Source: Oscillospiraceae bacterium (GTDB lineage Bacteria; Bacillota; Clostridia; Lachnospirales; Lachnospiraceae). From it: a stretch of 64,000 bases of DNA. Every line of letters begins with the position of its first letter. The first letter of the stretch is position 1. Shown here piece after piece: positions 1-64,000 of this stretch. The stretch is taken from contig JAETOO010000001.1 of assembly GCA_021771715.1 (NCBI GenBank), positions 1 through 64,000 of the forward strand, written 5' to 3'. The notes under the pieces are model-generated. The model saw nothing but the letters and a program-made list of their open reading frames with translations, was not told where the DNA came from and did no database searches. The position numbers and the translations under genes were made by a program.

Positions 1-105
1 CAGATTCCACCTCACGATGGACACCCTTGCCTTCGGCTATATCCTTCCCACTACCGGGCGGATTCGGAACTTTCATCCGTTAGAAACGTGCGCCGCCAGG
101 CGCAC
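1..105 (-). mobile_element. Group II intron, 5' end (IIC-like), cut by window edge
   Basis: Read on the minus strand, this stretch begins at 105 with GTGCG, the 5' consensus of group II introns. It continues with a GCGCC hairpin, a GGATGAAAGTTCCGAA segment, and a GCAAGGGTGTCC...GGTGGAATCTG segment. All of these resemble domain I of the Oceanobacillus iheyensis group IIC intron as I remember it. The 5' boundary lies immediately after the U-tract of the tRNA-Leu terminator, and terminators are the known target of class C introns. The reverse transcriptase gene and the 3' end would lie to the left, outside the window. The assignment rests on recalled similarity, not on a search. Confidence 0.75.
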
Positions 106-110
106 CATAG

Positions 111-144
111 AAAAAGTCCCTGAGACCTGAATCTCAAGGACTTT
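111..144 (-). terminator. Terminator of tRNA-Leu(AAG)
   Basis: On the minus strand a long hairpin (AGTCCTTGAGA pairing with TCTCAGGGACT around a short loop) is followed by TTTTTC. It starts a few bases after the tRNA 3' end. The group II intron begins directly behind it. Confidence 0.85.
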
Positions 145-147
145 ACG

Positions 148-232
148 TGCGGAAGATGGGACTTGAACCCACACGAGCGCAATGCTCACAAGATCCTTAG
201 TCTTGCTCGTCTGCCAGTTCCGACACTTCCGC
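148..232 (-). tRNA. tRNA-Leu (anticodon AAG)
   Basis: A full cloverleaf can be drawn. The acceptor stem is GCGGAAG/CTTCCGC with discriminator A. The anticodon stem CAAGA/TCTTG encloses the loop CTAAGGA, so the anticodon is AAG. A long variable arm (GAGC/GCTC) fits the class II tRNA-Leu type, and the T arm contains GGTTCAAGTCC. CCA is not encoded. A34 would need deamination to inosine by TadA. In most bacteria only tRNA-Arg(ACG) carries A34, so this anticodon is unusual, although A34 tRNA-Leu has been reported in some Firmicutes. Confidence 0.95.
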
Positions 233-243
233 GAACATGATGA

Positions 244-272
244 ATTATAGCACCCTTCCTCCCGGATGTCAA
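244..272 (-). promoter_or_regulatory. Promoter of tRNA-Leu(AAG)
   Basis: Consensus sigma-A promoter on the minus strand: TTGACA at 267-272, a 17-base spacer, and TATAAT at 244-249, ending 12 bases upstream of the tRNA 5' end. Confidence 0.9.
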
Positions 273-338
273 CTATATTTTTCAAAATTTTTCAATTTTC
301 TATTTTGTATATTTTTTTAAAAAAATTCAAAAAAGCTG

Positions 339-367
339 TTGACATTTGCTGGAGAATGATGTAATAT
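339..367 (+). promoter_or_regulatory. Promoter of tRNA-Leu(CAG)
   Basis: TTGACA at 339-344, a 17-base spacer and TAATAT at 362-367, followed 35 bases later by the tRNA. It diverges from the promoter at 244-272. The AT-rich run at 275-330 between them may act as a shared UP-like region. Confidence 0.85.
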
Positions 368-402
368 ACTTCTTGTCAGTTGCGAGAGCGATTGACAGGA
401 AC

Positions 403-486
403 GCGGAGATGGCGGAATAGGCAGACGCGCAGGCTTCAGGTGCCTGTGGTGGCAACATCGTGTGGGTTCAAGTCCCATTCTCCGCA
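403..486 (+). tRNA. tRNA-Leu (anticodon CAG)
   Basis: Acceptor stem GCGGAGA/TCTCCGC with discriminator A, and no encoded CCA. The anticodon stem CAGGC/GCCTG encloses the loop TTCAGGT, giving anticodon CAG, which reads CUG. The T arm GGTTCAAGTCC matches that of the neighbouring tRNA-Leu. Promoter and terminator flank it closely, so it is a monocistronic tRNA unit. Confidence 0.95.
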
Positions 487-499
487 TTCTGAGCGGAGT

Positions 500-530
500 C
501 CCGGAAACGAATGTTTCCGGGATTTTTGTT
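500..530 (+). terminator. Terminator of tRNA-Leu(CAG)
   Basis: Perfect 9-bp stem (CCCGGAAAC/GTTTCCGGG) with a GAAT loop, followed by ATTTTTGTT. It starts 13 bases after the tRNA. Nothing further is seen between it and the rplT terminator at 682. Confidence 0.92.
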
Positions 531-681
531 ATTCTGATTCTTTATTTCAATGTAGCCCCTGCGACCAGAGAGCATGTCTCCACAAAAATTCCGAACACCC
601 TCCTCCCACTGCAAGCAACGCAATATTTCGCCGCCAATGATCCTCACAGCCAGGACTGTCTGGCTCGCCATTTGTGGAACT

Positions 682-721
682 AAAAAACGGATACCCGAAT
701 CTCATTTTCTTCGGATATCCG
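682..721 (-). terminator. Terminator of the infC-rpmI-rplT operon
   Basis: Minus-strand hairpin (CGGATATCCGAA with TTCGGGTATCCG, one internal mismatch) followed by TTTTTT at 682-687. It lies about 45 bases after the rplT stop. Confidence 0.85.
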
Positions 722-766
722 CTACTGTTTCTTCTATTATACAATGTCCTGTGACGCGATCCCGTC

Positions 767-1123
767 TTACGCGATCTTCGTCTTTGCAAGCTCTACCAGA
801 GATGCGAAGCCTGCTGCATCGTTGACTGCCATGTCAGCGAGCACCTTTCTGTTCAGCTCCACGCCAGCCAGCTTCAGGCCGTACATGAACTTGCTGTAGG
901 AGAGGCCGTTCAGACGAGCGCCTGCATTGATTCGTGCGATCCAGAGCTGTCTGTACTGACGCTTTCTCTGCTTTCTGCCTGCGTATGCGCTGGTCAGTGC
1001 ACGCATTACGGACTGCTTTGCAATTCTATACTGCTTTGATCTGGCTCCTCTGTAGCCCTTCGCCAGCTTTAATACTCTGTTATGTTTTTTCTTAGCGTTT
1101 AAACCGCCCTTGATTCTTGCCAT
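767..1123 (-). CDS. rplT: 50S ribosomal protein L20
   Basis: A 118-residue basic protein of the usual length for L20. It begins [19 protein letters not shown] and carries the conserved [14 protein letters not shown] and [15 protein letters not shown] segments. L20 binds 23S rRNA early in large-subunit assembly. In Bacillus it also binds the infC leader to repress its own operon, and such a leader is present here. It is the last gene of infC-rpmI-rplT, 64 bases after rpmI, and is followed by a clear terminator. Confidence 0.98.
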
Positions 1124-1187
1124 CTCTTATTTCCTCCTTCGATTTCTGATGTTCGATATCTGTCCAATCAATCTCCTGGCCCGTCTC

Positions 1188-1385
1188 TTACAGGTACGGC
1201 AGGATCTTCTTCATGTTCTGAGCGTTCGTCGGATCTGTGATCGTCGCCTGTCTCAGATTTCTCTTTCTCTTGGTGGACTTCTTGGTTAAGATATGGCTCT
1301 TGTAAGCTTTATTTCTCTTTAATAATCCGGTTCCCGTCTTTTTAAAACGTTTTGCAGCCGCTCTGCTGGTCTTCATTTTTGGCAT
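1188..1385 (-). CDS. rpmI: 50S ribosomal protein L35
   Basis: A 65-residue, strongly basic protein of normal L35 length. It starts [20 protein letters not shown] and has the family's lysine/arginine-rich [11 protein letters not shown] stretch. It is a structural protein of the 50S subunit. It lies between infC and rplT in the conserved three-gene order, with a good Shine-Dalgarno (AAGGAGG) before the ATG. Confidence 0.98.
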
Positions 1386-1423
1386 AGTAAATTCCTCCTT
1401 ATATCTGATTATCTGAAATCACG

Positions 1424-1933
1424 TTATGAACGCTTTTCCATCAAAAACAGGGTGAGGCTTCTGCCTTCCTGCTTGATAGGCTTGTCAATCACTGCCACAT
1501 CCTCGAGTGCCTTCGCAAAATCCTCCAGGATATGACGGCTGGCCTGCATGTGCGCCATCTCACGGCCGCGGAAACGAAGGCTGATCTTTACCTTGTTGCC
1601 CTTGGTGAGAAACTTTCTGGCACTGCTGACCTTGGTATTCAGGTCGTTATCATCAATGTTCGGTGACAGGCGAACCTCTTTAATCTCGATCGTCTTCTGT
1701 TTCTTTCTGGCTTCCTTTTCTTTTCTCGCCAGCTCGTAACGATATTTGCCGTAGTCGATGATCTTGCACACCGGTGGCTTTGCTGTCGGGGCGATCTTCA
1801 CCAGATCAAGTTCCGCTTCACGCGCAAGCTTCATCGCGTCCTTCGCTGACATAATTCCCAGCTGCTCTCCGTTCTCGCCGATTAAGCGGACTTCACGGTC
1901 TCTGATTTGCTCGTTAATCATTAAATCGCTAAT
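1424..1933 (-). CDS. infC: Translation initiation factor IF-3, ATT start
   Basis: IF-3 binds the 30S subunit and proofreads start codon and initiator tRNA choice. The protein (169 residues) has the N-terminal INEQIRDREVRLIGENGEQL segment and the C-terminal KEVRLSPNIDDNDLNTK region of the family. I place the start at ATT (1933-1931). GGAGG at 1943-1947 ends 9 bases before it. The next in-frame ATG is 12 bases further in, too far from that site, and an upstream in-frame ATG at 2047 would put the leader terminator inside the gene. Rare AUU/AUA starts are a known feature of infC and allow IF-3 to limit its own synthesis. First gene of infC-rpmI-rplT. Confidence 0.95.
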   Translation of the reverse strand: MSDLMINEQIRDREVRLIGENGEQLGIMSAKDAMKLAREAELDLVKIAPTAKPPVCKIIDYGKYRYELARKEKEARKKQKTIEIKEVRLSPNIDDNDLNTKVSSARKFLTKGNKVKISLRFRGREMAHMQASRHILEDFAKALEDVAVIDKPIKQEGRSLTLFLMEKRS

Positions 1934-1952
1934 GGTTCTGCACCTCCACACT

Positions 1953-2098
1953 GAAAAAATAAAAGTGGATAACACAGTTATCCACTTCAAATCCTCACAA
2001 ATAAACGCCATCCGACGCCTATGCTCCCGATATGAACCGCTGGTCACCTATCTGTGCCAGGGTGAGAGTGGATACTCTGCTTTCCTGTTAATTACAAC
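1953..2098 (-). promoter_or_regulatory. L20-type leader with transcription attenuator
   Basis: The 5' UTR of infC holds an intrinsic terminator: AAGTGGATAA (1978-1987) pairs with TTATCCACTT (1963-1972), followed by TTATTTTTTC. An upstream segment TATCCACT (2067-2074, minus strand) can pair with the AGTGGATA of the terminator's 5' arm, which gives a competing antiterminator. This layout fits the ribosomal protein L20 leader of Firmicutes, in which L20 favours termination. Its boundaries are estimated from the promoter at 2106-2134. Confidence 0.8.
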
Positions 2099-2105
2099 CT
2101 TTGAT

Positions 2106-2134
2106 AGCATAGCACATGCACGGGGCGTTGTCAA
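2106..2134 (-). promoter_or_regulatory. Promoter of infC-rpmI-rplT
   Basis: Minus-strand TTGACA at 2129-2134, a 17-base spacer, TATGCT at 2106-2111. Transcription would start near 2098, upstream of the attenuator. Confidence 0.85.
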
Positions 2135-2161
2135 CGAATTTTTGCACATATTTGAGCTTAC

Positions 2162-2378
2162 CAGTTCAGCCATGCATGAAAAATGGGAAGACAGGCCGTG
2201 CAAGCTCGCTTGCTAAGGACTGTATTCTCATTTTTGAATGGGCGGAACGCCCATTCAGCCACAGACAGGAGCCGCATAGCGGCGGATAGCTTGCGTAGCA
2301 AGCGGGGCGCTGTGTGCCAGTGGCACACGGTTAGCGCTGACCGAAGCGAAGCGTAGACCTGCGGCTTGCATGGCGTCC
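2162..2378 (-). repeat. Structured intergenic repeat, copy 1 (long form)
   Basis: Same family as 18704-18868 and 46690-46774, in inverted orientation relative to those. It carries the AAAATGGG...CATTTTT outer stem, a GCAAGC/GCTTGC inner stem, the AATGGGCG/CGCCCATT palindrome, the GCTTGC/GCAAGC palindrome, and the terminal CTTGCATGGCGTC segment. Copy 1 has about 50 extra bases (roughly 2308-2357) with their own small palindrome (TGTGCC/GGCACA). It fills the gap between deoB and the infC promoter. Confidence 0.85.
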
Positions 2379-2387
2379 TGTCAATCC

Positions 2388-3578
2388 CTACACCAGCTGC
2401 GCCAGCACGGAGCGGCCCAATGTGCCCTCCGGCATCGGGACGTCGAAGTTGTCCGCAATCGTCGCGCCGACCGCCGCAAAGGTGTCGGACGGCTCCAGGC
2501 GGCCACAACCCTGCATCGACGGGCTGTAGGCGAGGAACGGAACCTTCTCGCGCGTGTGGTCTGTGCCGGTGTGTGTCGGGTCATTGCCGTGATCTGCCGT
2601 GATGATCACGAGGTCGTCCTCGCGCAGCAGCCCCAGCAGCTCTCCGAACTTCTCGTCAAACCGCTCGAGCTCCTCCCCGTAGCCGACCGGATTGCGGCGG
2701 TGGCCCCAGAGCGCATCGAAGTCCACCAGATTCGTAAAGCAAAGTCCGGTGAAATCGCGCTTCGCGATCTCGATCGTCTGCTCCATTCCGTGCACGGAGC
2801 TCTGCGATTTGTTCGACTCGGTCAGCCCCTCGCTGTCAAAAATATCGAAAATCTTGCCGACGGAGATCACGTCATACCCCGCGTCCTTCAGCGCGTTCAA
2901 TGCAGTCCTCCCGAACGGCTTCAGCGCATAGTCGTGGCGGTTCGCCGTGCGCTTGAACTCTCCTTTTTTCTTTCCGACATACGGGCGCGCGATGACGCGT
3001 CCTACCTTCCACTCATCCCGCAGCGTCAGCTCGCGCGCGATCTCACAGCAGCGGTACAGCTCCTTCAGATCGAACGTCTCCTCCTGCCCGCAGATCTGCA
3101 GCACCGAGTCCGCTGAGGTGTAGACGATCATGTGCCCGGTCGCGATCTCCTCCTCGCCGAGCTCCTCGATGATCTCCGTCCCGCTCGCGCTCCGGTTGCC
3201 GATCACCTTGTGCCCGGTGCGCCGCTCCAGCTCGGCGATCAGCTCCGGCGGGAACCCGTGCTCGGTAAAGGTCTGGAACGGCGTCTGTGTGTACAGCCCC
3301 ATCAGCTCCCAGTGCCCCGTCATCGTGTCCTTGCCGGCGCTCTTCTCCTTCATTTCCATATAGTAGCCCAGCGGCCGCTCGACGGACGGCACATGCTGCA
3401 TCGGATGCAGATTCGCCATGCCGACCTTCTGCAGATTCGGGATCTGAAACTGCTCCATGCGCTCCGCAATGTGTCCGAGCGTATCGGTCCCCACATCCCC
3501 GTAGGCAGCCGCATCCTCCGCGGCGCCGATTCCCAGGGAATCAATCACAATCGTAAAAATGCGCTTATATTTTTTCAT
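2388..3578 (-). CDS. deoB: Phosphopentomutase
   Basis: Interconverts (deoxy)ribose 1-phosphate and 5-phosphate, linking nucleoside phosphorolysis to central metabolism. The 396-residue length is typical. Alkaline-phosphatase-superfamily metal motifs are visible: VIDSLGIGA near the N-terminus, GTDTLGH around residue 30, [12 protein letters not shown] and TADHGND near residue 325. It is the last gene of udp-deoC-deoB and is followed by the intergenic repeat instead of an obvious simple terminator. Confidence 0.97.
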
Positions 3579-3671
3579 GTTCTGTGCTTCCTCCTTCTAG
3601 TTCCTTCCAAATGCAAGTCTGATCTTTTCTGCCGTCTCTCTGCAGAACTCCCGTGCAATCTTCCCGGTATC

Positions 3672-4319
3672 TCACGCCTTCATCAACTTCACCAGCCGGC
3701 TCGTGCCAAGCCGGGACGCGCCGAGCTCAGCGAAGCGCTCTGCATCCGCAAACGAGGAGATGCCACCTGCCGCCTTGATTTTCACATTTGGCCCGACATT
3801 TGCCTTCATCAGCGCGACATCCTCGAAGGTCGCTCCTCCGGTCGAAAAACCGGTCGAGGTCTTGATGTACTCCGCTCCTGCTCTCGTGACGATATGGCAC
3901 ATGCGGATTTTCTCCTCCTCCGTCAGCAGACACGTCTCGATGATGACCTTCAGGATATGCCCGCCGCACGCCTCGTGCACCTGACGGATCTCCTCCTCAA
4001 GCTCCTGATCCCGTCCGTCCTTTACCCAGCCGACGTTGATCACCATGTCAATCTCATCCGCACCGTTTTTCACCGCGTCTGCGGCCTCATACACCTTGAC
4101 CGCCGTCGTGCTGTAGCCGTTCGGGAACCCGATGACCGTGCAAATCGGCAGCCTGCCCTGCACGTACTCGGCAGCCTGCTTCACGTACGCAGCCGGAATG
4201 CACGCTGACGCTGTATGATATTTGATCCCATCATCCAGGATCTCCCGGATCTGCTCCCACGTCGCCTCCTGCTTCAGCAGTGTATGATCGACCATTCCAA
4301 GTAACGCTTCCTTATTCAT
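3672..4319 (-). CDS. deoC: Deoxyribose-phosphate aldolase
   Basis: Class I aldolase that splits 2-deoxyribose 5-phosphate into acetaldehyde and glyceraldehyde 3-phosphate. The 215-residue protein has the Schiff-base lysine in [15 protein letters not shown] (near residue 153), a second catalytic lysine in IKAAGGI, and [10 protein letters not shown] with the proton-relay aspartate. It lies between udp and deoB and uses the sugar phosphate that deoB makes. The gap of about 90 bases to deoB holds no visible terminator. Confidence 0.97.
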
Positions 4320-4456
4320 ATTGTTCTATCTTCCTTTCTGTAACTGTCATATTTCTCCCGCATTCGATTCGTATACTCCGCCCTGCGGTATTTTCCTGCG
4401 TTCAGTCAGTTCCCGCTCTCTCATTTTCTTCGGCAGCCGCTCTGTTCCTCGTTCTT

Positions 4457-5260
4457 TTATCTCTGCATGTTCTCCCGGTCCGCCGCGATCAGCCTGCGCA
4501 GTGCGCCGACCGCGACCTTGATCGCCGCCTCCGTGTCGTGCACGATCGGGTTGTCGAGTCCGGCCGCCATCCGCTCCTGATTGCCGACCACGAGGAAATC
4601 TGACCCGCAGCGCACCCTCAGATGGCTCGCCACGACAAACAGCGCCGCCGACTCCATCTCAGACGCGAGGCAGCCCAAACGCTTCCACGCCTCCCACTTG
4701 TTTTGCAGCTCATAGCTGACCGGCATGCGCTCCGGCTCATGCTGGCCGTAAAACGCATCCTTGCACTGCACCACCCCTGTGTGGAACGGATAGCCCAGCT
4801 CCTTCGCCGAGGCCGCCAGCGCGTTGGCAACGTCCAGGTTCGCGACCGCCGGGAACTCGATCGGTGCGTACTCACGGCTCGTCCCCTCCATCCGGATCGC
4901 TCCCGTCGCTATGACAATATCTCCGCCCTTGACGTCGAGCTCGATCCCCCCGCAGGTCCCGACACGGATAAACGTGTCTGCCCCGCACTGCACGAGCTCC
5001 TCCATCGCGATCGACGCTGACGGGCCGCCGATCCCGGTCGAGGTCACACTGACCTTCTCTCCGTCCAGATACCCGGTGTACGTCACAAACTCCCGGCTGT
5101 CCGCCATCAGCTTCGCATCCTCAAAATGCTCCGCGATCTTTTTACAACGCTTTGGATCGCCCGGAAGGATCACATAGCGCCCGACATCTCCTCTGCGCAG
5201 CTGCAGGTGATACTGCAGCCCGATCTCGCCTGAATAATTCTGCATCTCTTTCGCCCCCAT
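4457..5260 (-). CDS. udp: Uridine phosphorylase (nucleoside phosphorylase family)
   Basis: Phosphorolytic cleavage of uridine, and possibly deoxyuridine, to uracil and (deoxy)ribose 1-phosphate. The protein has [10 protein letters not shown] at the phosphate site, RVGTCGGI, and SEMESAALF, with the ribose-binding glutamate. Pyrimidine specificity is inferred from overall resemblance to Udp. A second ATG five codons in (5245) has a GGGGG tract 8 bases upstream, so the true start may be there. It heads the udp-deoC-deoB catabolic operon. Confidence 0.9.
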
Positions 5261-5373
5261 TTTCTATTTTCTGCCTTACCTGCGCCAACGCGCGTGCAGG
5301 GCCCGAAACTCAATTTTCTCTTTATCCCTATCTAAAACTTTTCTGCAGCCCAAAAGGGCCGTTTGCTTCCTCT

Positions 5374-5402
5374 ATCATACCAGAATTGCCTGCCATTTTC
5401 CA
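5374..5402 (-). promoter_or_regulatory. Possible promoter of udp-deoC-deoB
   Basis: Minus-strand TATGAT at 5374-5379 with TGGAAA 17 bases upstream. The -10 element is good and the -35 element weak, which would suit a regulated operon. Confidence 0.4.
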
Positions 5403-5417
5403 CCGTTTTTGCGGAAT

Positions 5418-6998
5418 TTAAACAACTGCCTCAATCAGTGTCTTATCTCCAATCCGAATCTCTTTCACCCCGATCTTTTTCTTTTTATTAAAATTGAAAC
5501 TCAGCATATATCCTTTTTTTAAATGAAAGTATTCCAGGTAATCGGAAAGCTGTTTTTCCCCTCGTTCATGATAGGCATTTCCACGCCAGATTTTTAATTC
5601 AACCACATACTGTTCTCTCCGATAATGGATTACAAGATCCATTCGCTCTTTATTTCTTGTCTGCGCCTCTACGCTGTAACTGCCCGCTCCGTTAATAATC
5701 GGCTTCAAAAACAGGAGAAAATAGCGTCTCCCAGTCTCCTCTAAAAATGTTTCATCCTGATCCCCATACAGCGCATCAAAGGTCTCCACAAACTTCTCCA
5801 GCACCCGTTTCATATCAAGATATCCGCCGACGATGAACTGATTCCTATCCTGCAGGCCCGCATTATACATCTTACTTTCCGCGAACTCGTCCGCAAGGAA
5901 ATAATTGTACAGTACTGTTTCATAAATCCGGTTGGAAATCACAGCAGTATCATGATCGTTCTTTATAAAGCCAAACATCGCTGCATCCTTCATGTAATCA
6001 TTGGTCGCCGTGTATGGAATCGTTTTGCCGGTAAAAAGCAGCTCATAAAGTACCGACCTGAGCTCCGGATAAAGCTTTAATTTTCTTATGAGCGATTGAT
6101 ACAGCGTATTATCCTCTTTCACAAGCATCTTTTCCGCCTCATAAAAGCCCTCTTCTGTCCACGCATCCGCCTTGCCGGGAAATGCAGCACTTCCCGCAAC
6201 CCGCTCGTCCATCAACTTGCACAACCGTGATACCAGATAAGGGTAGCCGGAGGTATATGCATAGATCAGCTCCGCAATCTGACGGATATTCATTCCTGTT
6301 CCATAATCCGCTTCATATTCTTTCAGCATTGCCGCAATCTCTTCGGCAGAAAAGCTCATATCCACAAGGAAATCCGACGCAATATTCCACGGACTGTTCT
6401 CCTTGTGCTCCTGATCCGGACGAATTTTATGTTTCACACTGCGAACATCATAAACACCTGCGAGGATCACCGACTGAAACGTTCTTGTCCTTTTTCTCCT
6501 CAAATAATAATAGCGAAGCTGTGACAGAAAATCGATAAAAATCTGGTTATTCGTGGCCGAGTCCACCTCATCAATGATTAAAACGATTCCTTTCGAAGAA
6601 CTTTTGCATAAATCTGACAATATCCGGAACAAGACTGACAAAGTAACCTCACGCAAAGTCCCCGCAGCGCATACCTCCAGCCGCTTTCTGACAGAATCCG
6701 GAAGCTCTTCTGGCACATCCAGAACCTCCCGTGAAAACGCTGCGCAAAAGCTCTGCTCCGATTCAAAATCCGCATGGCTGAACCCCTGAAAATCCAGGCT
6801 GATCACCGCATAATCCTCCTTCAGATCATCCGCGAGAGCAATCAGCGTTGTCGTTTTGCCGTACTGTCTGGCCTTGTTGATTGTAAAATATTTTCCCGCA
6901 TCTACCATCCTTTTGATTTCCGCAAGACGCCCGGACAAATCAACCATGTAGTTCGCTTCTGCGTCACAGTATCCATCCGTATTAAAAAATTTGCACAT
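5418..6998 (-). CDS. AAA ATPase / PD-(D/E)XK nuclease-like protein
   Basis: The 526-residue protein belongs to the AAA-ATPase-like plus PD-(D/E)XK family (Pfam AAA-ATPase_like and PDDEXK_9 as recalled), which is abundant in Clostridia and Bacteroidetes and has no established function. Seen here: Walker A in ARQYGKTTTL (about residue 44), Walker B in IVLIIDEVDSA, and a C-terminal nuclease-like signature RMDLVIHY...YVVELKIW. It starts at an ATG with GGGAGGAAGGGC before it. It has visibly lower G+C than its neighbours and stands alone, so it was probably acquired by transfer. A related protein is at 50026-51600. Confidence 0.85.
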   Translation of the reverse strand: MCKFFNTDGYCDAEANYMVDLSGRLAEIKRMVDAGKYFTINKARQYGKTTTLIALADDLKEDYAVISLDFQGFSHADFESEQSFCAAFSREVLDVPEELPDSVRKRLEVCAAGTLREVTLSVLFRILSDLCKSSSKGIVLIIDEVDSATNNQIFIDFLSQLRYYYLRRKRTRTFQSVILAGVYDVRSVKHKIRPDQEHKENSPWNIASDFLVDMSFSAEEIAAMLKEYEADYGTGMNIRQIAELIYAYTSGYPYLVSRLCKLMDERVAGSAAFPGKADAWTEEGFYEAEKMLVKEDNTLYQSLIRKLKLYPELRSVLYELLFTGKTIPYTATNDYMKDAAMFGFIKNDHDTAVISNRIYETVLYNYFLADEFAESKMYNAGLQDRNQFIVGGYLDMKRVLEKFVETFDALYGDQDETFLEETGRRYFLLFLKPIINGAGSYSVEAQTRNKERMDLVIHYRREQYVVELKIWRGNAYHERGEKQLSDYLEYFHLKKGYMLSFNFNKKKKIGVKEIRIGDKTLIEAVV

Positions 6999-7205
6999 GC
7001 CCTTCCTCCCAAACTGCCACGCACCTTACTTCTGTCCACAGACAGACCTGTTTTCAGACAGTTCCTCTTTTATCTTAGCATATGCAATCTCTTTTTTCTA
7101 TATAATTTTCCCGAAGACAGAGCAGTTGCCAACCGGACGGATTCCAGTTCAAAGCTCTGTCTGAACTGTAACCCGCCCGGCAGGAATTATCCTTTATGCG
7201 CTTTC

Positions 7206-8288
7206 TTATTTCTCTGCTGCCTTTTTCGCAAACTCTGTCGTCACAAGCGCCTCGTACGGCACGCGCTCCTCGAGCTCTCCCGCTTCCACGAGGATATCCT
7301 GGAGCAGTTCGAAGCTCTCCTGCTCGAAAATCAGATTTTCCTTCCAGGTGTCCTGCTCATAATAGCGCGTGACGATGGTGGTCAGCGTATCGAAATCCGT
7401 CTCCTTGAACTGTGGGGCAATCACCTCGGCAATCTCCTCGGGCGTGTGCGCATTGACATAGTCCATGCCCTTCTGCAGCGCATTCGTGAAGCCCTGAATC
7501 AGCTCCGGATGCTCCTCCAGATACCCGGACCGGGTGCAGTACGCCGTGTAAGGAACGTAGCCGGAATCAATCCCCAGGGAAGCGACTACATAGCCGACGC
7601 CTTCCTGCTCAAGTGTCGTCGCACTTGGTTCAAATTCAACTGTAAACTCGCCTTTTCCACCGGAAAATGCCGCGGCCGTCGAGCCGAAGTCGATGCTCTG
7701 GTCAATGTCCACCTCGGACGGATCAATCCCGTTTTGCCGCAGGATATACTCAAAGACCATCTCCGGCATGCCGCCCTTGCGGCCTCCGAGCACCTCGCGT
7801 CCGATCAGGTCCTTCCACGCAAAGTCCGAGAGCTCCTCGCGCGCGACCAGGAAATTGCCGGCGCGCTGGGTGAGCTGGGCGAAGTTGACCGGCGCATCTG
7901 CCGCCCCGCCGCTGTACGTATAGATCGAGGCCTCCGAGCCCATGAAGCCGATGTCCGCTTCCTTCGAGATCAGCGCCGTCATCACCTTGTCGGCGCCAAA
8001 GCCCGTGACCAGCTCCAGGTCGATCCCTTCCTCCTCAAAATATCCCAGCTCAATCGCGGCGTACTGCGGCGCGTAGAAAATCGAGTGGGCTACCTCATTT
8101 AAAGTCACCTTCTGAAGTTCTCCGGCAGCATCCTCCGTTGCAGTGTCTTCTTTGACGCTCTCTTCCTTCACGGTCTCCTCTTTGGCAGCCTCCTCCTTGG
8201 TCGTCTTCTCCTCGGCAGACACGCCCGTGACCAGCGCAGCGGTCAGCATCAGGCATGCGCCAAACAGGGAAATCAGTTTTCGCTTCAT
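7206..8288 (-). CDS. ABC transporter substrate-binding protein, NMT1/SsuA-like
   Basis: A 360-residue exported binding protein. The start is the ATG preceded by GGAG six bases upstream; an upstream TTG lacks such a site. The signal peptide (MKRKLISLFGACLMLTAALVTG) ends VSA, which looks like signal peptidase I cleavage. The only Cys lies inside the hydrophobic core, so there is no usable lipobox. A KEE(A/T/S)V-type acidic repeat linker covers about residues 25-58. The mature domain (EVAHSIFYAPQYAAIELGYF onward) resembles the taurine/nitrate/thiamine-precursor binding fold. No permease or ATPase gene is adjacent, so the substrate is unknown. Confidence 0.85.
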   Translation of the reverse strand: MKRKLISLFGACLMLTAALVTGVSAEEKTTKEEAAKEETVKEESVKEDTATEDAAGELQKVTLNEVAHSIFYAPQYAAIELGYFEEEGIDLELVTGFGADKVMTALISKEADIGFMGSEASIYTYSGGAADAPVNFAQLTQRAGNFLVAREELSDFAWKDLIGREVLGGRKGGMPEMVFEYILRQNGIDPSEVDIDQSIDFGSTAAAFSGGKGEFTVEFEPSATTLEQEGVGYVVASLGIDSGYVPYTAYCTRSGYLEEHPELIQGFTNALQKGMDYVNAHTPEEIAEVIAPQFKETDFDTLTTIVTRYYEQDTWKENLIFEQESFELLQDILVEAGELEERVPYEALVTTEFAKKAAEK

Positions 8289-8544
8289 CGGCAGCTCCAA
8301 AATATGTTATCAGCTTATCGTATGCTGCAGGAGAAAAATGGTTCCACCTCTTCCGAACTCATATAAATTTTTCATCCGCATATACTGTGCACGAAAGATA
8401 TTTTCTGATTGTCTTTCCCAGTCCTATCAGTTATAGTATCTTTAGTGATCAGATTGCAGAAACCCGTGAAGCCTGCGATCGTGGGAGGGTGCTGAGGCCC
8501 CTCTCCTTTTTCTTTATCTGAAAAGTTGGACACCATTTGCGTTC

Positions 8545-9087
8545 CTATAACGAAATCCAGTACCGCTTCATAGTACAGCCGTCAACCTCTATTGTTTTTT
8601 CAAAAACTCCACCATTCGCAAGTATCGTTTTTTCACTCGCTCTATTTTCGGCATCACAAGTAATAAGCAGTTTTGGTATTCCTAATTTTTGTGCATTTCG
8701 TATATTTAACCGAAGCATCTCCTTTGCATATCCTTTGCCTCGTTCCGATGGGCGTACAGAATATCCGCAATGACCTCCCCATGTCCCAAGAACAGGATGA
8801 TTTATGTGGTGACGCAAATCTATCATACCGATTAGCTTGTTGTCCTTCTTACGAACAGCCAAATACATATGTGAAGGAACTGTTGTTCCCACCTCTCCAC
8901 ATGTCTCCTCCCTTTTTCTAAGGTTGCAGATTTTTATCCATTCTTCGGCTGATTTACACTCATCAAGCGACATACAGCCTGCAAATTGATCCTCCGTATC
9001 TGCATCGCATTCTAAAATTTCACGACGAAATTCCCATATATCATCCGCATATTCCATTTGAGGTTCCAACAAGATAAGTTGTTCCAT
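8545..9087 (-). CDS. GNAT family N-acetyltransferase
   Basis: A 180-residue acetyltransferase using acetyl-CoA. The motif A pyrophosphate loop is visible in RPSERGKGYAKEML (about residues 112-125), followed by NRASEKTILANGG, typical of motif B. It resembles the RimJ/RimL-type subgroup that acetylates proteins or small amines; the substrate is not known. Its codon use and base composition are clearly AT-richer than rarA next door, which suggests recent acquisition. It stands alone between two longer gaps. Confidence 0.88.
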   Translation of the reverse strand: MEQLILLEPQMEYADDIWEFRREILECDADTEDQFAGCMSLDECKSAEEWIKICNLRKREETCGEVGTTVPSHMYLAVRKKDNKLIGMIDLRHHINHPVLGTWGGHCGYSVRPSERGKGYAKEMLRLNIRNAQKLGIPKLLITCDAENRASEKTILANGGVFEKTIEVDGCTMKRYWISL

Positions 9088-9238
9088 TCCTTCTCTCCTG
9101 ACAAGAACATCTGCCCCTGCTTATATAGCAGACAACAGGGCGAAAGTCGACAGCACAAACGCAAATACTATTTTTTATTTCGGACATTGTAACACACTCC
9201 CCCGTGAAAAACTACCCGTTTGTTTTCTGCGATTTGAT

Positions 9239-9267
9239 TTGACGAAACCTCCGCCATCGTTTATACT
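9239..9267 (+). promoter_or_regulatory. Promoter of rarA
   Basis: TTGACG at 9239-9244, a 17-base spacer and TATACT at 9262-9267. The remaining sequence to the rarA start (about 165 bases) holds no other feature I can name; 9088-9238 is also featureless. Confidence 0.75.
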
Positions 9268-9434
9268 GGAGCAAAACAAATGTTCAGGTGTCAGAAAAGC
9301 GCCGGAAACTCGCGGAACCATGCGCAACCGGCTGCTGACCTGATACTGACCTGATTCGGAATCAAAGCTCCGCGGCAGGCACGGCTGCCTGGCTTGTTGC
9401 CCGCGGGAATCCATACAGGAAGTGAGGTTCGATT

Positions 9435-10796
9435 ATGGAACAGATGACGCTCTCCTTTGGCGATGAGCGGCAGATGACGCCGCTTGCGTCGCGGCTTAGG
9501 CCGAAGGATCTGGACGGCTTTGTCGGGCAGAAGCATCTGCTCGGGCCGGGGAAAATGCTGCGGCAGCTCATCGAGCGCGACCAGGTGTCGTCGATGATCT
9601 TCTGGGGACCGCCCGGCGTGGGGAAGACGACGCTCGCAAGCATCATCGCGCACAGGACACAGTCCGACTTTATCAATTTCAGCGCCGTGACGAGCGGGAT
9701 CAAGGAGATCCGCGAGGTCATGAGCCGGGCGGACGGAAGCCGGCGGATGGGGATCCGCACGGTGCTCTTTGTGGACGAGATTCACCGCTTCAACAAGGCA
9801 CAGCAGGACGCGTTTCTCCCGTTCGTCGAGCGCGGAAGCATCGTGCTGATCGGCGCGACGACGGAGAATCCCTCCTTCGAGATCAACGCCGCTCTGCTCT
9901 CCCGCTGCAAGGTCTTTGTGCTCAAGGCGCTCGAGGAGGCGGATCTTGTCGAGCTGCTCGGCCACGCGCTCAAAAGCCCGGACGGCTACGGCAGCTTCCG
10001 GATCCGGATCACAGACCGGCAGCTGCGCGCGATCGCCGCATTCGCGAATGGGGATGCGCGCACCGCGCTCAACACGCTCGAGATGGCGATCACCAACGGC
10101 GAGATCAGCGCAGAGGGGATTACCGTCACACCGGACTGCCTCGAGCAGTGCATCAGCCGCAAATCCCTCCTCTACGACAAGTCCGGCGAGGAGCACTACA
10201 ACCTGATCTCTGCCCTGCACAAGTCCATGCGCAACAGTGACTCGGACGCGGCCATCTACTGGATGCTGCGCATGCTCGAGGGCGGCGAGGATCCCCTCTA
10301 CATCGCGCGCCGCCTGATCCGCTTTGCCAGCGAGGACGTCGGCATGGCGGACAGCCAGGCGCTGCAGGTCGCCGTATCGGCGTATCAGGCGTGCCATTTT
10401 CTCGGCATGCCGGAGTGCGACGTGCACCTCGTCCACGCAGTCACCTACCTCGCGATGGCCCCGAAGTCCAACGCCCTCTACACCGCCTGTCTCGCCTGCA
10501 AGAAGGACATCCGCGAGCGCGAGACTGAGCCGGTCCCCCTCCACCTGCGCAACGCGCCGACGAAGCTGATGCAGCAGCTCCACTACGGGGAGGGCTACCA
10601 GTACGCGCACGACACGGAGGAAAAGCTGACGCACATGCAGTGCATGCCTGACGGCCTCGCGGACCGGCACTACTATCACCCGACGACGCAGGGACATGAG
10701 GGAGCGGTGAAGAAACGGCTCGAGGAGATCGAGCGATGGAAGAACCAGACGGGGGAAAACACAGAACAGGAGATCGCACAACATGACAGAGGTTAA
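9435..10796 (+). CDS. rarA: Replication-associated recombination protein RarA (MgsA)
   Basis: An AAA+ ATPase related to clamp loaders and RuvB that acts at stalled replication forks. The 453-residue length is normal. Motifs: GPPGVGKTTLASIIA (Walker A, about residues 58-72), LFVDEIHRFNKAQQDAFLP (Walker B and downstream), IGATTENPSFEINAALLSR (sensor 1 and arginine finger), then the C-terminal MgsA tetramerisation region with EDVGMADSQAL and DGLADRHYYHPT. GAGG lies 7 bases before the ATG. It overlaps the next gene by 14 bases, so the two are probably co-translated. Confidence 0.97.
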   Translation: MEQMTLSFGDERQMTPLASRLRPKDLDGFVGQKHLLGPGKMLRQLIERDQVSSMIFWGPPGVGKTTLASIIAHRTQSDFINFSAVTSGIKEIREVMSRADGSRRMGIRTVLFVDEIHRFNKAQQDAFLPFVERGSIVLIGATTENPSFEINAALLSRCKVFVLKALEEADLVELLGHALKSPDGYGSFRIRITDRQLRAIAAFANGDARTALNTLEMAITNGEISAEGITVTPDCLEQCISRKSLLYDKSGEEHYNLISALHKSMRNSDSDAAIYWMLRMLEGGEDPLYIARRLIRFASEDVGMADSQALQVAVSAYQACHFLGMPECDVHLVHAVTYLAMAPKSNALYTACLACKKDIRERETEPVPLHLRNAPTKLMQQLHYGEGYQYAHDTEEKLTHMQCMPDGLADRHYYHPTTQGHEGAVKKRLEEIERWKNQTGENTEQEIAQHDRG

Positions 10797-11211
10797 GTTC
10801 TATGAACAGATCGACGATGAACAGCTCAAATTTGCTGTCATCCTGGCGAAAAGCCGGAATCAGTACATTTTCTGCAGGCATAGAGACAGAGACACCTGGG
10901 AAATCCCCGGAGGCCATCGGGAGGCCGGGGAGGCCATTGTCGATACTGCAAGGCGCGAGCTGTATGAGGAGACAGGCGCGCTGGAATTTGACCTGAAGCC
11001 CATCTGTGTCTATTCCGTCACAGCGCCCGACCAGTTTGACGGCAGGGAGACGTTCGGAATGCTGTTTTTCGCCGATATCCGGCGTTTTGAGCCGGAACTG
11101 CACAGTGAAATCGGGGAAATCAGGGCAATGGATGACCTGCCGGAGAGGCTGACCTATCCCGCGATTCAGCCTGCTCTGATGAGAGAAGCAAGGAGACGAG
11201 GCTACCTATAA
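10783..11211 (+). CDS. NUDIX hydrolase
   Basis: A 142-residue protein with a complete Nudix box at residues 44-66 (G44, E50, then RELYEETGA), which binds the metal and the diphosphate of a nucleoside diphosphate linked to another moiety. It overlaps the end of rarA by 14 bases. The coupling to a fork-repair ATPase is compatible with a nucleotide-pool cleaning role, but that is inference. Specificity cannot be read from the sequence. Confidence 0.92.
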   Translation: MTEVKFYEQIDDEQLKFAVILAKSRNQYIFCRHRDRDTWEIPGGHREAGEAIVDTARRELYEETGALEFDLKPICVYSVTAPDQFDGRETFGMLFFADIRRFEPELHSEIGEIRAMDDLPERLTYPAIQPALMREARRRGYL

Positions 11212-11288
11212 AAGCAAAACTTCTATATTTCAAACACACGAGGCTTTTCAGGAAAAACGGACTTTTATCAATGCCATTCCTCTTTTTC

Positions 11289-11341
11289 CAAAAACAGCAG
11301 GAGCACGCAAACCCGCCTTACGCATCTGCATGCCCCTGCTG
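11289..11341 (-). terminator. Probable terminator of the beta-mannosidase gene
   Basis: On the minus strand CAGCAGGGGCA (near 11341) pairs with TGCTCCTGCTG, with a long loop, followed by TTTTTGG. It lies about 240 bases after the GH2 stop, leaving a long 3' UTR. On the plus strand the same hairpin has no U-tract. Confidence 0.5.
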
Positions 11342-11435
11342 CTATTCTACTATCTCTAACTACGATCCCTACTCAAAGCATTTTTAATGTTACTGATCCA
11401 TGAGCCCACGGCCTCAGCATGACGATTAAACCATA

Positions 11436-11573
11436 AAACTACGATCTATGCACAACATCACTGATCTGCAAAGCTGCCTCCGCACGATACCATTGCGCCA
11501 TGAATCTGTAATCTCCACACGACATCGTTCCGCCGCAAAGCTGCACCGCTGTACAATACGATTGTGCCCTGAA
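11436..11573. repeat. Degenerate direct repeats in the rarA/GH2 gap
   Basis: GCAAAGCTGC occurs at 11468 and 11535, and each copy runs on into an ATTG(C/T)G(C/T)C(A/C)TGAA end (11504 and 11573). Further weak similarity (ACTACGATC, ACTGATC) recurs at 11361 and 11436. The unit would be near 67 bases. No gene is visible in 11212-11583. Confidence 0.4.
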
Positions 11574-11583
11574 CCGACTCGTT

Positions 11584-14199
11584 TTACCGGATGTCGTACA
11601 CGCTGCGCAGTCTCAGCTTGCTCGCGTCGCCGCTCTCGATCTTCACGCACTTTGTGCCTGCGTTCATGTCGAAGTAGTTGTCGGAGAGGATCAGGTCCTC
11701 GTTCTCGTTCAGGATCTCGACGCTCTTCGCGTAGGCGTCTGCCGTCACCTCGATCTCATCGCCGATCACGCGGCAGCGAAGCTGCGGGTCCTCATAGCGG
11801 AAGTATTTCGGGAAGGAGAAATTCACCGTTCCGCCTGAGATCACCGCGCCGTCCTTCTCCAGCTCATAGCTGACGTACTCCGAGTACGGATCCGCCTCTG
11901 GGAACTCCACCTTGTCGAGCCACACGCTCGTGAGCGCCGGCACACGCACCTGCTGCTCCCCGCTCTTTAAGATCTCCGCCTTCGGATTGCGCAGCGCCCA
12001 GCGCACCGTGACGACCGCATCCTCGCGCGTCTCGTTTGCCACATTCAGCCGGATCGACTTCTCAAACTCGCCGGAGTGCTGCCAGTTCAGCGGCGTCGCG
12101 TGCGACATCATACCCTGCTCCTCGCACGAGAGCATCAGCGGCGCAAAGAACCGCTTCGCATAGTAGTGCAGCGCCTTCAGACGTCCGCAGTAGTCGATCG
12201 ACGACCACGAAGCCACCGGCCAGCAGTCATTCAGCTGCCAGTAGATTGCTCCCATGCAGCGCCCCCGGTTGCGGCGGAAATGCTCGACTCCGTACCGGAT
12301 TCCATCTGCCTGCAGCAGCTGCGACGCGTAGAGCACCGTCTGGAAGTCGGACGGGTAGCGGTACGTCTGCTGCATGTAGTTCATGATCTTTCCGTTCGCG
12401 CTGCCGTTCCTCTGGTGCTTCTCCATAATGTAGGAGAAAATATTCCAGTCCGCCGGGTCATCCGTAAACGATTCCACCGTTTTCATCGCCGGGAACGACT
12501 GGAAGCCGAACTCGGACAGGAAGCGGAAGTAGAACTTCCGGTACTCGGTAAACGGCTTGTCGCCGTGCCATACATCCCAGTAGTGCACGTCGCCGCGCTC
12601 CGGGTCCTGCGGGTCATCCATGCTGCCGCCTGACGACGGGCTCGACGGCCAGTAGAAGGTCTGCGGATCGTACTCTCTCAACACCTCCGGGATGATGCGC
12701 TCGAACATGAAGTAGTAGTCGCGCACCTCCTTCGGCTTCTGCACCCAGGTCGCCCTGGAGGCCACAAACTCCTCCATCTCGTTGTTGCCGCACCACAGTC
12801 CCAGGCTCGCATGGTGGCGCAGCCGCTTGACGTTGTCCACAAACTCCGCGCGAATGTTCTCCTCAAACTCCGGCGTCAGGTCATAGACCGCACACGCGAA
12901 CATGAAATCCTGCCACACGACGAAGCCCAGCTCATCGCAGAGATCGTAGAACCAGTCCTCCGGGTAGTAGCCGCCACCCCAGACACGGATCGCGTTGAAA
13001 TTCGCCCACTTTGACTTCTCCAGCAGCGCGCGCGTCGTCTCCGGCGTCACGCGGCCCAGAAGGTGGTCCTCCGGAATGTAGTCCGCGCCCATCGCAAAGA
13101 TATCGACGCCGTTCACGCAGAACGCAAAATTCTCGCCCCACTCGTTCTTCGAGCGGTCAACCGTCAGCGTGCGCAGGCCGATCTTCCTGCTCCAGCAGTC
13201 GAGCTCCCTGCCCTCAAAGTACAGCGTGACATCGACCTGGTACAGTGCCTGCTCACCATAGCCGTTCGGCCACCAGAGCTTCGGCTCTGTGATCACCAGG
13301 CTCTCCGGGCTGCCGCCCGCAAAGAATTCCTGCCCGTCCGGCGCTGTTACTCTCACCTCATAGTACAGACCCCTCTCCTGTGTACGGGACCCAGCCTCGC
13401 CATTCTTCGCCATCCCTTCACAGTACAGACCGCTCTCCTGCGTGCAACATCCAGTTCCGTGGCCATCCGTTTTACTCACATCGCATGCCCCGGACACGCC
13501 GCCGCAGTCCGCAGCCCCGCCGCAGTCCGCGTCCTCGCAGTCTCTCTCCATCTCCGGGCAGCAGTCGATGTCCACGTCAAAGCGCAGCGTGACCGCGTCC
13601 TTCGCGTGCTCCTGCGTCACGTACACGCTGTCAATCCGCGCCTCGTCGATTCCCAGCAGCGTCACCGGGCGGTACAGTCCCGCGTCCGGCAGATGAGCGC
13701 CCCAGTCCCAGCCGAACATGCAGTGCGCCTTCCGCAGATTGACGAATCCCTCCATCGCATCCTCGCTGCCGTGCGTCTGGCTGACCTTGTACGCCTCCGC
13801 CACATACTTCGTCGGGGAGTGGAAGATCACCCGCAGCTCGTTGCCCTGCGCCCTGACGAGCCCTGTCACCTCGTACTCCCAGAGACGGTGCATATTGCAG
13901 GGACTGTCAATCAGCTCTCCGTTCAGATAAATATCCGCAATCGTGTCCACCCCGTCAAAGCGCAGCACAAGCTGGTCACAGCCAAGCACGCTGCTCTCGC
14001 AGTCGAATGTACACACATACTCATAGTCCTCATCCATCAGCTTCAGCGCCTTGTACTCATTGTCCTTGTAGAACGGATCCTCCATCTGCCCGTTGCGCAG
14101 CAGATCCGTGTAGACGCTGCCCGGCACCACCGCCGGTGAAAACGCTTCCTCACCGACCCAGCGCATCTGCCAGCCGGTGCATAAGCTCTGTTTCCTCAT
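11584..14199 (-). CDS. Beta-mannosidase-like glycoside hydrolase, family GH2
   Basis: A retaining exo-glycosidase, predicted to remove beta-mannosyl residues from oligosaccharides in the cytoplasm (no signal peptide). Domain order: N-terminal jelly roll (residues about 1-180, with RFDGVDTIADIYLNGE and HCMFGWDWG), an Ig-like domain, the (alpha/beta)8 barrel with acid/base Glu in LWCGNNEMEEF (about 471) and nucleophile Glu in LSEFGFQSFP (about 563), and C-terminal domains. At 871 residues it is slightly longer than usual because of a Cys-rich, repetitive insert at about residues 213-280. It sits next to an ABC importer on the same strand. Mannosidase specificity is inferred from motif resemblance. 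Confidence 0.9.
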   Translation of the reverse strand: MRKQSLCTGWQMRWVGEEAFSPAVVPGSVYTDLLRNGQMEDPFYKDNEYKALKLMDEDYEYVCTFDCESSVLGCDQLVLRFDGVDTIADIYLNGELIDSPCNMHRLWEYEVTGLVRAQGNELRVIFHSPTKYVAEAYKVSQTHGSEDAMEGFVNLRKAHCMFGWDWGAHLPDAGLYRPVTLLGIDEARIDSVYVTQEHAKDAVTLRFDVDIDCCPEMERDCEDADCGGAADCGGVSGACDVSKTDGHGTGCCTQESGLYCEGMAKNGEAGSRTQERGLYYEVRVTAPDGQEFFAGGSPESLVITEPKLWWPNGYGEQALYQVDVTLYFEGRELDCWSRKIGLRTLTVDRSKNEWGENFAFCVNGVDIFAMGADYIPEDHLLGRVTPETTRALLEKSKWANFNAIRVWGGGYYPEDWFYDLCDELGFVVWQDFMFACAVYDLTPEFEENIRAEFVDNVKRLRHHASLGLWCGNNEMEEFVASRATWVQKPKEVRDYYFMFERIIPEVLREYDPQTFYWPSSPSSGGSMDDPQDPERGDVHYWDVWHGDKPFTEYRKFYFRFLSEFGFQSFPAMKTVESFTDDPADWNIFSYIMEKHQRNGSANGKIMNYMQQTYRYPSDFQTVLYASQLLQADGIRYGVEHFRRNRGRCMGAIYWQLNDCWPVASWSSIDYCGRLKALHYYAKRFFAPLMLSCEEQGMMSHATPLNWQHSGEFEKSIRLNVANETREDAVVTVRWALRNPKAEILKSGEQQVRVPALTSVWLDKVEFPEADPYSEYVSYELEKDGAVISGGTVNFSFPKYFRYEDPQLRCRVIGDEIEVTADAYAKSVEILNENEDLILSDNYFDMNAGTKCVKIESGDASKLRLRSVYDIR

Positions 14200-14371
14200 A
14201 GCCAGTCTCCTCCTTTACCGCATATCCTCCTGATTATAGCTTTGCCATACTTCGCCTGTCAATCTACATAACTTTTTCTTTCCTGAAAATTTCACGGCAG
14301 ACATACCGCGGCAGTGGATGCGCAAACCGCCCCCCGGATGTCTCGGAACGACCTGTACCGCCACAGTCACA

Positions 14372-14411
14372 TAAAAATGACGGGAGAGGCAACCCCAGCG
14401 CCACCTCTCCC
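14372..14411 (-). terminator. Terminator of the ABC importer operon
   Basis: Minus-strand GGGAGAGG/CCTCTCCC stem (14404-14411 with 14382-14389) followed by GTCATTTTTAT. It separates the importer genes from the beta-mannosidase gene. Confidence 0.75.
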
Positions 14412-14450
14412 TCTCTTTTCTAAACTTACATGCCCGCTTTGCAGGCGCCA

Positions 14451-14564
14451 CTACGCATGAACAAGCTGTTCTTCCCGGATCGCAGCCACCACTCTGCGCA
14501 CTGCCTGCGGCCTCACATCCGGGAACATCGCCGTAAACGCTGCAGCGCTCTTATTCAAGTCCAT
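14451..14564 (-). CDS. Small ORF, 37 residues, coupled to oppF-like gene
   Basis: Begins [14 protein letters not shown] and ends EEQLVHA. Its ATG overlaps the stop of the upstream ATPase gene as TGATG, the classic arrangement for translational coupling, and it stops before the operon terminator. No family recognised; it has no membrane segment and a basic centre (RPQAVRRVVAAIR). It could be chance read-through space, so confidence is low. Confidence 0.35.
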   Translation of the reverse strand: MDLNKSAAAFTAMFPDVRPQAVRRVVAAIREEQLVHA

Positions 14565-15379
14565 CACACCGTGCTCAGATCCCACTCCTCGTAGATCTTC
14601 GGCACGTCGTTGATCAGGCGCTTCGTGTACGCTGCCTTGGGGTGGATGATGCACTCCTCCGCGGCCCCGTGCTCCACGAATTTGCCGTGCTCCATGATGT
14701 ACACCTGGTCCGAGATGTAGTACGCCAGACCGATGTCGTGCGTGATGAAGATGACCGTCATGTTGATCTCGTCGCGCAGCTTGAGCAGCATATCCAGAAT
14801 GGTCGAGCGCGAGCACGCGTCGATCATGGAGGTCGGCTCGTCCGCGAGCAGGATCTTCGGCTTGAGCAGGAAGATCCGCGCGATCATCAGACGCTGCATC
14901 TGTCCGCCGGAGAGCTCGAACGGGTACTTGTTCGTCAGCTCCTTGAACTCCAGGTTCACGAAGCTGCACGCCTCCGACATCAGCTTAAACTTTTCCTCGT
15001 ACGGGAGATGCTTGCCGCCGCGCATATTGATGCAGTCGAGCAGCACCGAGTCAATCTTGTTGAACATGTTGTAGGACGAGAACGGATCCTGGAAGATCGC
15101 CTGGATATTTTTCCAGTACTCGCGCTTCTTCTTTCCGCCCTTGATGTCCCTCGGCTGGCCCTGGAAGTAGATCTGGCCCTCCGAGACGCTGATCAGGCCG
15201 AGCAGCATCTTCGACAGCGTCGTCTTGCCGCTGCCGGACTCGCCCACGATCGAGATGATCTCGCCCTCGCGGAAGTCAAAGTCCACATGATCCACCGCGA
15301 CCGTCTTCTTGTCGCCCATGCCGAAAATCTTCGTCACACCCTTGCCGCGCAGGCATTCCGCTCTTTTCGCATCACTCAT
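14564..15379 (-). CDS. Oligosaccharide/oligopeptide ABC transporter ATPase (OppF-like)
   Basis: One of two ATPase subunits of the importer. The 271-residue protein has Walker [11 protein letters not shown]-loop [12 protein letters not shown], signature LSGGQMQR, Walker [13 protein letters not shown] and the H-loop ITHD. I choose the second ATG because GGGAGG is 9 bases upstream of it and only 3 from the first. It overlaps the OppD-like gene by 8 bases. The C-terminal extension typical of OppF is short. Confidence 0.93.
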
Positions 15380-16379
15380 TCTCATACACCTCCCGGATCT
15401 TTCTCTCAGACATCAGACACCGGTACTCGCGCCCGTTCGGCATCTCGATCGTCGGCACCTCCATGCCCGAGCAGGTCGGTGTCGCGTACTTGCAGCGGTC
15501 CGCGAAGCGGCAGCCCTTCGGCGGGTGCTTCAGGTTCGGCGGTGTGCCCGGGATCGCTGTCAGCTTGTTCTCGCGCACGCCTTCCTCCGGCACGATGATC
15601 GACCCCATCAGGCCCTTCGTGTACGGGTGCAGCGGGTCAAATACCATCTCCCTCGCACTGCCCTTCTCCACAATCTGTCCCGCGTACATGACCATGATGT
15701 CGTCCGTCACGTTGTACAGAAGCGGAAGCTCATGCGTGATGAAGATCATGCTCTTGATATAGCCCTTGTCCATCAGATCGCGCATCATCTTGATGACCAT
15801 CTTCTGGCTCGTCACGTCGAGCGCCGAGGACGGCTCATCGGCGATCAGCACCTTGGGCGAGAGGATCGTCGAGATCGCGATGACGGTTCGCTGCTTCATG
15901 CCTCCGGACAGCTCGACGGCGTGCTTCTGCAGCACCTCCTCCGGCAGACCCAGGATGCCAAAGCGCTCCTTGGCCAGGTCATAGACGTCCTTCTTCGACA
16001 TGCCCGGATCGTGCACGTGAATCACATCCTCGATAAAACGGATGATCTTCTGCGTCGGGTTCAGCGCGTTCATAGCCGCCTGCGGGATGTACGCGATCTC
16101 CGTCCCCAGCACATTTCTGCGCACGTCGTCCGGCTTCATGCCGGAAATGTTCTTGCCGTCCACAATGATGTCCCCGCTCATGTAGTGCAGCGGCGGAAAA
16201 TAGTAGCCCATCAGGGAGAGCGCCAGCGTCGACTTGCCGCAGCCCGACTCTCCGGCCACGCCCAGGGACTTGCCCTCCTCAATTTTCAGGGACACGCCGT
16301 CCACCGCGTAGACATCCTCGCGCAGACGGGTCACATATTTCGTCTTCAGATTTTTTACCTCAAGCATTACCTTTCCCAT
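15372..16379 (-). CDS. Oligosaccharide/oligopeptide ABC transporter ATPase (OppD-like)
   Basis: The partner ATPase, 335 residues. Walker [10 protein letters not shown], signature LSGGMKQR, Walker [14 protein letters not shown]-loop THE. The C-terminus carries the [14 protein letters not shown] cysteine cluster; in the DppD/DppF subgroup of this family a similar cluster binds an iron-sulfur centre. AAGGAGG lies before the ATG. Order on the minus strand: binding protein, two permeases, OppD, OppF. Confidence 0.94.
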
Positions 16380-16391
16380 CGTATCCCCTCC

Positions 16392-17639
16392 TTAATCTCT
16401 CAGCTGCGGGTTGAATACCTGGTCCAGTCCGGTATTCATCAGGTTCAGCGAGAATGCAATGATCGTGATTACGAATACTACCGGGAAGTACGCCCACCAG
16501 GAACCGTTCAGATGCGCGGCGTACAGCGTCGCCCAGTTCATCATCTGCCCCAGCGTCGCCGTGGTCGTCGTGGACGGCCCAAGGCCGAGCATCGAGAGCT
16601 GTGCCTCCGCGAGTATACCGGAGGAAATCTGCAGGATAAACGCCATCACGACATACGATGCCACGTACGGCAGGATATCGGTCAGCACGATCCGCATCAT
16701 GCTGTGCCCGGACAGCTTCGAGAGGTTTACGTGGTCACGGTTGCGCAGCGAGATGACCTGCGAGCGCACGGAACGGCACGTCCAGGTCCACGAGGTAGCG
16801 CCGATGACCGTCGCGATCAGCGTCACGCCGCGCGCGTTCTGCCCCACCGAGTAGGTGATCAGGATCAGCAGCACGAACGACGGGATGACCGTGAACAGGT
16901 TCGTGATGAAGATGATCACATCGTCAAACACGCCGCCGATGTAGCCAGAGAGCAGCCCAAGCAGCAGTCCGATCAGCGTCGCGACCGTACCCGCGATCAG
17001 GCCGATCTTCAGGGAAACCTTCGTCGCCTGCACGAGCTCGGTCAGCACGTCGCGACCGAAGTTGTCCGTGCCCAGCACAAAGGTGCGCTTGTTGGAGATA
17101 TCCCGCGTGTTGACGTACTGCTGCGAATCCACCGATGCGGTCTCCTCGAGCTCGCCGTCCTCATTTTCCTGCGCGATGATCATGTCCGCGTCGCTCGCGA
17201 GCTTCTGGATCTCCTTGTCGAGACGGACAAACGCCTTTTTCTTGGAGGCCAGCAGTCCCTTCTGCTTTGCCTTGGAGTCATAGTGCTCCAGCCACAGTGC
17301 GACCAGTGTGTTGTCGTCCGCCGCGTCCATCTCCTCCTGGGAGACTCCGCCGTAGTTCACGAGCCAGTCGCGCATGTCCGCCTTGTCCTTGTCCTCGATG
17401 TGGTCGCCCAGATTCGCGGACTTCGCCTGGATATTCAGCGTGTAATACTTGGAATCCACCGTGTCCTTGACCGACACGTAGGTGCCCGGCTTGAAGAAGT
17501 TGCCCTGTCCGACCATCTCCAGCGGATCCGCCATGACGAACCACGGGTAGATGAAGGTGAACAGCAAAAGTCCGAAGAAAATCACAAACCCAATCACAAA
17601 TTTGGGGGAATGGAAAATATTTCTCAGCGTATTTTTCAT
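16392..17639 (-). CDS. ABC transporter permease (OppC/DppC-like)
   Basis: An inner-membrane subunit of 415 residues. N-terminal membrane segment (FVIGFVIFFGLLLFTFIYP) followed by a large extracytoplasmic region (about residues 40-200), then the binding-protein-dependent transport module with several hydrophobic segments and the EAA-like loop around SLRNRDHVNLSKLSG. The large extracellular insert is longer than in standard DppC proteins (about 300 residues) and occurs in some clostridial family members. It starts 15 bases after the preceding permease with GGGGAGGG at the right distance. Confidence 0.92.
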   Translation of the reverse strand: MKNTLRNIFHSPKFVIGFVIFFGLLLFTFIYPWFVMADPLEMVGQGNFFKPGTYVSVKDTVDSKYYTLNIQAKSANLGDHIEDKDKADMRDWLVNYGGVSQEEMDAADDNTLVALWLEHYDSKAKQKGLLASKKKAFVRLDKEIQKLASDADMIIAQENEDGELEETASVDSQQYVNTRDISNKRTFVLGTDNFGRDVLTELVQATKVSLKIGLIAGTVATLIGLLLGLLSGYIGGVFDDVIIFITNLFTVIPSFVLLILITYSVGQNARGVTLIATVIGATSWTWTCRSVRSQVISLRNRDHVNLSKLSGHSMMRIVLTDILPYVASYVVMAFILQISSGILAEAQLSMLGLGPSTTTTATLGQMMNWATLYAAHLNGSWWAYFPVVFVITIIAFSLNLMNTGLDQVFNPQLRD

Positions 17640-17653
17640 GATCGTCCCTCCCC

Positions 17654-18673
17654 TTAGTCCTGCTGCGCCGCTTTGATACGCGGATCAATGATACCGTAGA
17701 TAATCTCGACGAACAGATTCGCAAGCAGTACCATGATCGTGATGACCAGAGTACATGCGGAGAGCAGCGGATAGTCGTTGCCCTTGATCGCGTTCATCAT
17801 CGTCGTGCCAAGGCCCGGGTAGCTGAAAATGATCTCGGAGACGAGCGCGCCGCCCATCATCGTGCCCAGCGACATCGCGAGGCCGGTGACCTGCGGGAGC
17901 ATCGCGTTGCGGAACACGTAGCCGACAATCTTCCGGTCCTTGATGCCCAGGAAACGGCTGTACTTCACGTAGTCCGCGTTCAGCTCATAGATCGACATCG
18001 AGCGCATACCAATCGCCTGGCCGCCGATCGTGATCAGCACGATGGACCAGAACGGGAGCTGGTAGTGCGAGATGACGGACCGGATAAAGGTCCAGCTCAT
18101 ATTCGGGATCAGGTCGAACCCGTACGCGCCGCTCGTGGGCGCCCAGCCCAGCTGAATGCCGAACACGGTCAGCATGATGACCGCCATGCCGAAGCCCGGC
18201 ATGTTGCTGATAAACAGGAAAACTGGAAGGATCACCTTGTCAAAGACACCCTTCATGTACGCCGCGACGGCTCCTAAGATATTTCCCAGCAGCCACCCCA
18301 GCAGAATCGCCGGGAGCTGCAGTGCCAGCGTCCACCCGAACGAGGACGCGATAATATCGGAGACGGTTCTGGGGTACTGGCTGAACGACACGCCAAAGTC
18401 CCCGTGCATCGCTGCCTTCGCCCACTTTCCAAACTGTACGATCATCGGATCATTCACGCCAAACCGCTCCACGTACTCCTCATACACCTTCTTGATCGCC
18501 TGCGCATCGGTCATGCCGCTCGCCGCCTGGCCCGCGATCGCAGACACCGGATCGCCCGGCATCAGACGCGGCAGCGCGAAATTCAGAACGACAGCGATGA
18601 TAAAGGTGATCAGATACCAGGCAATCTTCTGCCCATAATATTTCTTATAACCTTTCAAACGAGTCCACCTCAT
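17654..18673 (-). CDS. ABC transporter permease (OppB/DppB-like)
   Basis: A 339-residue membrane protein with the N-terminal segment [19 protein letters not shown] followed by [10 protein letters not shown], the hallmark of the DppB family, and a C-terminal core with [14 protein letters not shown] in the EAA loop. Start choice is open: the ATG at 18673 has a purine-rich stretch too close, while a TTG at 18658 has GAGGTGG six bases upstream. It lies 288 bases from the binding-protein gene, with a terminator and an intergenic repeat between them. Confidence 0.9.
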
Positions 18674-18703
18674 TTCCCTCAAATAGAAAGCTAGCGTTCA
18701 GCC

Positions 18704-18868
18704 GACGCCATGCAAGCCGCAGACCCGCTTGCTGCGCAAGCTATCCGCCGCTTTGCGGCTCTTGTCTGCGGCTGAATGGGCGTTCCGCCCATTCAAAAAT
18801 GGTAATACAGCCTTCAGCAAGCAAGCTTGCACAGGCTGTCTTCCCATTTTTTATGCATGGCTGAACTG
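18704..18868 (+). repeat. Structured intergenic repeat, copy 2
   Basis: A 165-base reference copy. Successive palindromes: GCTTGC/GCAAGC, GCCGC/GCGGC, AATGGGCG/CGCCCATT, then a long hairpin from AAAAATGG to CCATTTTT enclosing ACAGCCT/AGGCTGT and GCAAGC/GCTTGC. It ends ATGCATGGCTGAACTG. It lies in the transporter operon between the binding protein and the first permease. Confidence 0.9.
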
Positions 18869-18874
18869 TGACTT

Positions 18875-18910
18875 GCAAAAATGGTCGGAGAAGCAACTCT
18901 CCGACCATTT
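18875..18910 (-). terminator. Terminator after the binding-protein gene
   Basis: Perfect 13-bp stem AAATGGTCGGAGA/TCTCCGACCATTT with a 6-base loop, followed on the minus strand by TTGC so that the U-run is TTTTT. It lies 60 bases after the binding-protein stop. Partial read-through here would make more binding protein than permease. Confidence 0.85.
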
Positions 18911-18970
18911 CATTCATTCAACCGCCCTTATGGCTGCTTATCATTTTCTGTTCAGTTGTCCAGTGATCGG

Positions 18971-20770
18971 TCAGCCCTCTACCAGCTCCAGCTGATACAG
19001 TGCTGCGATGCCGTAACCGTCTGTGCAGTCTGCCGGCGGGATGTTGGTGCCGTCCTCGTTCATCGGGTAACCGGTCCAAACAGTCTCGTTTACGGTGTAG
19101 AACATATCCGGTCTGTACATCAGTCCGAAGGACGGAACGTCTGTCAGGTAGATCTCGTTCAGTCTCGTGTACGCAGCCTTCAGAGCCTCCGGATCCGTCT
19201 CGGTAGCAAGGCCGTCGAGGATCTCGTCCGCCTCAGCGTTTCTGTAGTGGCCGTAGTTGCCGGAGTAGTTGATCTCCAGATCTGCGAACGGTCCATACAG
19301 GAACTGCTTACAACGATAGAACGGGTTCGTGATGGAAGCTCCGGTTACGGAGTTCATCAGGATATCAAAATTGCCGGTGGTGTAGTCGTCGGTCCATACG
19401 GAAGCCTCCGGGAAGTAGGTCTCGATCTCAATGCCGATCTCCTTGCCTGCCGCTGCCACGATCTCAAGAGATGCGTTCCAGTCGGTCCAGCCGCTCGGGC
19501 ACTCTGCCTTGAAGGAAAGCTTGGTTCCGTCAACCTCGCGGATGCCGTCGCCGTCTGTATCCACAATGCCAGCCTCGTCGAGGAGTGCGTTTGCGCCCTC
19601 GATGTCCTTGCCGATCCACTGAAGATCCTTCAGCGCGTCGTGATCGAAGGATGCCTGCTCCGGATCGCTCGGGTTCATCATGGAACGCGGAACGTCTGCA
19701 AAGCTCGGGGACTGATTCGACATCGCGGATGCGAGGATCTGATCATAATCGGTCGCCATAGCGATCGCCTTACGAACCTCTACGCGGTCAAGGCCCGGCT
19801 TCTCAACGTTGAACCAGCAGGTCGGGATCGTGCCTGCGATATTGTACGGCGGCTCGTCGATGTAGGTCGTGATCGGGAGCTCTTTCTCCTCCCACATCTT
19901 CTGAACGTCTGTCAGGAACAGCTGTGCAACGTCCATCTCGCCCTGCTCCAGAGCGGTCTGCGCTGCCGCGTTGTCCTTGTAAATCACATGTCCGATGTAC
20001 TTCGGCACCGGGAGAGATCCCCACATGGACTCTGCCTGGCCCCAGTAATTCTCGTCGCGGATAAATACGACCTTCTGCTCGTCATCATAGTACGGCATAT
20101 ACGGGCCGGACGCCACGAGGTCTTCCATCTTGTCGAGCTTCATATCCTCCGGAGACTCACATCTCGCCTCAACGGTCTCGAGGTAAGCCTTCTGCATCAC
20201 ATACATCTTCTGCAGCATCTGCTTGATCATCAGCGGGTTCACCGCCACGCCGTCGTCGCCTACTACGGAATTGATCTTCACCGTCTGGTCGTCTACCGCC
20301 TCCATAGAAGTGATGAATGTGCTCATCTCCACGCCGTAGGAGGACTGGCACTTCAGATTGTAGTCAAACGTCGCCACGACATCTGCCGCTGTGAGAGCCG
20401 TGCCGTCGCTCCAGTGTGCGTCCGGGTTCAGCTTCACGGTCATGGATGCCATCGTTGCCTCGTCATCCCATGCCCACTCCGTGCCGAGCAGCGGATACAG
20501 CTCGTTGTCCAGCAGGTTGTACATAAACAGGGTCTCATAGATCAGCGTACGGGTGGAATCCTTCTGCTGAATGCCCATCGCGTTGTTCGAGTTTGCAGAC
20601 ATCGGGTTCCAGTCGTTGATCGCGCCCCACTGCTGTCCGCCAAAATACAGGGTCTCATTTCTCGGTGTAGAGCCGTCGCCCTCAGATGCGAACGCGCCTA
20701 CTCCGATACTGGTCGCGAGCATCGCCGCAGATGCCAGAGCCGCAACCATTTTGATCGTTCTCTTCTTCAT
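18971..20770 (-). CDS. Extracellular solute-binding protein, family 5
   Basis: A 599-residue binding protein for the adjacent importer. The start ATG has GGGAGG 7 bases upstream. Signal peptide MKKRTIKMVAALASAAMLA onward ends GAFA/S before an acidic mature start; there is no lipobox Cys. Family-5 features: ETLFMYNLLDNELYPLLGTEW, LNPDAHWSDGTALTAADVV, VRKAIAMATDYDQIL. The family binds oligopeptides, nickel or oligosaccharides; next to GH2 and esterase genes, oligosaccharides are the better guess. It is the first gene of the transporter operon, with its own promoter and terminator. Confidence 0.93.
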   Translation of the reverse strand: MKKRTIKMVAALASAAMLATSIGVGAFASEGDGSTPRNETLYFGGQQWGAINDWNPMSANSNNAMGIQQKDSTRTLIYETLFMYNLLDNELYPLLGTEWAWDDEATMASMTVKLNPDAHWSDGTALTAADVVATFDYNLKCQSSYGVEMSTFITSMEAVDDQTVKINSVVGDDGVAVNPLMIKQMLQKMYVMQKAYLETVEARCESPEDMKLDKMEDLVASGPYMPYYDDEQKVVFIRDENYWGQAESMWGSLPVPKYIGHVIYKDNAAAQTALEQGEMDVAQLFLTDVQKMWEEKELPITTYIDEPPYNIAGTIPTCWFNVEKPGLDRVEVRKAIAMATDYDQILASAMSNQSPSFADVPRSMMNPSDPEQASFDHDALKDLQWIGKDIEGANALLDEAGIVDTDGDGIREVDGTKLSFKAECPSGWTDWNASLEIVAAAGKEIGIEIETYFPEASVWTDDYTTGNFDILMNSVTGASITNPFYRCKQFLYGPFADLEINYSGNYGHYRNAEADEILDGLATETDPEALKAAYTRLNEIYLTDVPSFGLMYRPDMFYTVNETVWTGYPMNEDGTNIPPADCTDGYGIAALYQLELVEG

Positions 20771-20842
20771 ACTTAAACCTCCCAGTGAATTTTTTTCACG
20801 AAAACCTTTTCCCAAAGCCAAGCGGTTCTCGCTGATAGATTC

Positions 20843-20870
20843 ATTATAGTCTATTTTAACAAAAAATCAA
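20843..20870 (-). promoter_or_regulatory. Promoter of the importer operon
   Basis: Minus-strand TTGATT at 20865-20870, a 16-base AT-rich spacer and TATAAT at 20843-20848. A run of A on the minus strand upstream (20879-20888) may be an UP element. Confidence 0.75.
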
Positions 20871-20920
20871 GTGAAATCTTTTTTTTTTGTGCAGTTTGTG
20901 AATTTCGTACACTGTTTCGC

Positions 20921-20936
20921 TTGTCAACATTGACAA
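20921..20936. promoter_or_regulatory. Candidate operator palindrome
   Basis: TTGTCAACATTGACAA: two 7-base half sites in inverted repeat with a 2-base centre. It lies about 50 bases upstream of the importer -35 element. It could be an activator or repressor site; no regulator can be assigned. Confidence 0.4.
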
Positions 20937-20960
20937 ATCCCGGGGTGAGCCCCCGGGATT
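20936..20960 (-). terminator. Terminator after the CE2-like esterase gene
   Basis: AATCCCGGGG/CCCCGGGATT stem with a 5-base loop. On the minus strand it is followed by TGTC, so the U-tract is poor and the call is moderate. It separates the esterase gene from the importer promoter. Confidence 0.55.
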
Positions 20961-21021
20961 CTCAGATAAGGTGATCGAACCGCCGCTTTTTGCGGAAAAA
21001 ATGTAAAACCTTTTCGCCCGG

Positions 21022-22131
21022 CTACTCCCAGATGCGCGGGGACAGCCCCTCGATGAACCCGCTCAGCTCGAGCGCCATGTTCATCGCCTCCGGAACGCGG
21101 ACGTGGCCGGGCGTGCCTCTCCCGGTCTCCTCGAACAGAAAATGGACGATCTTCGGGTCATTCAGCTCGGCGCAGACGCGCCCGATGCTCCGGTCCCAGC
21201 CCGGATGGTGGTACAGGATCGTCGTCGTCAGCACAATCCACGCTTCCGGGTACTTCTCGCGCAGCGCGCAGATCCAGGCTTTGTAGTGGTCGCGCCACAG
21301 CTGTGCGCGCGCGCCTCCCGGCTCCTCGCGCATCACGTCGACGGGATACGAGTCGTTCTGCCCGATCGCCACCACGACGACGTGCGGAGTAAAGCGCGCA
21401 AAATTCCACTTCTCCATGCGCCCCCTGGCCGGATAGAAGTACACCCTGTCGTAGCAGCGCTCCATCCCGACCGCTCCGTCCTCCGTCTCATAGTACCCGG
21501 TGCCGTCGAGCAGCGCGATGCCGCCCTGGGCGACGAGATGCACCTGCGCATGCAGCCTGCGCGCGGTCGCCCAGGCAAAAGAAAAATATGCATTGTTGTA
21601 CTCCCCGCTGTGCGGCGGGTCCAGCTGCCGCATGTAGTGGGTAGCCTCCGCCACCTCCCCGGCCGTCACGGAGTCGCCGTAGAACTCGATCTTCTTGCGC
21701 GGCAGCCTGCGCGCCTTCTCTACGCGCGCGCCGTGCTCCAGCAAAAAGCCGAGAAACGTGTACTCGTGGCACTGGTCCATCCGCTTGAAGAACGTCAGCT
21801 CGTGCGGCAGCTGCGCGTCCAGCCCCTCCGCGAGCGTCAGCGCCACGGGCTCCCCGTCCCGCTCGATCCGCACCCGGTACTGCCGGTCGTCCACGAGCGC
21901 GCCCACCCACGAGTCGCTCCACCTGCGCCGGTTCACGACGACGGCCTTCACATAGGAGGAGCCGGAGAACGCGAACTTCACAAAGCTGCCGGGCTGCACG
22001 AACACGGGGCGGTCCCGGTCCATATCGTCAATCCTCCCGCAGTAGAGCAATTCGTCGTGCGACGGCTCGACAAGGCGCTCCAGCGCGGGATCATAGTCTG
22101 TGTAACAGGACATTGTACTCATCCTTTCCAT
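21022..22131 (-). CDS. SGNH esterase, carbohydrate esterase family 2-like
   Basis: A 369-residue cytoplasmic protein (no signal peptide). The N-terminal half (about 1-140) resembles the jelly-roll domain of CE2 acetyl esterases. The C-terminal half is an SGNH hydrolase with the nucleophile Ser154 in EFYGDSVTAGE, the block III VVVAIGQNDSYP, and a C-terminal GTPGHVRVPEA that would carry the catalytic His. CE2 enzymes remove acetyl groups from mannan, xylan or glucomannan. AAGGA precedes the ATG. It ends 9 bases upstream of an O-acetyltransferase gene's territory, so the two are probably one operon. Confidence 0.8.
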   Translation of the reverse strand: MERMSTMSCYTDYDPALERLVEPSHDELLYCGRIDDMDRDRPVFVQPGSFVKFAFSGSSYVKAVVVNRRRWSDSWVGALVDDRQYRVRIERDGEPVALTLAEGLDAQLPHELTFFKRMDQCHEYTFLGFLLEHGARVEKARRLPRKKIEFYGDSVTAGEVAEATHYMRQLDPPHSGEYNNAYFSFAWATARRLHAQVHLVAQGGIALLDGTGYYETEDGAVGMERCYDRVYFYPARGRMEKWNFARFTPHVVVVAIGQNDSYPVDVMREEPGGARAQLWRDHYKAWICALREKYPEAWIVLTTTILYHHPGWDRSIGRVCAELNDPKIVHFLFEETGRGTPGHVRVPEAMNMALELSGFIEGLSPRIWE

Positions 22132-22140
22132 TTCTCTTCC

Positions 22141-22782
22141 TTAAAATTCCATCCGCTCAAGGATATCCTGCCATGCCTCCTCGTCGATCTCTTCGTCGTG
22201 GAACAGCCTCCGCCTGTCATCCTCTGTGATCCGGCGAATCACCCGGCAGGGATTGCCCGCCGCGATGCACCAGTCGGGAATGTCCTTTGTCACGACGCTG
22301 CCTGCGCCGATCACTACATTGTCCCCTATGTGGACACCGGGACATACTACTGTGTTGCCCCCAAACCACACATTGTCTCCTACCGTTACTTCCTTTCCAT
22401 ATTCGTACGCCGAATTACGGCTGACCGGGTGAATGGGGTGCCCGGCAGTGTAGATTGCGACATTGGGCGCCATCTGGCAGTTATCGCCGATCCTGATCCG
22501 CGCCACGTCCAGAAGCGTGCAGTTGTAGTTCGCAAAGAAATTTTTGCCGACCTCGATATGCTTCCCGTAGTCACAGTAGAACGGAGGATTCACGAAGGCA
22601 TCCTCGGATTTCCCGAAAAGCTCTTTCACCGTCTTTTTGATTCCGTCAAAATCGGACCGATCCATAAAATTCAGCTTCTGCAGGATCTTCCTGCACACCA
22701 GCTGTTCCTCAAAAATGGTCTCGTCTGAAATATATGCCATGCCGGCGTCTCTGCGCTCTCTATGTGTCATTTTTGTCTGCAT
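22141..22782 (-). CDS. Sugar O-acetyltransferase (maltose/galactoside acetyltransferase family)
   Basis: A left-handed beta-helix acetyltransferase, 213 residues, transferring acetyl from acetyl-CoA to a sugar hydroxyl. Seen: MTHRERRDAGMAYISDE (Mac domain), hexapeptide repeats, the catalytic His in TAGHPIHPVSR, VWFGGNTVVCPGVHIGDNVVIGAGSVV and a C-terminal AGNPCRVIRRI. GGAGG lies 8 bases before the chosen ATG; an upstream in-frame TTG lacks this. Placed with an acetyl esterase, it may re-dispose of acetyl groups or detoxify non-metabolisable sugars. Confidence 0.93.
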   Translation of the reverse strand: MQTKMTHRERRDAGMAYISDETIFEEQLVCRKILQKLNFMDRSDFDGIKKTVKELFGKSEDAFVNPPFYCDYGKHIEVGKNFFANYNCTLLDVARIRIGDNCQMAPNVAIYTAGHPIHPVSRNSAYEYGKEVTVGDNVWFGGNTVVCPGVHIGDNVVIGAGSVVTKDIPDWCIAAGNPCRVIRRITEDDRRRLFHDEEIDEEAWQDILERMEF

Positions 22783-22808
22783 TTCGCGTTCCTCCATGTA
22801 TTTATTCT

Positions 22809-22837
22809 TTGACAATATCAGATTTTTACGTTAAAAT
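22809..22837 (+). promoter_or_regulatory. Promoter of AraC-type regulator at 22892
   Basis: TTGACA at 22809-22814, a 17-base spacer and TAAAAT at 22832-22837. It faces away from the acetyltransferase-esterase pair. Confidence 0.8.
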
Positions 22838-22891
22838 CATCCAGTATCCTCTATATTTCTATAACAATCTTCCATTTACGAGGAGGCTTCT

Positions 22892-23827
22892 ATGGACAGC
22901 ACTGCGAGCCACTGCTCTGATTTCAATTCGGACTCTTCCGAAACGGTCGCCTACAACAACCCTCTGTTCCCTGCCTATGTCGCGCACAGCTTTCTTTCCT
23001 CCTATCCGGACTATTCGGCTATCAGCCACTGGCACAAGGACCTGGAGTTTATTCTGATCAAAAAAGGAAGCATGACCTACAATGTGAACGGCCGGCTGAT
23101 CACTCTGGCCGAGGGCTGCGGGATTATGGTAAACAGCCGGCAGCTCCATTACGGCTTTTCTGCGGAACACAGCGAGTGCGAGTTTATCTGCATTTTACTT
23201 TCCCCGGAACTACTGACGGAAAACGGCTGGTTTTATCAGAATTGCATCGAGCCTGTCACGGATAATCCGGCCTGCCCTTACCTGTATCTTGAACCGCACG
23301 GCTGGATGGCTGCCATCATGAAGCGGCTGGATAAAATTTATGATTCTTTCGGAAAAAAAGTGGTCGACGCCCTGTGCTATTTTGAATTGATGGAAGATTT
23401 CTATGCGATTATGAAACTGCTGTACGAAAATCTTGACGCCAGAAACCATACCCGAACGCCCGAATCCTCTGAGCTCTCGGCCCTTCGGAGCATGATCACC
23501 TACATTGAAGAACATTATACGGAGCATATCACTCTGGCAGACATCGCGCTTTCCGGCGCCTGCTGCAAGAGTAAATGCTCCGTCCTCTTTAAAAAATATC
23601 TGCGCGCCACGCCCATAGCCTATACCACAAAGCTCCGGCTAAAAAGAAGCCTGCCCGCATTGCTCGGGTCAAACAGCAGTATCGCCGCCATCGCTTATGA
23701 GTATGGGTTTGGCGGGGCAAGCTATTACTGCGAGACGTTCAAAAGGTATTATGGACGATCGCCCTTGATGTACAGGAAACAGCAATCCGCTGATTTTGCG
23801 GATTCCTCAGGCTCGCGCGCGCTGTGA
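22892..23827 (+). CDS. AraC family transcriptional regulator
   Basis: A 311-residue regulator. An N-terminal cupin-like sensing domain (residues about 20-150, with HWHKDLEFILIKKGSMTYNVNG) is followed by two helix-turn-helix motifs (about 205-300, with ITLADIALSGACCKSKCSVLFKK and SIAAIAYEYGFGGASYYCETFKRYYGRSP). GAGGAGG precedes the ATG. It is divergent from the O-acetyltransferase/esterase genes, the usual position for a local activator of them; effector unknown. Confidence 0.93.
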   Translation: MDSTASHCSDFNSDSSETVAYNNPLFPAYVAHSFLSSYPDYSAISHWHKDLEFILIKKGSMTYNVNGRLITLAEGCGIMVNSRQLHYGFSAEHSECEFICILLSPELLTENGWFYQNCIEPVTDNPACPYLYLEPHGWMAAIMKRLDKIYDSFGKKVVDALCYFELMEDFYAIMKLLYENLDARNHTRTPESSELSALRSMITYIEEHYTEHITLADIALSGACCKSKCSVLFKKYLRATPIAYTTKLRLKRSLPALLGSNSSIAAIAYEYGFGGASYYCETFKRYYGRSPLMYRKQQSADFADSSGSRAL

Positions 23828-23839
23828 ATCCCCCGCGGT

Positions 23840-24055
23840 TCACTCTGCGGCGCAGAAACGTTCCGGCTGCGCAGCGCTCCAGAAGCCGTGCCACTTTGCG
23901 CTCACGGTTTCGAGAAAGCGCTGCACTCTTCCGACTTTGTACTCGGTGCGGATGTAGAACACCGGATTGCGAAGCTCTGCCGCGCCGGCGTCCTCTGCCA
24001 TGATCTGCGGCAGCGCGGCTTTGTTTGCGTAAAGATGATAATTCATAAGGTTCAT
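23840..24055 (-). CDS. Small conserved-looking hypothetical protein
   Basis: 71 residues, beginning MNLMNYHLYANKAALPQIMAE and ending ERFCAAE. AGGAG lies 8 bases before the ATG. No membrane segment; mixed charged sequence with EYKVGRVQRFLETVSAKWHG. It lies between two convergent-looking regulator genes on the opposite strand, only 12 bases after the first AraC gene. The good ribosome site and normal amino acid mix favour a real gene. I recognise no family. Confidence 0.5.
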   Translation of the reverse strand: MNLMNYHLYANKAALPQIMAEDAGAAELRNPVFYIRTEYKVGRVQRFLETVSAKWHGFWSAAQPERFCAAE

Positions 24056-24347
24056 GACTCGTTCTCCTCTCTGTCTGCCCGGCTCCTGCCAGGAGCGGCG
24101 CGATACGCTTAGTTTTCTTCTATATTATAAGGAAGCAGGCGCCGGCTTTGGGTACGGGCGGGAGGTTCTCTCATTTCTTGCCCGGGCGCCCTGCGTTTCC
24201 TCATGTCTGTATGATACTCTGGCCCTGGCTTTTCCGCTAGTAGCATTTTTATCCTGTTTTAGGTTAATATTGATATTTCAAAGCGGGGATAGGGTTTTAA
24301 ATAGTCTGATTTATGGATTAATTCTCTTTTTCAGTTGGATTATCTTG

Positions 24348-24394
24348 ATATCATTTAGGATGATATTGATCTCGTTTGGGGGCTGTGATAGAAT
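24348..24394 (+). promoter_or_regulatory. Promoter and overlapping palindrome of second AraC gene
   Basis: TTGATC at 24366-24371, a 17-base spacer and TAGAAT at 24389-24394. An inverted repeat ATATCAT/ATGATAT (24348-24354 and 24360-24366) abuts the -35 element. The surrounding 24230-24400 is strikingly AT-rich compared with the genes around it. No gene is visible in 24056-24464. Confidence 0.6.
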
Positions 24395-24464
24395 TGTCTT
24401 AACTTACCTGACGTGGCCCGGCTGGCCGCAGCTGCCGGGCAGATTCATCCAGAGAGGTGATGTT

Positions 24465-25373
24465 ATGGCTGCAAAATTAAACGCTTCGGTTCCCGCTGCC
24501 ACGCACGAGATCGTCGAGGAGACGGACCGCCTGCCGGTCTTCTTCAGCACCAGCCGCCGCGGCTCATGCACCAGCTTCAGCTGCAGCTCTGCTTCCCTGT
24601 GCTGCTCCTCGACTCTGACGATCCCGCTCCACTGGCATGAGTATGTGGAGTTTATCTACCTGCTCGAGGACACAATGGATGCCTCGGTGCAGAGTGACCG
24701 GTATGAGCTCCGTCCGGGAGACCTGCTGATCATCAACAGCGGAGAGCTCCACTCCACCAAGATCTTCCGCAGGCCGATGCCCTACCTGCTGATGCAGCTC
24801 TCGGCGAAGCGGCTGCGGGAGATCTTCCCAGATTTTGAGCTGCTCCACTTTGTCACCTGTATCCGCGCGGAACAGGTGCAGGAAACGCCGCGGATGCGGG
24901 ACATACTGCTGTCGATGCGGCAGCTCTTTGAGGAGGCGAAGGACGGCTATCAGCTCCTGTTCACCGCGCGGCTCTACGAATTTCTGCATATTCTCTATGA
25001 ACACTACTGCACGCGGACGGCTCCCAGGCCGGCCGACACACCGGCCGGACGGGACCAGAGGCGTGTCGCCGAGATCGTGGAGTGGACACAGGCGCATTTT
25101 CGCGAGCCGCTGACACTCGAGGATGCGGCCGGGCACCTGGGCATCTCGCGGGAATATTTCTGCCGTATTTTCAAGAAGCACACCGGGCAGACGTATCTCG
25201 CGTTTCTCTGCGCAACGCGCACGATGAACCTCTACAACCAGCTCCTCGCGAGCGACCTCCCGATCCCGCTGCTCATGGAGGAAAACGGTCTGACCAACTA
25301 CAAGACCTTTCTGCGGACCTTCCGGGATATGTACGGCACGACTCCGCAGAGGCTGCGCAGCGAGAATGCGTAG
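24465..25373 (+). CDS. AraC family transcriptional regulator
   Basis: 302 residues from the ATG preceded by GAGAGGTGA. The reading frame stays open upstream, but the upstream part is AT-rich and contains the promoter. Cupin-like domain (LHWHEYVEFIYLLEDT, LRPGDLLIINSGELHS) followed by the double HTH (LTLEDAAGHLGISREYFCRIFKKHTGQT). The N-terminal region has a Ser/Cys-rich stretch (CTSFSCSSASLCCSS). It ends 1 base before the convergent stop of the GH31 gene, so it may regulate GH31 or the importer. Confidence 0.92.
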   Translation: MAAKLNASVPAATHEIVEETDRLPVFFSTSRRGSCTSFSCSSASLCCSSTLTIPLHWHEYVEFIYLLEDTMDASVQSDRYELRPGDLLIINSGELHSTKIFRRPMPYLLMQLSAKRLREIFPDFELLHFVTCIRAEQVQETPRMRDILLSMRQLFEEAKDGYQLLFTARLYEFLHILYEHYCTRTAPRPADTPAGRDQRRVAEIVEWTQAHFREPLTLEDAAGHLGISREYFCRIFKKHTGQTYLAFLCATRTMNLYNQLLASDLPIPLLMEENGLTNYKTFLRTFRDMYGTTPQRLRSENA

Positions 25374-25374
25374 C

Positions 25375-27705
25375 TCATTCCACCGCAATCACTGCCGTGT
25401 ACTCTGTCGTCCCCTCCGGGATCACGATCGTGCTCGTCTGTGTGCCGAGGTAAACCGTCAGCTTTGTCTCCCCGGCCGGCTGCGCGAACGCGAGCTTCAC
25501 CGTCTGGCCTTCCCGCACAGCCGTGATCGTGTTCACGATCGAGCCGTCCGCCGACGGGATCTCGCAGACCGCCGCCTGGCCGTCCACGGGCTGGTACAGC
25601 CGCAGGGACATGCCCTTCGCGTAGTCGTAATCCGGCCGCGTCTCGACTGCGCCGAGCGCGAGCAGCGTGTTCTCCTTCACGTACAGCGGCAGGGAGAAGT
25701 AATCGTACCGATCCTCCTGGTAGCAGCCGCCGTCGCGCACCTCGCCGCCGAGCAGGTGCGTCCACTTCCCCTTCGGCAGGTAATACTGACACACGCCGTC
25801 CTCGCGGAAGACCGGAGCCACCAGCAGCGCCTCTCCGAGCATGTACTGCGCGTCCAGGTACGGCACCGCCGCGTCATTGGGATACTCAAATACCATCGGG
25901 CGCATCACCGGTGTGCCCTCGCGGTGCGCCTCGATCGCCTTCGCGTACAGGTACGGCATCAACCGGCACTTCAACTTCGTGAAGAACGCGACCACGTCGC
26001 ACGCCTCGTCGTCGAACAGCCACGGCACGCGATAACTTCCTGAGCCGTGCAGCCGGCTATGCGTCGAGAGCAGGCCAAAGGCCGACCACCGCTTGTAGAG
26101 ATCCGGCGTCGCCGTGCTCTCAAAGCCGGAGATGTCATGGCTCCAGAACGAGAACCCGCTCATCGCGAACGACAGGCCGCCGCGCAGCGTCTCCGCCATC
26201 GACGGGTAGTTCGCCGAGCAGTCGCCGCCCCAGTGCACCGGGAACTGCTGTCCGCCTGCCGTCGCGCTCCGCGCAAACAGCACAGCCTCCTGCTCGCCCT
26301 TTACCTCACGCAGCAGGTTGAATACCGTCTTATTGTAGAGGTAGGTATAGTAATTGTGCATCGCGTGCGGGTCGCTGCCGTCGTAATATCTCACATTCAC
26401 CGGAATGCGCTCGCCAAAGTCTGTCTTGAAGCAGTCCACACCGCTCGCCAGCACGGTGCGCAGCTTGTCCGTGTACCACTTCACGGCAGCCGGGTTCGTG
26501 AAATCCACAAGCCCCATGCCCGCCTGCCAGTTGTCCGTCTGCCAGACGCCCTTCCCGTCCGCGCGCGCGAGCAGATAGCCGTGCTCCATGCCCTCCCGGA
26601 AGAACGGCGTGCCCTGCGCAATGTACGGGTTGATCCACGCGCAGATTTTCAGCCCCTTCTCGTGGTAGCGCGCCAGCGTACCCTTGATGTCCGGGAAGCA
26701 GTCCTTGTCCCACTCAAAATCACACCAGTGGAAGCCCTTCATCCAGAAGCAGTCAAAGTGAAACACCGAGAGCGGAATCCCCCGGTCGAACATCCCGTTG
26801 ATAAACGAGCTCGTCGTCTCCTCGTCGTAGTTCGTCGTGAACGAGGTCGACAGCCACAGCCCGAACGACCACGCCGGCGGCAGCGCCGGACGTCCCGTCA
26901 GCGATGTGTAGCGTTTCAGAACCTCCCGCGGGGTCGGCCCGTAGAAAAAGTAATACCCGATCTCCTCGCCCGGAACGGAAAAGCCGACGTACTCCACCTT
27001 CTCACTCGCGACCTCGAAGGACACGCTGTCCGAGCTGTCGACGAACACTCCGTAGCCGCGGTTCGTCATGTAGAACGGAATACTCTTGTACGCAATCTGG
27101 GAGGCCGTACCGCCGTCCTCGTTCCACGTATCGACGGACTGTCCGTTCTTCACAAAGGCCGTGAACCGCTCGCCCAGACCGTACACGCACTCGCCCACGC
27201 CCAGGGAGAGCTCCGTCATCATATACGGCTTGTGGTTCTCCGTCAGGTAATGGTCCTCCGGGAACATCGTGGACGGCCGGCGGTCCCAGCGCATGTAGCC
27301 TAAGTTGCGGAAGCCGCACGTCGTCAGCACCCGGCCGTCCGCCTCAAAGGAGTATGCAAACTGAACCCGGTTCACACGCACCTTCAGCACGCCGGTGTCC
27401 AGCACCGCCTCCTCCTCTGTAATCGTCACCTCCGGCTCGAAGCGCTCCTCGTGCTTCTCAAACCGCGGCAGGTGACTGTCGTACCCCTCGTAGTGCCACG
27501 CGCGCACGGAGATCGTCCCCTCCCCGCACGCCCGGAACTCGACCGTAATCGTCGGCATGTTCAGCGTGTCGCCCCTGTGCTGAATCTTCCCCGTCGGGCA
27601 GAGCACCCGCATCCCGCCCGGAATCCGCTCCACCTCATAGGCGTCCGACGCGAACAGGCCGTTCGCGCGCTCGCTGCGCAACCAGTAGCCCTCTGTAAAT
27701 TTCAT
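25375..27705 (-). CDS. Alpha-xylosidase-like glycoside hydrolase, family GH31
   Basis: A cytoplasmic 776-residue GH31 enzyme, the length of YicI-type alpha-xylosidases (about 770). The barrel contains FHFDCFWMKGFHWCDFEWD, the nucleophile Asp in CFKTDFGERIP (about 430) and the acid/base Asp in WGGDCSANYP (about 493). The N-terminal beta-sandwich has GLGERFTAFVKNGQ. It would release alpha-xylose from xyloglucan oligosaccharides (isoprimeverose-type ends); other alpha-glycosides are possible. It is followed on the same strand by nothing within the operon and preceded by a sugar kinase gene 35 bases upstream. Confidence 0.93.
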   Translation of the reverse strand: MKFTEGYWLRSERANGLFASDAYEVERIPGGMRVLCPTGKIQHRGDTLNMPTITVEFRACGEGTISVRAWHYEGYDSHLPRFEKHEERFEPEVTITEEEAVLDTGVLKVRVNRVQFAYSFEADGRVLTTCGFRNLGYMRWDRRPSTMFPEDHYLTENHKPYMMTELSLGVGECVYGLGERFTAFVKNGQSVDTWNEDGGTASQIAYKSIPFYMTNRGYGVFVDSSDSVSFEVASEKVEYVGFSVPGEEIGYYFFYGPTPREVLKRYTSLTGRPALPPAWSFGLWLSTSFTTNYDEETTSSFINGMFDRGIPLSVFHFDCFWMKGFHWCDFEWDKDCFPDIKGTLARYHEKGLKICAWINPYIAQGTPFFREGMEHGYLLARADGKGVWQTDNWQAGMGLVDFTNPAAVKWYTDKLRTVLASGVDCFKTDFGERIPVNVRYYDGSDPHAMHNYYTYLYNKTVFNLLREVKGEQEAVLFARSATAGGQQFPVHWGGDCSANYPSMAETLRGGLSFAMSGFSFWSHDISGFESTATPDLYKRWSAFGLLSTHSRLHGSGSYRVPWLFDDEACDVVAFFTKLKCRLMPYLYAKAIEAHREGTPVMRPMVFEYPNDAAVPYLDAQYMLGEALLVAPVFREDGVCQYYLPKGKWTHLLGGEVRDGGCYQEDRYDYFSLPLYVKENTLLALGAVETRPDYDYAKGMSLRLYQPVDGQAAVCEIPSADGSIVNTITAVREGQTVKLAFAQPAGETKLTVYLGTQTSTIVIPEGTTEYTAVIAVE

Positions 27706-27740
27706 ATCGCAAATCCTCCTGTATCCTCCGGCGGCATTTT

Positions 27741-28847
27741 CTATCTATATTTATTTACAATCGCCTGCATCTCGGCCTCTTTCGCTTCCATATCCGCGAC
27801 CAGCTTGAACTGTGTCCGGCAGCGGTCGAGATTGTGCCCCTCGCGGTGGATCTTGAAATAGTGATCCCCTTCGAGGTAATCCGTCAGGAAGCGCATCCCG
27901 CACTCGAACGTCATCATCCTTGCGCCGGTCACAAACATGTCGAGCTCCGCGTCCGTCAGCGCACCGCCGCAGCCCTCGATGAAGCCCTTCGTGTACACCT
28001 CAAACAGGTGCAGGTCGCACGAAACCTTCGACAGATCCCGCTCGTCCTCCGCGCCTGTGCTCGCGCCAAAGCGGATCGAATCCCCGAAATCATAGACGGA
28101 GAGCCCCGGCATCACGGTGTCCAGGTCAATCACACAGATCCCGCGCCCCGTCGCGTCGTCGATCATGATATTGTTCAGCTTCGTGTCATTGTGCGTCACG
28201 CGCAGCGGCAGCTCTCCGTCTGCGAGGCGGTCGACCAGCGCATGCGCGAACGCTTCCCGCTCCATGACAAACCGGATCTCCTCCGCCACTCCTGCCGCAC
28301 GCCCGCAGACATCCGCCTCGACCGCCGCGCGGAACTTTCCGAACCGATCCACCGTGTTGTGGAAATTCACGATCGTCTCGTGCAGCGTCTGGGCCGGGTA
28401 ATCCGCGAGCAGCCGCTGGAAATTGCCGAACGTCACGGCGCTCTCATAAAAATCATGGTCATCCTTTACCTGGTCGTAGCAGGTCGCCCCCTCGATAAAC
28501 AGGTACGCCCTCCAGTACTCGCCGTCCGCGCTGACGTGGTACGTCTGCCCGTTCCGCGTCGGCACAAGATTCAGCGTCTCGCGGCGGCTGTCCCCGCCGT
28601 TCTCCACGATTTTCTTTTTCAGCCACGCGGTCACGCCCTCGACGTTCTCCATCAGCTCCCTCGGGTTTTTGAACACCTCTCTGCTCATCCGCTGGAGAAT
28701 ATAGCGCACCTGTCTGCCGTCCTCGCACATCGTGACGCGGTATGTATCATTGATGTGTCCGCTCCCGTACGGAATCACTTCCTCCAAAACTCCCGGAAAC
28801 TCAAACACCGGGACAATCTCTAACACCTGAACTGCTGTTCCTTCCAC
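27741..28847 (-). CDS. Sugar kinase of the aminoglycoside phosphotransferase fold (NahK-like)
   Basis: 368 residues, GTG start with GGAGG 9 bases upstream. Protein kinase/APH fold: YGSGHINDTYRV (nucleotide loop), RVTHNDTKLNNIMID (catalytic loop with H, D and N) and CVIDLDTVMPG (metal-binding Asp). This subgroup includes N-acetylhexosamine 1-kinase of the lacto-N-biose/galacto-N-biose pathway, which makes a sugar 1-phosphate. It lies between the GH31 gene and a sugar-nucleotidyltransferase gene, which fits a kinase-pyrophosphorylase pair. The actual sugar is not known. Confidence 0.82.
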   Translation of the reverse strand: MEGTAVQVLEIVPVFEFPGVLEEVIPYGSGHINDTYRVTMCEDGRQVRYILQRMSREVFKNPRELMENVEGVTAWLKKKIVENGGDSRRETLNLVPTRNGQTYHVSADGEYWRAYLFIEGATCYDQVKDDHDFYESAVTFGNFQRLLADYPAQTLHETIVNFHNTVDRFGKFRAAVEADVCGRAAGVAEEIRFVMEREAFAHALVDRLADGELPLRVTHNDTKLNNIMIDDATGRGICVIDLDTVMPGLSVYDFGDSIRFGASTGAEDERDLSKVSCDLHLFEVYTKGFIEGCGGALTDAELDMFVTGARMMTFECGMRFLTDYLEGDHYFKIHREGHNLDRCRTQFKLVADMEAKEAEMQAIVNKYR

Positions 28848-29036
28848 TTTTGTTTTCCTCCTGCCTGCGCCGTCCCCAATTACGGGGACAGCATTTCTCC
28901 GCCGCCATACTTCACGGGCGGCACATTTATCCTGCTATCCTATGTTTCACGGGCGGCACTTCTGCCCCCTGCCTCACGTTTCATAGACCGTTTCCTCTAC
29001 CTCGCTGCCACTTGCCTTACACCAGAGCGTTCCCAA

Positions 29037-29960
29037 CTACTCCCAGAGCTTCTCCGGGTAGAGTCCCTGCTCCTTGAGCCCCCGGATCGCCGCCATCACC
29101 TGCGGCTTGTCCTCGCGGTAGGTCACGCCGTACCAGCGGTCAGCCGACTTCAGCACCTGCACCGTCGCCTTTCCTTCCTTCAAAAGCTCATCGACGACAA
29201 ACGGGAGGAAATACTCACATTTGAGCGGATTCTTCTCCAGATTCGCCGAGAGGAATGCGGCAAAGCGGTCCCTCAGCTCCGGCAGGATGCTCGCGGAGAA
29301 GCCCCACATATTCATTGAGACCGTGCTGCCCTTCGGGATAGCGGTCCACGTCTGTCCGTCGTCCTCCGTGTACGCGATCTCGTCCCCGCGCCACGCGATG
29401 TGCGTCCGCTCCACAATGTCGGACAGATATCCGTCCGTATCCGTCTCGCAGACGCCCCGCGCGACGTGTCCGTTCTCCGTCAGCGTGTTCTCCACCTGAT
29501 AGCCGACCATCATATAGCGGTATTTGTCATCGTCCTCATACTCCGTCAGGAACTGGTACGCCATCTGGAACGCCCTGCTTCCATAGTAATCGTCCGCGTT
29601 GATCACGGCAAACGGACCGTCGATCACGTCCTGGCAGCTCAGCACCGCATGGCCCGTCCCCCACGGCTTCACGCGCCCCTCCGGCACCGAAAAGCCCTCC
29701 GGAAGGTTCTGCAGCTCCTGAAATACGTACGCCACCTCGATCTGCTTCGAGATCCGATCCCCGATCGCAGCTCTGAAATCTGCCTCGTTCTCCCTCTTGA
29801 TGATAAACACGACCTTCTCAAAGCCGGCCCGCACTGCGTCGTAAATCGAAAAGTCAATGATAATATGGCCGTACTCGTCGACCGGGTCAATCTGCTTCAA
29901 TCCGCCGTAGCGGCTTCCCATACCTGCTGCCATCACTACCAGTACCGGTTTTTTACTCAT
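29037..29960 (-). CDS. Sugar-phosphate nucleotidyltransferase
   Basis: 307 residues from the ATG preceded by GGAGGG. The N-terminal signature LVVMAAGMGSRYGGLKQIDPV is the NTP-binding loop of sugar nucleotidyltransferases; AVINADDYYGSRAF carries the metal-binding Asp. It converts a hexose 1-phosphate and NTP to NDP-sugar and pyrophosphate. Paired with the NahK-like kinase downstream (190-base gap with no terminator seen), it may activate a salvaged amino sugar for reuse. Substrate not readable from sequence. Confidence 0.85.
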   Translation of the reverse strand: MSKKPVLVVMAAGMGSRYGGLKQIDPVDEYGHIIIDFSIYDAVRAGFEKVVFIIKRENEADFRAAIGDRISKQIEVAYVFQELQNLPEGFSVPEGRVKPWGTGHAVLSCQDVIDGPFAVINADDYYGSRAFQMAYQFLTEYEDDDKYRYMMVGYQVENTLTENGHVARGVCETDTDGYLSDIVERTHIAWRGDEIAYTEDDGQTWTAIPKGSTVSMNMWGFSASILPELRDRFAAFLSANLEKNPLKCEYFLPFVVDELLKEGKATVQVLKSADRWYGVTYREDKPQVMAAIRGLKEQGLYPEKLWE

Positions 29961-30034
29961 AATAAAACCCTCCCTCTTTTTTTCTATTATACTTGATATC
30001 CGCCGCAAAAGCCATACAAAATCCGGTTTTTCTG

Positions 30035-30083
30035 CCGCATACTCCCTGCGCAGCAAGCGATTCTGCAGCTTGCATGGCGTCCC
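30035..30083 (-). repeat. Partial copy of the structured intergenic repeat
   Basis: Contains GCGCAGCAAGCG and, after a few bases, GCTTGCATGGCGTCC, matching one end of the element at 2162-2378 and 18704-18868. The hairpin half is missing. It lies between the GNAT gene and the nucleotidyltransferase gene. Confidence 0.65.
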
Positions 30084-30108
30084 GGCTGAATCAGAACCAT
30101 TTGACGTC

Positions 30109-30636
30109 TCACTCCTCGTAGATGACCTTGTGGTACATCGGCCCGATGATCTCCCGGTACAGCCGCTCGCACTGCGCGAACGAAAGCCCCGGCTGTGACG
30201 CGAGCAGCTCCATCGGCACGCCGAACATGCGGATCCGGATCCCGGTCTCGAGCATCCCGTTTCTCAGATAAAACCGCTTCCGGCGGATCCTCTGCTCCTG
30301 ATTCTCGGCCTCCTCGTCCGGCCGCTCGATCTCCAGGTAAAACTGATTGCCGCTGTACAGCTCCCGCAGCAGCTCAAGCGCCTCCGACCCGTATCCCTTT
30401 TCACGGTACTGCGGATCAATCACAAAATAGTCGAGCAGCACCAGATCGTCACGCATGGCAGTGATCGCAAAGCCGACTCTTTTGTGCCCCTCCGTGAGCA
30501 GCAGAATCTCCATCGTCCCCATCGCCGCCTTCCGCTCGATCACAGAAAACGGCTTCCGCTCCTCCTTCGGAAAAGACTCCATATACAGATCCTGAATATA
30601 ATTCATATCAATACTTCTCGCCGTACTCAGTTCCAT
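30109..30636 (-). CDS. GNAT family N-acetyltransferase
   Basis: 175 residues from the ATG preceded by GAGGAG. The acetyl-CoA motif is visible in IDPQYREKGYGSEALELL (about residues 74-91). Remaining sequence gives no clue to substrate. It stands upstream of the nucleotidyltransferase gene but is separated from it by a repeat fragment, so co-transcription is uncertain. Confidence 0.88.
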   Translation of the reverse strand: MELSTARSIDMNYIQDLYMESFPKEERKPFSVIERKAAMGTMEILLLTEGHKRVGFAITAMRDDLVLLDYFVIDPQYREKGYGSEALELLRELYSGNQFYLEIERPDEEAENQEQRIRRKRFYLRNGMLETGIRIRMFGVPMELLASQPGLSFAQCERLYREIIGPMYHKVIYEE

Positions 30637-30738
30637 CACACACACTCCTCTTCTCTCATCTGACTGATCCATCGTTTTCGCATTTCTGTATTATACGTCG
30701 GAATCCCTGTTTCGGCAAGTGGAAAGAAGCTGCCATCC

Positions 30739-30779
30739 AAAAAGGCACCCCGCCTCCAGTCTCCTGGCTGCGGAATGCC
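30739..30779 (-). terminator. Terminator of murB-rapZ-whiA-crh
   Basis: Minus-strand imperfect hairpin built of GGCA/TGCC, CCGC/GCGG and CCAG/CTGG with symmetrical 2-base internal loops and a GAGA tetraloop, followed by TTTTT. It lies 28 bases after the crh stop. Confidence 0.88.
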
Positions 30780-30806
30780 CCTCCCTTGTCTCCTATGTGT
30801 CCCGGC

Positions 30807-31064
30807 CTACTTTGCCGCGCTCAAATACTTCTCTATATCCTTAATCGCGTCCTCCTCGTCTGCGCCGTTCGCAGTCACCACGATTTTCTCTCCTGCCAGA
30901 AGACCCAGCGTCATCATGCCCATGATGCTCTTCGCGTTCACGGTCCGCTCGCCGCTGATTACATGGATCTCGCTCTCGTACTGGCTGGCCACCTGCACCA
31001 GCATTGCAACAGGTCTTGCCTCCAGACCACTTGAGAGTTGAATCGCGATTTCTTTCCTAATCAT
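30807..31064 (-). CDS. crh: Crh-like HPr family regulatory protein
   Basis: 85 residues with the HPr fold. The phosphotransferase His15 of HPr (GLHARP) is replaced: the sequence reads SSGLEARPVAM, with Glu at exactly position 15. The regulatory Ser46 is kept in NAKSIMGMM. This is the pattern of Crh, which cannot carry sugar phosphate but, when Ser46 is phosphorylated by HPr kinase, works with CcpA in catabolite repression. The location supports the call: in Bacillus crh also follows whiA. Its ATG overlaps the whiA stop by 8 bases, with AAGGAGG upstream. Confidence 0.88.
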   Translation of the reverse strand: MIRKEIAIQLSSGLEARPVAMLVQVASQYESEIHVISGERTVNAKSIMGMMTLGLLAGEKIVVTANGADEEDAIKDIEKYLSAAK

Positions 31065-32028
31065 AATAGTATTCCTCCTTGTTCTGCCTTAGCTCATCTG
31101 CCATGCGGCTCAATTTCCTCAGCCTGTGGTTTACACCAGATTTTCCCACAGGAGGCGTCAGCATCTCCCCCAGCTCCTTTAAGGAAGCGTCGGGATTTGC
31201 CAATCGCAGCTGTGCTATCCTTGCAAGTCCGTCCGGCAGATTGTCCAGCCCTTTTACCTGCGCAAGGTAAAGGATGTCCTCGGTCTGCCGCACCGAAGCG
31301 TTTACCGTTTTGTTGATATTAGCCGCTTCGCAGTTTACTTTTCGATTCACATCATTGCGCATCTCCCGCACGATCCGGATATTCTCGAGATCCATCAGCG
31401 AGCTGTGCGCCTCCATGATGTTCAGCAGGTCTACGATCTGAGCCCCTTCTTTGATGTACACAATATAGTGGTTCTTGCGCTGCACGATCCGCGCATCCGG
31501 GCCGAACGTGCCGATCAGCGCCTGAAGCTGCATCGCCCGCTCCTGCGAGATGCAGACAATCTCAAAGTGATAAGATTTCCTCGGATCGCTGATAGAGCCC
31601 GCCGCCAGAAACGCGCCGCGGATAAATGCCCGCCTGCAGCACGACTTCTGCACGAGCAGCTGATTCGCCGGAGACACCTGCTCCGCGACCTCCCCGTCCG
31701 AATCGAACAGCTTGAGCGCCTGCAGGATCCGGACTGCCGTCTCGTGAGACCTGACCAGAATTGTATACACCTGACTGTTTTTCCCGTCCCTTTTGTGGAT
31801 GCGGACGGACACATCACTGTTTATACTAAATGCTTTTTGCAACAAAGTAAAGCACTTTCTTGCAACGGCAGCATTTTCCGTGTGAATTCTCAGCCGATAC
31901 CGCTCTGTCACCGAGATGCACACATCCCCGCACATCCCGACGATCGCCGCCAGCTCTGCCAGACGGCAGTGCCGCGCAGGCGTATCTTGCCTCGAAAGCT
32001 CGTCCTTTACCTCTGATGAAAACGACAT
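31057..32028 (-). CDS. whiA: DNA-binding protein WhiA
   Basis: 323 residues. The N-terminal part is the degenerate LAGLIDADG homing-endonuclease-like fold (FIRGAFLAAGSISDPRKSYHFEI), and the C-terminal helix-turn-helix is in LKELGEMLTPPVGKSGVNHRLRKL. WhiA affects cell division and chromosome segregation in Gram-positives. The ATG at 32028 has GGAGG 8 bases upstream; an earlier GTG is inside that ribosome site. Order murB-rapZ-whiA-crh lacks the yvcK (mgfK) gene that stands between rapZ and whiA in Bacillus. Confidence 0.95.
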   Translation of the reverse strand: MSFSSEVKDELSRQDTPARHCRLAELAAIVGMCGDVCISVTERYRLRIHTENAAVARKCFTLLQKAFSINSDVSVRIHKRDGKNSQVYTILVRSHETAVRILQALKLFDSDGEVAEQVSPANQLLVQKSCCRRAFIRGAFLAAGSISDPRKSYHFEIVCISQERAMQLQALIGTFGPDARIVQRKNHYIVYIKEGAQIVDLLNIMEAHSSLMDLENIRIVREMRNDVNRKVNCEAANINKTVNASVRQTEDILYLAQVKGLDNLPDGLARIAQLRLANPDASLKELGEMLTPPVGKSGVNHRLRKLSRMADELRQNKEEYYYD

Positions 32029-32070
32029 CAGCGGCACCTCCGTTTTCCCTGTCTCCTGCCTGATTACCGG

Positions 32071-32928
32071 TCATGCCCGGACATCCCGGTGCTCGAGCTT
32101 CAGGCCGTAGCCCTCGTGGCTGCAGAGATGGCGGTACAGCGCATCCGCCAGCGTCACCGAGCGGTGCTGACCTCCGGTGCAGCCGATCGCGATCACGAGC
32201 TGATTCTTTCCCTCCGCCACGTAGTTCGGCAGAAGAAACTCTACCATGTCCTCAAGCTTGGCCAGAAATTCTCTCGCCAGCTCAAAACCCATCACATACT
32301 CCCGCACCTCCCGGTCGAGCCCGGTCTTGCGCTTGAGCTCCTCCACGTAGTAGGGGTTCGGCAGAAACCGCACGTCAAACACGAGGTCCGCATCCGCGGG
32401 GATCCCGTACTTGAACCCGAAGGAGAGCACGGTGATAAAGATATTTCGAAACTCCCGCAGATTGACAAAAATCTGCTCCATCTCCGCGCGCAGCTCACGC
32501 GCGAGCAGCGTCGACGTGTCAATAATGTAATCCGACTGGTTTCTCAGAAACGCAAGCACTTCCCGCTCCGCCCGGATCCCCGCATCAATCCGGCCGCTCT
32601 TGGCCAGCGGATGGCTGCGCCTTGTCTCCTTGTAGCGCTTGAGCAGGACCGAATCGCTCGCGTCCAGATACAGAATCTCGTAGTGAAAGCCACGGAAGCT
32701 CAGACGCTCCAGCACCTCCTGAAAGCTCCTGATCTCCACGCCGCTGCGGATGTCCACCCCCAGCGCCACCTTGTTGTACTCACTCTCTGGCGTGCACGCC
32801 AGCTCCGCAAACGTTTCGACAAGCGGAAGCGGCAGATTGTCGGCACAGAAATAGCCCACATCCTCCAGGATCTTGAGCGCCGTGCTCTTCCCCGCGCCGG
32901 ACATCCCTGTCACAATCACGAATCTCAT
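32071..32928 (-). CDS. rapZ: RNase adapter / nucleotide-binding protein RapZ
   Basis: 285 residues. Walker A GMSGAGKS at residues 8-15, then the family's GYFCADNLP and GCTGGQHRSV motifs. In enterobacteria RapZ controls amino-sugar synthesis through small RNAs; in Gram-positives (YvcJ) the target is less clear, with effects on competence and cell wall. Placement right after murB fits a cell-envelope link. It starts 89 bases after murB, on the same strand. Confidence 0.96.
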   Translation of the reverse strand: MRFVIVTGMSGAGKSTALKILEDVGYFCADNLPLPLVETFAELACTPESEYNKVALGVDIRSGVEIRSFQEVLERLSFRGFHYEILYLDASDSVLLKRYKETRRSHPLAKSGRIDAGIRAEREVLAFLRNQSDYIIDTSTLLARELRAEMEQIFVNLREFRNIFITVLSFGFKYGIPADADLVFDVRFLPNPYYVEELKRKTGLDREVREYVMGFELAREFLAKLEDMVEFLLPNYVAEGKNQLVIAIGCTGGQHRSVTLADALYRHLCSHEGYGLKLEHRDVRA

Positions 32929-33017
32929 GTGTCTTCCAGCCCTTCCGTCACCTTCTACAGTAATATAACATGGTAAGTCTACACCATTTGCGGAAAAACT
33001 TCAACCAGAAATATCTT

Positions 33018-33929
33018 CTAGCCCTCAAAGTCTCCCAGCAGCCTCACTTCCGGCTCCAGACAGACTCCCACATCTTCCTTCACGCGCCGCTGTACCTCGC
33101 GGATCAGCTGCACGACCTCCTGCGCCGTCGCACCGCCCCGGTTCACGACAAACCCGCAGTGCTTCTCGGACACCTGCGCGCCGCCGACCGCATAGCCGCG
33201 CAGCCCCGCATCCATGATGAGCTTGCCCGCAAAATATCCCTCCGGGCGCTTGAACGTGCTCCCCGCGCTCGGGACGTCGAGCGGCTGCTTCGTCACCCGC
33301 TGCGTTTTCAGCTCCTCCATCCGGCTGCGGATCTGCTCTGAATCTCCTTTTTCCAGCCGCAGCCGTGCGCCGAGCACGATCCAGCCGTTCCCCGGCACAC
33401 AGCTGTGGCGGTACCCTAAGTCAAGCTCCTCCGCCGGCACGGTGCGCACCTCGCCGTCCCTCGTCAGCACCGTGGCCGACACCAGCACCTGCTTCATCTC
33501 GCCGCCGTACGCTCCGGCGTTCATCACAACCGCGCCGCCCAGCGTCCCGGGGATCCCGGAGGCGAACTCGAACCCGGTCAGGCCGGCTGCGAGCGCATGC
33601 TTCGCGATCACCGAGAGCATCGCCCCGGCCTGCGCCTCGATCTCGACACCCTCCACCGCGACCTGCGCCAGGTTTTTATAAATCTGCAGAATGACTCCGC
33701 GGTAGCCCTGATCGGAGACCAGCAGATTGCTGCCGTTTCCGACCACGTAGAAAGGCAGCTGACGCTCCCGGCAGAACTGCACCGCCTCCACCAGCTTCTC
33801 CTGCGTATCCGGGGTCAGAAAAATATCCGCCGGACCGCCGATCCGAAACGTCGTATGGTTTTTCATCGGCTCATGCTCCAGCACGCACGACTCCCCCGCT
33901 ATCTCGCGCAACAGTTCTATCTCATTCAC
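33018..33929 (-). CDS. murB: UDP-N-acetylenolpyruvoylglucosamine reductase
   Basis: FAD enzyme that makes UDP-N-acetylmuramate, the second committed step of peptidoglycan synthesis, in the cytosol. 303 residues from GTG at 33929, which has AGAGGG 7 bases upstream; an upstream in-frame ATG (34007) would add 26 residues that are unlike MurB. Motifs: NHTTFRIGGPAD, ASGIPGTLGGAVVMNAGAYGGE for FAD, SAGSTFKRPEGYFAG with the catalytic Ser (type II MurB), and C-terminal LEPEVRLLG with the catalytic Glu. Confidence 0.96.
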   Translation of the reverse strand: MNEIELLREIAGESCVLEHEPMKNHTTFRIGGPADIFLTPDTQEKLVEAVQFCRERQLPFYVVGNGSNLLVSDQGYRGVILQIYKNLAQVAVEGVEIEAQAGAMLSVIAKHALAAGLTGFEFASGIPGTLGGAVVMNAGAYGGEMKQVLVSATVLTRDGEVRTVPAEELDLGYRHSCVPGNGWIVLGARLRLEKGDSEQIRSRMEELKTQRVTKQPLDVPSAGSTFKRPEGYFAGKLIMDAGLRGYAVGGAQVSEKHCGFVVNRGGATAQEVVQLIREVQRRVKEDVGVCLEPEVRLLGDFEG

Positions 33930-34110
33930 GATATCGCCCTCTTCTTTCCTCCAGCCGCCGAAACCATCCCACCTGCGGCGGAATTCTCTATTATCATGCG
34001 GTGCCATTTCAGATCATCCCCGGAAACCTTGACCGCACTCCTACCTCGGAACTAAAGTAACCAGCCAGATGTGCCGGCTATTTCGTTTCTAATATACAAA
34101 TCGCAACAGA

Positions 34111-35298
34111 TCAGTTCTGTACCTTTTCCGTTTGCAGAATCCCGCTTCGCGCGATACTCTCGACTGCTTTTTCAAGCTCCTCGGGCGGCAGCACGAGCGC
34201 CATCCGCACGAAGCCCTCGCCGAGCGAGCCGAAGCAGCTGCCGGGCACACAGATCACACCTGATTTTTCCATCAGCTCCACGCAGAACTCCTCCGAGTTC
34301 GTGTAGCCCTCGGGCAGAGGCGCCCAGACGAACATCGTCCCCTCGCTGTCCGGCACGTTCCAGCCGATCCTGCGCAGGCCGCCGCACAGTGTCCGGTTGC
34401 GCTCCTCGTACTGTCTGCACTGCTCCTCCACGCCGTCAAACGGCCCCTCGAGCGCCGCGATCGCTCCGTACTGCACCGGGAGGAACGTCCCGTAGTCAAA
34501 CTGTGTCCGGAGCGCCCGGAACTTCTGGATGATCTCACGGTTCCCCAGCGCAAAGGAGGCACGCGCCCCGGTATAGTTGAACGACTTCGACAGGGAGTAA
34601 AACTCGATGCCGACCTCCTTCGCACCCTCGTACTGCAGGAAGGAGCCGCCCTTGCGCCCTCCGTACACAATATCAGAGTATGCGTTGTCGTGCAGAATCA
34701 TGATCTCATATTTTTTCGCAAACGCGATCAGTTCGCGGTAGAACGACTCCGGAGCCACTTTGCAGATCGGATTGGCCGGGTAGCTCACCACCATGAATTT
34801 CGCCCGGCGCGCCACATCCTCCGGGATCTCGTCCAGCTTCGGGAGAAACTGGTTTTCCGGAAGCAGCGGGTACGCCCAGACGCCGGCATCGCAGAGCTCC
34901 GGTCCGATGCTGAAAATCTGATAGCCGGGATTCGGCACGAGCACCAGATCGCCCGGGTTGCAGAGCGCCCATGCGATGTGCGACATCCCCTCCTGCGAGC
35001 CGTAGAGCGCCATGATTTCATCCTTCTCCAGCTCCACGCCGAACCGGCGCTGATAAAACCCCTGCATCGCCGTGAGCAGCTCCGGGAGCTCCACCAGCGC
35101 GTACTTGTAATTTTTCGGATCCTTTGCGGCCTCTGCCACCGCGTCCATGATGTGCTGCATCGGCCGGAAATCCGGCGTGCCCACGGACAGGTTGTAGATC
35201 GTCCTGCCCTCCCGCAGCAGCTCGTTTTTCTTCGCGTCCAGCACAGTGAAAATTCCTTCTTTTATCTGGTTCGCTTTATCTGAAAACTGTAACTTCAT
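34111..35298 (-). CDS. PLP-dependent aminotransferase, class I/II
   Basis: 395 residues, fold type I. The PLP lysine is in YSLSKSFNYTGARAS; the PLP-ring and phosphate contacts are in SQEGMSHIAW, VVSYPANPICK and HDNAYSDIVYGG; the substrate carboxylate arginine is likely in EGFVRMALVLP. It resembles the LL-diaminopimelate/alanine/aspartate aminotransferase subgroup, but I cannot assign the substrate. It begins 4 bases after the yfhO-like gene, the last gene of addB-addA-yfhO-aminotransferase. Confidence 0.9.
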   Translation of the reverse strand: MKLQFSDKANQIKEGIFTVLDAKKNELLREGRTIYNLSVGTPDFRPMQHIMDAVAEAAKDPKNYKYALVELPELLTAMQGFYQRRFGVELEKDEIMALYGSQEGMSHIAWALCNPGDLVLVPNPGYQIFSIGPELCDAGVWAYPLLPENQFLPKLDEIPEDVARRAKFMVVSYPANPICKVAPESFYRELIAFAKKYEIMILHDNAYSDIVYGGRKGGSFLQYEGAKEVGIEFYSLSKSFNYTGARASFALGNREIIQKFRALRTQFDYGTFLPVQYGAIAALEGPFDGVEEQCRQYEERNRTLCGGLRRIGWNVPDSEGTMFVWAPLPEGYTNSEEFCVELMEKSGVICVPGSCFGSLGEGFVRMALVLPPEELEKAVESIARSGILQTEKVQN

Positions 35299-35302
35299 TT
35301 TC

Positions 35303-38300
35303 TCATTCCCTCCTCATAATGTGCTCGCTCAACGAATTCAGCCGGTCCATCTCCTCCTCCGGATCGTCCAGCCATCCGTCCTCCGGCTCGTCGCCGTCGT
35401 CCGAGATGTCTTCCGGCTGCTCATCCGCAGCAGGTCGGTGCTCAGATCGCTCGTCCGGCTCGGCATCCGCGGCTGTCCCTCTCTCTGACACCGTACCGTC
35501 AATCAGTCCTTCTTCCAACGGCTCATCCGCGGTGAGCACATGTTCCGGCGCTCCGTTAATCTCGGGCCGCGCCTCTGGCTGAGCATCGGCAGCCATCCTG
35601 CTCTCCGTCAGCTCATCGTCAGACGATATTTCTTTTATCTGCTCAGCTGTGTCAGGCGCATACTCCAACGTTACACCGTCGTCCGAGATGTCTTCCGGCT
35701 GCTCATCCGCAGCAGACCGGTGCTCAGATGGCTCGTCCGGCTCGGCATCCGCACTATCCTCTGCTGCGTCCTTCTCCAGCCCGATGTACGCTCCGTCCTC
35801 CGCCGCGTCCTTCCACGGCCCGGCATCCGCGCCGTCCTCTGCCGCTTCCTTCTCCAGCCTGATGTATGGTCCATCCTCCTCCGTCCGATCTCCCGCATCT
35901 TCTCCCGCGAGCGCCCAGTCCGGATACCGGTGCTCCAGCAGCCGGGTCAGCACGAACAGGAGCACGCACACCAGACTCAGCGCCAGCCCTCTTGTGAATC
36001 CGGACGGCATATACCGCATCCGGATCTCATGCGTCCCCTCCGTCAGATGAATCCCGGTCAGCGCCTTTCCGACGCGGTAGCTCTCGGTCCGCTCGCCGTC
36101 GACCAGAATCGTCCAGCCCTCGTCGTACGGCACGGTCAGCAGCAGCGTCCCTTCCTTTTTCACGTCAATGTTCCCGCTGACCTTGCTCCCCTTCACCTGC
36201 ACATCGGTCAGCTGGCTCTGGGAGAGCGCATCCACAACCGCCTGATACGCATCGTTCGCGCAGGTGTAGACTTCGGCGCGCACCGTGCTGCCCTTCTGCG
36301 TCTCCTTGAGCGTCACGGTGAAATCGGCCATGTCCTCATCCTGCGTCCCGTTGATCACATACAGGTGATCCGTGAAATCCGAAAAGCTCTTCTTGTACTC
36401 CGGCGTGTTCAGCTCGATCCCGGCCACGCGCGTGTCAATGCACAGGTACACCTGCTTATTCTCCGGAATCTTGACGCCGTAATTTTTCCCGTCCACCATG
36501 TCAATGTAGCGGTCCAGCACATAGATCGGCTCCAGGCCCGTCGCGAGCTCGACGAAACTGTTCTGCACCAGCAGCGGCTCACCTGCCTCGATGTCCCAGT
36601 CGCGGATCGCGTCGTTCACCATAAACCCAAGCGAGAGCGCATTGTCATTTTTGTAGAGCGCCAGCTCCCCGTCCTCACCCACGCGCTCGAACTGGTACAT
36701 CGTATCCGCCATCTTTGACGGCGACGCCAGATACTTGATGCCAAACACATCGTTCATCAGCTTCGTCACGCCGAGGTAGCCGTTTTTATTCGTGCGCGCC
36801 TCGATGCCGAGGCTGTCGCAGAGGTTGATGACCGCTTCCTGCATCGTCGAGTTGAACATGACGAGCGCATTCCCGCCCGCGTACATCGTGACGTTGCGCA
36901 TCCTCTGACGGTCCACCTCGCTGCGGAAAAATGTGTCGTCCGCCTGCTCGCCCATCAGCTTCTGGTACGAGGTCTGATCGGCTATGTAGATACTGCGCGT
37001 CACCCCTCCGTTGCAGCTGATCCCGTAGATGCCGTTCGCGGCGGCCTCCACGAGCAAAATGGCCGAGACGGCCGCAGCGTAATGCTCCAGCCGAAGCTGC
37101 CTCAGATAGCGGCCAAGCAGCAGCAACCCGAAGTAAACCAGCAGCATTCCGAACGAAATATAGTACAGCCAGGGCTCCGTCTCCTCCCCCGGGTGCAGCC
37201 AGCAGTACACGACGAACACAGCCGGGAGAAGCCAGGAAAAGATCAGCTCCGGCAACCAGTAGCTCCGAATATCCCCGAGCGCATCGTACGCCATCACCAG
37301 AAGCAGCGCGACGTAGAGGAACGCGAACCGGTTCGGCAGTCCGTTCTGGATGTGAAACCCGTGCCAGATATAATTCAGAATGTTAAACGAAAAGCTGAAC
37401 AGCAGAAGCGCGCACAGCCCGTAATGTGCCAGCCGCTCCCGCAGCCGCACCCTCCGGTCGAACAGATACAAAATCGCGAGCAGCACCGTGAACACCCCGC
37501 AGTACGCATTCAGCCCGACCTGCGAGTTGGAGATATTCACCGGCTCCAGAAACGGCAGATGATTCCGCATCATGTCCAGAAAGCTCGTGTAAAATTTCAC
37601 CACCGACGGAAAGGAATTGCCCTGCATTGACTCGGATGAGGACAGCCCCAGAAACGCGGGGATCAGCACCAGCGATGCCATTCCGCCCGCCAGCAGCGCG
37701 TGCCACCCAAAGTTCAGACAGCTCTTCCATACGCCGTTCCAGGTGATCCGCTCCGCCGAAATCCAGCGCACCAGAAAATACAGACACGAGAAAATGCACA
37801 GCATGAACCCGATGTAGTAATTGCACCAGAGCCCGTAGAACAGCGACAGACAGAACATCCGCCCGCTCCTCCCCGCGACAATCTGCTCGATCCCGTACAG
37901 GATCAGCGGCAGCATCGCGATGCTGTCCAGCCACATCAGGTTAAAATAGTACCCGATCACAAAATTGCTCAGCGCAAACATCACGCCGAACACCGCCGGC
38001 AGATACTTCCGCGCCGTATCGCGCTTGTGCAGATACCAGGCAAAGCAGCCGCCGCACAGCCCGATTTTCAGAAGGATCATGAGATCCATGAAATCGCAGA
38101 CATATTTGGTCGGGACCAGCACCATGAGAAAATTCAGGGGGCTCGCCAGGTAATACGCGTAGGTCGACCAGAAATTGTAGCCGAGCCCGCCGGAAAACGA
38201 GTACAGCAGCGAGCCGCCGCCCGTCAGTTTATTGTGCATGTCCGTGTAAAACGGCAGATACTGATGCAGGGAATCGATAATCAGCACCGTCTTGTCCCCG

Positions 38301-38479
38301 AAGGGCCAGACGCCCAGACAGGCGAACCCGATGCCTGCAATCAATACCGACAGAAAAAAACCTGCGAGGAAGAAGCGTGCGGAGCACTTGGCGCAAGCTT
38401 TTCGCTGCTGCCTCTCCTCCTCCGTCTCTTCCTTTTCCAACCAGCCTTTTACGATTCCAGTAAATTTTTCCATAATCAA
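35303..38479 (-). CDS. YfhO family membrane protein with repetitive acidic tail
   Basis: A 1058-residue polytopic membrane protein. Residues about 30-500 hold some twelve hydrophobic segments (first FFLAGFFLSVLIAGIGFACL) with the family's DSLHQYLPFY and SFSGGLGYNFW; then an extracellular region and a last segment near 840. YfhO in Bacillus is linked to glycosylation of lipoteichoic acid. The last roughly 200 residues are acidic and repetitive, with SEHR(S/P)AADEQPEDISDDG twice; family members normally stop soon after the last membrane segment. It starts at TTG (SD GGGGAG 6 bases away) overlapping the addA stop, or at the ATG two codons later. Confidence 0.88.
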   Translation of the reverse strand: MIMEKFTGIVKGWLEKEETEEERQQRKACAKCSARFFLAGFFLSVLIAGIGFACLGVWPFGDKTVLIIDSLHQYLPFYTDMHNKLTGGGSLLYSFSGGLGYNFWSTYAYYLASPLNFLMVLVPTKYVCDFMDLMILLKIGLCGGCFAWYLHKRDTARKYLPAVFGVMFALSNFVIGYYFNLMWLDSIAMLPLILYGIEQIVAGRSGRMFCLSLFYGLWCNYYIGFMLCIFSCLYFLVRWISAERITWNGVWKSCLNFGWHALLAGGMASLVLIPAFLGLSSSESMQGNSFPSVVKFYTSFLDMMRNHLPFLEPVNISNSQVGLNAYCGVFTVLLAILYLFDRRVRLRERLAHYGLCALLLFSFSFNILNYIWHGFHIQNGLPNRFAFLYVALLLVMAYDALGDIRSYWLPELIFSWLLPAVFVVYCWLHPGEETEPWLYYISFGMLLVYFGLLLLGRYLRQLRLEHYAAAVSAILLVEAAANGIYGISCNGGVTRSIYIADQTSYQKLMGEQADDTFFRSEVDRQRMRNVTMYAGGNALVMFNSTMQEAVINLCDSLGIEARTNKNGYLGVTKLMNDVFGIKYLASPSKMADTMYQFERVGEDGELALYKNDNALSLGFMVNDAIRDWDIEAGEPLLVQNSFVELATGLEPIYVLDRYIDMVDGKNYGVKIPENKQVYLCIDTRVAGIELNTPEYKKSFSDFTDHLYVINGTQDEDMADFTVTLKETQKGSTVRAEVYTCANDAYQAVVDALSQSQLTDVQVKGSKVSGNIDVKKEGTLLLTVPYDEGWTILVDGERTESYRVGKALTGIHLTEGTHEIRMRYMPSGFTRGLALSLVCVLLFVLTRLLEHRYPDWALAGEDAGDRTEEDGPYIRLEKEAAEDGADAGPWKDAAEDGAYIGLEKDAAEDSADAEPDEPSEHRSAADEQPEDISDDGVTLEYAPDTAEQIKEISSDDELTESRMAADAQPEARPEINGAPEHVLTADEPLEEGLIDGTVSERGTAADAEPDERSEHRPAADEQPEDISDDGDEPEDGWLDDPEEEMDRLNSLSEHIMRRE

Positions 38480-41400
38480 TCGTTTCTCCCCTGAGCGTTC
38501 CTTGCTCCTTGATGCGCGATCCGGCGAATCGCCTCGCCGTCTGTCTTCGGCAGGACGAGCGACTTTCCGAGGCAGAACGAGTAAATCACCCGCTCCTTTA
38601 CCTCTCTTCCGGTCAGCCTCTGCAGCGCCAGCGCATAGTAATCCAGCTGCACGCCGTAACGCTCTGCAAGCTCCTGCATACAGGACACGCGGTCCGTCTT
38701 ATAGTCGAGCACGACGATTTTTCCGTCCTCCTCGACAAACCACGCGTCGATAATCCCCTGCACCAGCACGGTCTCCTCCCCCGTCCAGTCCTCGCGTATC
38801 GTATCAGCGGGAACGCCCAGCACAAACGGCTGCTCGCGGTGCAGTGTTCCGGCCTCTGCCGCGCGCTCCATGCGCCCGCCGATCTCACTTGCCAGAAATC
38901 TGCGGACATCAGACAGCCGCACAGCGTCAGCCTCGTCCCGGGACATTTTACCACATCTTATCAAATCTTCCAACTGTATTTCCAGCTCATCTTTCTTATG
39001 ATAATCTAAATTTTCCATAAATGTGTGGTATACCGTCCCGCGCGCCGCGCCCTTGATCGCCCCGCCGCCGTCCTGGAAAGCCGGAATCAGCGGCACTACC
39101 TCCTCGCTCTCGTAAAGCTCCTCGGCCTCGTCCTCCTCCGGCACGTAGGAGAGATGCTTCAGCTCCGACACGGAAAGCTTGCCGACGATATCCTGCGCGT
39201 CCGCATAGCGGTACGATGCGCCAAAGACCTCCTCCAGATACGCGCGCGCCTCCGGATCGCGGCACACCTCGGGGTCTGACTCCACAAGACCGCGCAGCCG
39301 CTCCCCGAGGTCGGCGGCGGCCTGCAGCTCCTCTGCCTCCAACTGGCCGGTCTCGACCAGACCACAGACAAACCGCGCGGTAAAGGCCTCCGCCACGGTT
39401 TCTGGTGTGATCTCAGATCCCTGCTCTGCGTCGACTTCTGAGGCATATCCTGAATTATGTTCTGATAATTGTCTCCTCCCAGTCTCTGACTCACACTCTG
39501 AGTGATTCCTTAACTCACGTCCCGGATCGGCTTCTGATATTTGCTTTCTTTTTACCTCAGGTGCACATTTTGAACTATCTCTTAACTCACATCCCGAATC
39601 CACTTTTGATATTTGCTCTCTTTTTACCTCAGATGCATATTTTGAACTTTCTCTTAGCTCACATCCTCGATCCACTTCTGGTGTCTGCTCTCCTTCGCCT
39701 TCAGACGCACATTTTTCTCTGCCCTCAGAGCTACATTCCGAATCAGCCGCAGCTCCCGGGATGTCTATGCCGCATGGCTCCCAGGCCAGTCCTGCCTGCT
39801 CCACGAGCATCTGTGCGTCCGCATGCCGCAGAAGCGCCGGTACGACCCAGTCCAGATACGTGGACGCAGCGCCAAGCCGCGCGTACGGAAGCTCCGGCGC
39901 GCCCGTGTGCGCCGCGGCACTCCACTTTTCCAGCTGACCGCTCACATCCTTCACTGAGCCGGTCAGGATCAGCTTCTCCTTCGCGCGCGTCATCGCCACA
40001 TAGAGCACCCGCAGCTCCTCGCCGAGATTTTCGAAGGCCGTCATCCTCTGGATCACTTTTTTCAGCAGGCTCGGCTGGCGGACGCGCAGATTGGTGTCCA
40101 CACAGTCACAGCCGATCCCAAGCTCCGGGTGCATGACGACCCGGCTGCGGATGTCAGACACATTGAACTGCTTTCCCATCCCGCAGACAAAGACAACGGG
40201 AAATTCCAGGCCCTTGCTCTTGTGAATGCTCATAATCCGCACTGTGTCGTCCGACTCCGTCCCGATATTCGCCTCGCCGTAGTCCACCTCGTACCGCTTC
40301 AGATTTTCGATATAGCGGACAAAATGGTACAACCCCCGGTAGCTCGTCGCCTCATACGCGATCGCCCGCTCGACCAGCATGGCGAGATTCGCCTTTCGCT
40401 GTGCCCCCGCCGGAAGCGCAGCCGCGTACTCCCCGTAGCCGGTCACGTCCAGAATCTCCCAGAGCAGCAGATGGATCGGGGTGTAAGCCGCTTTCTTCCG
40501 AAAATAGTCCAGCGTATCAAAAAAGCGATCCAGCTTCCGCGCAAGTGCTGATTCTGCTCTCAGAGTATCACATTCTGCATACGCAGCCCTAGCTCTGGTA
40601 GTGTCACATTCTCCACGCACATTTCCGGCATGTGCATCGCGAAATTCCATGCAACAGTCGTAGAACCGCAGCGCCTTGGATCTGCAGCGAATCTGCGCGA
40701 GTTCCTCGTCTGTCAGGCCGCCGATCGGGCTGCGCAGCACGGCCGCAAGGGGGATGTCCTGCACCGGATTGTCCAGCACCTCAAGGTAGGACAGCACCGT
40801 GCGCACCTCCGTCGCCGAGAAATACCCCTTCTGCGAGCCGGTGAAGCACGGAATCCCCATATCCGTCAGCACCTCCCCGAAGGTATCCGCCCAGCCGCTG
40901 ACTGTGCGCAGCAGGATCACGATGTCGCGGTACTGCACCGGGCGATAACAGCCCGCCGTCTCTCCCTGCACCGCCTTGGGGTCCCAGATCTGCATGTTCC
41001 CGACCAGCTCCCGGATCCGCGCCCCGACCATCCGCGCCTCCGCTTCCTTCTTCTCCTGCGCGTCCGACTCCGTCAGCCAAAGCTCCGTGCGGCGCTGCTC
41101 CTCCTCGCCGCCCGGCGGGAACGAGGCGCCCGCATAGAGCGCAGCGTCCTTATCATACACGATCCCGCCCGGATTTTCTGTCATAATCTGGCGGAAGATA
41201 TAATTTACACTGCCCAATACCTCCCTGCGGCTGCGGAAGTTCTTGTGCAGATCCAGCCTGCACGAGCGCTCCCCGTCCGCCCGGTACGTGCGGTATTTCT
41301 CCATAAACAGCTCCGGCCGCGCCATTCGGAAGCGGTAGATGCTCTGCTTCACATCCCCCACCATGAACAAATTCGGCTCCTGATTGCCTCTGCCTGCGAC

Positions 41401-42897
41401 GCTGTTCAGAATCATCTCCTGCACCAGGTTGCTGTCCTGATACTCGTCGATCATGATCTCCTCAAACTGCTCCGCGTACTCGCGCGCCGCCGCGGTCGGG
41501 ATCGCCTGCCCGTCCCTCCGATCCACCAGCACCGCGAGCGCCAGATGCTCCAGATCCGAGAAATCCAGCACGTTCTTTTCCGCCTTTTTCCCGGCCAGTT
41601 TTTCCGAGAACCGCTCCGCGAGCCGCGCAAGCTCCCGCACGATGACTCCGCTCCTGACAAACTCCTCGCGAAGCACCTCCGGCCGGTCATAGAAATACTG
41701 CACCCGGATCGCAGCCAGATCATCCTTCACCTGCGCGCGCAGCTCCTGCACCTTCTGCTTTTTCTCCTCCGAGATCGCAGGGTCCTTCTTCCTGCCGAGC
41801 GCCGTGTACGTGCCGGAGGCCGCAAACGCTTCCGCGAGCGAGTCGTAATCCTCCGCCGCGCGCAGACGCTCCACCATCGCAATGTCATCCAGCAGCGCCT
41901 TCTCATACGGGTACGGCCCGTCCGGCTCCCGCGCAATCCGCACCGCCTCCTGCAGCTGCACAAGGACGTCGTCGAGCACGCGCTTCGCATCCGCCACCGC
42001 GTAAGCAACCCACGCCGGCTGCGAATCCGGCCTCCAGCTGCGGCTCGCCGCCCCGGATTCCTTCTGTTGTTCTCCGACCGCCGCATCCGTCAACCGCTCG
42101 TCAGCTGCGGCAGGGGAATCGTACATTCTGCGGCACCTATCCAGCCACTCCTTCGGCCACGGCTGTCCCAGAGAAAAATGGTACAGCGCGAGCACAGCCT
42201 CTTCTACCGCGCGGTCATCACGCCCCGGCGCAAACTGCTCCAGGAACTCATAGAATTCGCCGGCACCGCCCTTTTCGTCATTCTCACTCTCCCCATTTTC
42301 CGCGCGCTCAACCGACTTAGCTTTATCCAGCCCGCTTTCTCCTGACTCAGCCTCTTGCGGCTCATCTTCTCCTGACTCAGCCTTTTCCAGCTTATCTTCA
42401 CCTGACTTAGCCTTTTCCGACTCACCTTCCTCCGGTACGCCCTGAGCAGCCGCCTCCGCGTACGCCTCCTCAAGTACCTCCTTGAGCACGTCCTGCTCGA
42501 GCAGCAGTACCTCGCCCTCGTCCGCGACGCGGAACGCGGGGTCGAGCCCGATGGTGTGAAAATGGTTTCGGAGCACCTGCAGGCAAAAGCTGTGTATCGT
42601 CGTGATCCTCGCATTGTGGATGAGCACGAGCTGCCGCTGCAGATGCTCATTTTCCGGCTCCGCCTCGGCGCGCTCCTCCAGGGCATCCCGGATCCTCTGG
42701 CGCATCTCCGCCGCCGCCGCGTTCGTGAACGTCACCACAAGCAGCCGGTCGATATCCACCGGATGGCGCTCATCCGTCACGATCGCGAGAATCCTCGCGA
42801 CCAGGACAGCCGTCTTTCCGGACCCAGCCGCCGCCGACACCAGAATATTCTTATCGCGCGTGTCAATGACCCGCTGCTGTTCCGCCGTCCATTTCAT
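38476..42897 (-). CDS. addA: ATP-dependent helicase/nuclease subunit A
   Basis: The AddAB complex processes double-strand breaks for RecA. AddA has UvrD-type helicase motifs (AAAGSGKTAVLVARI at about 23-37, DEYQDSNLVQ, GDVKQSIYRFR, VMSIHKSKGLEFPVVF-type region) and a C-terminal PD-(D/E)XK nuclease (VVLDYKTDRV). At 1473 residues it is about 200 longer than typical family members. The excess is two inserts of tandem repeats: about residues 146-209 (10-residue units such as EKAESGEDEP) and about 1054-1154 (24-residue units containing CELR.SSK). The frame is intact throughout. It overlaps addB by 35 bases. Confidence 0.96.
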   Translation of the reverse strand: MKWTAEQQRVIDTRDKNILVSAAAGSGKTAVLVARILAIVTDERHPVDIDRLLVVTFTNAAAAEMRQRIRDALEERAEAEPENEHLQRQLVLIHNARITTIHSFCLQVLRNHFHTIGLDPAFRVADEGEVLLLEQDVLKEVLEEAYAEAAAQGVPEEGESEKAKSGEDKLEKAESGEDEPQEAESGESGLDKAKSVERAENGESENDEKGGAGEFYEFLEQFAPGRDDRAVEEAVLALYHFSLGQPWPKEWLDRCRRMYDSPAAADERLTDAAVGEQQKESGAASRSWRPDSQPAWVAYAVADAKRVLDDVLVQLQEAVRIAREPDGPYPYEKALLDDIAMVERLRAAEDYDSLAEAFAASGTYTALGRKKDPAISEEKKQKVQELRAQVKDDLAAIRVQYFYDRPEVLREEFVRSGVIVRELARLAERFSEKLAGKKAEKNVLDFSDLEHLALAVLVDRRDGQAIPTAAAREYAEQFEEIMIDEYQDSNLVQEMILNSVAGRGNQEPNLFMVGDVKQSIYRFRMARPELFMEKYRTYRADGERSCRLDLHKNFRSRREVLGSVNYIFRQIMTENPGGIVYDKDAALYAGASFPPGGEEEQRRTELWLTESDAQEKKEAEARMVGARIRELVGNMQIWDPKAVQGETAGCYRPVQYRDIVILLRTVSGWADTFGEVLTDMGIPCFTGSQKGYFSATEVRTVLSYLEVLDNPVQDIPLAAVLRSPIGGLTDEELAQIRCRSKALRFYDCCMEFRDAHAGNVRGECDTTRARAAYAECDTLRAESALARKLDRFFDTLDYFRKKAAYTPIHLLLWEILDVTGYGEYAAALPAGAQRKANLAMLVERAIAYEATSYRGLYHFVRYIENLKRYEVDYGEANIGTESDDTVRIMSIHKSKGLEFPVVFVCGMGKQFNVSDIRSRVVMHPELGIGCDCVDTNLRVRQPSLLKKVIQRMTAFENLGEELRVLYVAMTRAKEKLILTGSVKDVSGQLEKWSAAAHTGAPELPYARLGAASTYLDWVVPALLRHADAQMLVEQAGLAWEPCGIDIPGAAADSECSSEGREKCASEGEGEQTPEVDRGCELRESSKYASEVKREQISKVDSGCELRDSSKCAPEVKRKQISEADPGRELRNHSECESETGRRQLSEHNSGYASEVDAEQGSEITPETVAEAFTARFVCGLVETGQLEAEELQAAADLGERLRGLVESDPEVCRDPEARAYLEEVFGASYRYADAQDIVGKLSVSELKHLSYVPEEDEAEELYESEEVVPLIPAFQDGGGAIKGAARGTVYHTFMENLDYHKKDELEIQLEDLIRCGKMSRDEADAVRLSDVRRFLASEIGGRMERAAEAGTLHREQPFVLGVPADTIREDWTGEETVLVQGIIDAWFVEEDGKIVVLDYKTDRVSCMQELAERYGVQLDYYALALQRLTGREVKERVIYSFCLGKSLVLPKTDGEAIRRIAHQGARNAQGRND

Positions 42898-45800
42898 GGC
42901 TCTCCTCCTCTTCTACCCGACGCTCCTGCTCTCTCCATTTCCCCGCCGTCTCCGGCTCGCTCTCCTGCTCCCACGCCACTTCTCTCTCATACTCCTTCTC
43001 TGTTCGTTCCCGCACTGTCTCCGGCTCGTTCTCCTGCTCCCACGGTTCTGCTCCCTGGCACTCCTGTTCCATCCGCTCCCATACCTCTTTCTTCGACAGC
43101 GCGGGCAGCCTGCGCACGTGCATGCCCGGCAGCTTCCGGTCAAAGCCGCAGACATCCGAATACTGGCAGTACTCACATGCGCTGTACTTGCCGTCCGACG
43201 ACGGGCTCGCCGCAATCTCTCCCCTTAGCATCTGCTCTCCCGTCCTGGCGAGCTTCTGCTTCACATACCGCGACAGTACATCCAACTGCTCCCCGGACGC
43301 CACGCTCGAGTACGCCTTCGGCTGCCCGTCCTTCTTCAGCCCGACGGGAATCACGAGCGAATCCCCCGACAGCTGGCCGTCCAGCAGCCGCAGCACCGTC
43401 TCATCGCTGTTTAGAATCCCGTCCGGGCGCAGCTTTTTCAGCAGCCGTTCCCGCGCCTGCGCGTTGTCCATGCCCGCCTCCTTTTCCAGCACCGGATCCT
43501 GCAGATGGTAGTAAAAAATCCCGGCCGGGACCACCTGCTTTCCCGGATGCTGCGCCTGCTCCAGCTCGAGCGCCGCGTTCAGGTACACGACGAGCTGCAG
43601 CTGCAATCCGTAGTACAGCGACACCGGGTCAAACTGCGTCATCCCGGACTTGTAATCCACAATCTTGACATACACGGTATCCTCCGTCTCCACCGTGTCA
43701 ATCCGGTCGATCCGCCCCTGCAGCCGCATCCTGCCGTTCTCCGCAAACCGCACGTTGACCGCCTCCAGCTCCGCGGCGTCGTCAAACGACACCTCAAAGC
43801 CGACCGGCCGGAACCTTCCCGCAACGAGCTGCTCATGCAGCGCCCAGGCCGCCCGGCACAGAATCCGCTTCAAGCGGCGCACCGTATACTCCGCGCGCGC
43901 ATTTTCATGCAGTCCGTCCGCCCCGTACGAGCCTGTCACCTCATCGACGCACCGCTCCATCAGCGCCGTCTGCTCCTGCTCAGTCAGCTCCGCCCAGTCG
44001 CGGCCGCTCCTCGCAATCCTCTGGGAAAACAGCTCCAGCGACCGGTGAAACAGAATCCCCAGATCCGCCGGCCGCACTCCAAACAGCTCCCGCTCGGACA
44101 ACCGCAGCCCGTACAGCGCAAAATGCGCAAACGCGCACGATGCGAACTGCTCGAGCCGCGTGACACTGTTCGTCATCACCTCGCCGTACAGATCCCTCGT
44201 CGTGTAATACGACAATTTCCCCGGCACACCGTCCGCAAACGCCGCCTGCACCAGCTCCAGAACGCGCCCGCTGTAGCTGGGATCCTTCCGGTACTGCCCG
44301 TACAGCTCCAGCCACCAGCCCTCCGGCTCTCCCGTCCGCGCCAGCTGCAGCCCGCGCAGCAACTGCGCCATCCCGCTCTCCTTCGACGTCACCTGTGCAA
44401 GTGTGGCTCCGGCCTCCCCCTCCTCGATGATCCGAACCTTTGGAAACAGCCTGCGGATCGTCGAGACAAGGTACGACGGGCGCATCACCACCCCGTCACT
44501 GCTCCCCAGGCACCAGGAGAGATACAGCCGATCCTGCGGCTTCGTCAGGTTCTGGTACAGGTAAAAGCGCTGAATATAGCCGTTCTCCCGCGCGGTCGGG
44601 GCGAGCTCGATCCCGGTACGCTTCAAGAGCTCCCGCTCCATGTCCGACACGATCCCGCCGCCGTCCCCGTGCGACGGCACCCAGCCGTCATTCAGGCCAA
44701 GGAAAAACAGCACGCGCACATGTGACAGCCGCGACCGCCGGATATCGCCGACCTGCACCTGGTCGATGCCCGGCGGGATCACGCCGACCTTCGCCTCGGA
44801 GAGCCCTGCCTCGAGAATCTCGGTAAACTCGCGCACCTCCATCTTCTCCTCCCCGAGCAGATCCACCGCCTCATCGAGCAGCCGGATCAAAATCCCATAG
44901 ATCTGCGCATACTCGCGGGCCTCCTCGCGCAATCCCTGTGTGAGCAATTCCTGCTCCCGGTCTTTCAGCTGCTGCTGCAGCCCGCAGCCGTCCATCAGGC
45001 CGTAGAGGCATTCCGCATACTCCCGCAGCGTCCGGTTCCTCCGGCGCATCCGGCCCGCAAACTCACAGAGCTTCTCACAGACGAGCGCCCGCGATTCATT
45101 TAACCCGACAAGCTCCTCCTCGCTCATCCCCCTGGGACGGTACGTCCACTCCTGCTCCCACTTTTTCCGCCTCCGGATTCCAGCGGCGAGCACGTAATTC
45201 TCCAGCCGGTCCAGCCGGTCCGTCCCGATCCCGCTCATCCCCGTCCGCAGAAAGCGGAACACTGACTCGTAGGAGAAGTCCTGCGTGGCCAGCTCCAGCG
45301 CGCCGCGGACAAACTCAAGGCACGGATTCAGCAAAATCCGCCGCGTCTCATCCACGAACGCCGGGATGTCGTACTGCGGAAAAATTCTCCGGACGTAATT
45401 ATTATAGGAAGAGAGATCGCCGGTGATCACCGCGATGTCCCGGTAGCGCAGATTTCCCTGCCGCACCAGCCGCGCGATCGTGCGCGCCGCGAAGTGCACC
45501 TCGTCGGACGGGGTGGGGGAGACATGCAGCGAGAGCTCCTCGGGAACATCCAGATACACCGCCCGCTTCGGGCGGAACAGATTCTGCTCCAGATGGCTCA
45601 GCGCGCCGTCTTTTGCAAACCGCGGACGACATTCGCGTCCCAGCACCACGGGCTCCTGCAGAAAGCCCGGCGCTGTGTCTTCTGACATCCTCATCTCCGC
45701 GAGTATGCTTCCTGTGGTCTCCCCTGCCATTCCCATCTCCCTGGACACACTTCCTGCAGCCGCTCCTTTCGGCCCTTTCTCTTCGGAACTCTTTGCCGCA

Positions 45801-46639
45801 GCGCCTCCTGCAACGGTCACATCATGATTCCCCTCAATCCTTCTGCCCGCTCTCTCCGCTGCATCGCAGACGGCGCGCACGAGCTTCCGGCTGGGCGCAA
45901 ACAGGTCGTGTCCCTGCGCCGATCCGAACGCGGACTCCCGCGCGTCAATCGTCACTGTCATATACACCTGCGGGCTGCACACCAGCAGTTCCTCCAGCAC
46001 CCGAAGCTGCGCCGGCGTAAAGCCCGCGAAGCCGTCGAACGCGAGCACGCTGCGGCGCAGCAGCTTCGACGATCCCGCAACCTGGCAGAGCACATCGTAG
46101 ATCTCCTCCGGCTTCAGAAACCGGTCGTGCTGGTACGCCAGAAAGGCGCGGTACAGCGTCCGCAGATCCCCCAGCTTCGCGTGCAGCAGCGGCCGGTTCT
46201 CGGAAAAGCGCTCCATCTCCTGCAGCTCAAAATCGCTCACCTCATACTGCATCAGCTCAGAGAGCACCGACTTGACCTCCGAGATATACCCCGTGCGGTT
46301 CATCCGGCTGCCGAGCACCTGCAGCCGCTCCTTCTCCCGAATCGCCACCTTGCGCAGCATCAGATTCTTGCCGGTCTCCGTCAGCACGCTCCGCCGGTCC
46401 GCGCCGACCTCCTCGAAGACCCGGTGCGCCAGCCGTCCGAAGCTCAGAATGTCAATGTTCATGATCCCGCCGTCCGGGTGCAGCCGCACCAGCTCCCTCT
46501 GCGTCTGCATCGTGAACTGCTCCGGCACAATCACAAGGTAACTGCCCTCCGGATGCTTCCGCGACTCCTCTATAATCCTCTGATACAGCCAGTACGACTT
46601 CCCGCTGCCGGAATTTCCGAAAATAAATTGAAGTGACAT
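42863..46639 (-). CDS. addB: ATP-dependent helicase/nuclease subunit B
   Basis: 1258 residues. Walker A in FGNSGSGKS (8-15), a nuclease site in VKIVDYKSGMTQFD, and the four Fe-S cysteines: one in QFASCAFAHF and three in SACEYCQYSDVCGFD, which bracket the nuclease domain. The C-terminal tail of about 65 residues after KKEVWERMEQ is a charged repeat (WEQENEPET, WEQESEPET) that the family normally lacks. It starts with GGAGAGG before ATG and is the first gene of the addB-addA-yfhO run. Confidence 0.96.
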   Translation of the reverse strand: MSLQFIFGNSGSGKSYWLYQRIIEESRKHPEGSYLVIVPEQFTMQTQRELVRLHPDGGIMNIDILSFGRLAHRVFEEVGADRRSVLTETGKNLMLRKVAIREKERLQVLGSRMNRTGYISEVKSVLSELMQYEVSDFELQEMERFSENRPLLHAKLGDLRTLYRAFLAYQHDRFLKPEEIYDVLCQVAGSSKLLRRSVLAFDGFAGFTPAQLRVLEELLVCSPQVYMTVTIDARESAFGSAQGHDLFAPSRKLVRAVCDAAERAGRRIEGNHDVTVAGGAAAKSSEEKGPKGAAAGSVSREMGMAGETTGSILAEMRMSEDTAPGFLQEPVVLGRECRPRFAKDGALSHLEQNLFRPKRAVYLDVPEELSLHVSPTPSDEVHFAARTIARLVRQGNLRYRDIAVITGDLSSYNNYVRRIFPQYDIPAFVDETRRILLNPCLEFVRGALELATQDFSYESVFRFLRTGMSGIGTDRLDRLENYVLAAGIRRRKKWEQEWTYRPRGMSEEELVGLNESRALVCEKLCEFAGRMRRRNRTLREYAECLYGLMDGCGLQQQLKDREQELLTQGLREEAREYAQIYGILIRLLDEAVDLLGEEKMEVREFTEILEAGLSEAKVGVIPPGIDQVQVGDIRRSRLSHVRVLFFLGLNDGWVPSHGDGGGIVSDMERELLKRTGIELAPTARENGYIQRFYLYQNLTKPQDRLYLSWCLGSSDGVVMRPSYLVSTIRRLFPKVRIIEEGEAGATLAQVTSKESGMAQLLRGLQLARTGEPEGWWLELYGQYRKDPSYSGRVLELVQAAFADGVPGKLSYYTTRDLYGEVMTNSVTRLEQFASCAFAHFALYGLRLSERELFGVRPADLGILFHRSLELFSQRIARSGRDWAELTEQEQTALMERCVDEVTGSYGADGLHENARAEYTVRRLKRILCRAAWALHEQLVAGRFRPVGFEVSFDDAAELEAVNVRFAENGRMRLQGRIDRIDTVETEDTVYVKIVDYKSGMTQFDPVSLYYGLQLQLVVYLNAALELEQAQHPGKQVVPAGIFYYHLQDPVLEKEAGMDNAQARERLLKKLRPDGILNSDETVLRLLDGQLSGDSLVIPVGLKKDGQPKAYSSVASGEQLDVLSRYVKQKLARTGEQMLRGEIAASPSSDGKYSACEYCQYSDVCGFDRKLPGMHVRRLPALSKKEVWERMEQECQGAEPWEQENEPETVRERTEKEYEREVAWEQESEPETAGKWREQERRVEEEESHEMDGGTAAGH

Positions 46640-46689
46640 GCGACCTCTCCATTCCAGGTGTTATTTGTATTATGTTACCGTTCGACCAG

Positions 46690-46774
46690 GACGCCCATTC
46701 AAAAATGGTAATACAGTCCTTAGCAAGCGAGCTTGCACGGACTGTCTTCCCATTTTTTATGCATAGCTGAACTG
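46690..46774 (+). repeat. Structured intergenic repeat, copy 3 (short form)
   Basis: Keeps the GACGCC end joined directly to CCCATTC and then the hairpin half: AAAAATGG to CCATTTTT enclosing ACAGTCC/GGACTGT and GCAAGC/GCTTGC, ending with a GCATAGCTGAACTG segment. Compared with copy 2 the ACAGTCC stem has changed on both sides so that pairing is kept. It lies upstream of addB. Confidence 0.88.
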
Positions 46775-46882
46775 TAACTGCATTATATTTGTTTCTGCAA
46801 AGAAAAGCAATAAATGTTTGAAATGCATCTTCGTTGTGTTATACTTGATCCTATAAAAAACGAACAGAATGGAGTGATCGCA

Positions 46883-47215
46883 GTGGCCATCACAGTGAAC
46901 ATCTATTACAGAGGTCAAAATGGGAGTGCAAGAAGCTTTGCGGAGGAAATGGTCGCAAGCGGGGTGGTCGCCGACATCCGCGCGGAGGCCGGAAATCTCA
47001 GATATGACTATTTTTTCCCGATGGAGGATAGCGAAACCGTGCTCTTAATTGACAGCTGGAAGGATCAGGCTTCCATCGACCTGCACCACGCCTCGCCCAT
47101 GATGGCAAAGATCATCGCCCTCCGGGAGAAATACGACTTGCATATGAGGGTGGAGCGATACGTATCTGACGAGGCCGGCGTCCCCGATGCGGACCGCACG
47201 TTTATAAAGGAGTAA
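46883..47215 (+). CDS. Putative quinol monooxygenase, ABM domain
   Basis: 110 residues from GTG with GGAG 8 bases upstream (the frame is open further up, but without a ribosome site). The protein has the antibiotic biosynthesis monooxygenase fold pattern: VNIYYRGQNGSARSFAEEM, then VLLIDSWKDQASIDLHHASP, with the conserved W and the HxxS region. Such small dimeric proteins modify quinones or handle reactive intermediates. It is followed 21 bases later by a methyltransferase gene, so probably co-transcribed. Confidence 0.78.
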   Translation: MAITVNIYYRGQNGSARSFAEEMVASGVVADIRAEAGNLRYDYFFPMEDSETVLLIDSWKDQASIDLHHASPMMAKIIALREKYDLHMRVERYVSDEAGVPDADRTFIKE

Positions 47216-47236
47216 GAAAGGAACGATAAAACTCTG

Positions 47237-47986
47237 ATGCATAGCGAATACGATAACGAGCATTTTTTTCAGGAGTACGCGGAAATGCCCCGCAGCAAGG
47301 AAGGACTTCCCGCCGCCGGGGAGTGGCACCAGCTAAAGCCGCTCTTCCCGAACCTCGACGGAAAAACCGTCCTCGACCTGGGCTGCGGATATGGCTGGCA
47401 CTGCCGGTTCTCAGTCGAACAAGGCGCCTCGCATGTCCTTGGAATCGATCTGAGCCGGAACATGATTGAGGTGGCCAGAAACCGGAACATGGACAGCCGG
47501 ATTACATACCGGGTCTGCGGAATAGAGGAATACGAATACCCGGAGCATACGTGGGACTGTGTACTCTCCAATTTAGCGCTGCACTATATCGAGGATTTAG
47601 ACCAGGTATTCAAAAACGTGTTCCGGACGCTAAAACCGGGCGGCGTATTTCTCTTCAATATTGAGCATCCGGTCTTTACCGCGGGAGTTGGTCAGGACTG
47701 GATCTACACGGAAGACGGAGTTCCCAAATACTGGCCGGTGGATCAGTATTTCGTGCCGGGCGAACGGAAAACACACTTTCTGGGATGTGACGTGACAAAA
47801 CAGCATCACACACTCACTCAGATCTTGATGGGCCTGCTGAACAACGGTTTTTCTCTTGATGCCGTGGAGGAAGCGGTGCCCTCCGGGGAAATGATGCACA
47901 TTCCCGGAATGGCGGACGAGCTGCGCCGGCCTATGATGTTACTCGTAAAGGCAACTGCCTGCGGCCGCACCGGCCGCAAGGGATAG
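47237..47986 (+). CDS. Class I SAM-dependent methyltransferase
   Basis: 249 residues. SAM-binding motif I VLDLGCGYGWHCRF (about residues 42-55), motif II VLGIDLS, motif IV WDCVLSNLALHYI and TLKPGGVFLFNIEHPV. It resembles UbiE/Methyltransf_11 proteins acting on small molecules; substrate unknown. It lies downstream of an ABM-domain gene and 30 bases before the HerA-like gene. Confidence 0.9.
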   Translation: MHSEYDNEHFFQEYAEMPRSKEGLPAAGEWHQLKPLFPNLDGKTVLDLGCGYGWHCRFSVEQGASHVLGIDLSRNMIEVARNRNMDSRITYRVCGIEEYEYPEHTWDCVLSNLALHYIEDLDQVFKNVFRTLKPGGVFLFNIEHPVFTAGVGQDWIYTEDGVPKYWPVDQYFVPGERKTHFLGCDVTKQHHTLTQILMGLLNNGFSLDAVEEAVPSGEMMHIPGMADELRRPMMLLVKATACGRTGRKG

Positions 47987-48016
47987 CAGAGACTTAAAAC
48001 AGACAGGGGGATAACA

Positions 48017-49834
48017 ATGTATCAGGATCAAAAGCTGTGGATTGGCAAGGCAGGCGCCGAGAAGCTCTGCCTGTACCCGAAAATGGCAAACCGGCACGGG
48101 CTGATTGCCGGGGCCACGGGAACCGGAAAAACGGTCACCTTGAAGGTGCTCGCGGAGTCCTTTTCCGACTGCGGGGTGCCGGTATTTCTGGCCGACGCGA
48201 AGGGAGATCTCGCCGGAATGTTTCAGGCGGGTGAGCTGCAGGGTAGCGTGGCGGAGCGCGCGGAGGCGATGAGGCTGACCGAGGAGGGCTTCACCTGCCG
48301 CTCCTACCCCACCGTCTTCTGGGACGTCTTTGCGAAGGGCGGCATGCCGCTGCGCACGACCGTCTCCGAGATGGGGCCGCTGCTGCTCGCGCAGATTCTC
48401 GATCTGAACGAGACACAGTCCGATATCCTGACGGTAATCTTTAAGATCGCAGACGATGAGCAGCTGCTCCTGATTGACACAAAGGATCTGCGCGCAATGC
48501 TGCAGTACGTCAGTGAGCACGCCAAGGAATACTCTGCCATGTACGGAAATATGGCGAAGCAAAGCCTCGCGGCGATCACGCGCGCCGTCGTCGCACTGGA
48601 GGCGGCCGGCGGAGAGCAGTTCTTCGGCGAGCCCGCTCTCGACATCCGCGACTGGCTTCGGACTGAGGCCGACGGCCGCGGCGTCATCGAGCTTCTCGAC
48701 TGCCGCGAGCTGATGACCAACCCGACCATGTACGCGATGTTCCTGCTGTGGCTGCTCTCGGAGCTCTACGAGACACTGCCGGAGGTCGGCGACATGGACC
48801 GGCCGAAGCTCGTATTTTTCTTCGACGAGGCGCACATGCTGTTTCGGAACGCGTCGAAATCGCTGCTGCAGAAGGTCGAACAGGTCGTCCGCCTGATCCG
48901 CTCCAAGGGCGTCGGCATTTACTTCATCACCCAGAGCCCCGGCGACATCCCGTCCGGGATCCTCGGGCAGCTCGGGAACAAATTTCAGCATGCGCTGCAC
49001 GCCTACACCCCGGCCGAGCAGAAGGCCATCCGGGCGTGCGCCGACGCGTTCCGCGCCAACCCGGACTTTGACACCCGCGAGGTGCTCGAGAATCTCGGCG
49101 TCGGCGAGGCGCTCGTCTCCGTGCTCGACGAGGACGGCATCCCGACCGTCGTAAAGCGCGCCGCGATCCTGCCCCCGCAGAGCCGGATGGGCGCGGTGAG
49201 CGACGAGGACCGCGAGCAGCAGATCAAGAGTTGTCTGCTCTACAGCAAATATGCCGATTTCTATGACCGCGACTCCGCCTACGAATTTCTGCTCCGGCAG
49301 AGCACGCAGGAAGCCGCCCTGGCCCAGCGCGCCGCCGAGGAGGCGAACCGCGCCAAGGCCGCCGAGAAGGAGGCAAAGGAGCGCGCACGCGAGGAGGCGC
49401 GGGCCGAAAAGGAGCGTCAGGAGCAGGCAGAGCGCGAGGAAAAAGAACGCCAAAGAGAAGCAGAGCGCGAGGAAAGAGAGCGCCAGAAGAAGGAAGAGCG
49501 CGAGGAAAGAGAGCGCCAGAAGGAGCTTGAGCGCGAGGAAAGAGAGCGCCAGAGGGAGCTCGAGCGCGAGGAGAAGGAGCGTCAAAGAGAGGCAGAGCGC
49601 GCAGAGAAGGAGCGCCTCAAGGCTGAGGAGCGCGCGCGCAGAGAACAGGAGGCGCTGCTCCGCAAGCAGAAGGCCACGATCGGGCGTGTCGCGAACACCG
49701 CAGCCGGAACCATTGGCAGAGAGCTCGGAAACGAGTTCGGGAAAAAGCTCGGCGGCTCCTTCGGCAAGCGGCTCGGCGGAAATGTCGGTGCATCACTCGG
49801 CCGCGGAATCCTGAGCACGCTGCTCAAGCTGTAG
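48017..49834 (+). CDS. HerA-like ATPase, DUF853 family
   Basis: 605 residues. Walker A AGATGTGKTVTL (31-42) with VFLADAKGDLAGM right after, Walker B KLVFFFDEAHMLF, and TQSPGDIPSGIL as sensor, all typical of HerA/FtsK-type ATPases of the DUF853 (YjgR) group. Residues about 437-544 form a highly charged Glu/Arg/Lys heptad-like helix built of tandem REERERQ units. The C-terminus is a glycine-spaced segment (GTIGRELGNEFGKKLGG), as in YjgR relatives. The family's role is unknown. SD GGGGG lies before the ATG. Confidence 0.88.
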   Translation: MYQDQKLWIGKAGAEKLCLYPKMANRHGLIAGATGTGKTVTLKVLAESFSDCGVPVFLADAKGDLAGMFQAGELQGSVAERAEAMRLTEEGFTCRSYPTVFWDVFAKGGMPLRTTVSEMGPLLLAQILDLNETQSDILTVIFKIADDEQLLLIDTKDLRAMLQYVSEHAKEYSAMYGNMAKQSLAAITRAVVALEAAGGEQFFGEPALDIRDWLRTEADGRGVIELLDCRELMTNPTMYAMFLLWLLSELYETLPEVGDMDRPKLVFFFDEAHMLFRNASKSLLQKVEQVVRLIRSKGVGIYFITQSPGDIPSGILGQLGNKFQHALHAYTPAEQKAIRACADAFRANPDFDTREVLENLGVGEALVSVLDEDGIPTVVKRAAILPPQSRMGAVSDEDREQQIKSCLLYSKYADFYDRDSAYEFLLRQSTQEAALAQRAAEEANRAKAAEKEAKERAREEARAEKERQEQAEREEKERQREAEREERERQKKEEREERERQKELEREERERQRELEREEKERQREAERAEKERLKAEERARREQEALLRKQKATIGRVANTAAGTIGRELGNEFGKKLGGSFGKRLGGNVGASLGRGILSTLLKL

Positions 49835-49883
49835 CGCTAAGACATAAGCTGCAAGGCCCCGAGCACGCTGCTCAAGCTGTAGC
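49813..49883 (+). repeat. Short direct repeat over the HerA-like gene end
   Basis: GAGCACGCTGCTCAAGCTGT plus AGC occurs at 49813-49835, covering the last codons and stop, and again identically at 49861-49883, 48 bases apart. The second copy is in non-coding sequence and looks like a recent local duplication. Confidence 0.8.
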
Positions 49884-49962
49884 ACAAACGCACGCAGCCG
49901 GGCGCTTCGGTGATCTGCGGTTCGGCTATTGAAAGATTTTTCTGATAAAGACAGTCATTACA

Positions 49963-50004
49963 GATGCCGGATGCAGCGGCTATAAAGCCACGCACATCCG
50001 GCAT
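49963..50004 (+). terminator. Terminator of the HerA-like gene
   Basis: 11-bp stem GATGCCGGATG/CATCCGGCATC with an internal GGCT/AGCC hairpin, followed by CGTTTCC. The U-tract is modest. It may serve the convergent ATPase gene at 50026 too. Confidence 0.6.
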
Positions 50005-50025
50005 CCGTTTCCTTCCGTAAAAGGG

Positions 50026-51600
50026 TCACATCGAGTACTTTTCTATCTTGCAGGTATGTTTCTTGCTGTCGGCATCATACGTGATTCCTACCAAGTAGAT
50101 ATCCCCTCCATAATTTTTAAATGCATGAGGATAATCTCTCTCCTTAATCTGCCGCATCGCACTCTCGCTCGTCTTATTCCACTTTAGCTCAATCAGGATA
50201 ATCGGCTTTGCCGAGCCTTTCTTCGGCATAAATACCATGTCGGCAAACCCTGTTCCCGACGGCATTTCATCAATCTCTATAAACTCATCCAGACAGGCCA
50301 GATAGGCAAAACGGATCGTACTCCGAAGTGAATCCTCCTTGTTGTACGAAAGCGGTGAGGACACAACTTTGTGCGCCTCCTCAATCACCCTCTCCACTGC
50401 CGCTTCATTCCCGTTCAACGTCTGCAGTAACAGCTGATCTGAATTTTGGATCAGCTTTGCCAGCTCCTTGTGTCTCCCCTTTGTGACAGCCAGCACAAAT
50501 TCCTGCCGCACCTCCTCGTTGGGAATAAAAACGGCTTCCTCTGCCGCATCATACGCGAGATACCCCAAATGTACCATCAGCGTCAGCACATCATCCTTAC
50601 ACTCGATATTGGTCATATCATTCTGAAATGATCCCGTCATGATTCGAATCTTCTCTCCTCCCAACATCCGAATCACGGCTTCCTTCAACCCGTCCATATC
50701 GAGATCAATGTAAATTTTGAGCGCCTCATACGTCTCTGTTCTCGTCCAGTAGCTGCCAAATCTCCGTTTTTTGATCGCCTGTGTAACCGAGTTGGGGTTA
50801 TACACGGACTCACGCGCATCAGCCGAATACCCATCATACCAGCGCTTCATCTCATAAAAATCCGCCCCATACGTTTCGCACAAATCTTTTACTTCCGATT
50901 CCGTAAACCCGACGTACTGCTCCAACGGCTCCGGTGACAGCATCGTATATTCCTGAAAATCAGACACGGCAGATTGCGAGCCATACTTTTTGATCGGAAG
51001 AATCCCGGTCATATACGCCGCCTCGATCACCTTGTCCGTAAATCCCGTATTTTTAAATAAACCGCGCAGCAGGTTAATATACTCCTCCTGCAACCTCTTA
51101 TGCTCCTTCGCCTCGCGGAAAAGAGCATCCCACTCGTCAATGATAAAGATAAATTTCTCATTCGTAATTTTATAAATTTCCGCCAAGGTCTCCGGCAGCG
51201 TATCCGCTTCCCGCGCGCTCGGGCACGCCTCCCGCAATTCAGAAATGATCCTTTCCTGCAGGCTGCGGACCGTATCCTCAATCTCGTCCACACTGGAAAT
51301 AAACCAGGTCACATCGAAACAAATCACATTATACCTGTTTAGATGTTTTTCAAAAGAAGGATCTCTCGAAATTGCCAGCCCTTCAAACAGCTGTCGCGAA
51401 TCACAGCTCTTGTCATAGTATGCACACAGCATTTTTGCTGCAAATGATTTGCCGAAGCGGCGCGGCCTGCTGACACAGGTGAGCTTATCCGCCGTCCCTA
51501 ACGTGCTGTTGATAAAAGCGATCATCTGCGTCTTGTCAACGTAAATTCCCTTTCTGACAGACGCAAATCCGGAATTTCCACCGTTTAAATAATTTCCCAT
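50026..51600 (-). CDS. AAA ATPase / PD-(D/E)XK nuclease-like protein
   Basis: 524 residues, the same two-domain layout as the protein at 5418 but a different subgroup: GIYVDKTQMIAFIN, Walker A SRPRRFGKSFAAKML (about 44-58), Walker B FIFIIDEWDALF, MTGILPIKKYG, and a C-terminal nuclease-like GFADMVFMP...IILIELKWNK with a following Q. Hundreds of such genes occur in gut Firmicutes and Bacteroidetes, and their function is unknown. Lower G+C than the flanking genes. Stands alone. Confidence 0.87.
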   Translation of the reverse strand: MGNYLNGGNSGFASVRKGIYVDKTQMIAFINSTLGTADKLTCVSRPRRFGKSFAAKMLCAYYDKSCDSRQLFEGLAISRDPSFEKHLNRYNVICFDVTWFISSVDEIEDTVRSLQERIISELREACPSAREADTLPETLAEIYKITNEKFIFIIDEWDALFREAKEHKRLQEEYINLLRGLFKNTGFTDKVIEAAYMTGILPIKKYGSQSAVSDFQEYTMLSPEPLEQYVGFTESEVKDLCETYGADFYEMKRWYDGYSADARESVYNPNSVTQAIKKRRFGSYWTRTETYEALKIYIDLDMDGLKEAVIRMLGGEKIRIMTGSFQNDMTNIECKDDVLTLMVHLGYLAYDAAEEAVFIPNEEVRQEFVLAVTKGRHKELAKLIQNSDQLLLQTLNGNEAAVERVIEEAHKVVSSPLSYNKEDSLRSTIRFAYLACLDEFIEIDEMPSGTGFADMVFMPKKGSAKPIILIELKWNKTSESAMRQIKERDYPHAFKNYGGDIYLVGITYDADSKKHTCKIEKYSM

Positions 51601-51651
51601 GCCGCGTCACCTCTTTTCCCTGCGCACATTGCGCTGAATTATAACAGTTCT

Positions 51652-53487
51652 CTATTTCACTGTAAGCTTGCATTTTGCCCGGACTTTGCCGGCTTTTACG
51701 GTGATGGTCACGGTCCCTTTCTTTTTCGCAGTGATTTTCCCATTTTTATTGACAGTGGCAATTTTTTTGTTGGAAGAGACGAAGGTCAGCTTTTCCTTGC
51801 TTCCCGCCGGATAGAGCTTGGGTTTCAAGGTGAGTTTCTTCCCCTTTTTCAGCGTCTTTTGTGCCGGAACATTTTTGATGGATTCCACCTTTGGCCTTGA
51901 TACCGTGACTTTTATTTTGTAGGATTTCTTTCCGTACTTGACGGTAATCGTTGCCTTCCCGTAGGACTTTGCAGTAATTAATCCGCTGCGGGAAACAGTT
52001 GCCACTTTTTTCTTGGAGGAACTGTAAGTTACCTTCTTAGTGGTCTTTACGATCAGCTGGAGCTTCTTTCCCTTTTGGAGCGTGAAGGACTTCGCCAGAC
52101 CGCTGGATGCCGTCCCGCCGGACGCTGCATTGCTGCCGGATGCCGTCCCGCCAGATGCAACATTGCCGCCGGATGGTATGAGCTGGTATTCGTCACAGAG
52201 CAAGCACTCCCTTTTGTAAATCGCCGCTGAAGAAGCCGTGGCGGCCTTATAGCACGTTGTCTGAGCGGACCAGTAGTGCTGCGAGTACGCTTTACGGGCC
52301 AGATAGCCGCAGCGGGTGCAGCGCTGCTCCGTCAGGCAGTTCCTTGGCGGATAAGTATGGTACAGCTGTTCCCTTAATACCGTATTGCATTTTGTACATC
52401 TCTGTGGTTCGGTACAGGTAGCTGCGGGACCCGGCGTATGGCCGGTCACGCCGCTGAGCTCGATGTTGCACCTCCGACATTTGATCGCACTGGTACAGCC
52501 GGTGCCGTATGCTGCATGTCCCAGAGCCCCTGTCATGACTTCTCCGCATACCGTACATTTCTGGGGTTCGGTACAGGTGGCTGCGGGACCCGCCAAATGA
52601 GTGTGCGAGAAGTTCAGGTTGATGCCCACCGTAGAGACGCCCATATTGACAAGGTCGAACGTGGCCTGCCCGGGCTTTTTAATTTTTAATTTTATCGTCT
52701 GACCCCGTTCAAATTCCTGAAAATAGTCTGTCTCATACTGTCCGGCGCTGTTCACGAATGCGCTCCGTATACCGAAATCGCTCCCCCACAGAACTGTGAC
52801 CCTGTTTACGTTATTCGTATGGATGGGAACGACTTCCAGCATCTCATACGTATCCGCAGTGACCGCAGATCTCGAACAGAAAGACGAGGGGATGCTGTCT
52901 GCCCGGCTCATCCAGAGATTCAGACAGGTCCGGTCCACTTCAAGGATTCCCGTGCTGGGTGTCTGCCCAGTTCGTTTGTAATTCTCCGTGCCAGCTGTGT
53001 CAATAAACAGCTGTGTCCAGTAATAGGTGCCATTGTGGTAAAAGCATCCGACGCCTGTCTGCTTCCACCTGCTATCCAGAATGTTCGCTTTGTGGTCGCT
53101 CGAACCCATCCAGGCTGCCACAGCGCTGGCCGCTGTCGTCTGGCCGTAGGCAATGTTTTCACCTCTGGCTGTATTAGTTACCGTGATCACAGTGCTGCAG
53201 CTGCTGTTATTGGGCCTTGTATGGCTGAATAGAATTGCAAGCTCCCGTGCCCGCACCATTGCGCTTTGCTGAAGCTTCTGGTTCATCACCAGCGCCGACT
53301 TGCCGTTCTGGACCCGCTGTGCGTTCGCAGCCTCAAAAGCTGCATACGCCATATCATAATCCTCCGTCCCGGTGAGAAGGAGACTGCTTGTCTCAGCGGA
53401 ACAGCTCATGCCAAACACCAGCACAAAAAGCAGCGTGCACAGTATGACCATCCAAAGCTTTCCCGTGTGTGTTTTCTTTTCTTTCAT
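51652..53487 (-). CDS. Secreted CAP-domain protein with Cys-ribbon repeats and Big2 domains
   Basis: 611 residues from an ATG with GGAGG 8 bases upstream. Signal peptide with core LWMVILCTLLFVLVFGMS. CAP/SCP domain at about 45-165 (FSHTRP, GENIAYG, DHKANILDSRW, YWTQLF). A beta-rich stretch follows. At about 296-445 there are five C-x5-C-x2-C units (for example CTEPQKCTVC), spaced about 28-30 residues, like metal-binding ribbons. Then a Gly/Ser/Ala linker and two Big2 Ig-like domains (about 469-611) ending at the C-terminus. No LPXTG, so it is probably secreted or wall-associated through Big2. Function unknown. Confidence 0.88.
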   Translation of the reverse strand: MKEKKTHTGKLWMVILCTLLFVLVFGMSCSAETSSLLLTGTEDYDMAYAAFEAANAQRVQNGKSALVMNQKLQQSAMVRARELAILFSHTRPNNSSCSTVITVTNTARGENIAYGQTTAASAVAAWMGSSDHKANILDSRWKQTGVGCFYHNGTYYWTQLFIDTAGTENYKRTGQTPSTGILEVDRTCLNLWMSRADSIPSSFCSRSAVTADTYEMLEVVPIHTNNVNRVTVLWGSDFGIRSAFVNSAGQYETDYFQEFERGQTIKLKIKKPGQATFDLVNMGVSTVGINLNFSHTHLAGPAATCTEPQKCTVCGEVMTGALGHAAYGTGCTSAIKCRRCNIELSGVTGHTPGPAATCTEPQRCTKCNTVLREQLYHTYPPRNCLTEQRCTRCGYLARKAYSQHYWSAQTTCYKAATASSAAIYKRECLLCDEYQLIPSGGNVASGGTASGSNAASGGTASSGLAKSFTLQKGKKLQLIVKTTKKVTYSSSKKKVATVSRSGLITAKSYGKATITVKYGKKSYKIKVTVSRPKVESIKNVPAQKTLKKGKKLTLKPKLYPAGSKEKLTFVSSNKKIATVNKNGKITAKKKGTVTITVKAGKVRAKCKLTVK

Positions 53488-53535
53488 TCTGTAAACCTCC
53501 ACATACACTCATTTTCCCGCAGGCAAGGCCGGATC

Positions 53536-54258
53536 CTACCTTCTCCGCCTCGCGCGCCTGCGCACCCTTCTGACTCTGCCGCGCCGCTCCTTCTGCACGG
53601 TGCGGATTTCCGCCAGCAGTTCTTCATAGTCGCGCTCAAACAGCAGATCCGTGATCTGCCGCTTGAGCGTCTGCCCGGGGACGGCGGCGGCGATCTTCTC
53701 ACGCACGAACTGTTTGCTCTTGCTGCTGTATTTTGGCAGACCGTTCCACTCCTGCAGCCTTGAGAGCTCCGGCCGCCACAGAAGCTCCAGCTGCCGCTCG
53801 ATGCGCGCCCGCGGATTCGGAGCCGGGATCTGATCGATCTCGACGCGGATCGTCCTCGTTTCGGCCGCCGCAGTCCTCCCGGACTTCTCGCCAACTTCGC
53901 CTGTCTCATTCCAAGCCTCATCAGCTCTGCTCTGTGCTTCGTCCGCCTCTTCTGTCTCCTCGTACACGCAGATGATCCCCCAGTGCGGCGGGATATGGCG
54001 GTCTGCCCATCTGCGGTGGCTCTTGCCGACGACGAGATAATTCACATCGCACAGCTCGTCATAGTCCGCCGTCTGCGTCTTCAGCCGCGTGTAGCTGTCG
54101 CGGTCGCTCTTGATCTCGAACCCGATGATCTCCCCGTCGATCACACCGAGCACATCCGCCCTTGAATCTCCGGTCGTTTTCTCCTCGAAAATCCGGATCT
54201 TCCCGTAGAACTCTTCCAGGAAATCAAACAGCGGCTCCCGCATCTGCGCATCCAGCAT
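53536..54258 (-). CDS. PD-(D/E)XK protein, sce7726/MmcB-like
   Basis: 240 residues. The nuclease-like core is at about 30-80: SRADVLGVIDGEIIGFEIKSDRDSYTRL...Q, i.e. D, ExK and Q of the PD-(D/E)XK fold. This resembles the sce7726 and MmcB families, which are suspected DNA-repair factors. The last residues are almost pure arginine (RVRRVRRRARRRR), which suggests nucleic acid binding and is unusual. GGAGG lies 8 bases before the ATG. It begins 15 bases after the carboxylesterase gene, probably in one transcript. Confidence 0.78.
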   Translation of the reverse strand: MLDAQMREPLFDFLEEFYGKIRIFEEKTTGDSRADVLGVIDGEIIGFEIKSDRDSYTRLKTQTADYDELCDVNYLVVGKSHRRWADRHIPPHWGIICVYEETEEADEAQSRADEAWNETGEVGEKSGRTAAAETRTIRVEIDQIPAPNPRARIERQLELLWRPELSRLQEWNGLPKYSSKSKQFVREKIAAAVPGQTLKRQITDLLFERDYEELLAEIRTVQKERRGRVRRVRRRARRRR

Positions 54259-54273
54259 CTCTGACGCCTCCTC

Positions 54274-55824
54274 TCAGTGCTGCACTGCGCCGCGCTCCTC
54301 CTCGCCTGGCTTCGGCAGCGACTCGAGCAGTTCGATCAGCGCGTGGTCCACGTTGTGGCGGATCTCGCACGTCTCGTCGAGAATCATCACGGCCTCGTCC
54401 CCTGCCTGGCAGCGCGGCCACTCGACACCCTCGATTTTCGGGCTGCCCTCGCGCGCAAAGTTGATCCACGCACCGCATATCTGCTCCTGCAAGCGGAGTG
54501 AGCCCTCATCCTTGTTGCAGATCGGCACCTTGTCGATATTGTGGAAGACGAACGGGATCTCAGAGCAGTGCCATGCGACCTTTCCGTTGTAAATCGGGAA
54601 CTCGTACGTAAACTGGTAGGAGTACGTCACGGACTCCGCGCTCTTCGCGCGCTCCCGGATGAACGCGATCGTCGGCGCGCGGAATACGGTGTCTACCACC
54701 ATCGCATCCAGCAGACATTTGCCCGGATACGCCTGCTCAAACAGCGCGAGCACCTGCTCCGCCTTGTCCCCGTACCGCTTCCCGGCCTTCTCCAGCACCT
54801 GCTCGCGGGTCAGCTCCCACTTTTTGGCGACAGGCGGCAGGAAATCAAATTCCCCGAGCGCCGTGCCGATGAGCAGCGGGATCTGTTTCGCGTGCTCACG
54901 GAACCCGTGCCGCACCGGATCTCCCGCGTAAAGGCTGCCGATGTGGGGCTTGTTTCCCACGTAGCCGCCCTGCGCGGCGATCGCTGGAGCCACCTTGCGG
55001 TACGCCTCGGCCAAGGCCGCATACGGCAGCGTCTCCAGCTTTCCGACCTCCGCCGCCGTCAACCCGAGCTCCTCGAGCATCGCGCCGACGATCTGCGTGC
55101 CGTCCTGCTCCTCGATGTCGCCCATACCGCCTACGGCGTAGACACCGCTCTCGACGATGCCGCGATGGAACAGCCCGTCCGCCTCCGGCATCTGCATCAG
55201 CGTCCAGACCTTTGCACCGCCGCCCGACTGTCCGAACAAGGTCACATTGTCCGGGTCGCCGCCGAATCCGGCGATGTTGTCCCGGATCCACCGCAGCGCC
55301 ATGATGATGTCAAGGCTGCCCACATTCGCGGACTCCGCATATTGTTCTCCGAACGGCGACAGATCCAGATACCCAAGAATGTTCAGCCGGTGGTTCAGCG
55401 ACACCACGACGACATCCCCGTACTTGCTCATATTTTCCCCGTCGTACGCCAGCTGCTCGATCGAGGAGCCCGCGAAAAATCCGCCCCCGTGCAGCCACAC
55501 CATGACCGGGCGCTTCGCCTGCGGATCGATGCTCTGCGTCCAGACGTTCAGATACTGGCAGTGCTCATCCATCGGCCAGTACATGTGCGGCACCATCAGC
55601 TCCATCGACGGATGATCCTGCTCCATCAGCGGGCAGACGTAGCCGTAGGACTGCGCATCCTTCACACCCTCCCAGGGCGCTATTTCGCGCGGCCGCATAA
55701 AGCGCTCCGCGTCCGCATACTTGATCCCCTTGAAAATGAACGTGTCATTCCACACGTACCCGCGCAGCTTTCCGGCCTTCGTCTCCACCACCGGGTAGTC
55801 TTCCTTACATACAAATCGGTCCAT
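54274..55824 (-). CDS. Type B carboxylesterase
   Basis: 516 residues from ATG with GGAGG 5 bases upstream. Alpha/beta hydrolase: oxyanion-hole GGGFFAGS, nucleophile Ser in FGQSGGGAKV, and catalytic His in WHCSEIPFVFHN. No signal peptide, so cytoplasmic. It resembles para-nitrobenzyl esterases acting on small esters. The frame is open upstream to 55941 but has no ribosome site there. Confidence 0.93.
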   Translation of the reverse strand: MDRFVCKEDYPVVETKAGKLRGYVWNDTFIFKGIKYADAERFMRPREIAPWEGVKDAQSYGYVCPLMEQDHPSMELMVPHMYWPMDEHCQYLNVWTQSIDPQAKRPVMVWLHGGGFFAGSSIEQLAYDGENMSKYGDVVVVSLNHRLNILGYLDLSPFGEQYAESANVGSLDIIMALRWIRDNIAGFGGDPDNVTLFGQSGGGAKVWTLMQMPEADGLFHRGIVESGVYAVGGMGDIEEQDGTQIVGAMLEELGLTAAEVGKLETLPYAALAEAYRKVAPAIAAQGGYVGNKPHIGSLYAGDPVRHGFREHAKQIPLLIGTALGEFDFLPPVAKKWELTREQVLEKAGKRYGDKAEQVLALFEQAYPGKCLLDAMVVDTVFRAPTIAFIRERAKSAESVTYSYQFTYEFPIYNGKVAWHCSEIPFVFHNIDKVPICNKDEGSLRLQEQICGAWINFAREGSPKIEGVEWPRCQAGDEAVMILDETCEIRHNVDHALIELLESLPKPGEEERGAVQH

Positions 55825-56083
55825 GTCGTCCTCCTTTTTCTGCCCTGTCACGACACAGGAGCGGTTCCGCGCCACAGGCCGTTCCGGATCCGCCGCTCCA
55901 AGACTGTGGCCGCAGTTTCTCCTGCACCCCGTCCATATCACCAGTGCACTCTTGTAGCGCCATTATAACCCAGATTTTCTGCAAGGTCTACTTCAAATCT
56001 TCACTTTTTTCTGCCACTAATGCACACTGCTGTCCACGGCCTTACCGGCTTCAAAAAGCTCCTCCTCAAAAGACAGTAACTGC

Positions 56084-56133
56084 GTAAAGAACAGCAGGAA
56101 CCTCCGCATTCTCATCCGCGGCAGTTCCTGCTG
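56084..56133 (-). terminator. Terminator of valS
   Basis: Minus-strand CAGCAGGAAC/GTTCCTGCTG stem (56124-56133 with 56092-56101) followed by TTCTTT. It lies about 100 bases after the valS stop. Apart from this, 55825-56234 shows no gene or other feature. Confidence 0.8.
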
Positions 56134-56234
56134 GTTTTCCTTTCTTTCTGTTATCGTCAGGGCATCCCTTGCTTCTGCTCAGCTTTTGCAGCGGCAGAAC
56201 ATTTTATCTGCACTCTGATACGCACTTAATACGA

Positions 56235-58880
56235 TCACGCCAGCTGCGCGAGCCGCACCTTCACCTGCTCCATCATCTGCGTGTATTTCTCGAGCTTTGC
56301 CTTCTCCTCGTCGATCTTCGCCTGCGGCGCCTTGCTGATGAAGCGCTCATTGCCGAGCATCCCGTTGACGCGGGCGAGCTCCTTCGTCAGCCGCTCCTCC
56401 TCCTTCTTCAGACGCTCGATCTCCTTGTCGATGTCGACGAGCTCCGCGAACGGCAGGTACAGCACCGCGTCCGGAATCACCGCCGACACGGCATCCTCGC
56501 CGATGCCGCTCTTGTCGGACTGTACGTGCACGCTGCTCGCATAGCCGAGCGTCGCGAAGAAGACGCTGCCGCTCTCAAATATCTCGCGGACCTCCGGGTT
56601 CTCCGACACGACGAATACCTGCGCCTTCCTGCTCGGCGGCACATTCATGCCGGTGCGCAGGTTCCGGATCGCGCGGACCGCCTCCTTGATCGCCTCGACC
56701 TCTTTCTCTTCCTTCTCAAAGCTCCACGCTGCCTGATACTCCGGCCACGCGGAGATCATGATCGACTCCTCCTCCGGGTGCAGCGTGCAGAAAATCTCCT
56801 CTGTGATAAACGGCATGTACGGGTGCAGCAGCTTCAGCGCGTTCGTCAGCACCGTCTTTAAGGTCCAGAGCGCCGCCGATTTCGTCGTGTCCGTCTCGCT
56901 ATAGAGACGCGGCTTCACCATCTCGATGTACCAGTCGCAGAACTCCTCCCAGATGAAATCGTAGACCTTCTGCACCGCGATGCCGAGCTCGTACTTGTCG
57001 AGGTTCTCGGTCACCTCCTGCGCGAGCATGTTCACCTTCGAGAGGATCCACTTGTCCGCGCCGGTCAGCTGCTCTGCGCTCATCTCCTGCGGCACCTCGG
57101 CCCGCTCCAGGTTCATCATGATAAAGCGCGATGCGTTCCACACCTTGTTCGCGAAGTTCCTGGACGCCTCGACGCGCTCCATGTAGAAACGCATGTCGTT
57201 GCCCGGTGCATTTCCGGTCATCAGCGTCAGCCGCAGCGCGTCCGCGCCGTACTGGTCGATGATCTCGAGCGGATCGATCCCGTTGCCCAGCGATTTGCTC
57301 ATCTTGCGGCCCTGCGAGTCGCGCACCAGGCCGTGGATCAGCACGTGGTGGAACGGTGTCTCGCCGGTCTGCTCCAGCGCGGAAAATACCATGCGGATGA
57401 CCCAGAAGAAGATGATGTCGTAGCCGGTCACCAGCACATCCGTCGGGTAGAAATACTCCAGCTCCGGCGTCTTTTCCGGCCAGCCAAGCGTCGAGAACGG
57501 CCACAGCGCCGAGCTGAACCAGGTGTCCAACGTATCCTCATCCTGCGTAAAATGCGTGCAGCCGCACTTCGGGCAGACCTTCGGCATCTCGCGCGCGACC
57601 ACGGTCTCACCGCACTCGTCGCAGTAGTAGGCCGGGATCCGGTGGCCCCACCAGAGCTGACGGGAGATACACCAGTCGCGGATATTTTCCAGCCAGTGCA
57701 GGTAGATCTTTCCGAACCGTTCCGGCACGAACTGCAGCGAACCGTTTTTGAGCGCCTCGATCGCCGGCTTCGCCATCTCGTCCATCTTCACGAACCACTG
57801 CGGCTTGACCATAGGCTCCACCGTCGTCTTGCAGCGGTCATGCGTCCCGACGTTGTGGGAGTGCGGAACGACCTTCACGAGCAGCCCGAGCTCCTCGAGA
57901 TCGTGCACGATCGCCTTGCGCGCCTCATAGCGCTCCATGCCCGCGTACTTGCCGCCGAGCTCATTGATCGTCGCGTCGTCGTTCATGATGTTGATCTCCG
58001 GCAGACTGTGGCGCTTGCCGACCTCAAAGTCGTTCGGGTCGTGCGCCGGGGTGATCTTCACGCAGCCCGTGCCGAACTCCTTGTCCACGTACGCGTCTGC
58101 GATCACCGGGATCTGGCGGCCGGTCAGCGGCAGCTCGAGCATTTTCCCTACGAGGTGCTGATAGCGCTCATCCTCCGGGTTCACCGCGACCGCGGTATCG
58201 CCCAGCAGCGTCTCCGGGCGCGTTGTCGCGATCTCCACGTACTTGCCCTCTTCCCCGACGATCGGATAGTTGATGTGCCAGAAGAAGCCGTCCTGATCGA
58301 CGTGCTCCACCTCGGCGTCCGAGATCGAAGTCTGGCAGACCGGACACCAGTTGATGATCCGGGAACCCTTGTAGATGTAGCCTTTCTCATACAGCCGGAT
58401 GAAGACCTCCTTCACCGCCTCCGAGCAGCCCTCGTCCATCGTGAACCGCTCTCTGTCCCAGTCCGCGGACGCGCCGAGCTTCTTCAGCTGGTTCGTGATC
58501 TTTCCGCCGTACTCTTCCTTCCACTGCCATGCATATTTCAGGAATTCCTCACGGCCGATCGCATCCTTGTCGATGCCCTGCTCCTTGAGCTTCGCCGTCA
58601 CCTTCACCTCGGTCGCGATCGCCGCGTGGTCGGTGCCCGGCTGCCAGAGCGTCTCGTAGCCCTGCATCCGCTTGAACCGGATCAGGATGTCCTGCATCGT
58701 CTCATCCAGCGCATGGCCCATGTGCAGCTGGCCTGTCACGTTTGGCGGCGGGATGACGATCGTGAACGGTTTCTTGTCCGGGTTCACCTCGGCGTGAAAA
58801 TACTTCTTGTCCAGCCATTTCTGATAGATTCTGTCCTCAAGGCCCTTCGGGTCATAGGTCTTGGCCAATTCCTTGCTCAT
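56235..58880 (-). CDS. valS: Valyl-tRNA synthetase
   Basis: 881 residues, the usual length, charging tRNA-Val with valine and editing threonine. ATG at 58880 has AGGAG 6 bases upstream. HIGH motif as HMGH in [14 protein letters not shown] (about residue 54), editing domain with [23 protein letters not shown] motif in [14 protein letters not shown] (about 527), and a C-terminal coiled coil ([20 protein letters not shown]). It is preceded by a T-box leader, so expression follows tRNA-Val charging. Confidence 0.98.
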
Positions 58881-58917
58881 ATGGTTCTCCTTTCTCTGTT
58901 TCGCGGGAATAAAAAAA

Positions 58918-59235
58918 CGCCCTCCGCACATCTTAGTGCAAAGGGCGAATGTCTCGCGGTACCACCTTTTCTTACGACGCCGCTGCCTGACCGGATCCCG
59001 GATCTGCCTGCTCACTGCATGCCTCCGACTCTCCCGTCCGCCTGCTCGCGCCGCATCTTACTTCTCCTGTAACGGGAAGTCCCGGAGCCGCCTACGCATC
59101 CAGTTCCGGACTTCAGCCGCTCAGTTCAAAAGCCACGTTCCGCATCCGCTCTCCCGGACGGCCTTTCAGCCGGTGAACCGTCCTCTCTGTCGGCGCCTGA
59201 CGCGTACTCCTCTTTCTCACTACTTTTCTCTCAAT
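58918..59235 (-). promoter_or_regulatory. T-box riboswitch of valS
   Basis: The T-box sequence AAAAGGTGGTACCGCGAG lies at 58953-58970 (minus strand), followed by the terminator hairpin CGCCCT/AGGGCG (58918-58947) and a run of seven U. Near the 5' end AGTACGCGT can pair with ATGCG, placing GAAC and then GTG (59134-59136) where the specifier codon should sit, a Val codon. Binding of uncharged tRNA-Val would stabilise the antiterminator and switch valS on. The element is class I transcriptional. Confidence 0.93.
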
Positions 59236-59241
59236 GGTGTT

Positions 59242-59270
59242 ATCTTAGCGAAGCAGGGGCGATTTGTCAA
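59242..59270 (-). promoter_or_regulatory. Promoter of the T-box/valS unit
   Basis: Minus-strand TTGACA at 59265-59270, a 17-base spacer and TAAGAT at 59242-59247. Confidence 0.88.
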
Positions 59271-59350
59271 GCCTTTTTTCCACACACCCTCTTTCCTTCG
59301 CCTGCATTCTGTGCAGTCTTCCTCGTTTCTCAACCGTCTGCGAACGAATT

Positions 59351-60985
59351 TTACAAATACCCGCGCTGCAAATCATATACCCACGTAAACTGCCTTTTCC
59401 GCTCCTGCGTAAGATGATGGCTCACCAAAATCAGTGTCAGTTCGGGGTTGGCAAGCAGGCTCTTTTCCACGATATCTGCGTTCTCCCGGTCCAGAGCGCT
59501 GGTTCCCTCGTCCACCAGCAGGATGGAACGGTCATGGATCAGCGCCCTGGCGATCGCCACACGCTGCCTCTGTCCGCCGGAAAGATTGCCGCCTTCCTCT
59601 CCCACGATGGTGTCCAGGCCATCCTGCATGGAAGTCAGATCACCCATGAGGGCGCTGTCCCGCAAAGCTTTTTCCATCTGCGCATCCGTAAATGTCTCGC
59701 CCAGAGTGATATTGTCCCGGATGGTGGTTTTGAACAGGAAGACGTTCTGCCCTATGTAGCTCATCTGTGTTTGCAGCTGCTCCGGCGCAACGTCTTTCGC
59801 ATTTATGCCATCGAAACAGATGGTACCTCCGTAGTCAGGCAGCCAGCCGAGCAGCAGCTTCAGCAGCGTGGATTTCCCACATCCGGAAGGACCGGTGATA
59901 GCGTACTTCCCACCCTTTTTAAACCGGAGAGACAAGTCCTGCACAACGGCTCGCTCACCGTACCGGAAACAAAGATGTTCCACGGTGATCGCACTGCCAA
60001 GCCGGGACAGATCCGCGCCTGGTTCGGCCTCCTCAACCTGGAGGGCAATTTTCTCAAAATAGGGGCCTGCGGAAGCGAATGAGAGCAGCAACCCCGCCAT
60101 ACTTCCCAGGCTGTTGGACAACATCCCGCACAGATTCCCGCCTGCAGCCAGGGACCCGACCTGCGTATAACCCCATATGGCCAGCATGCCCACCAGCCCG
60201 GTGATCAACATCTGGCAGATCACGTTGACGCAGCTCACCCCGGCCCCCGCAAAACCCTTGACACAGGACAGGCGGAATTTCGGCTTTTCGATCTGATCAC
60301 TTGCCTGGCTTGTCCCCTGCAGGAAGCGCTTTTTCCGGCCAAAGGACTGCAGCACATCCCAGCCCGAGAGCAGATCTTTGAACACGCTCGTTGCCGCAGC
60401 CTGTTCTCTGGCGCAGACGTCCCCCAGTTTTTCCATCCGATTATGGAACAGCTGAGGAACAAACACCATTACCACAGTAGTCACCAGCGCTGCCAAAAGC
60501 AGTGACCAGTGCAGCGTCAGCAACGCAATCACACAAAACACTGAGGTGCCCGCCGCACCCGCAAATTGGAAGAATGGTTTCCATGCCAGAGTTTCCATCT
60601 GGTTCACGTCATTGGTAAAGCGGGAAAGGTATTCTCCTGTGGCAGCACTGTGATACTGGCTATGGTTCATGTGAAGCAGGGTGGCAGCCACATCCGCCCG
60701 GACAGCGTTGTTCAGCTTGCGGATGACCCGGCCCTGCAGCATTTCATTCAGGGAGCTGACGGTTATGATCAGGAACCAGGCTCCCGCCAAAATAAGCATC
60801 CATCGCATAAGGCCGGCCATATCACCCTCAAATACCCGCTGGAATACCTCTGCTGTGATCAGGCTGGAAACAGCCTGCAGCCCGCAGATGATCAGCAGCG
60901 GCAGCAAGGCCAGGAGCACGGAGCCTTTAAATTTAATAAGGTAGTGTGTCATAGTAACTGCAGTTTTTTTATTATCCTTTTTCAT
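59351..60985 (-). CDS. ABC exporter, membrane and ATPase domains fused
   Basis: 544 residues from ATG preceded by GGGGAGG. N-terminal six-helix exporter domain (FKGSVLLALLPLLIICGLQAV onward to about 310), then the ATPase: Walker [17 protein letters not shown], signature LSGGQRQRVAIARAL, Walker B ILLVDEGTSALD, H-loop VSHH. It overlaps the upstream XRE regulator gene by 14 bases, so the two form one operon. A half transporter like this works as a dimer; it may export a drug or a peptide. No precursor peptide gene is seen nearby. Confidence 0.92.
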   Translation of the reverse strand: MKKDNKKTAVTMTHYLIKFKGSVLLALLPLLIICGLQAVSSLITAEVFQRVFEGDMAGLMRWMLILAGAWFLIITVSSLNEMLQGRVIRKLNNAVRADVAATLLHMNHSQYHSAATGEYLSRFTNDVNQMETLAWKPFFQFAGAAGTSVFCVIALLTLHWSLLLAALVTTVVMVFVPQLFHNRMEKLGDVCAREQAAATSVFKDLLSGWDVLQSFGRKKRFLQGTSQASDQIEKPKFRLSCVKGFAGAGVSCVNVICQMLITGLVGMLAIWGYTQVGSLAAGGNLCGMLSNSLGSMAGLLLSFASAGPYFEKIALQVEEAEPGADLSRLGSAITVEHLCFRYGERAVVQDLSLRFKKGGKYAITGPSGCGKSTLLKLLLGWLPDYGGTICFDGINAKDVAPEQLQTQMSYIGQNVFLFKTTIRDNITLGETFTDAQMEKALRDSALMGDLTSMQDGLDTIVGEEGGNLSGGQRQRVAIARALIHDRSILLVDEGTSALDRENADIVEKSLLANPELTLILVSHHLTQERKRQFTWVYDLQRGYL

Positions 60986-61862
60986 GCTCGGCCTCCCCAC
61001 GTTTTCTCCATCTTTCCCCTCGCAGCAGCGGGTTCTCATCTTCGTACATATACATATAATTGAAACCGGTCTGCATAAAGCTCCGGGCAGTGAACAGAAA
61101 AGGAACAAGGCTTATAGGCTCCGCCAGTCGATATGCCTTGACCTCGCCTTCCTCCAGTTCCAGATCCATAGACCACAAAACGTTCATTTTTGACAGTTCC
61201 TCCAACAGCTCGACCACGTTCTCATGGGGGAGGTCCAACTGCTTTGACACCGCTTCCGGTATAAAATACTTGGATTTCCTGCTGTAGAGCTCTTCTAAAA
61301 GCTCCAGACAGCCCGGCTTCGCCAGCAGCTCAAATAGCTTTCGATAATCCTCCATTGGCGCGAAGTAGGCAGCGTAGCCCTCTTTGGGCTCCGGCCAGAG
61401 CGTAACAAAACTCATATCCTCTGCGTGGACATCCATCAAAAGGCCTCCGCCGCCGCCGAGCTGAGAGTACATCATCTGGTCCGAATATGCCGGTCCGGAA
61501 CGGCAGGATTTGAGATACTCCATCCTGGGTATCTCCAGCCCGCCTGGCAGAAAGCATTTGATGGATGACCAAACCAGCCGGCAAAACTGATTCATACGCT
61601 CCATCTCCGGGAAAGAAAAGAGCCAGTTGCTCACTGCCGTTTCCACGTTGATTTTATTGCCGCCCTCCAGCCCAAAAAGCGCGTCGATTGTGACACCCAG
61701 CTTTTCGGCCAGTACCGGCAGCAGTTCCACATCCGGCGCGCCGCCTTTTTCCCATTTCCCAACTGCCTGTGAGGATACCCCCACCATCTTACCCAGCTGC
61801 TCCTGGGTAAGGCCTCGCTCTTTACGCAACGCGGCAATGCGTTCACTCAGCAGACCTGACAT
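60972..61862 (-). CDS. XRE family regulator with C-terminal effector region
   Basis: 296 residues from ATG with AAGGA upstream. HTH at about 1-65 (LTQEQLGKMVGVSSQAVGKWEKGG), then a 230-residue region unrelated to DNA binding, which includes a predicted second winged-helix-like part (YFIPEAVSKQLDLPHENVVELLEEL). It overlaps the ABC exporter gene, so it probably controls it. AATCCAACC direct repeats in its own promoter suggest autoregulation. Confidence 0.88.
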   Translation of the reverse strand: MSGLLSERIAALRKERGLTQEQLGKMVGVSSQAVGKWEKGGAPDVELLPVLAEKLGVTIDALFGLEGGNKINVETAVSNWLFSFPEMERMNQFCRLVWSSIKCFLPGGLEIPRMEYLKSCRSGPAYSDQMMYSQLGGGGGLLMDVHAEDMSFVTLWPEPKEGYAAYFAPMEDYRKLFELLAKPGCLELLEELYSRKSKYFIPEAVSKQLDLPHENVVELLEELSKMNVLWSMDLELEEGEVKAYRLAEPISLVPFLFTARSFMQTGFNYMYMYEDENPLLRGERWRKRGEAEHEKG

Positions 61863-61893
61863 AGCAGCACCGTCCTTTCGTTTGTTTGGTTGG

Positions 61894-61922
61894 ATTGTAC
61901 CAAAAGTGACGGTTGGATTCAA
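61894..61922 (-). promoter_or_regulatory. Promoter of XRE-ABC operon with repeated operator
   Basis: Minus-strand TTGAAT at 61917-61922, a 17-base spacer and TACAAT at 61894-61899. AATCCAACC occurs twice in direct orientation (61888-61896 and 61911-61919), 23 bases apart, one over the -10 and one over the -35 element. Confidence 0.75.
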
Positions 61923-62002
61923 TGGAGGTGTTTTTTCATAAAATCAACTGCAGGTTTCATCTCGAAGCTTCTTTCTGCACGTTTCCCATACGCGCAGGAA
62001 AA

Positions 62003-62096
62003 GAGGGTGCCGCAAAATTGCCGGCAATTACCACTACTGGTATACAATCGCACAGATACCAGTCATTGTGGATTTACCGCATTTTGCGACACCCTC
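62003..62096. repeat. 94-base palindromic element, MITE-like
   Basis: Outer inverted repeat GAGGGTGCCGCAAAAT (62003-62018) with ATTTTGCGACACCCTC (62081-62096), one mismatch. Inner inverted repeat ACTGGTAT/ATACCAGT (62036-62043 and 62056-62063). No coding sequence. It could be a miniature inverted-repeat transposon or a long hairpin terminator; target-site duplication is not clear. Confidence 0.7.
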
Positions 62097-62118
62097 AAAT
62101 CATAACGTCTCTTATGCC

Positions 62119-63321
62119 TCAGCGTGCAGGCATGTCCTGCATCTCCCTGCACCATTCCGCGTATTCATCCAGTCTTTTTATAAAACCGCTGAACTCCGGC
62201 ACGGTAAAATCCAATTCCTTATATCGGATCGGATAAATGATACCCTTACTGATTAGCTGGGCTCTTGTCGTGGAGATCGCTGTTACGCTCTTGTTCAGAT
62301 TTTTGGCTATGTTAGAAATCGTACACGGCAATTCACCGCATTGCACCATAGCGAAAATAAACTTTTTGTCACTGTCCGCACATCTTTCGTATCGCACTCT
62401 AAAAAATCCGTTATCAAGGGAATCGAAAAAATCACCAAGGCTCAGATCTACATCCTCTACCGTAATCTCATCTCCGGAAGCTTCTTTATAAACGATCTGG
62501 CATAACTGCTGAATAAAAAACGGATAGCCCTTTGTAAGCACAATGATCCTGTTTACTGCCTCCTCCGTATATGTCACGCCGAATTTTTTCACTGGCTCCT
62601 CGATTGCCTTCTTAGACTGCTCGGAATTTAGTGATCCAATCTCCTGATAAACAAATAGCCGTTCGGAATATGTCTTTTCATCTGACAGCATTTTGTATAT
62701 TTTCGGTAAGCCGGCGCCGATAATCATCAAAGGATACCCTAACTGATTGCTGCGGTGCAAGGCGGCAATCAGCGATCCCAGTTCTTCCGTCTTCATATAC
62801 TGAATTTCATCAATAAAAAAACAAATGGGAGTCTCCGACTCGTAAGCGGTTTCCCCAATGGAGGTAAAAACATCCGTCAGGCTCTGCGTAAGATTATTCG
62901 ATTGATACAGTTCCCGATCCTGGACAGACAAAGAGAAAGAACTTCCATTCGGGTCAAACGAAATAACCAGAGATTTAATCGCATCCAAGGATTTCTTTAT
63001 CAGGCTTTTAAATTTTTCCTTTGCACTGACCTCCCGCAGGAAAGCCTGGGAACACGATGCGATCTGTGAAATAAAATCATTTCTCGTCTCGACCTCTATG
63101 TGCTTGCAGAAAATCCCTCTGTTCTCGGCAATTTTCTGGAGTCTGTTAATCAAAACCGTCTTTCCGACACCTCTTAAACCGCTGAAGATCACGGACTGTG
63201 TCGGAATATTCAGCGTAAGCGCTTTAAACATCTGGTCTACTGTGTAGATATCTGACTCTCTGCCGGCCAGGTAGGTAGGCATTACCCCAGCGCCAGGCCT
63301 GTAAGGGTTTATTTTAAACAT
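62119..63321 (-). CDS. ORC1/Cdc6-like AAA ATPase with winged helix
   Basis: 400 residues from ATG with GGAGGTGA 5 bases upstream; an upstream in-frame start (63384) lacks one. Walker A IFSGLRGVGKTVLINRL (about residues 41-57), Walker B ICFFIDEIQYM, then sensor region PLMIIGAGLPKI. The C-terminus (about 300-390) looks like a winged helix (CTISNIAKNLNKSVTAISTTRAQLISKGII). Proteins of this type (AAA_16) occur as orphans in Clostridia; function unknown. Low G+C relative to neighbours suggests transfer. Not the same family as 5418 and 50026. Confidence 0.82.
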   Translation of the reverse strand: MFKINPYRPGAGVMPTYLAGRESDIYTVDQMFKALTLNIPTQSVIFSGLRGVGKTVLINRLQKIAENRGIFCKHIEVETRNDFISQIASCSQAFLREVSAKEKFKSLIKKSLDAIKSLVISFDPNGSSFSLSVQDRELYQSNNLTQSLTDVFTSIGETAYESETPICFFIDEIQYMKTEELGSLIAALHRSNQLGYPLMIIGAGLPKIYKMLSDEKTYSERLFVYQEIGSLNSEQSKKAIEEPVKKFGVTYTEEAVNRIIVLTKGYPFFIQQLCQIVYKEASGDEITVEDVDLSLGDFFDSLDNGFFRVRYERCADSDKKFIFAMVQCGELPCTISNIAKNLNKSVTAISTTRAQLISKGIIYPIRYKELDFTVPEFSGFIKRLDEYAEWCREMQDMPAR

Positions 63322-63623
63322 GGAATCACCTCCGAGACCATTATTGCATAGAACGCCGCTTTGGTCAATGCTCATCCGCTGCATTGCGCAAAAAAAATCC
63401 TATAAGCCAGCCTTGCGGCTCTTGGGACGCCATTTTTCTTTTTCATCCAGTAATCGTTATTTAATACACAAACTCCCTATCAGACACAACCCTTTCAGTC
63501 ACTTTATTGCTAAATCCATCGCCATTAACAGCAAATAATACTACTTGCCAGAAGCACAGGATTTTGTCATAATAGTTTTATTCAGCGACTACCTTCTACA
63601 TTTCGAGAAACGAGGTGATCCTT

Positions 63624-64000
63624 TTGGCTTCCAATCGCGTACGGTTAAAAGATATCGCAGAGGTATACGGCTGTTCCATCAATACGGTTTCCAAAGCGCT
63701 CCGCAATTCTGAGGAGCTTCCGGAGTCAACCTGCAAAAAAATACAGGCAATCGCTCACAACATGGGTTATATACGGAACCGGCAGGCTTCCAGCCTGCGC
63801 TCTGGGCGCAGCCGAATCATTGCTGTCATTGTTTACGATATCCATAACGCTTATTTTTCTTCGCTGATCAGTGAAATTGAACTTGAACTGCGCCGTTCCG
63901 GCTACGATATGATGATTTTTTGCACACAGACAACGACCGCAGAAAAAGAACGCGGAATTGAAATGATTCAGATTGCACTTTCACAGTCTGTGGACGGTAT
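63624..64000 (+). CDS. LacI family transcriptional regulator, 5' part
   Basis: The frame is open from TTG at 63624 to the window edge (125 codons seen). GAGGTGA lies 5-6 bases upstream of the TTG. The HTH is typical: VRLKDIAEVYGCSINTVSKA followed by LRNSEELPESTCKKIQAIAHNMGYIRNRQA, including the hinge helix and SRIIAVIVYDIHNAYFSSLI of the periplasmic-binding-like sensor domain. It probably regulates carbohydrate genes to the right. 63322-63623 upstream holds no other recognisable feature. Confidence 0.93.
   Translation, partial: MASNRVRLKDIAEVYGCSINTVSKALRNSEELPESTCKKIQAIAHNMGYIRNRQASSLRSGRSRIIAVIVYDIHNAYFSSLISEIELELRRSGYDMMIFCTQTTTAEKERGIEMIQIALSQSVDG

Follow-up and report, generated by a model that had tools for sequence, protein, structure and literature searches.

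A probable MITE-like repeat family with IS66-type ends in Lachnospiraceae, and a 53-nt double-hairpin element found in its interiors

Copies of the repeat in the window

The window, which is the whole stretch of DNA analysed, comprises the first 64,000 nt of contig JAETOO010000001.1 from a draft genome of the Lachnospiraceae (assembly GCA_021771715.1). A preliminary description placed an interspersed structured repeat of modular palindromic architecture at 2162-2378, 18704-18868 and 46690-46774, with a fragment at 30035-30083. The repeat is present at all four places, and dispersed copies built of hairpin modules are a correct account of it. The copies are real, but their ends lie further out, at terminal inverted repeats (TIRs), which places copy 2 at 18690-18872 and copy 3 at 46674-46778.

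Copy 1 (2158-2378, forward strand) has as neighbours what we take, from the open reading frames, to be deoB, infC and L20. It is a MITE-like unit with three hairpin modules, hp1, hp2 and hp3, and an insert, m53. The left end is TIR-like with 3 substitutions (2158-2171); a right terminal repeat was sought in this copy and none was found. The long hairpin hp1 (2179-2235) is predicted from the fold and from the covariation of homologous helices, and hp2 (2236-2256), a hairpin of the form GAATGGGCG-GAA-CGCCCATTC, from fold and covariation. The hp3 region, with two sub-hairpins and the right end (2257-2378), is split by m53, as seen from the fold and from the empty form in copy 2. The m53 sequence itself is a 53-nt double-hairpin insert at 2307-2359, recognised by covariance model R1 with 73.2 bits (E 3e-19); like the three modules it is read on the forward strand. 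This separate insert accounts for the greater length of copy 1 relative to copy 2.

Copy 2, on the reverse strand, is a complete hp1+hp2+hp3 unit without m53, and its TIRs are GTCACAGTTCAGCC (18859-18872) and GCTAGCGTTCAGCC (18690-18703, forward strand). Copy 3, also on the reverse strand, is a shorter unit in which the TIRs enclose hp1 only. It is bordered by a target-site duplication, TGTATTAT on the left (46666-46673) and TGCATTAT on the right (46779-46786), the two being identical at 7 of 8 positions. The fragment (30024-30097, forward strand, left limit set by eye) is a decayed 3' part of hp3 with the right TIR, and its right-end sequence is still recognisable at 30070-30097, with 5 substitutions in 28 nt. 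A lone TIR matching at 13 of 14 positions, without a recognised partner or interior, lies at 7159-7172 on the reverse strand.

The stem change noted at the outset, ACAGCCT/AGGCTGT against ACAGTCC/GGACTGT, is correct for copies 2 and 3; in copy 1 the same stem reads ACAGGCC/GGACTGT, with one pair broken. Folding z-scores are -5.6 for copy 1, -8.3 for copy 2 and -4.4 for copy 3. The preliminary description did not recognise ERIC, BOX or REP in these sequences, and the window copies are indeed without an Rfam match at the curated thresholds, the only Rfam matches in the window being two tRNAs. With a loose limit, eight loci of the element gave sub-threshold matches only, mostly to microRNA-type hairpins and also to the T-box and Clostridiales-1.

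Distribution of the family

Further copies, the lack of which would have counted against a family, are dispersed in the window's own genome and in its relatives. With the 217 nt of copy 1 as the query, BLAST of the own genome, a 4.18 Mb draft of 54 contigs, returned 60 matching stretches at E <= 1e-3 (best 9e-110), with 40 of 102 first-look candidates scored. Of the 40 own-genome loci examined with their flanks, 39 contain a BLAST match, including window copies 2 and 3; the sole locus without one is L048, the decayed window fragment near 30 kb. The ends of contigs C8, C17 and C46 of this draft genome (G000) fall within or near the repeat, which has probably caused breaks in the assembly, and copy numbers are therefore lower bounds.

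A consensus search found the family in 20 of 24 congeners and in none of 16 genomes from other families of the order. A pattern scan of a collection of named genomes gave at least 105 stretches; among the 80 matches listed, most are from Lachnospiraceae or from Clostridiales metagenome-assembled genomes, and Candidatus Choladousia (Lachnospiraceae) and Anaerostipes butyraticus are present. There were no matches to the exact degenerate pattern of the element in viral contigs. The repeat is a real family, and it is largely explained as a MITE-like one with ends of the IS66/ISBst12 type.

Terminal repeats, target duplications and interchangeable interiors

The outermost stem of the repeat is a terminal inverted repeat, GTTACAGTTCAGCC in the own genome and GTAACAGTTCAGAACAGC in many relatives. 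The own genome has 157 sites that match it with no more than 2 mismatches, against 15 for the reversed control. Inverted TIR pairs 24-420 bp apart were scanned for in all loci examined to that point. The flanking 8-mers are identical at 7 or more of 8 positions in 40 of 121 distinct pairs, 30 of the 40 being perfect, whereas ten sets of offset or shifted control flanks reach this identity in 0 to 2 of the 121. Since a shift of one base destroys the match, the length of the duplication is 8. The other 81 pairs have flanks matching at 6 of 8 positions or fewer, which may reflect decay, wrong pairing in the scan, or another origin.

What lies between these ends is variable. In the own genome, the same TIRs enclose two bases in the 30-bp units L238 and L240, 21 bp in L239, and an unrelated hairpin module in L247, L253 and L255. 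In other units of this genome they enclose hp1 alone, as in window copy 3, hp3 alone (L250, L256), or hp1+hp2+hp3. Units with a duplication of at least 7 of 8 positions are as short as 36, 38 and 49 bp. In the manner of MITEs, the units are 30-290 bp long, have no transposase gene, are present in high copy number, and have TIRs and a duplication of fixed length. Of the options raised in the preliminary description, it is that of a mobile unit which the terminal inverted repeats and the 8-bp target duplications support. The repeat is quite probably a non-autonomous DNA transposon; it has ends of the GTWAC(A/T)(G/A)TTCAG type and duplicates 8 bp of its target on insertion, and its interior is modular, in that the same ends hold nothing, hp1, hp3, all three hairpins or an unrelated hairpin module.

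Other arrangements were also seen. Another interior, beginning CAGAGAAGGTAGCAGGGCCGTCC, is associated with the same TIR in L241, L246, L247 and L253-L255; its loop houses an additional long hairpin module in L253 and L255. At L094, L095 and L097, in relatives, the full unit is succeeded by a truncated direct repeat that comprises hp1 and half of hp2.

A candidate mobilising transposase

The most likely agent for moving the units in trans is an ISBst12-group transposase of the IS66 family, a candidate for which is present in a congener. This is suggested because the ends are similar and the duplications are of equal length. Elements of the ISBst12 group have ends of the type GTNACNN(Y)TCAG and an 8-bp duplication, as do the window units, the likeness of the ends being one of similarity and not identity. 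For example, the text on ISDge4, a member of this group from Deinococcus, gives ends GTGACTACTCAGCA/GTAACTGCTCAGCA and an 8-bp repeat (PMC12898284). The preliminary description had named a match to a known IS or MITE family as evidence against itself, and such a match exists in part, since both the ends and the length of the duplication agree with those of ISBst12-group IS66 elements.

The candidate, L272, was found by an IS66 (PF03050) search of 25 genomes. It is an IS66-like element of 2267 bp (1217-3484 of its locus) with ends GTTACTATTCAC and a perfect 8-bp duplication, ACTATTTT. Its TIR and those of the repeats are alike over about the first 11 bases and then diverge. The 520-aa ORF matches PF03050 (E 1.9e-10) and scores 140 bits with NF033517, below the cut-off of 180 for that model. 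Like ISBst12 elements, L272 has a single transposase ORF, whereas the units in the window lack the length to encode one; the window units further differ from the ISBst12 insertion sequences and the MITEs derived from them in having a large, covarying multi-hairpin core with interchangeable interiors. The sequence GTTACTRTTCAC is found near three further IS66-like pieces, L278, L279 (the same as L266) and L280. Matches to the L272 protein are present in 5 of 47 genomes of the genus, complete in one and at fragment level only in the own genome, so that the partner is rare now. The better-scoring IS66 elements L258-L262 have no convincing TIR pair of this type, and a search of the loci examined for an autonomous copy, as a long TIR pair with a duplication, gave a single false-looking pair.

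In sum, it is quite probable that the window repeat is a MITE-like transposon with IS66-type mobilisation, in which a modular, covarying interior has been invaded by m53 as a separate element. Complex sequence resembling structured RNA could in this way arise by the nested insertion of tiny hairpins inside a transposon frame.

Covariation of the fold and the question of an RNA

An alignment of 43 units was made from 38 of the 76 de-duplicated slices drawn from the pattern-scan matches listed, chosen for diversity and without m53, and from 5 other units. Most of hp2 and the beginning of hp3 are specified by the scan pattern, so that the invariance of these parts is partly by construction. RNAalifold predicts 50 pairs, 32 of them with changes on both sides, and 95.4% of cells are paired. 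The covariation score is 0.357, against 0.143 in shuffled alignments, none of 500 reaching it, and 0.07-0.11 with slid partners, both controls leaving some relatedness in. The claim that such covariation points to selection on the fold is upheld as to the covariation, which is strong, but an RNA function is not established by it and the orientation of the elements is random.

It is possible that the units are structured-RNA genes or mRNA-borne regulators that have grown repetitive, the fold being kept because the transcript works, for instance in 3' UTRs. The strong covariation is what such units would have, and by eye the purine-rich internal-loop motif is like that of the Clostridiales-1 RNA of Rfam. 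The units also often adjoin stop codons: by hand count, 24 of 72 gene-end neighbours lie within 10 nt of the stop codon, and 3 of 66 lie this close to a start codon. With respect to strand, departures from pairing in the 44 pairs predicted on both strands are G-U in 28 cases and A-C in 15, the consensus fold energy is -60.7 against -40.4 on the opposite strand, and 33 of the 43 units fold more stably as the favoured strand. These tests lean to one strand without settling an RNA role, the mean difference over all 43 units being only -3.3 kcal/mol.

The orientation of 69 elements to their neighbouring genes, with crude ORF calling, is random. The gene to the left is in the same orientation in 36 cases and the opposite in 33, that to the right in 33 and 36, and the four classes are ++20, --20, +-16 and -+13. 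This argues against a function that depends on transcription of one particular strand, and a strand-specific RNA role is not supported by it. The duplications and the swapped interiors are traits of transposons, and the lack of Rfam matches at curated thresholds in the window copies also weighs against an RNA. We therefore regard an RNA origin as rather unlikely and prefer the MITE-like transposon. Within such a transposon, pairing is kept while the sequence changes, probably by arm-to-arm correction of the DNA mixed with selection on the fold. Correction of the arms of palindromes against each other in replication could keep complementarity without a transcript, and caution is warranted in that covariation alone does not prove RNA function.

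Structure and distribution of m53

The m53 fold consists of a five-pair stem bearing an apical hairpin, followed by GACCGA, a mini-hairpin and AGACC. Over 26 distinct copies, selected from a larger list, the covariation score is 0.477 against 0.191 shuffled (0 of 500 as high); in two of the five measures, double-change pairs and further pair types, the observed value was reached by 27 and 37 of the 500 shuffles. The 55-nt copies were misaligned in the apical hairpin within this test, and 24 of the 26 copies are fully paired there once these are aligned by hand.

It is m53 that a specialist would find surprising. It can interrupt a tRNA gene and lengthen a protein in frame, and of 200 genomes sampled from the family 93 contain it (93 of 199 genera). 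Within the genus, 43 of 47 genomes have m53, in as many as 117 copies, and across the class 28 of 391 genomes have it, 9 from the same family and 19 from nine other families. Of these 19, three have weak scores (about E 2e-4), and such weak hits are the only ones in two of the nine families. All of these counts are from covariance model R1 and include the own genome; copy numbers are minima where few candidates were scored.

The exact degenerate pattern of m53 has no matches in viral contigs. A blastn search with one m53 query found none in 72,556 plasmids and one in 50,697 phage records, this being an unverified 7.7-kb faecal scaffold, so carriage by phages or plasmids is unlikely to be its main route. 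No description of m53 was found in searches of open-licence papers, sequence strings included.

Sites occupied by m53

Within the repeat family, m53 is found in both arms of hp1, at the tip of hp2 and in hp3. It is also inserted into the apical hairpin of m53 itself, with three or more levels of nesting in L045. In the Clostridiales-1 RNA it is present in L232, L233 (twice) and L235, and it is found in further repeats as well. Two repeats resembling the 3' half of tRNA-Pro in L349 (G241) each have two tandem m53 between the anticodon arm and the T arm.

Three single-copy genes, each in a draft genome and each representing one event, also contain m53. At 710-762 of L330 it interrupts a tRNA-Glu(ctc) gene, by eye in the T-loop, and ARAGORN reports the tRNA only when the flanks are joined. 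At 1501-1553 of L315 it cuts an integrase gene of the Tn916 type (PF00589, PF02920) and is not in frame; the part upstream of m53 can be aligned with Int of PDB 6en0/6emy as far as ..QYIMGH, and the sequence beyond the insert encodes HADIGVTMNVYNHI in a different frame. In L316, a gene for a TfoX-like protein (1407-1763, PF04993) contains m53 in frame, coding for 18 residues, VLRASGTRLAPTGAERRP, that in an alignment replace one alanine of three homologues (59, 37 and 37% identical). The Pfam match is no longer when the m53 residues are removed (39.3 versus 38.2 bits, both to profile position 58), which is uninformative, and it is the alignment with homologues that decides the case. This protein has no PDB match at E <= 1. 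As the net gain is 51 bases, or 17 codons, m53 can also pass as a protein insert.

Junctions and mobility of m53

Of 174 hits, 146 were usable for the analysis of junctions, giving 98 distinct junctions in 26 clusters, from each of which one representative was taken. A G precedes m53 in all 26 representatives and a C comes after the core in 21; the core measures 51 nt in 23 of them and 52 nt in the other 3. In a stricter grouping of 103 distinct hits into 45 site groups, the preceding G is found in 44, the exception being a tandem copy.

Where empty copies of the same element are known, reading by eye indicates that the 53 nt replace two host bases. This is so in the 3' part of hp1 (GC), in hp2 (CC), in hp3 (TC), at the tip of m53 itself (GC) and in L128/L197 (AC). 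A two-base replacement is also indicated in L316 (GC), L315 (NC) and L330 (AT), given empty forms inferred from homologues or from the general tRNA pattern in other genomes. Exceptions to the rule are L170/L150/L187/L140 and L145/L147, in which the terminal CC is missing. No target duplication was seen at the junctions examined. The flanks of m53 pair slightly better than swapped flanks (-13.9 vs -11.8 kcal/mol, p 0.0055), a modest preference for folded targets.

These observations suggest that m53 is a separate 53-nt double-hairpin micro-element which invades the interiors of the larger repeat. At most sites with a known or inferrable empty form, it lies 3' of a G and replaces two host bases without a duplication, and it is found outside these repeats as well, in the tRNA and protein genes, one case each. 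Our best guess is that an enzyme acting in trans recognises the m53 hairpins and joins m53 3' of a G. On balance, and with some reservation, we favour the view that m53 is an undescribed family of 53-nt transposable hairpins, spread across the class (apparently Clostridia), with two covarying hairpins and no coding capacity, that inserts 3' of a G in exchange for two bases and prefers folded targets, among them other mobile repeats, the tip of m53 itself, structured RNA elements and a tRNA T-loop. If true, m53 would be among the smallest known self-propagating DNA elements of bacteria and would imply a novel enzyme or an RNA-based route.

An alternative is that m53 is not mobile and is instead a domain that repeats have in common through recombination, as BOX elements have boxB, the cases in genes being accidents. 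Most of the m53 sites examined do lie inside other repeats, and in G041 all 11 copies, in 10 loci, are at one position of one element type, which indicates that m53 is also copied along with its host repeat. Sharing by recombination would nevertheless have to account for 26 distinct clusters of sites, the representative of each being preceded by G, for several different positions in a single parent, the tip of m53 itself among them, and for clean hits in tRNA, integrase and TfoX genes. In G531, moreover, two unlike hosts contain one m53 sequence, and a third contains a variant that differs from it by one base of the core. A shared, immobile domain is improbable, and insertion of m53 as an element of its own is preferred.

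Y1 transposases were also considered as the mover of m53. Matches to PF01797 are present in 25 of 47 genomes of the genus, and the number of m53 copies has a weak correlation with them (rho 0.27, p 0.067; with genome size, rho 0.64), while 8 genomes with 29-98 copies, all drafts, show no Y1 match. The hairpin anatomy, the position of m53 3' of a fixed base without duplication and the Y1 matches in the genus would fit REP-like palindromes that such a transposase (IS200/IS605 or RAYT) moves in single-stranded form, both for the large units and for m53. Against this stand the weak correlation and the TIRs and 8-bp duplication of the large units, which Y1 elements do not make. The duplication refutes the proposal for the large units, and as a whole it is very unlikely.

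Comparison with known systems

The window repeats resemble the REP/BIME and RAYT system in being interspersed modular palindromes, but differ in having TIRs and an 8-bp duplication, and no Y1 dependence was seen for m53. Among small palindromic elements, those of Rickettsia are described in PMC10969869, in the text available, as about 150 bp long and inserted in frame in genes. By description, m53 is similar as a palindromic micro-insert that keeps the reading frame of a protein gene, in the one case of TfoX, but its length is about one third of theirs, its net addition is 17 codons, and most of the copies seen lie inside other structured repeats. The GC clusters of yeast mitochondria and double-hairpin elements are presented in PMC4478555 as tiny GC-rich hairpins that merge and shuffle, the yeast clusters being flanked by the short repeats AG or ACT. 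The clusters are similar in size to m53, whereas m53 is bacterial-chromosomal and without a duplication.

The window element also resembles the Clostridiales-1 RNA (RF01699), which the excerpt of its original table available to us lists as probably an RNA, from Clostridiales and the human gut (PMC2864571); the portion seen of an RNA discovery paper, PMC8040213, contains nothing specific on the element. By eye, the two have in common an outer stem, a long first hairpin and a GGAG-hairpin-CGGA internal loop, and Clostridiales-1 is likewise present in high copy number in the same genomes and invaded by m53. Matches to it were found in 24 of 25 genomes of the genus and 1 of 16 others, and over the cut-off in 23 of 41, with up to 48 matches per genome (52 candidates scored) and none in 14 control genomes. 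At the RF01699 threshold of 48 bits the window has no match; eight element loci yielded a single hit, in L088, which scores 20.1 bits and lies a short way downstream of the element. The element of the window is not a member of the Clostridiales-1 family, in the few copies of which that were inspected by eye no such ends or duplication were seen; a common origin of the two is possible. In L234 and L236 (G008), the hp2-like part of Clostridiales-1 elements contains a different two-hairpin insert, possibly a second family of micro-elements.
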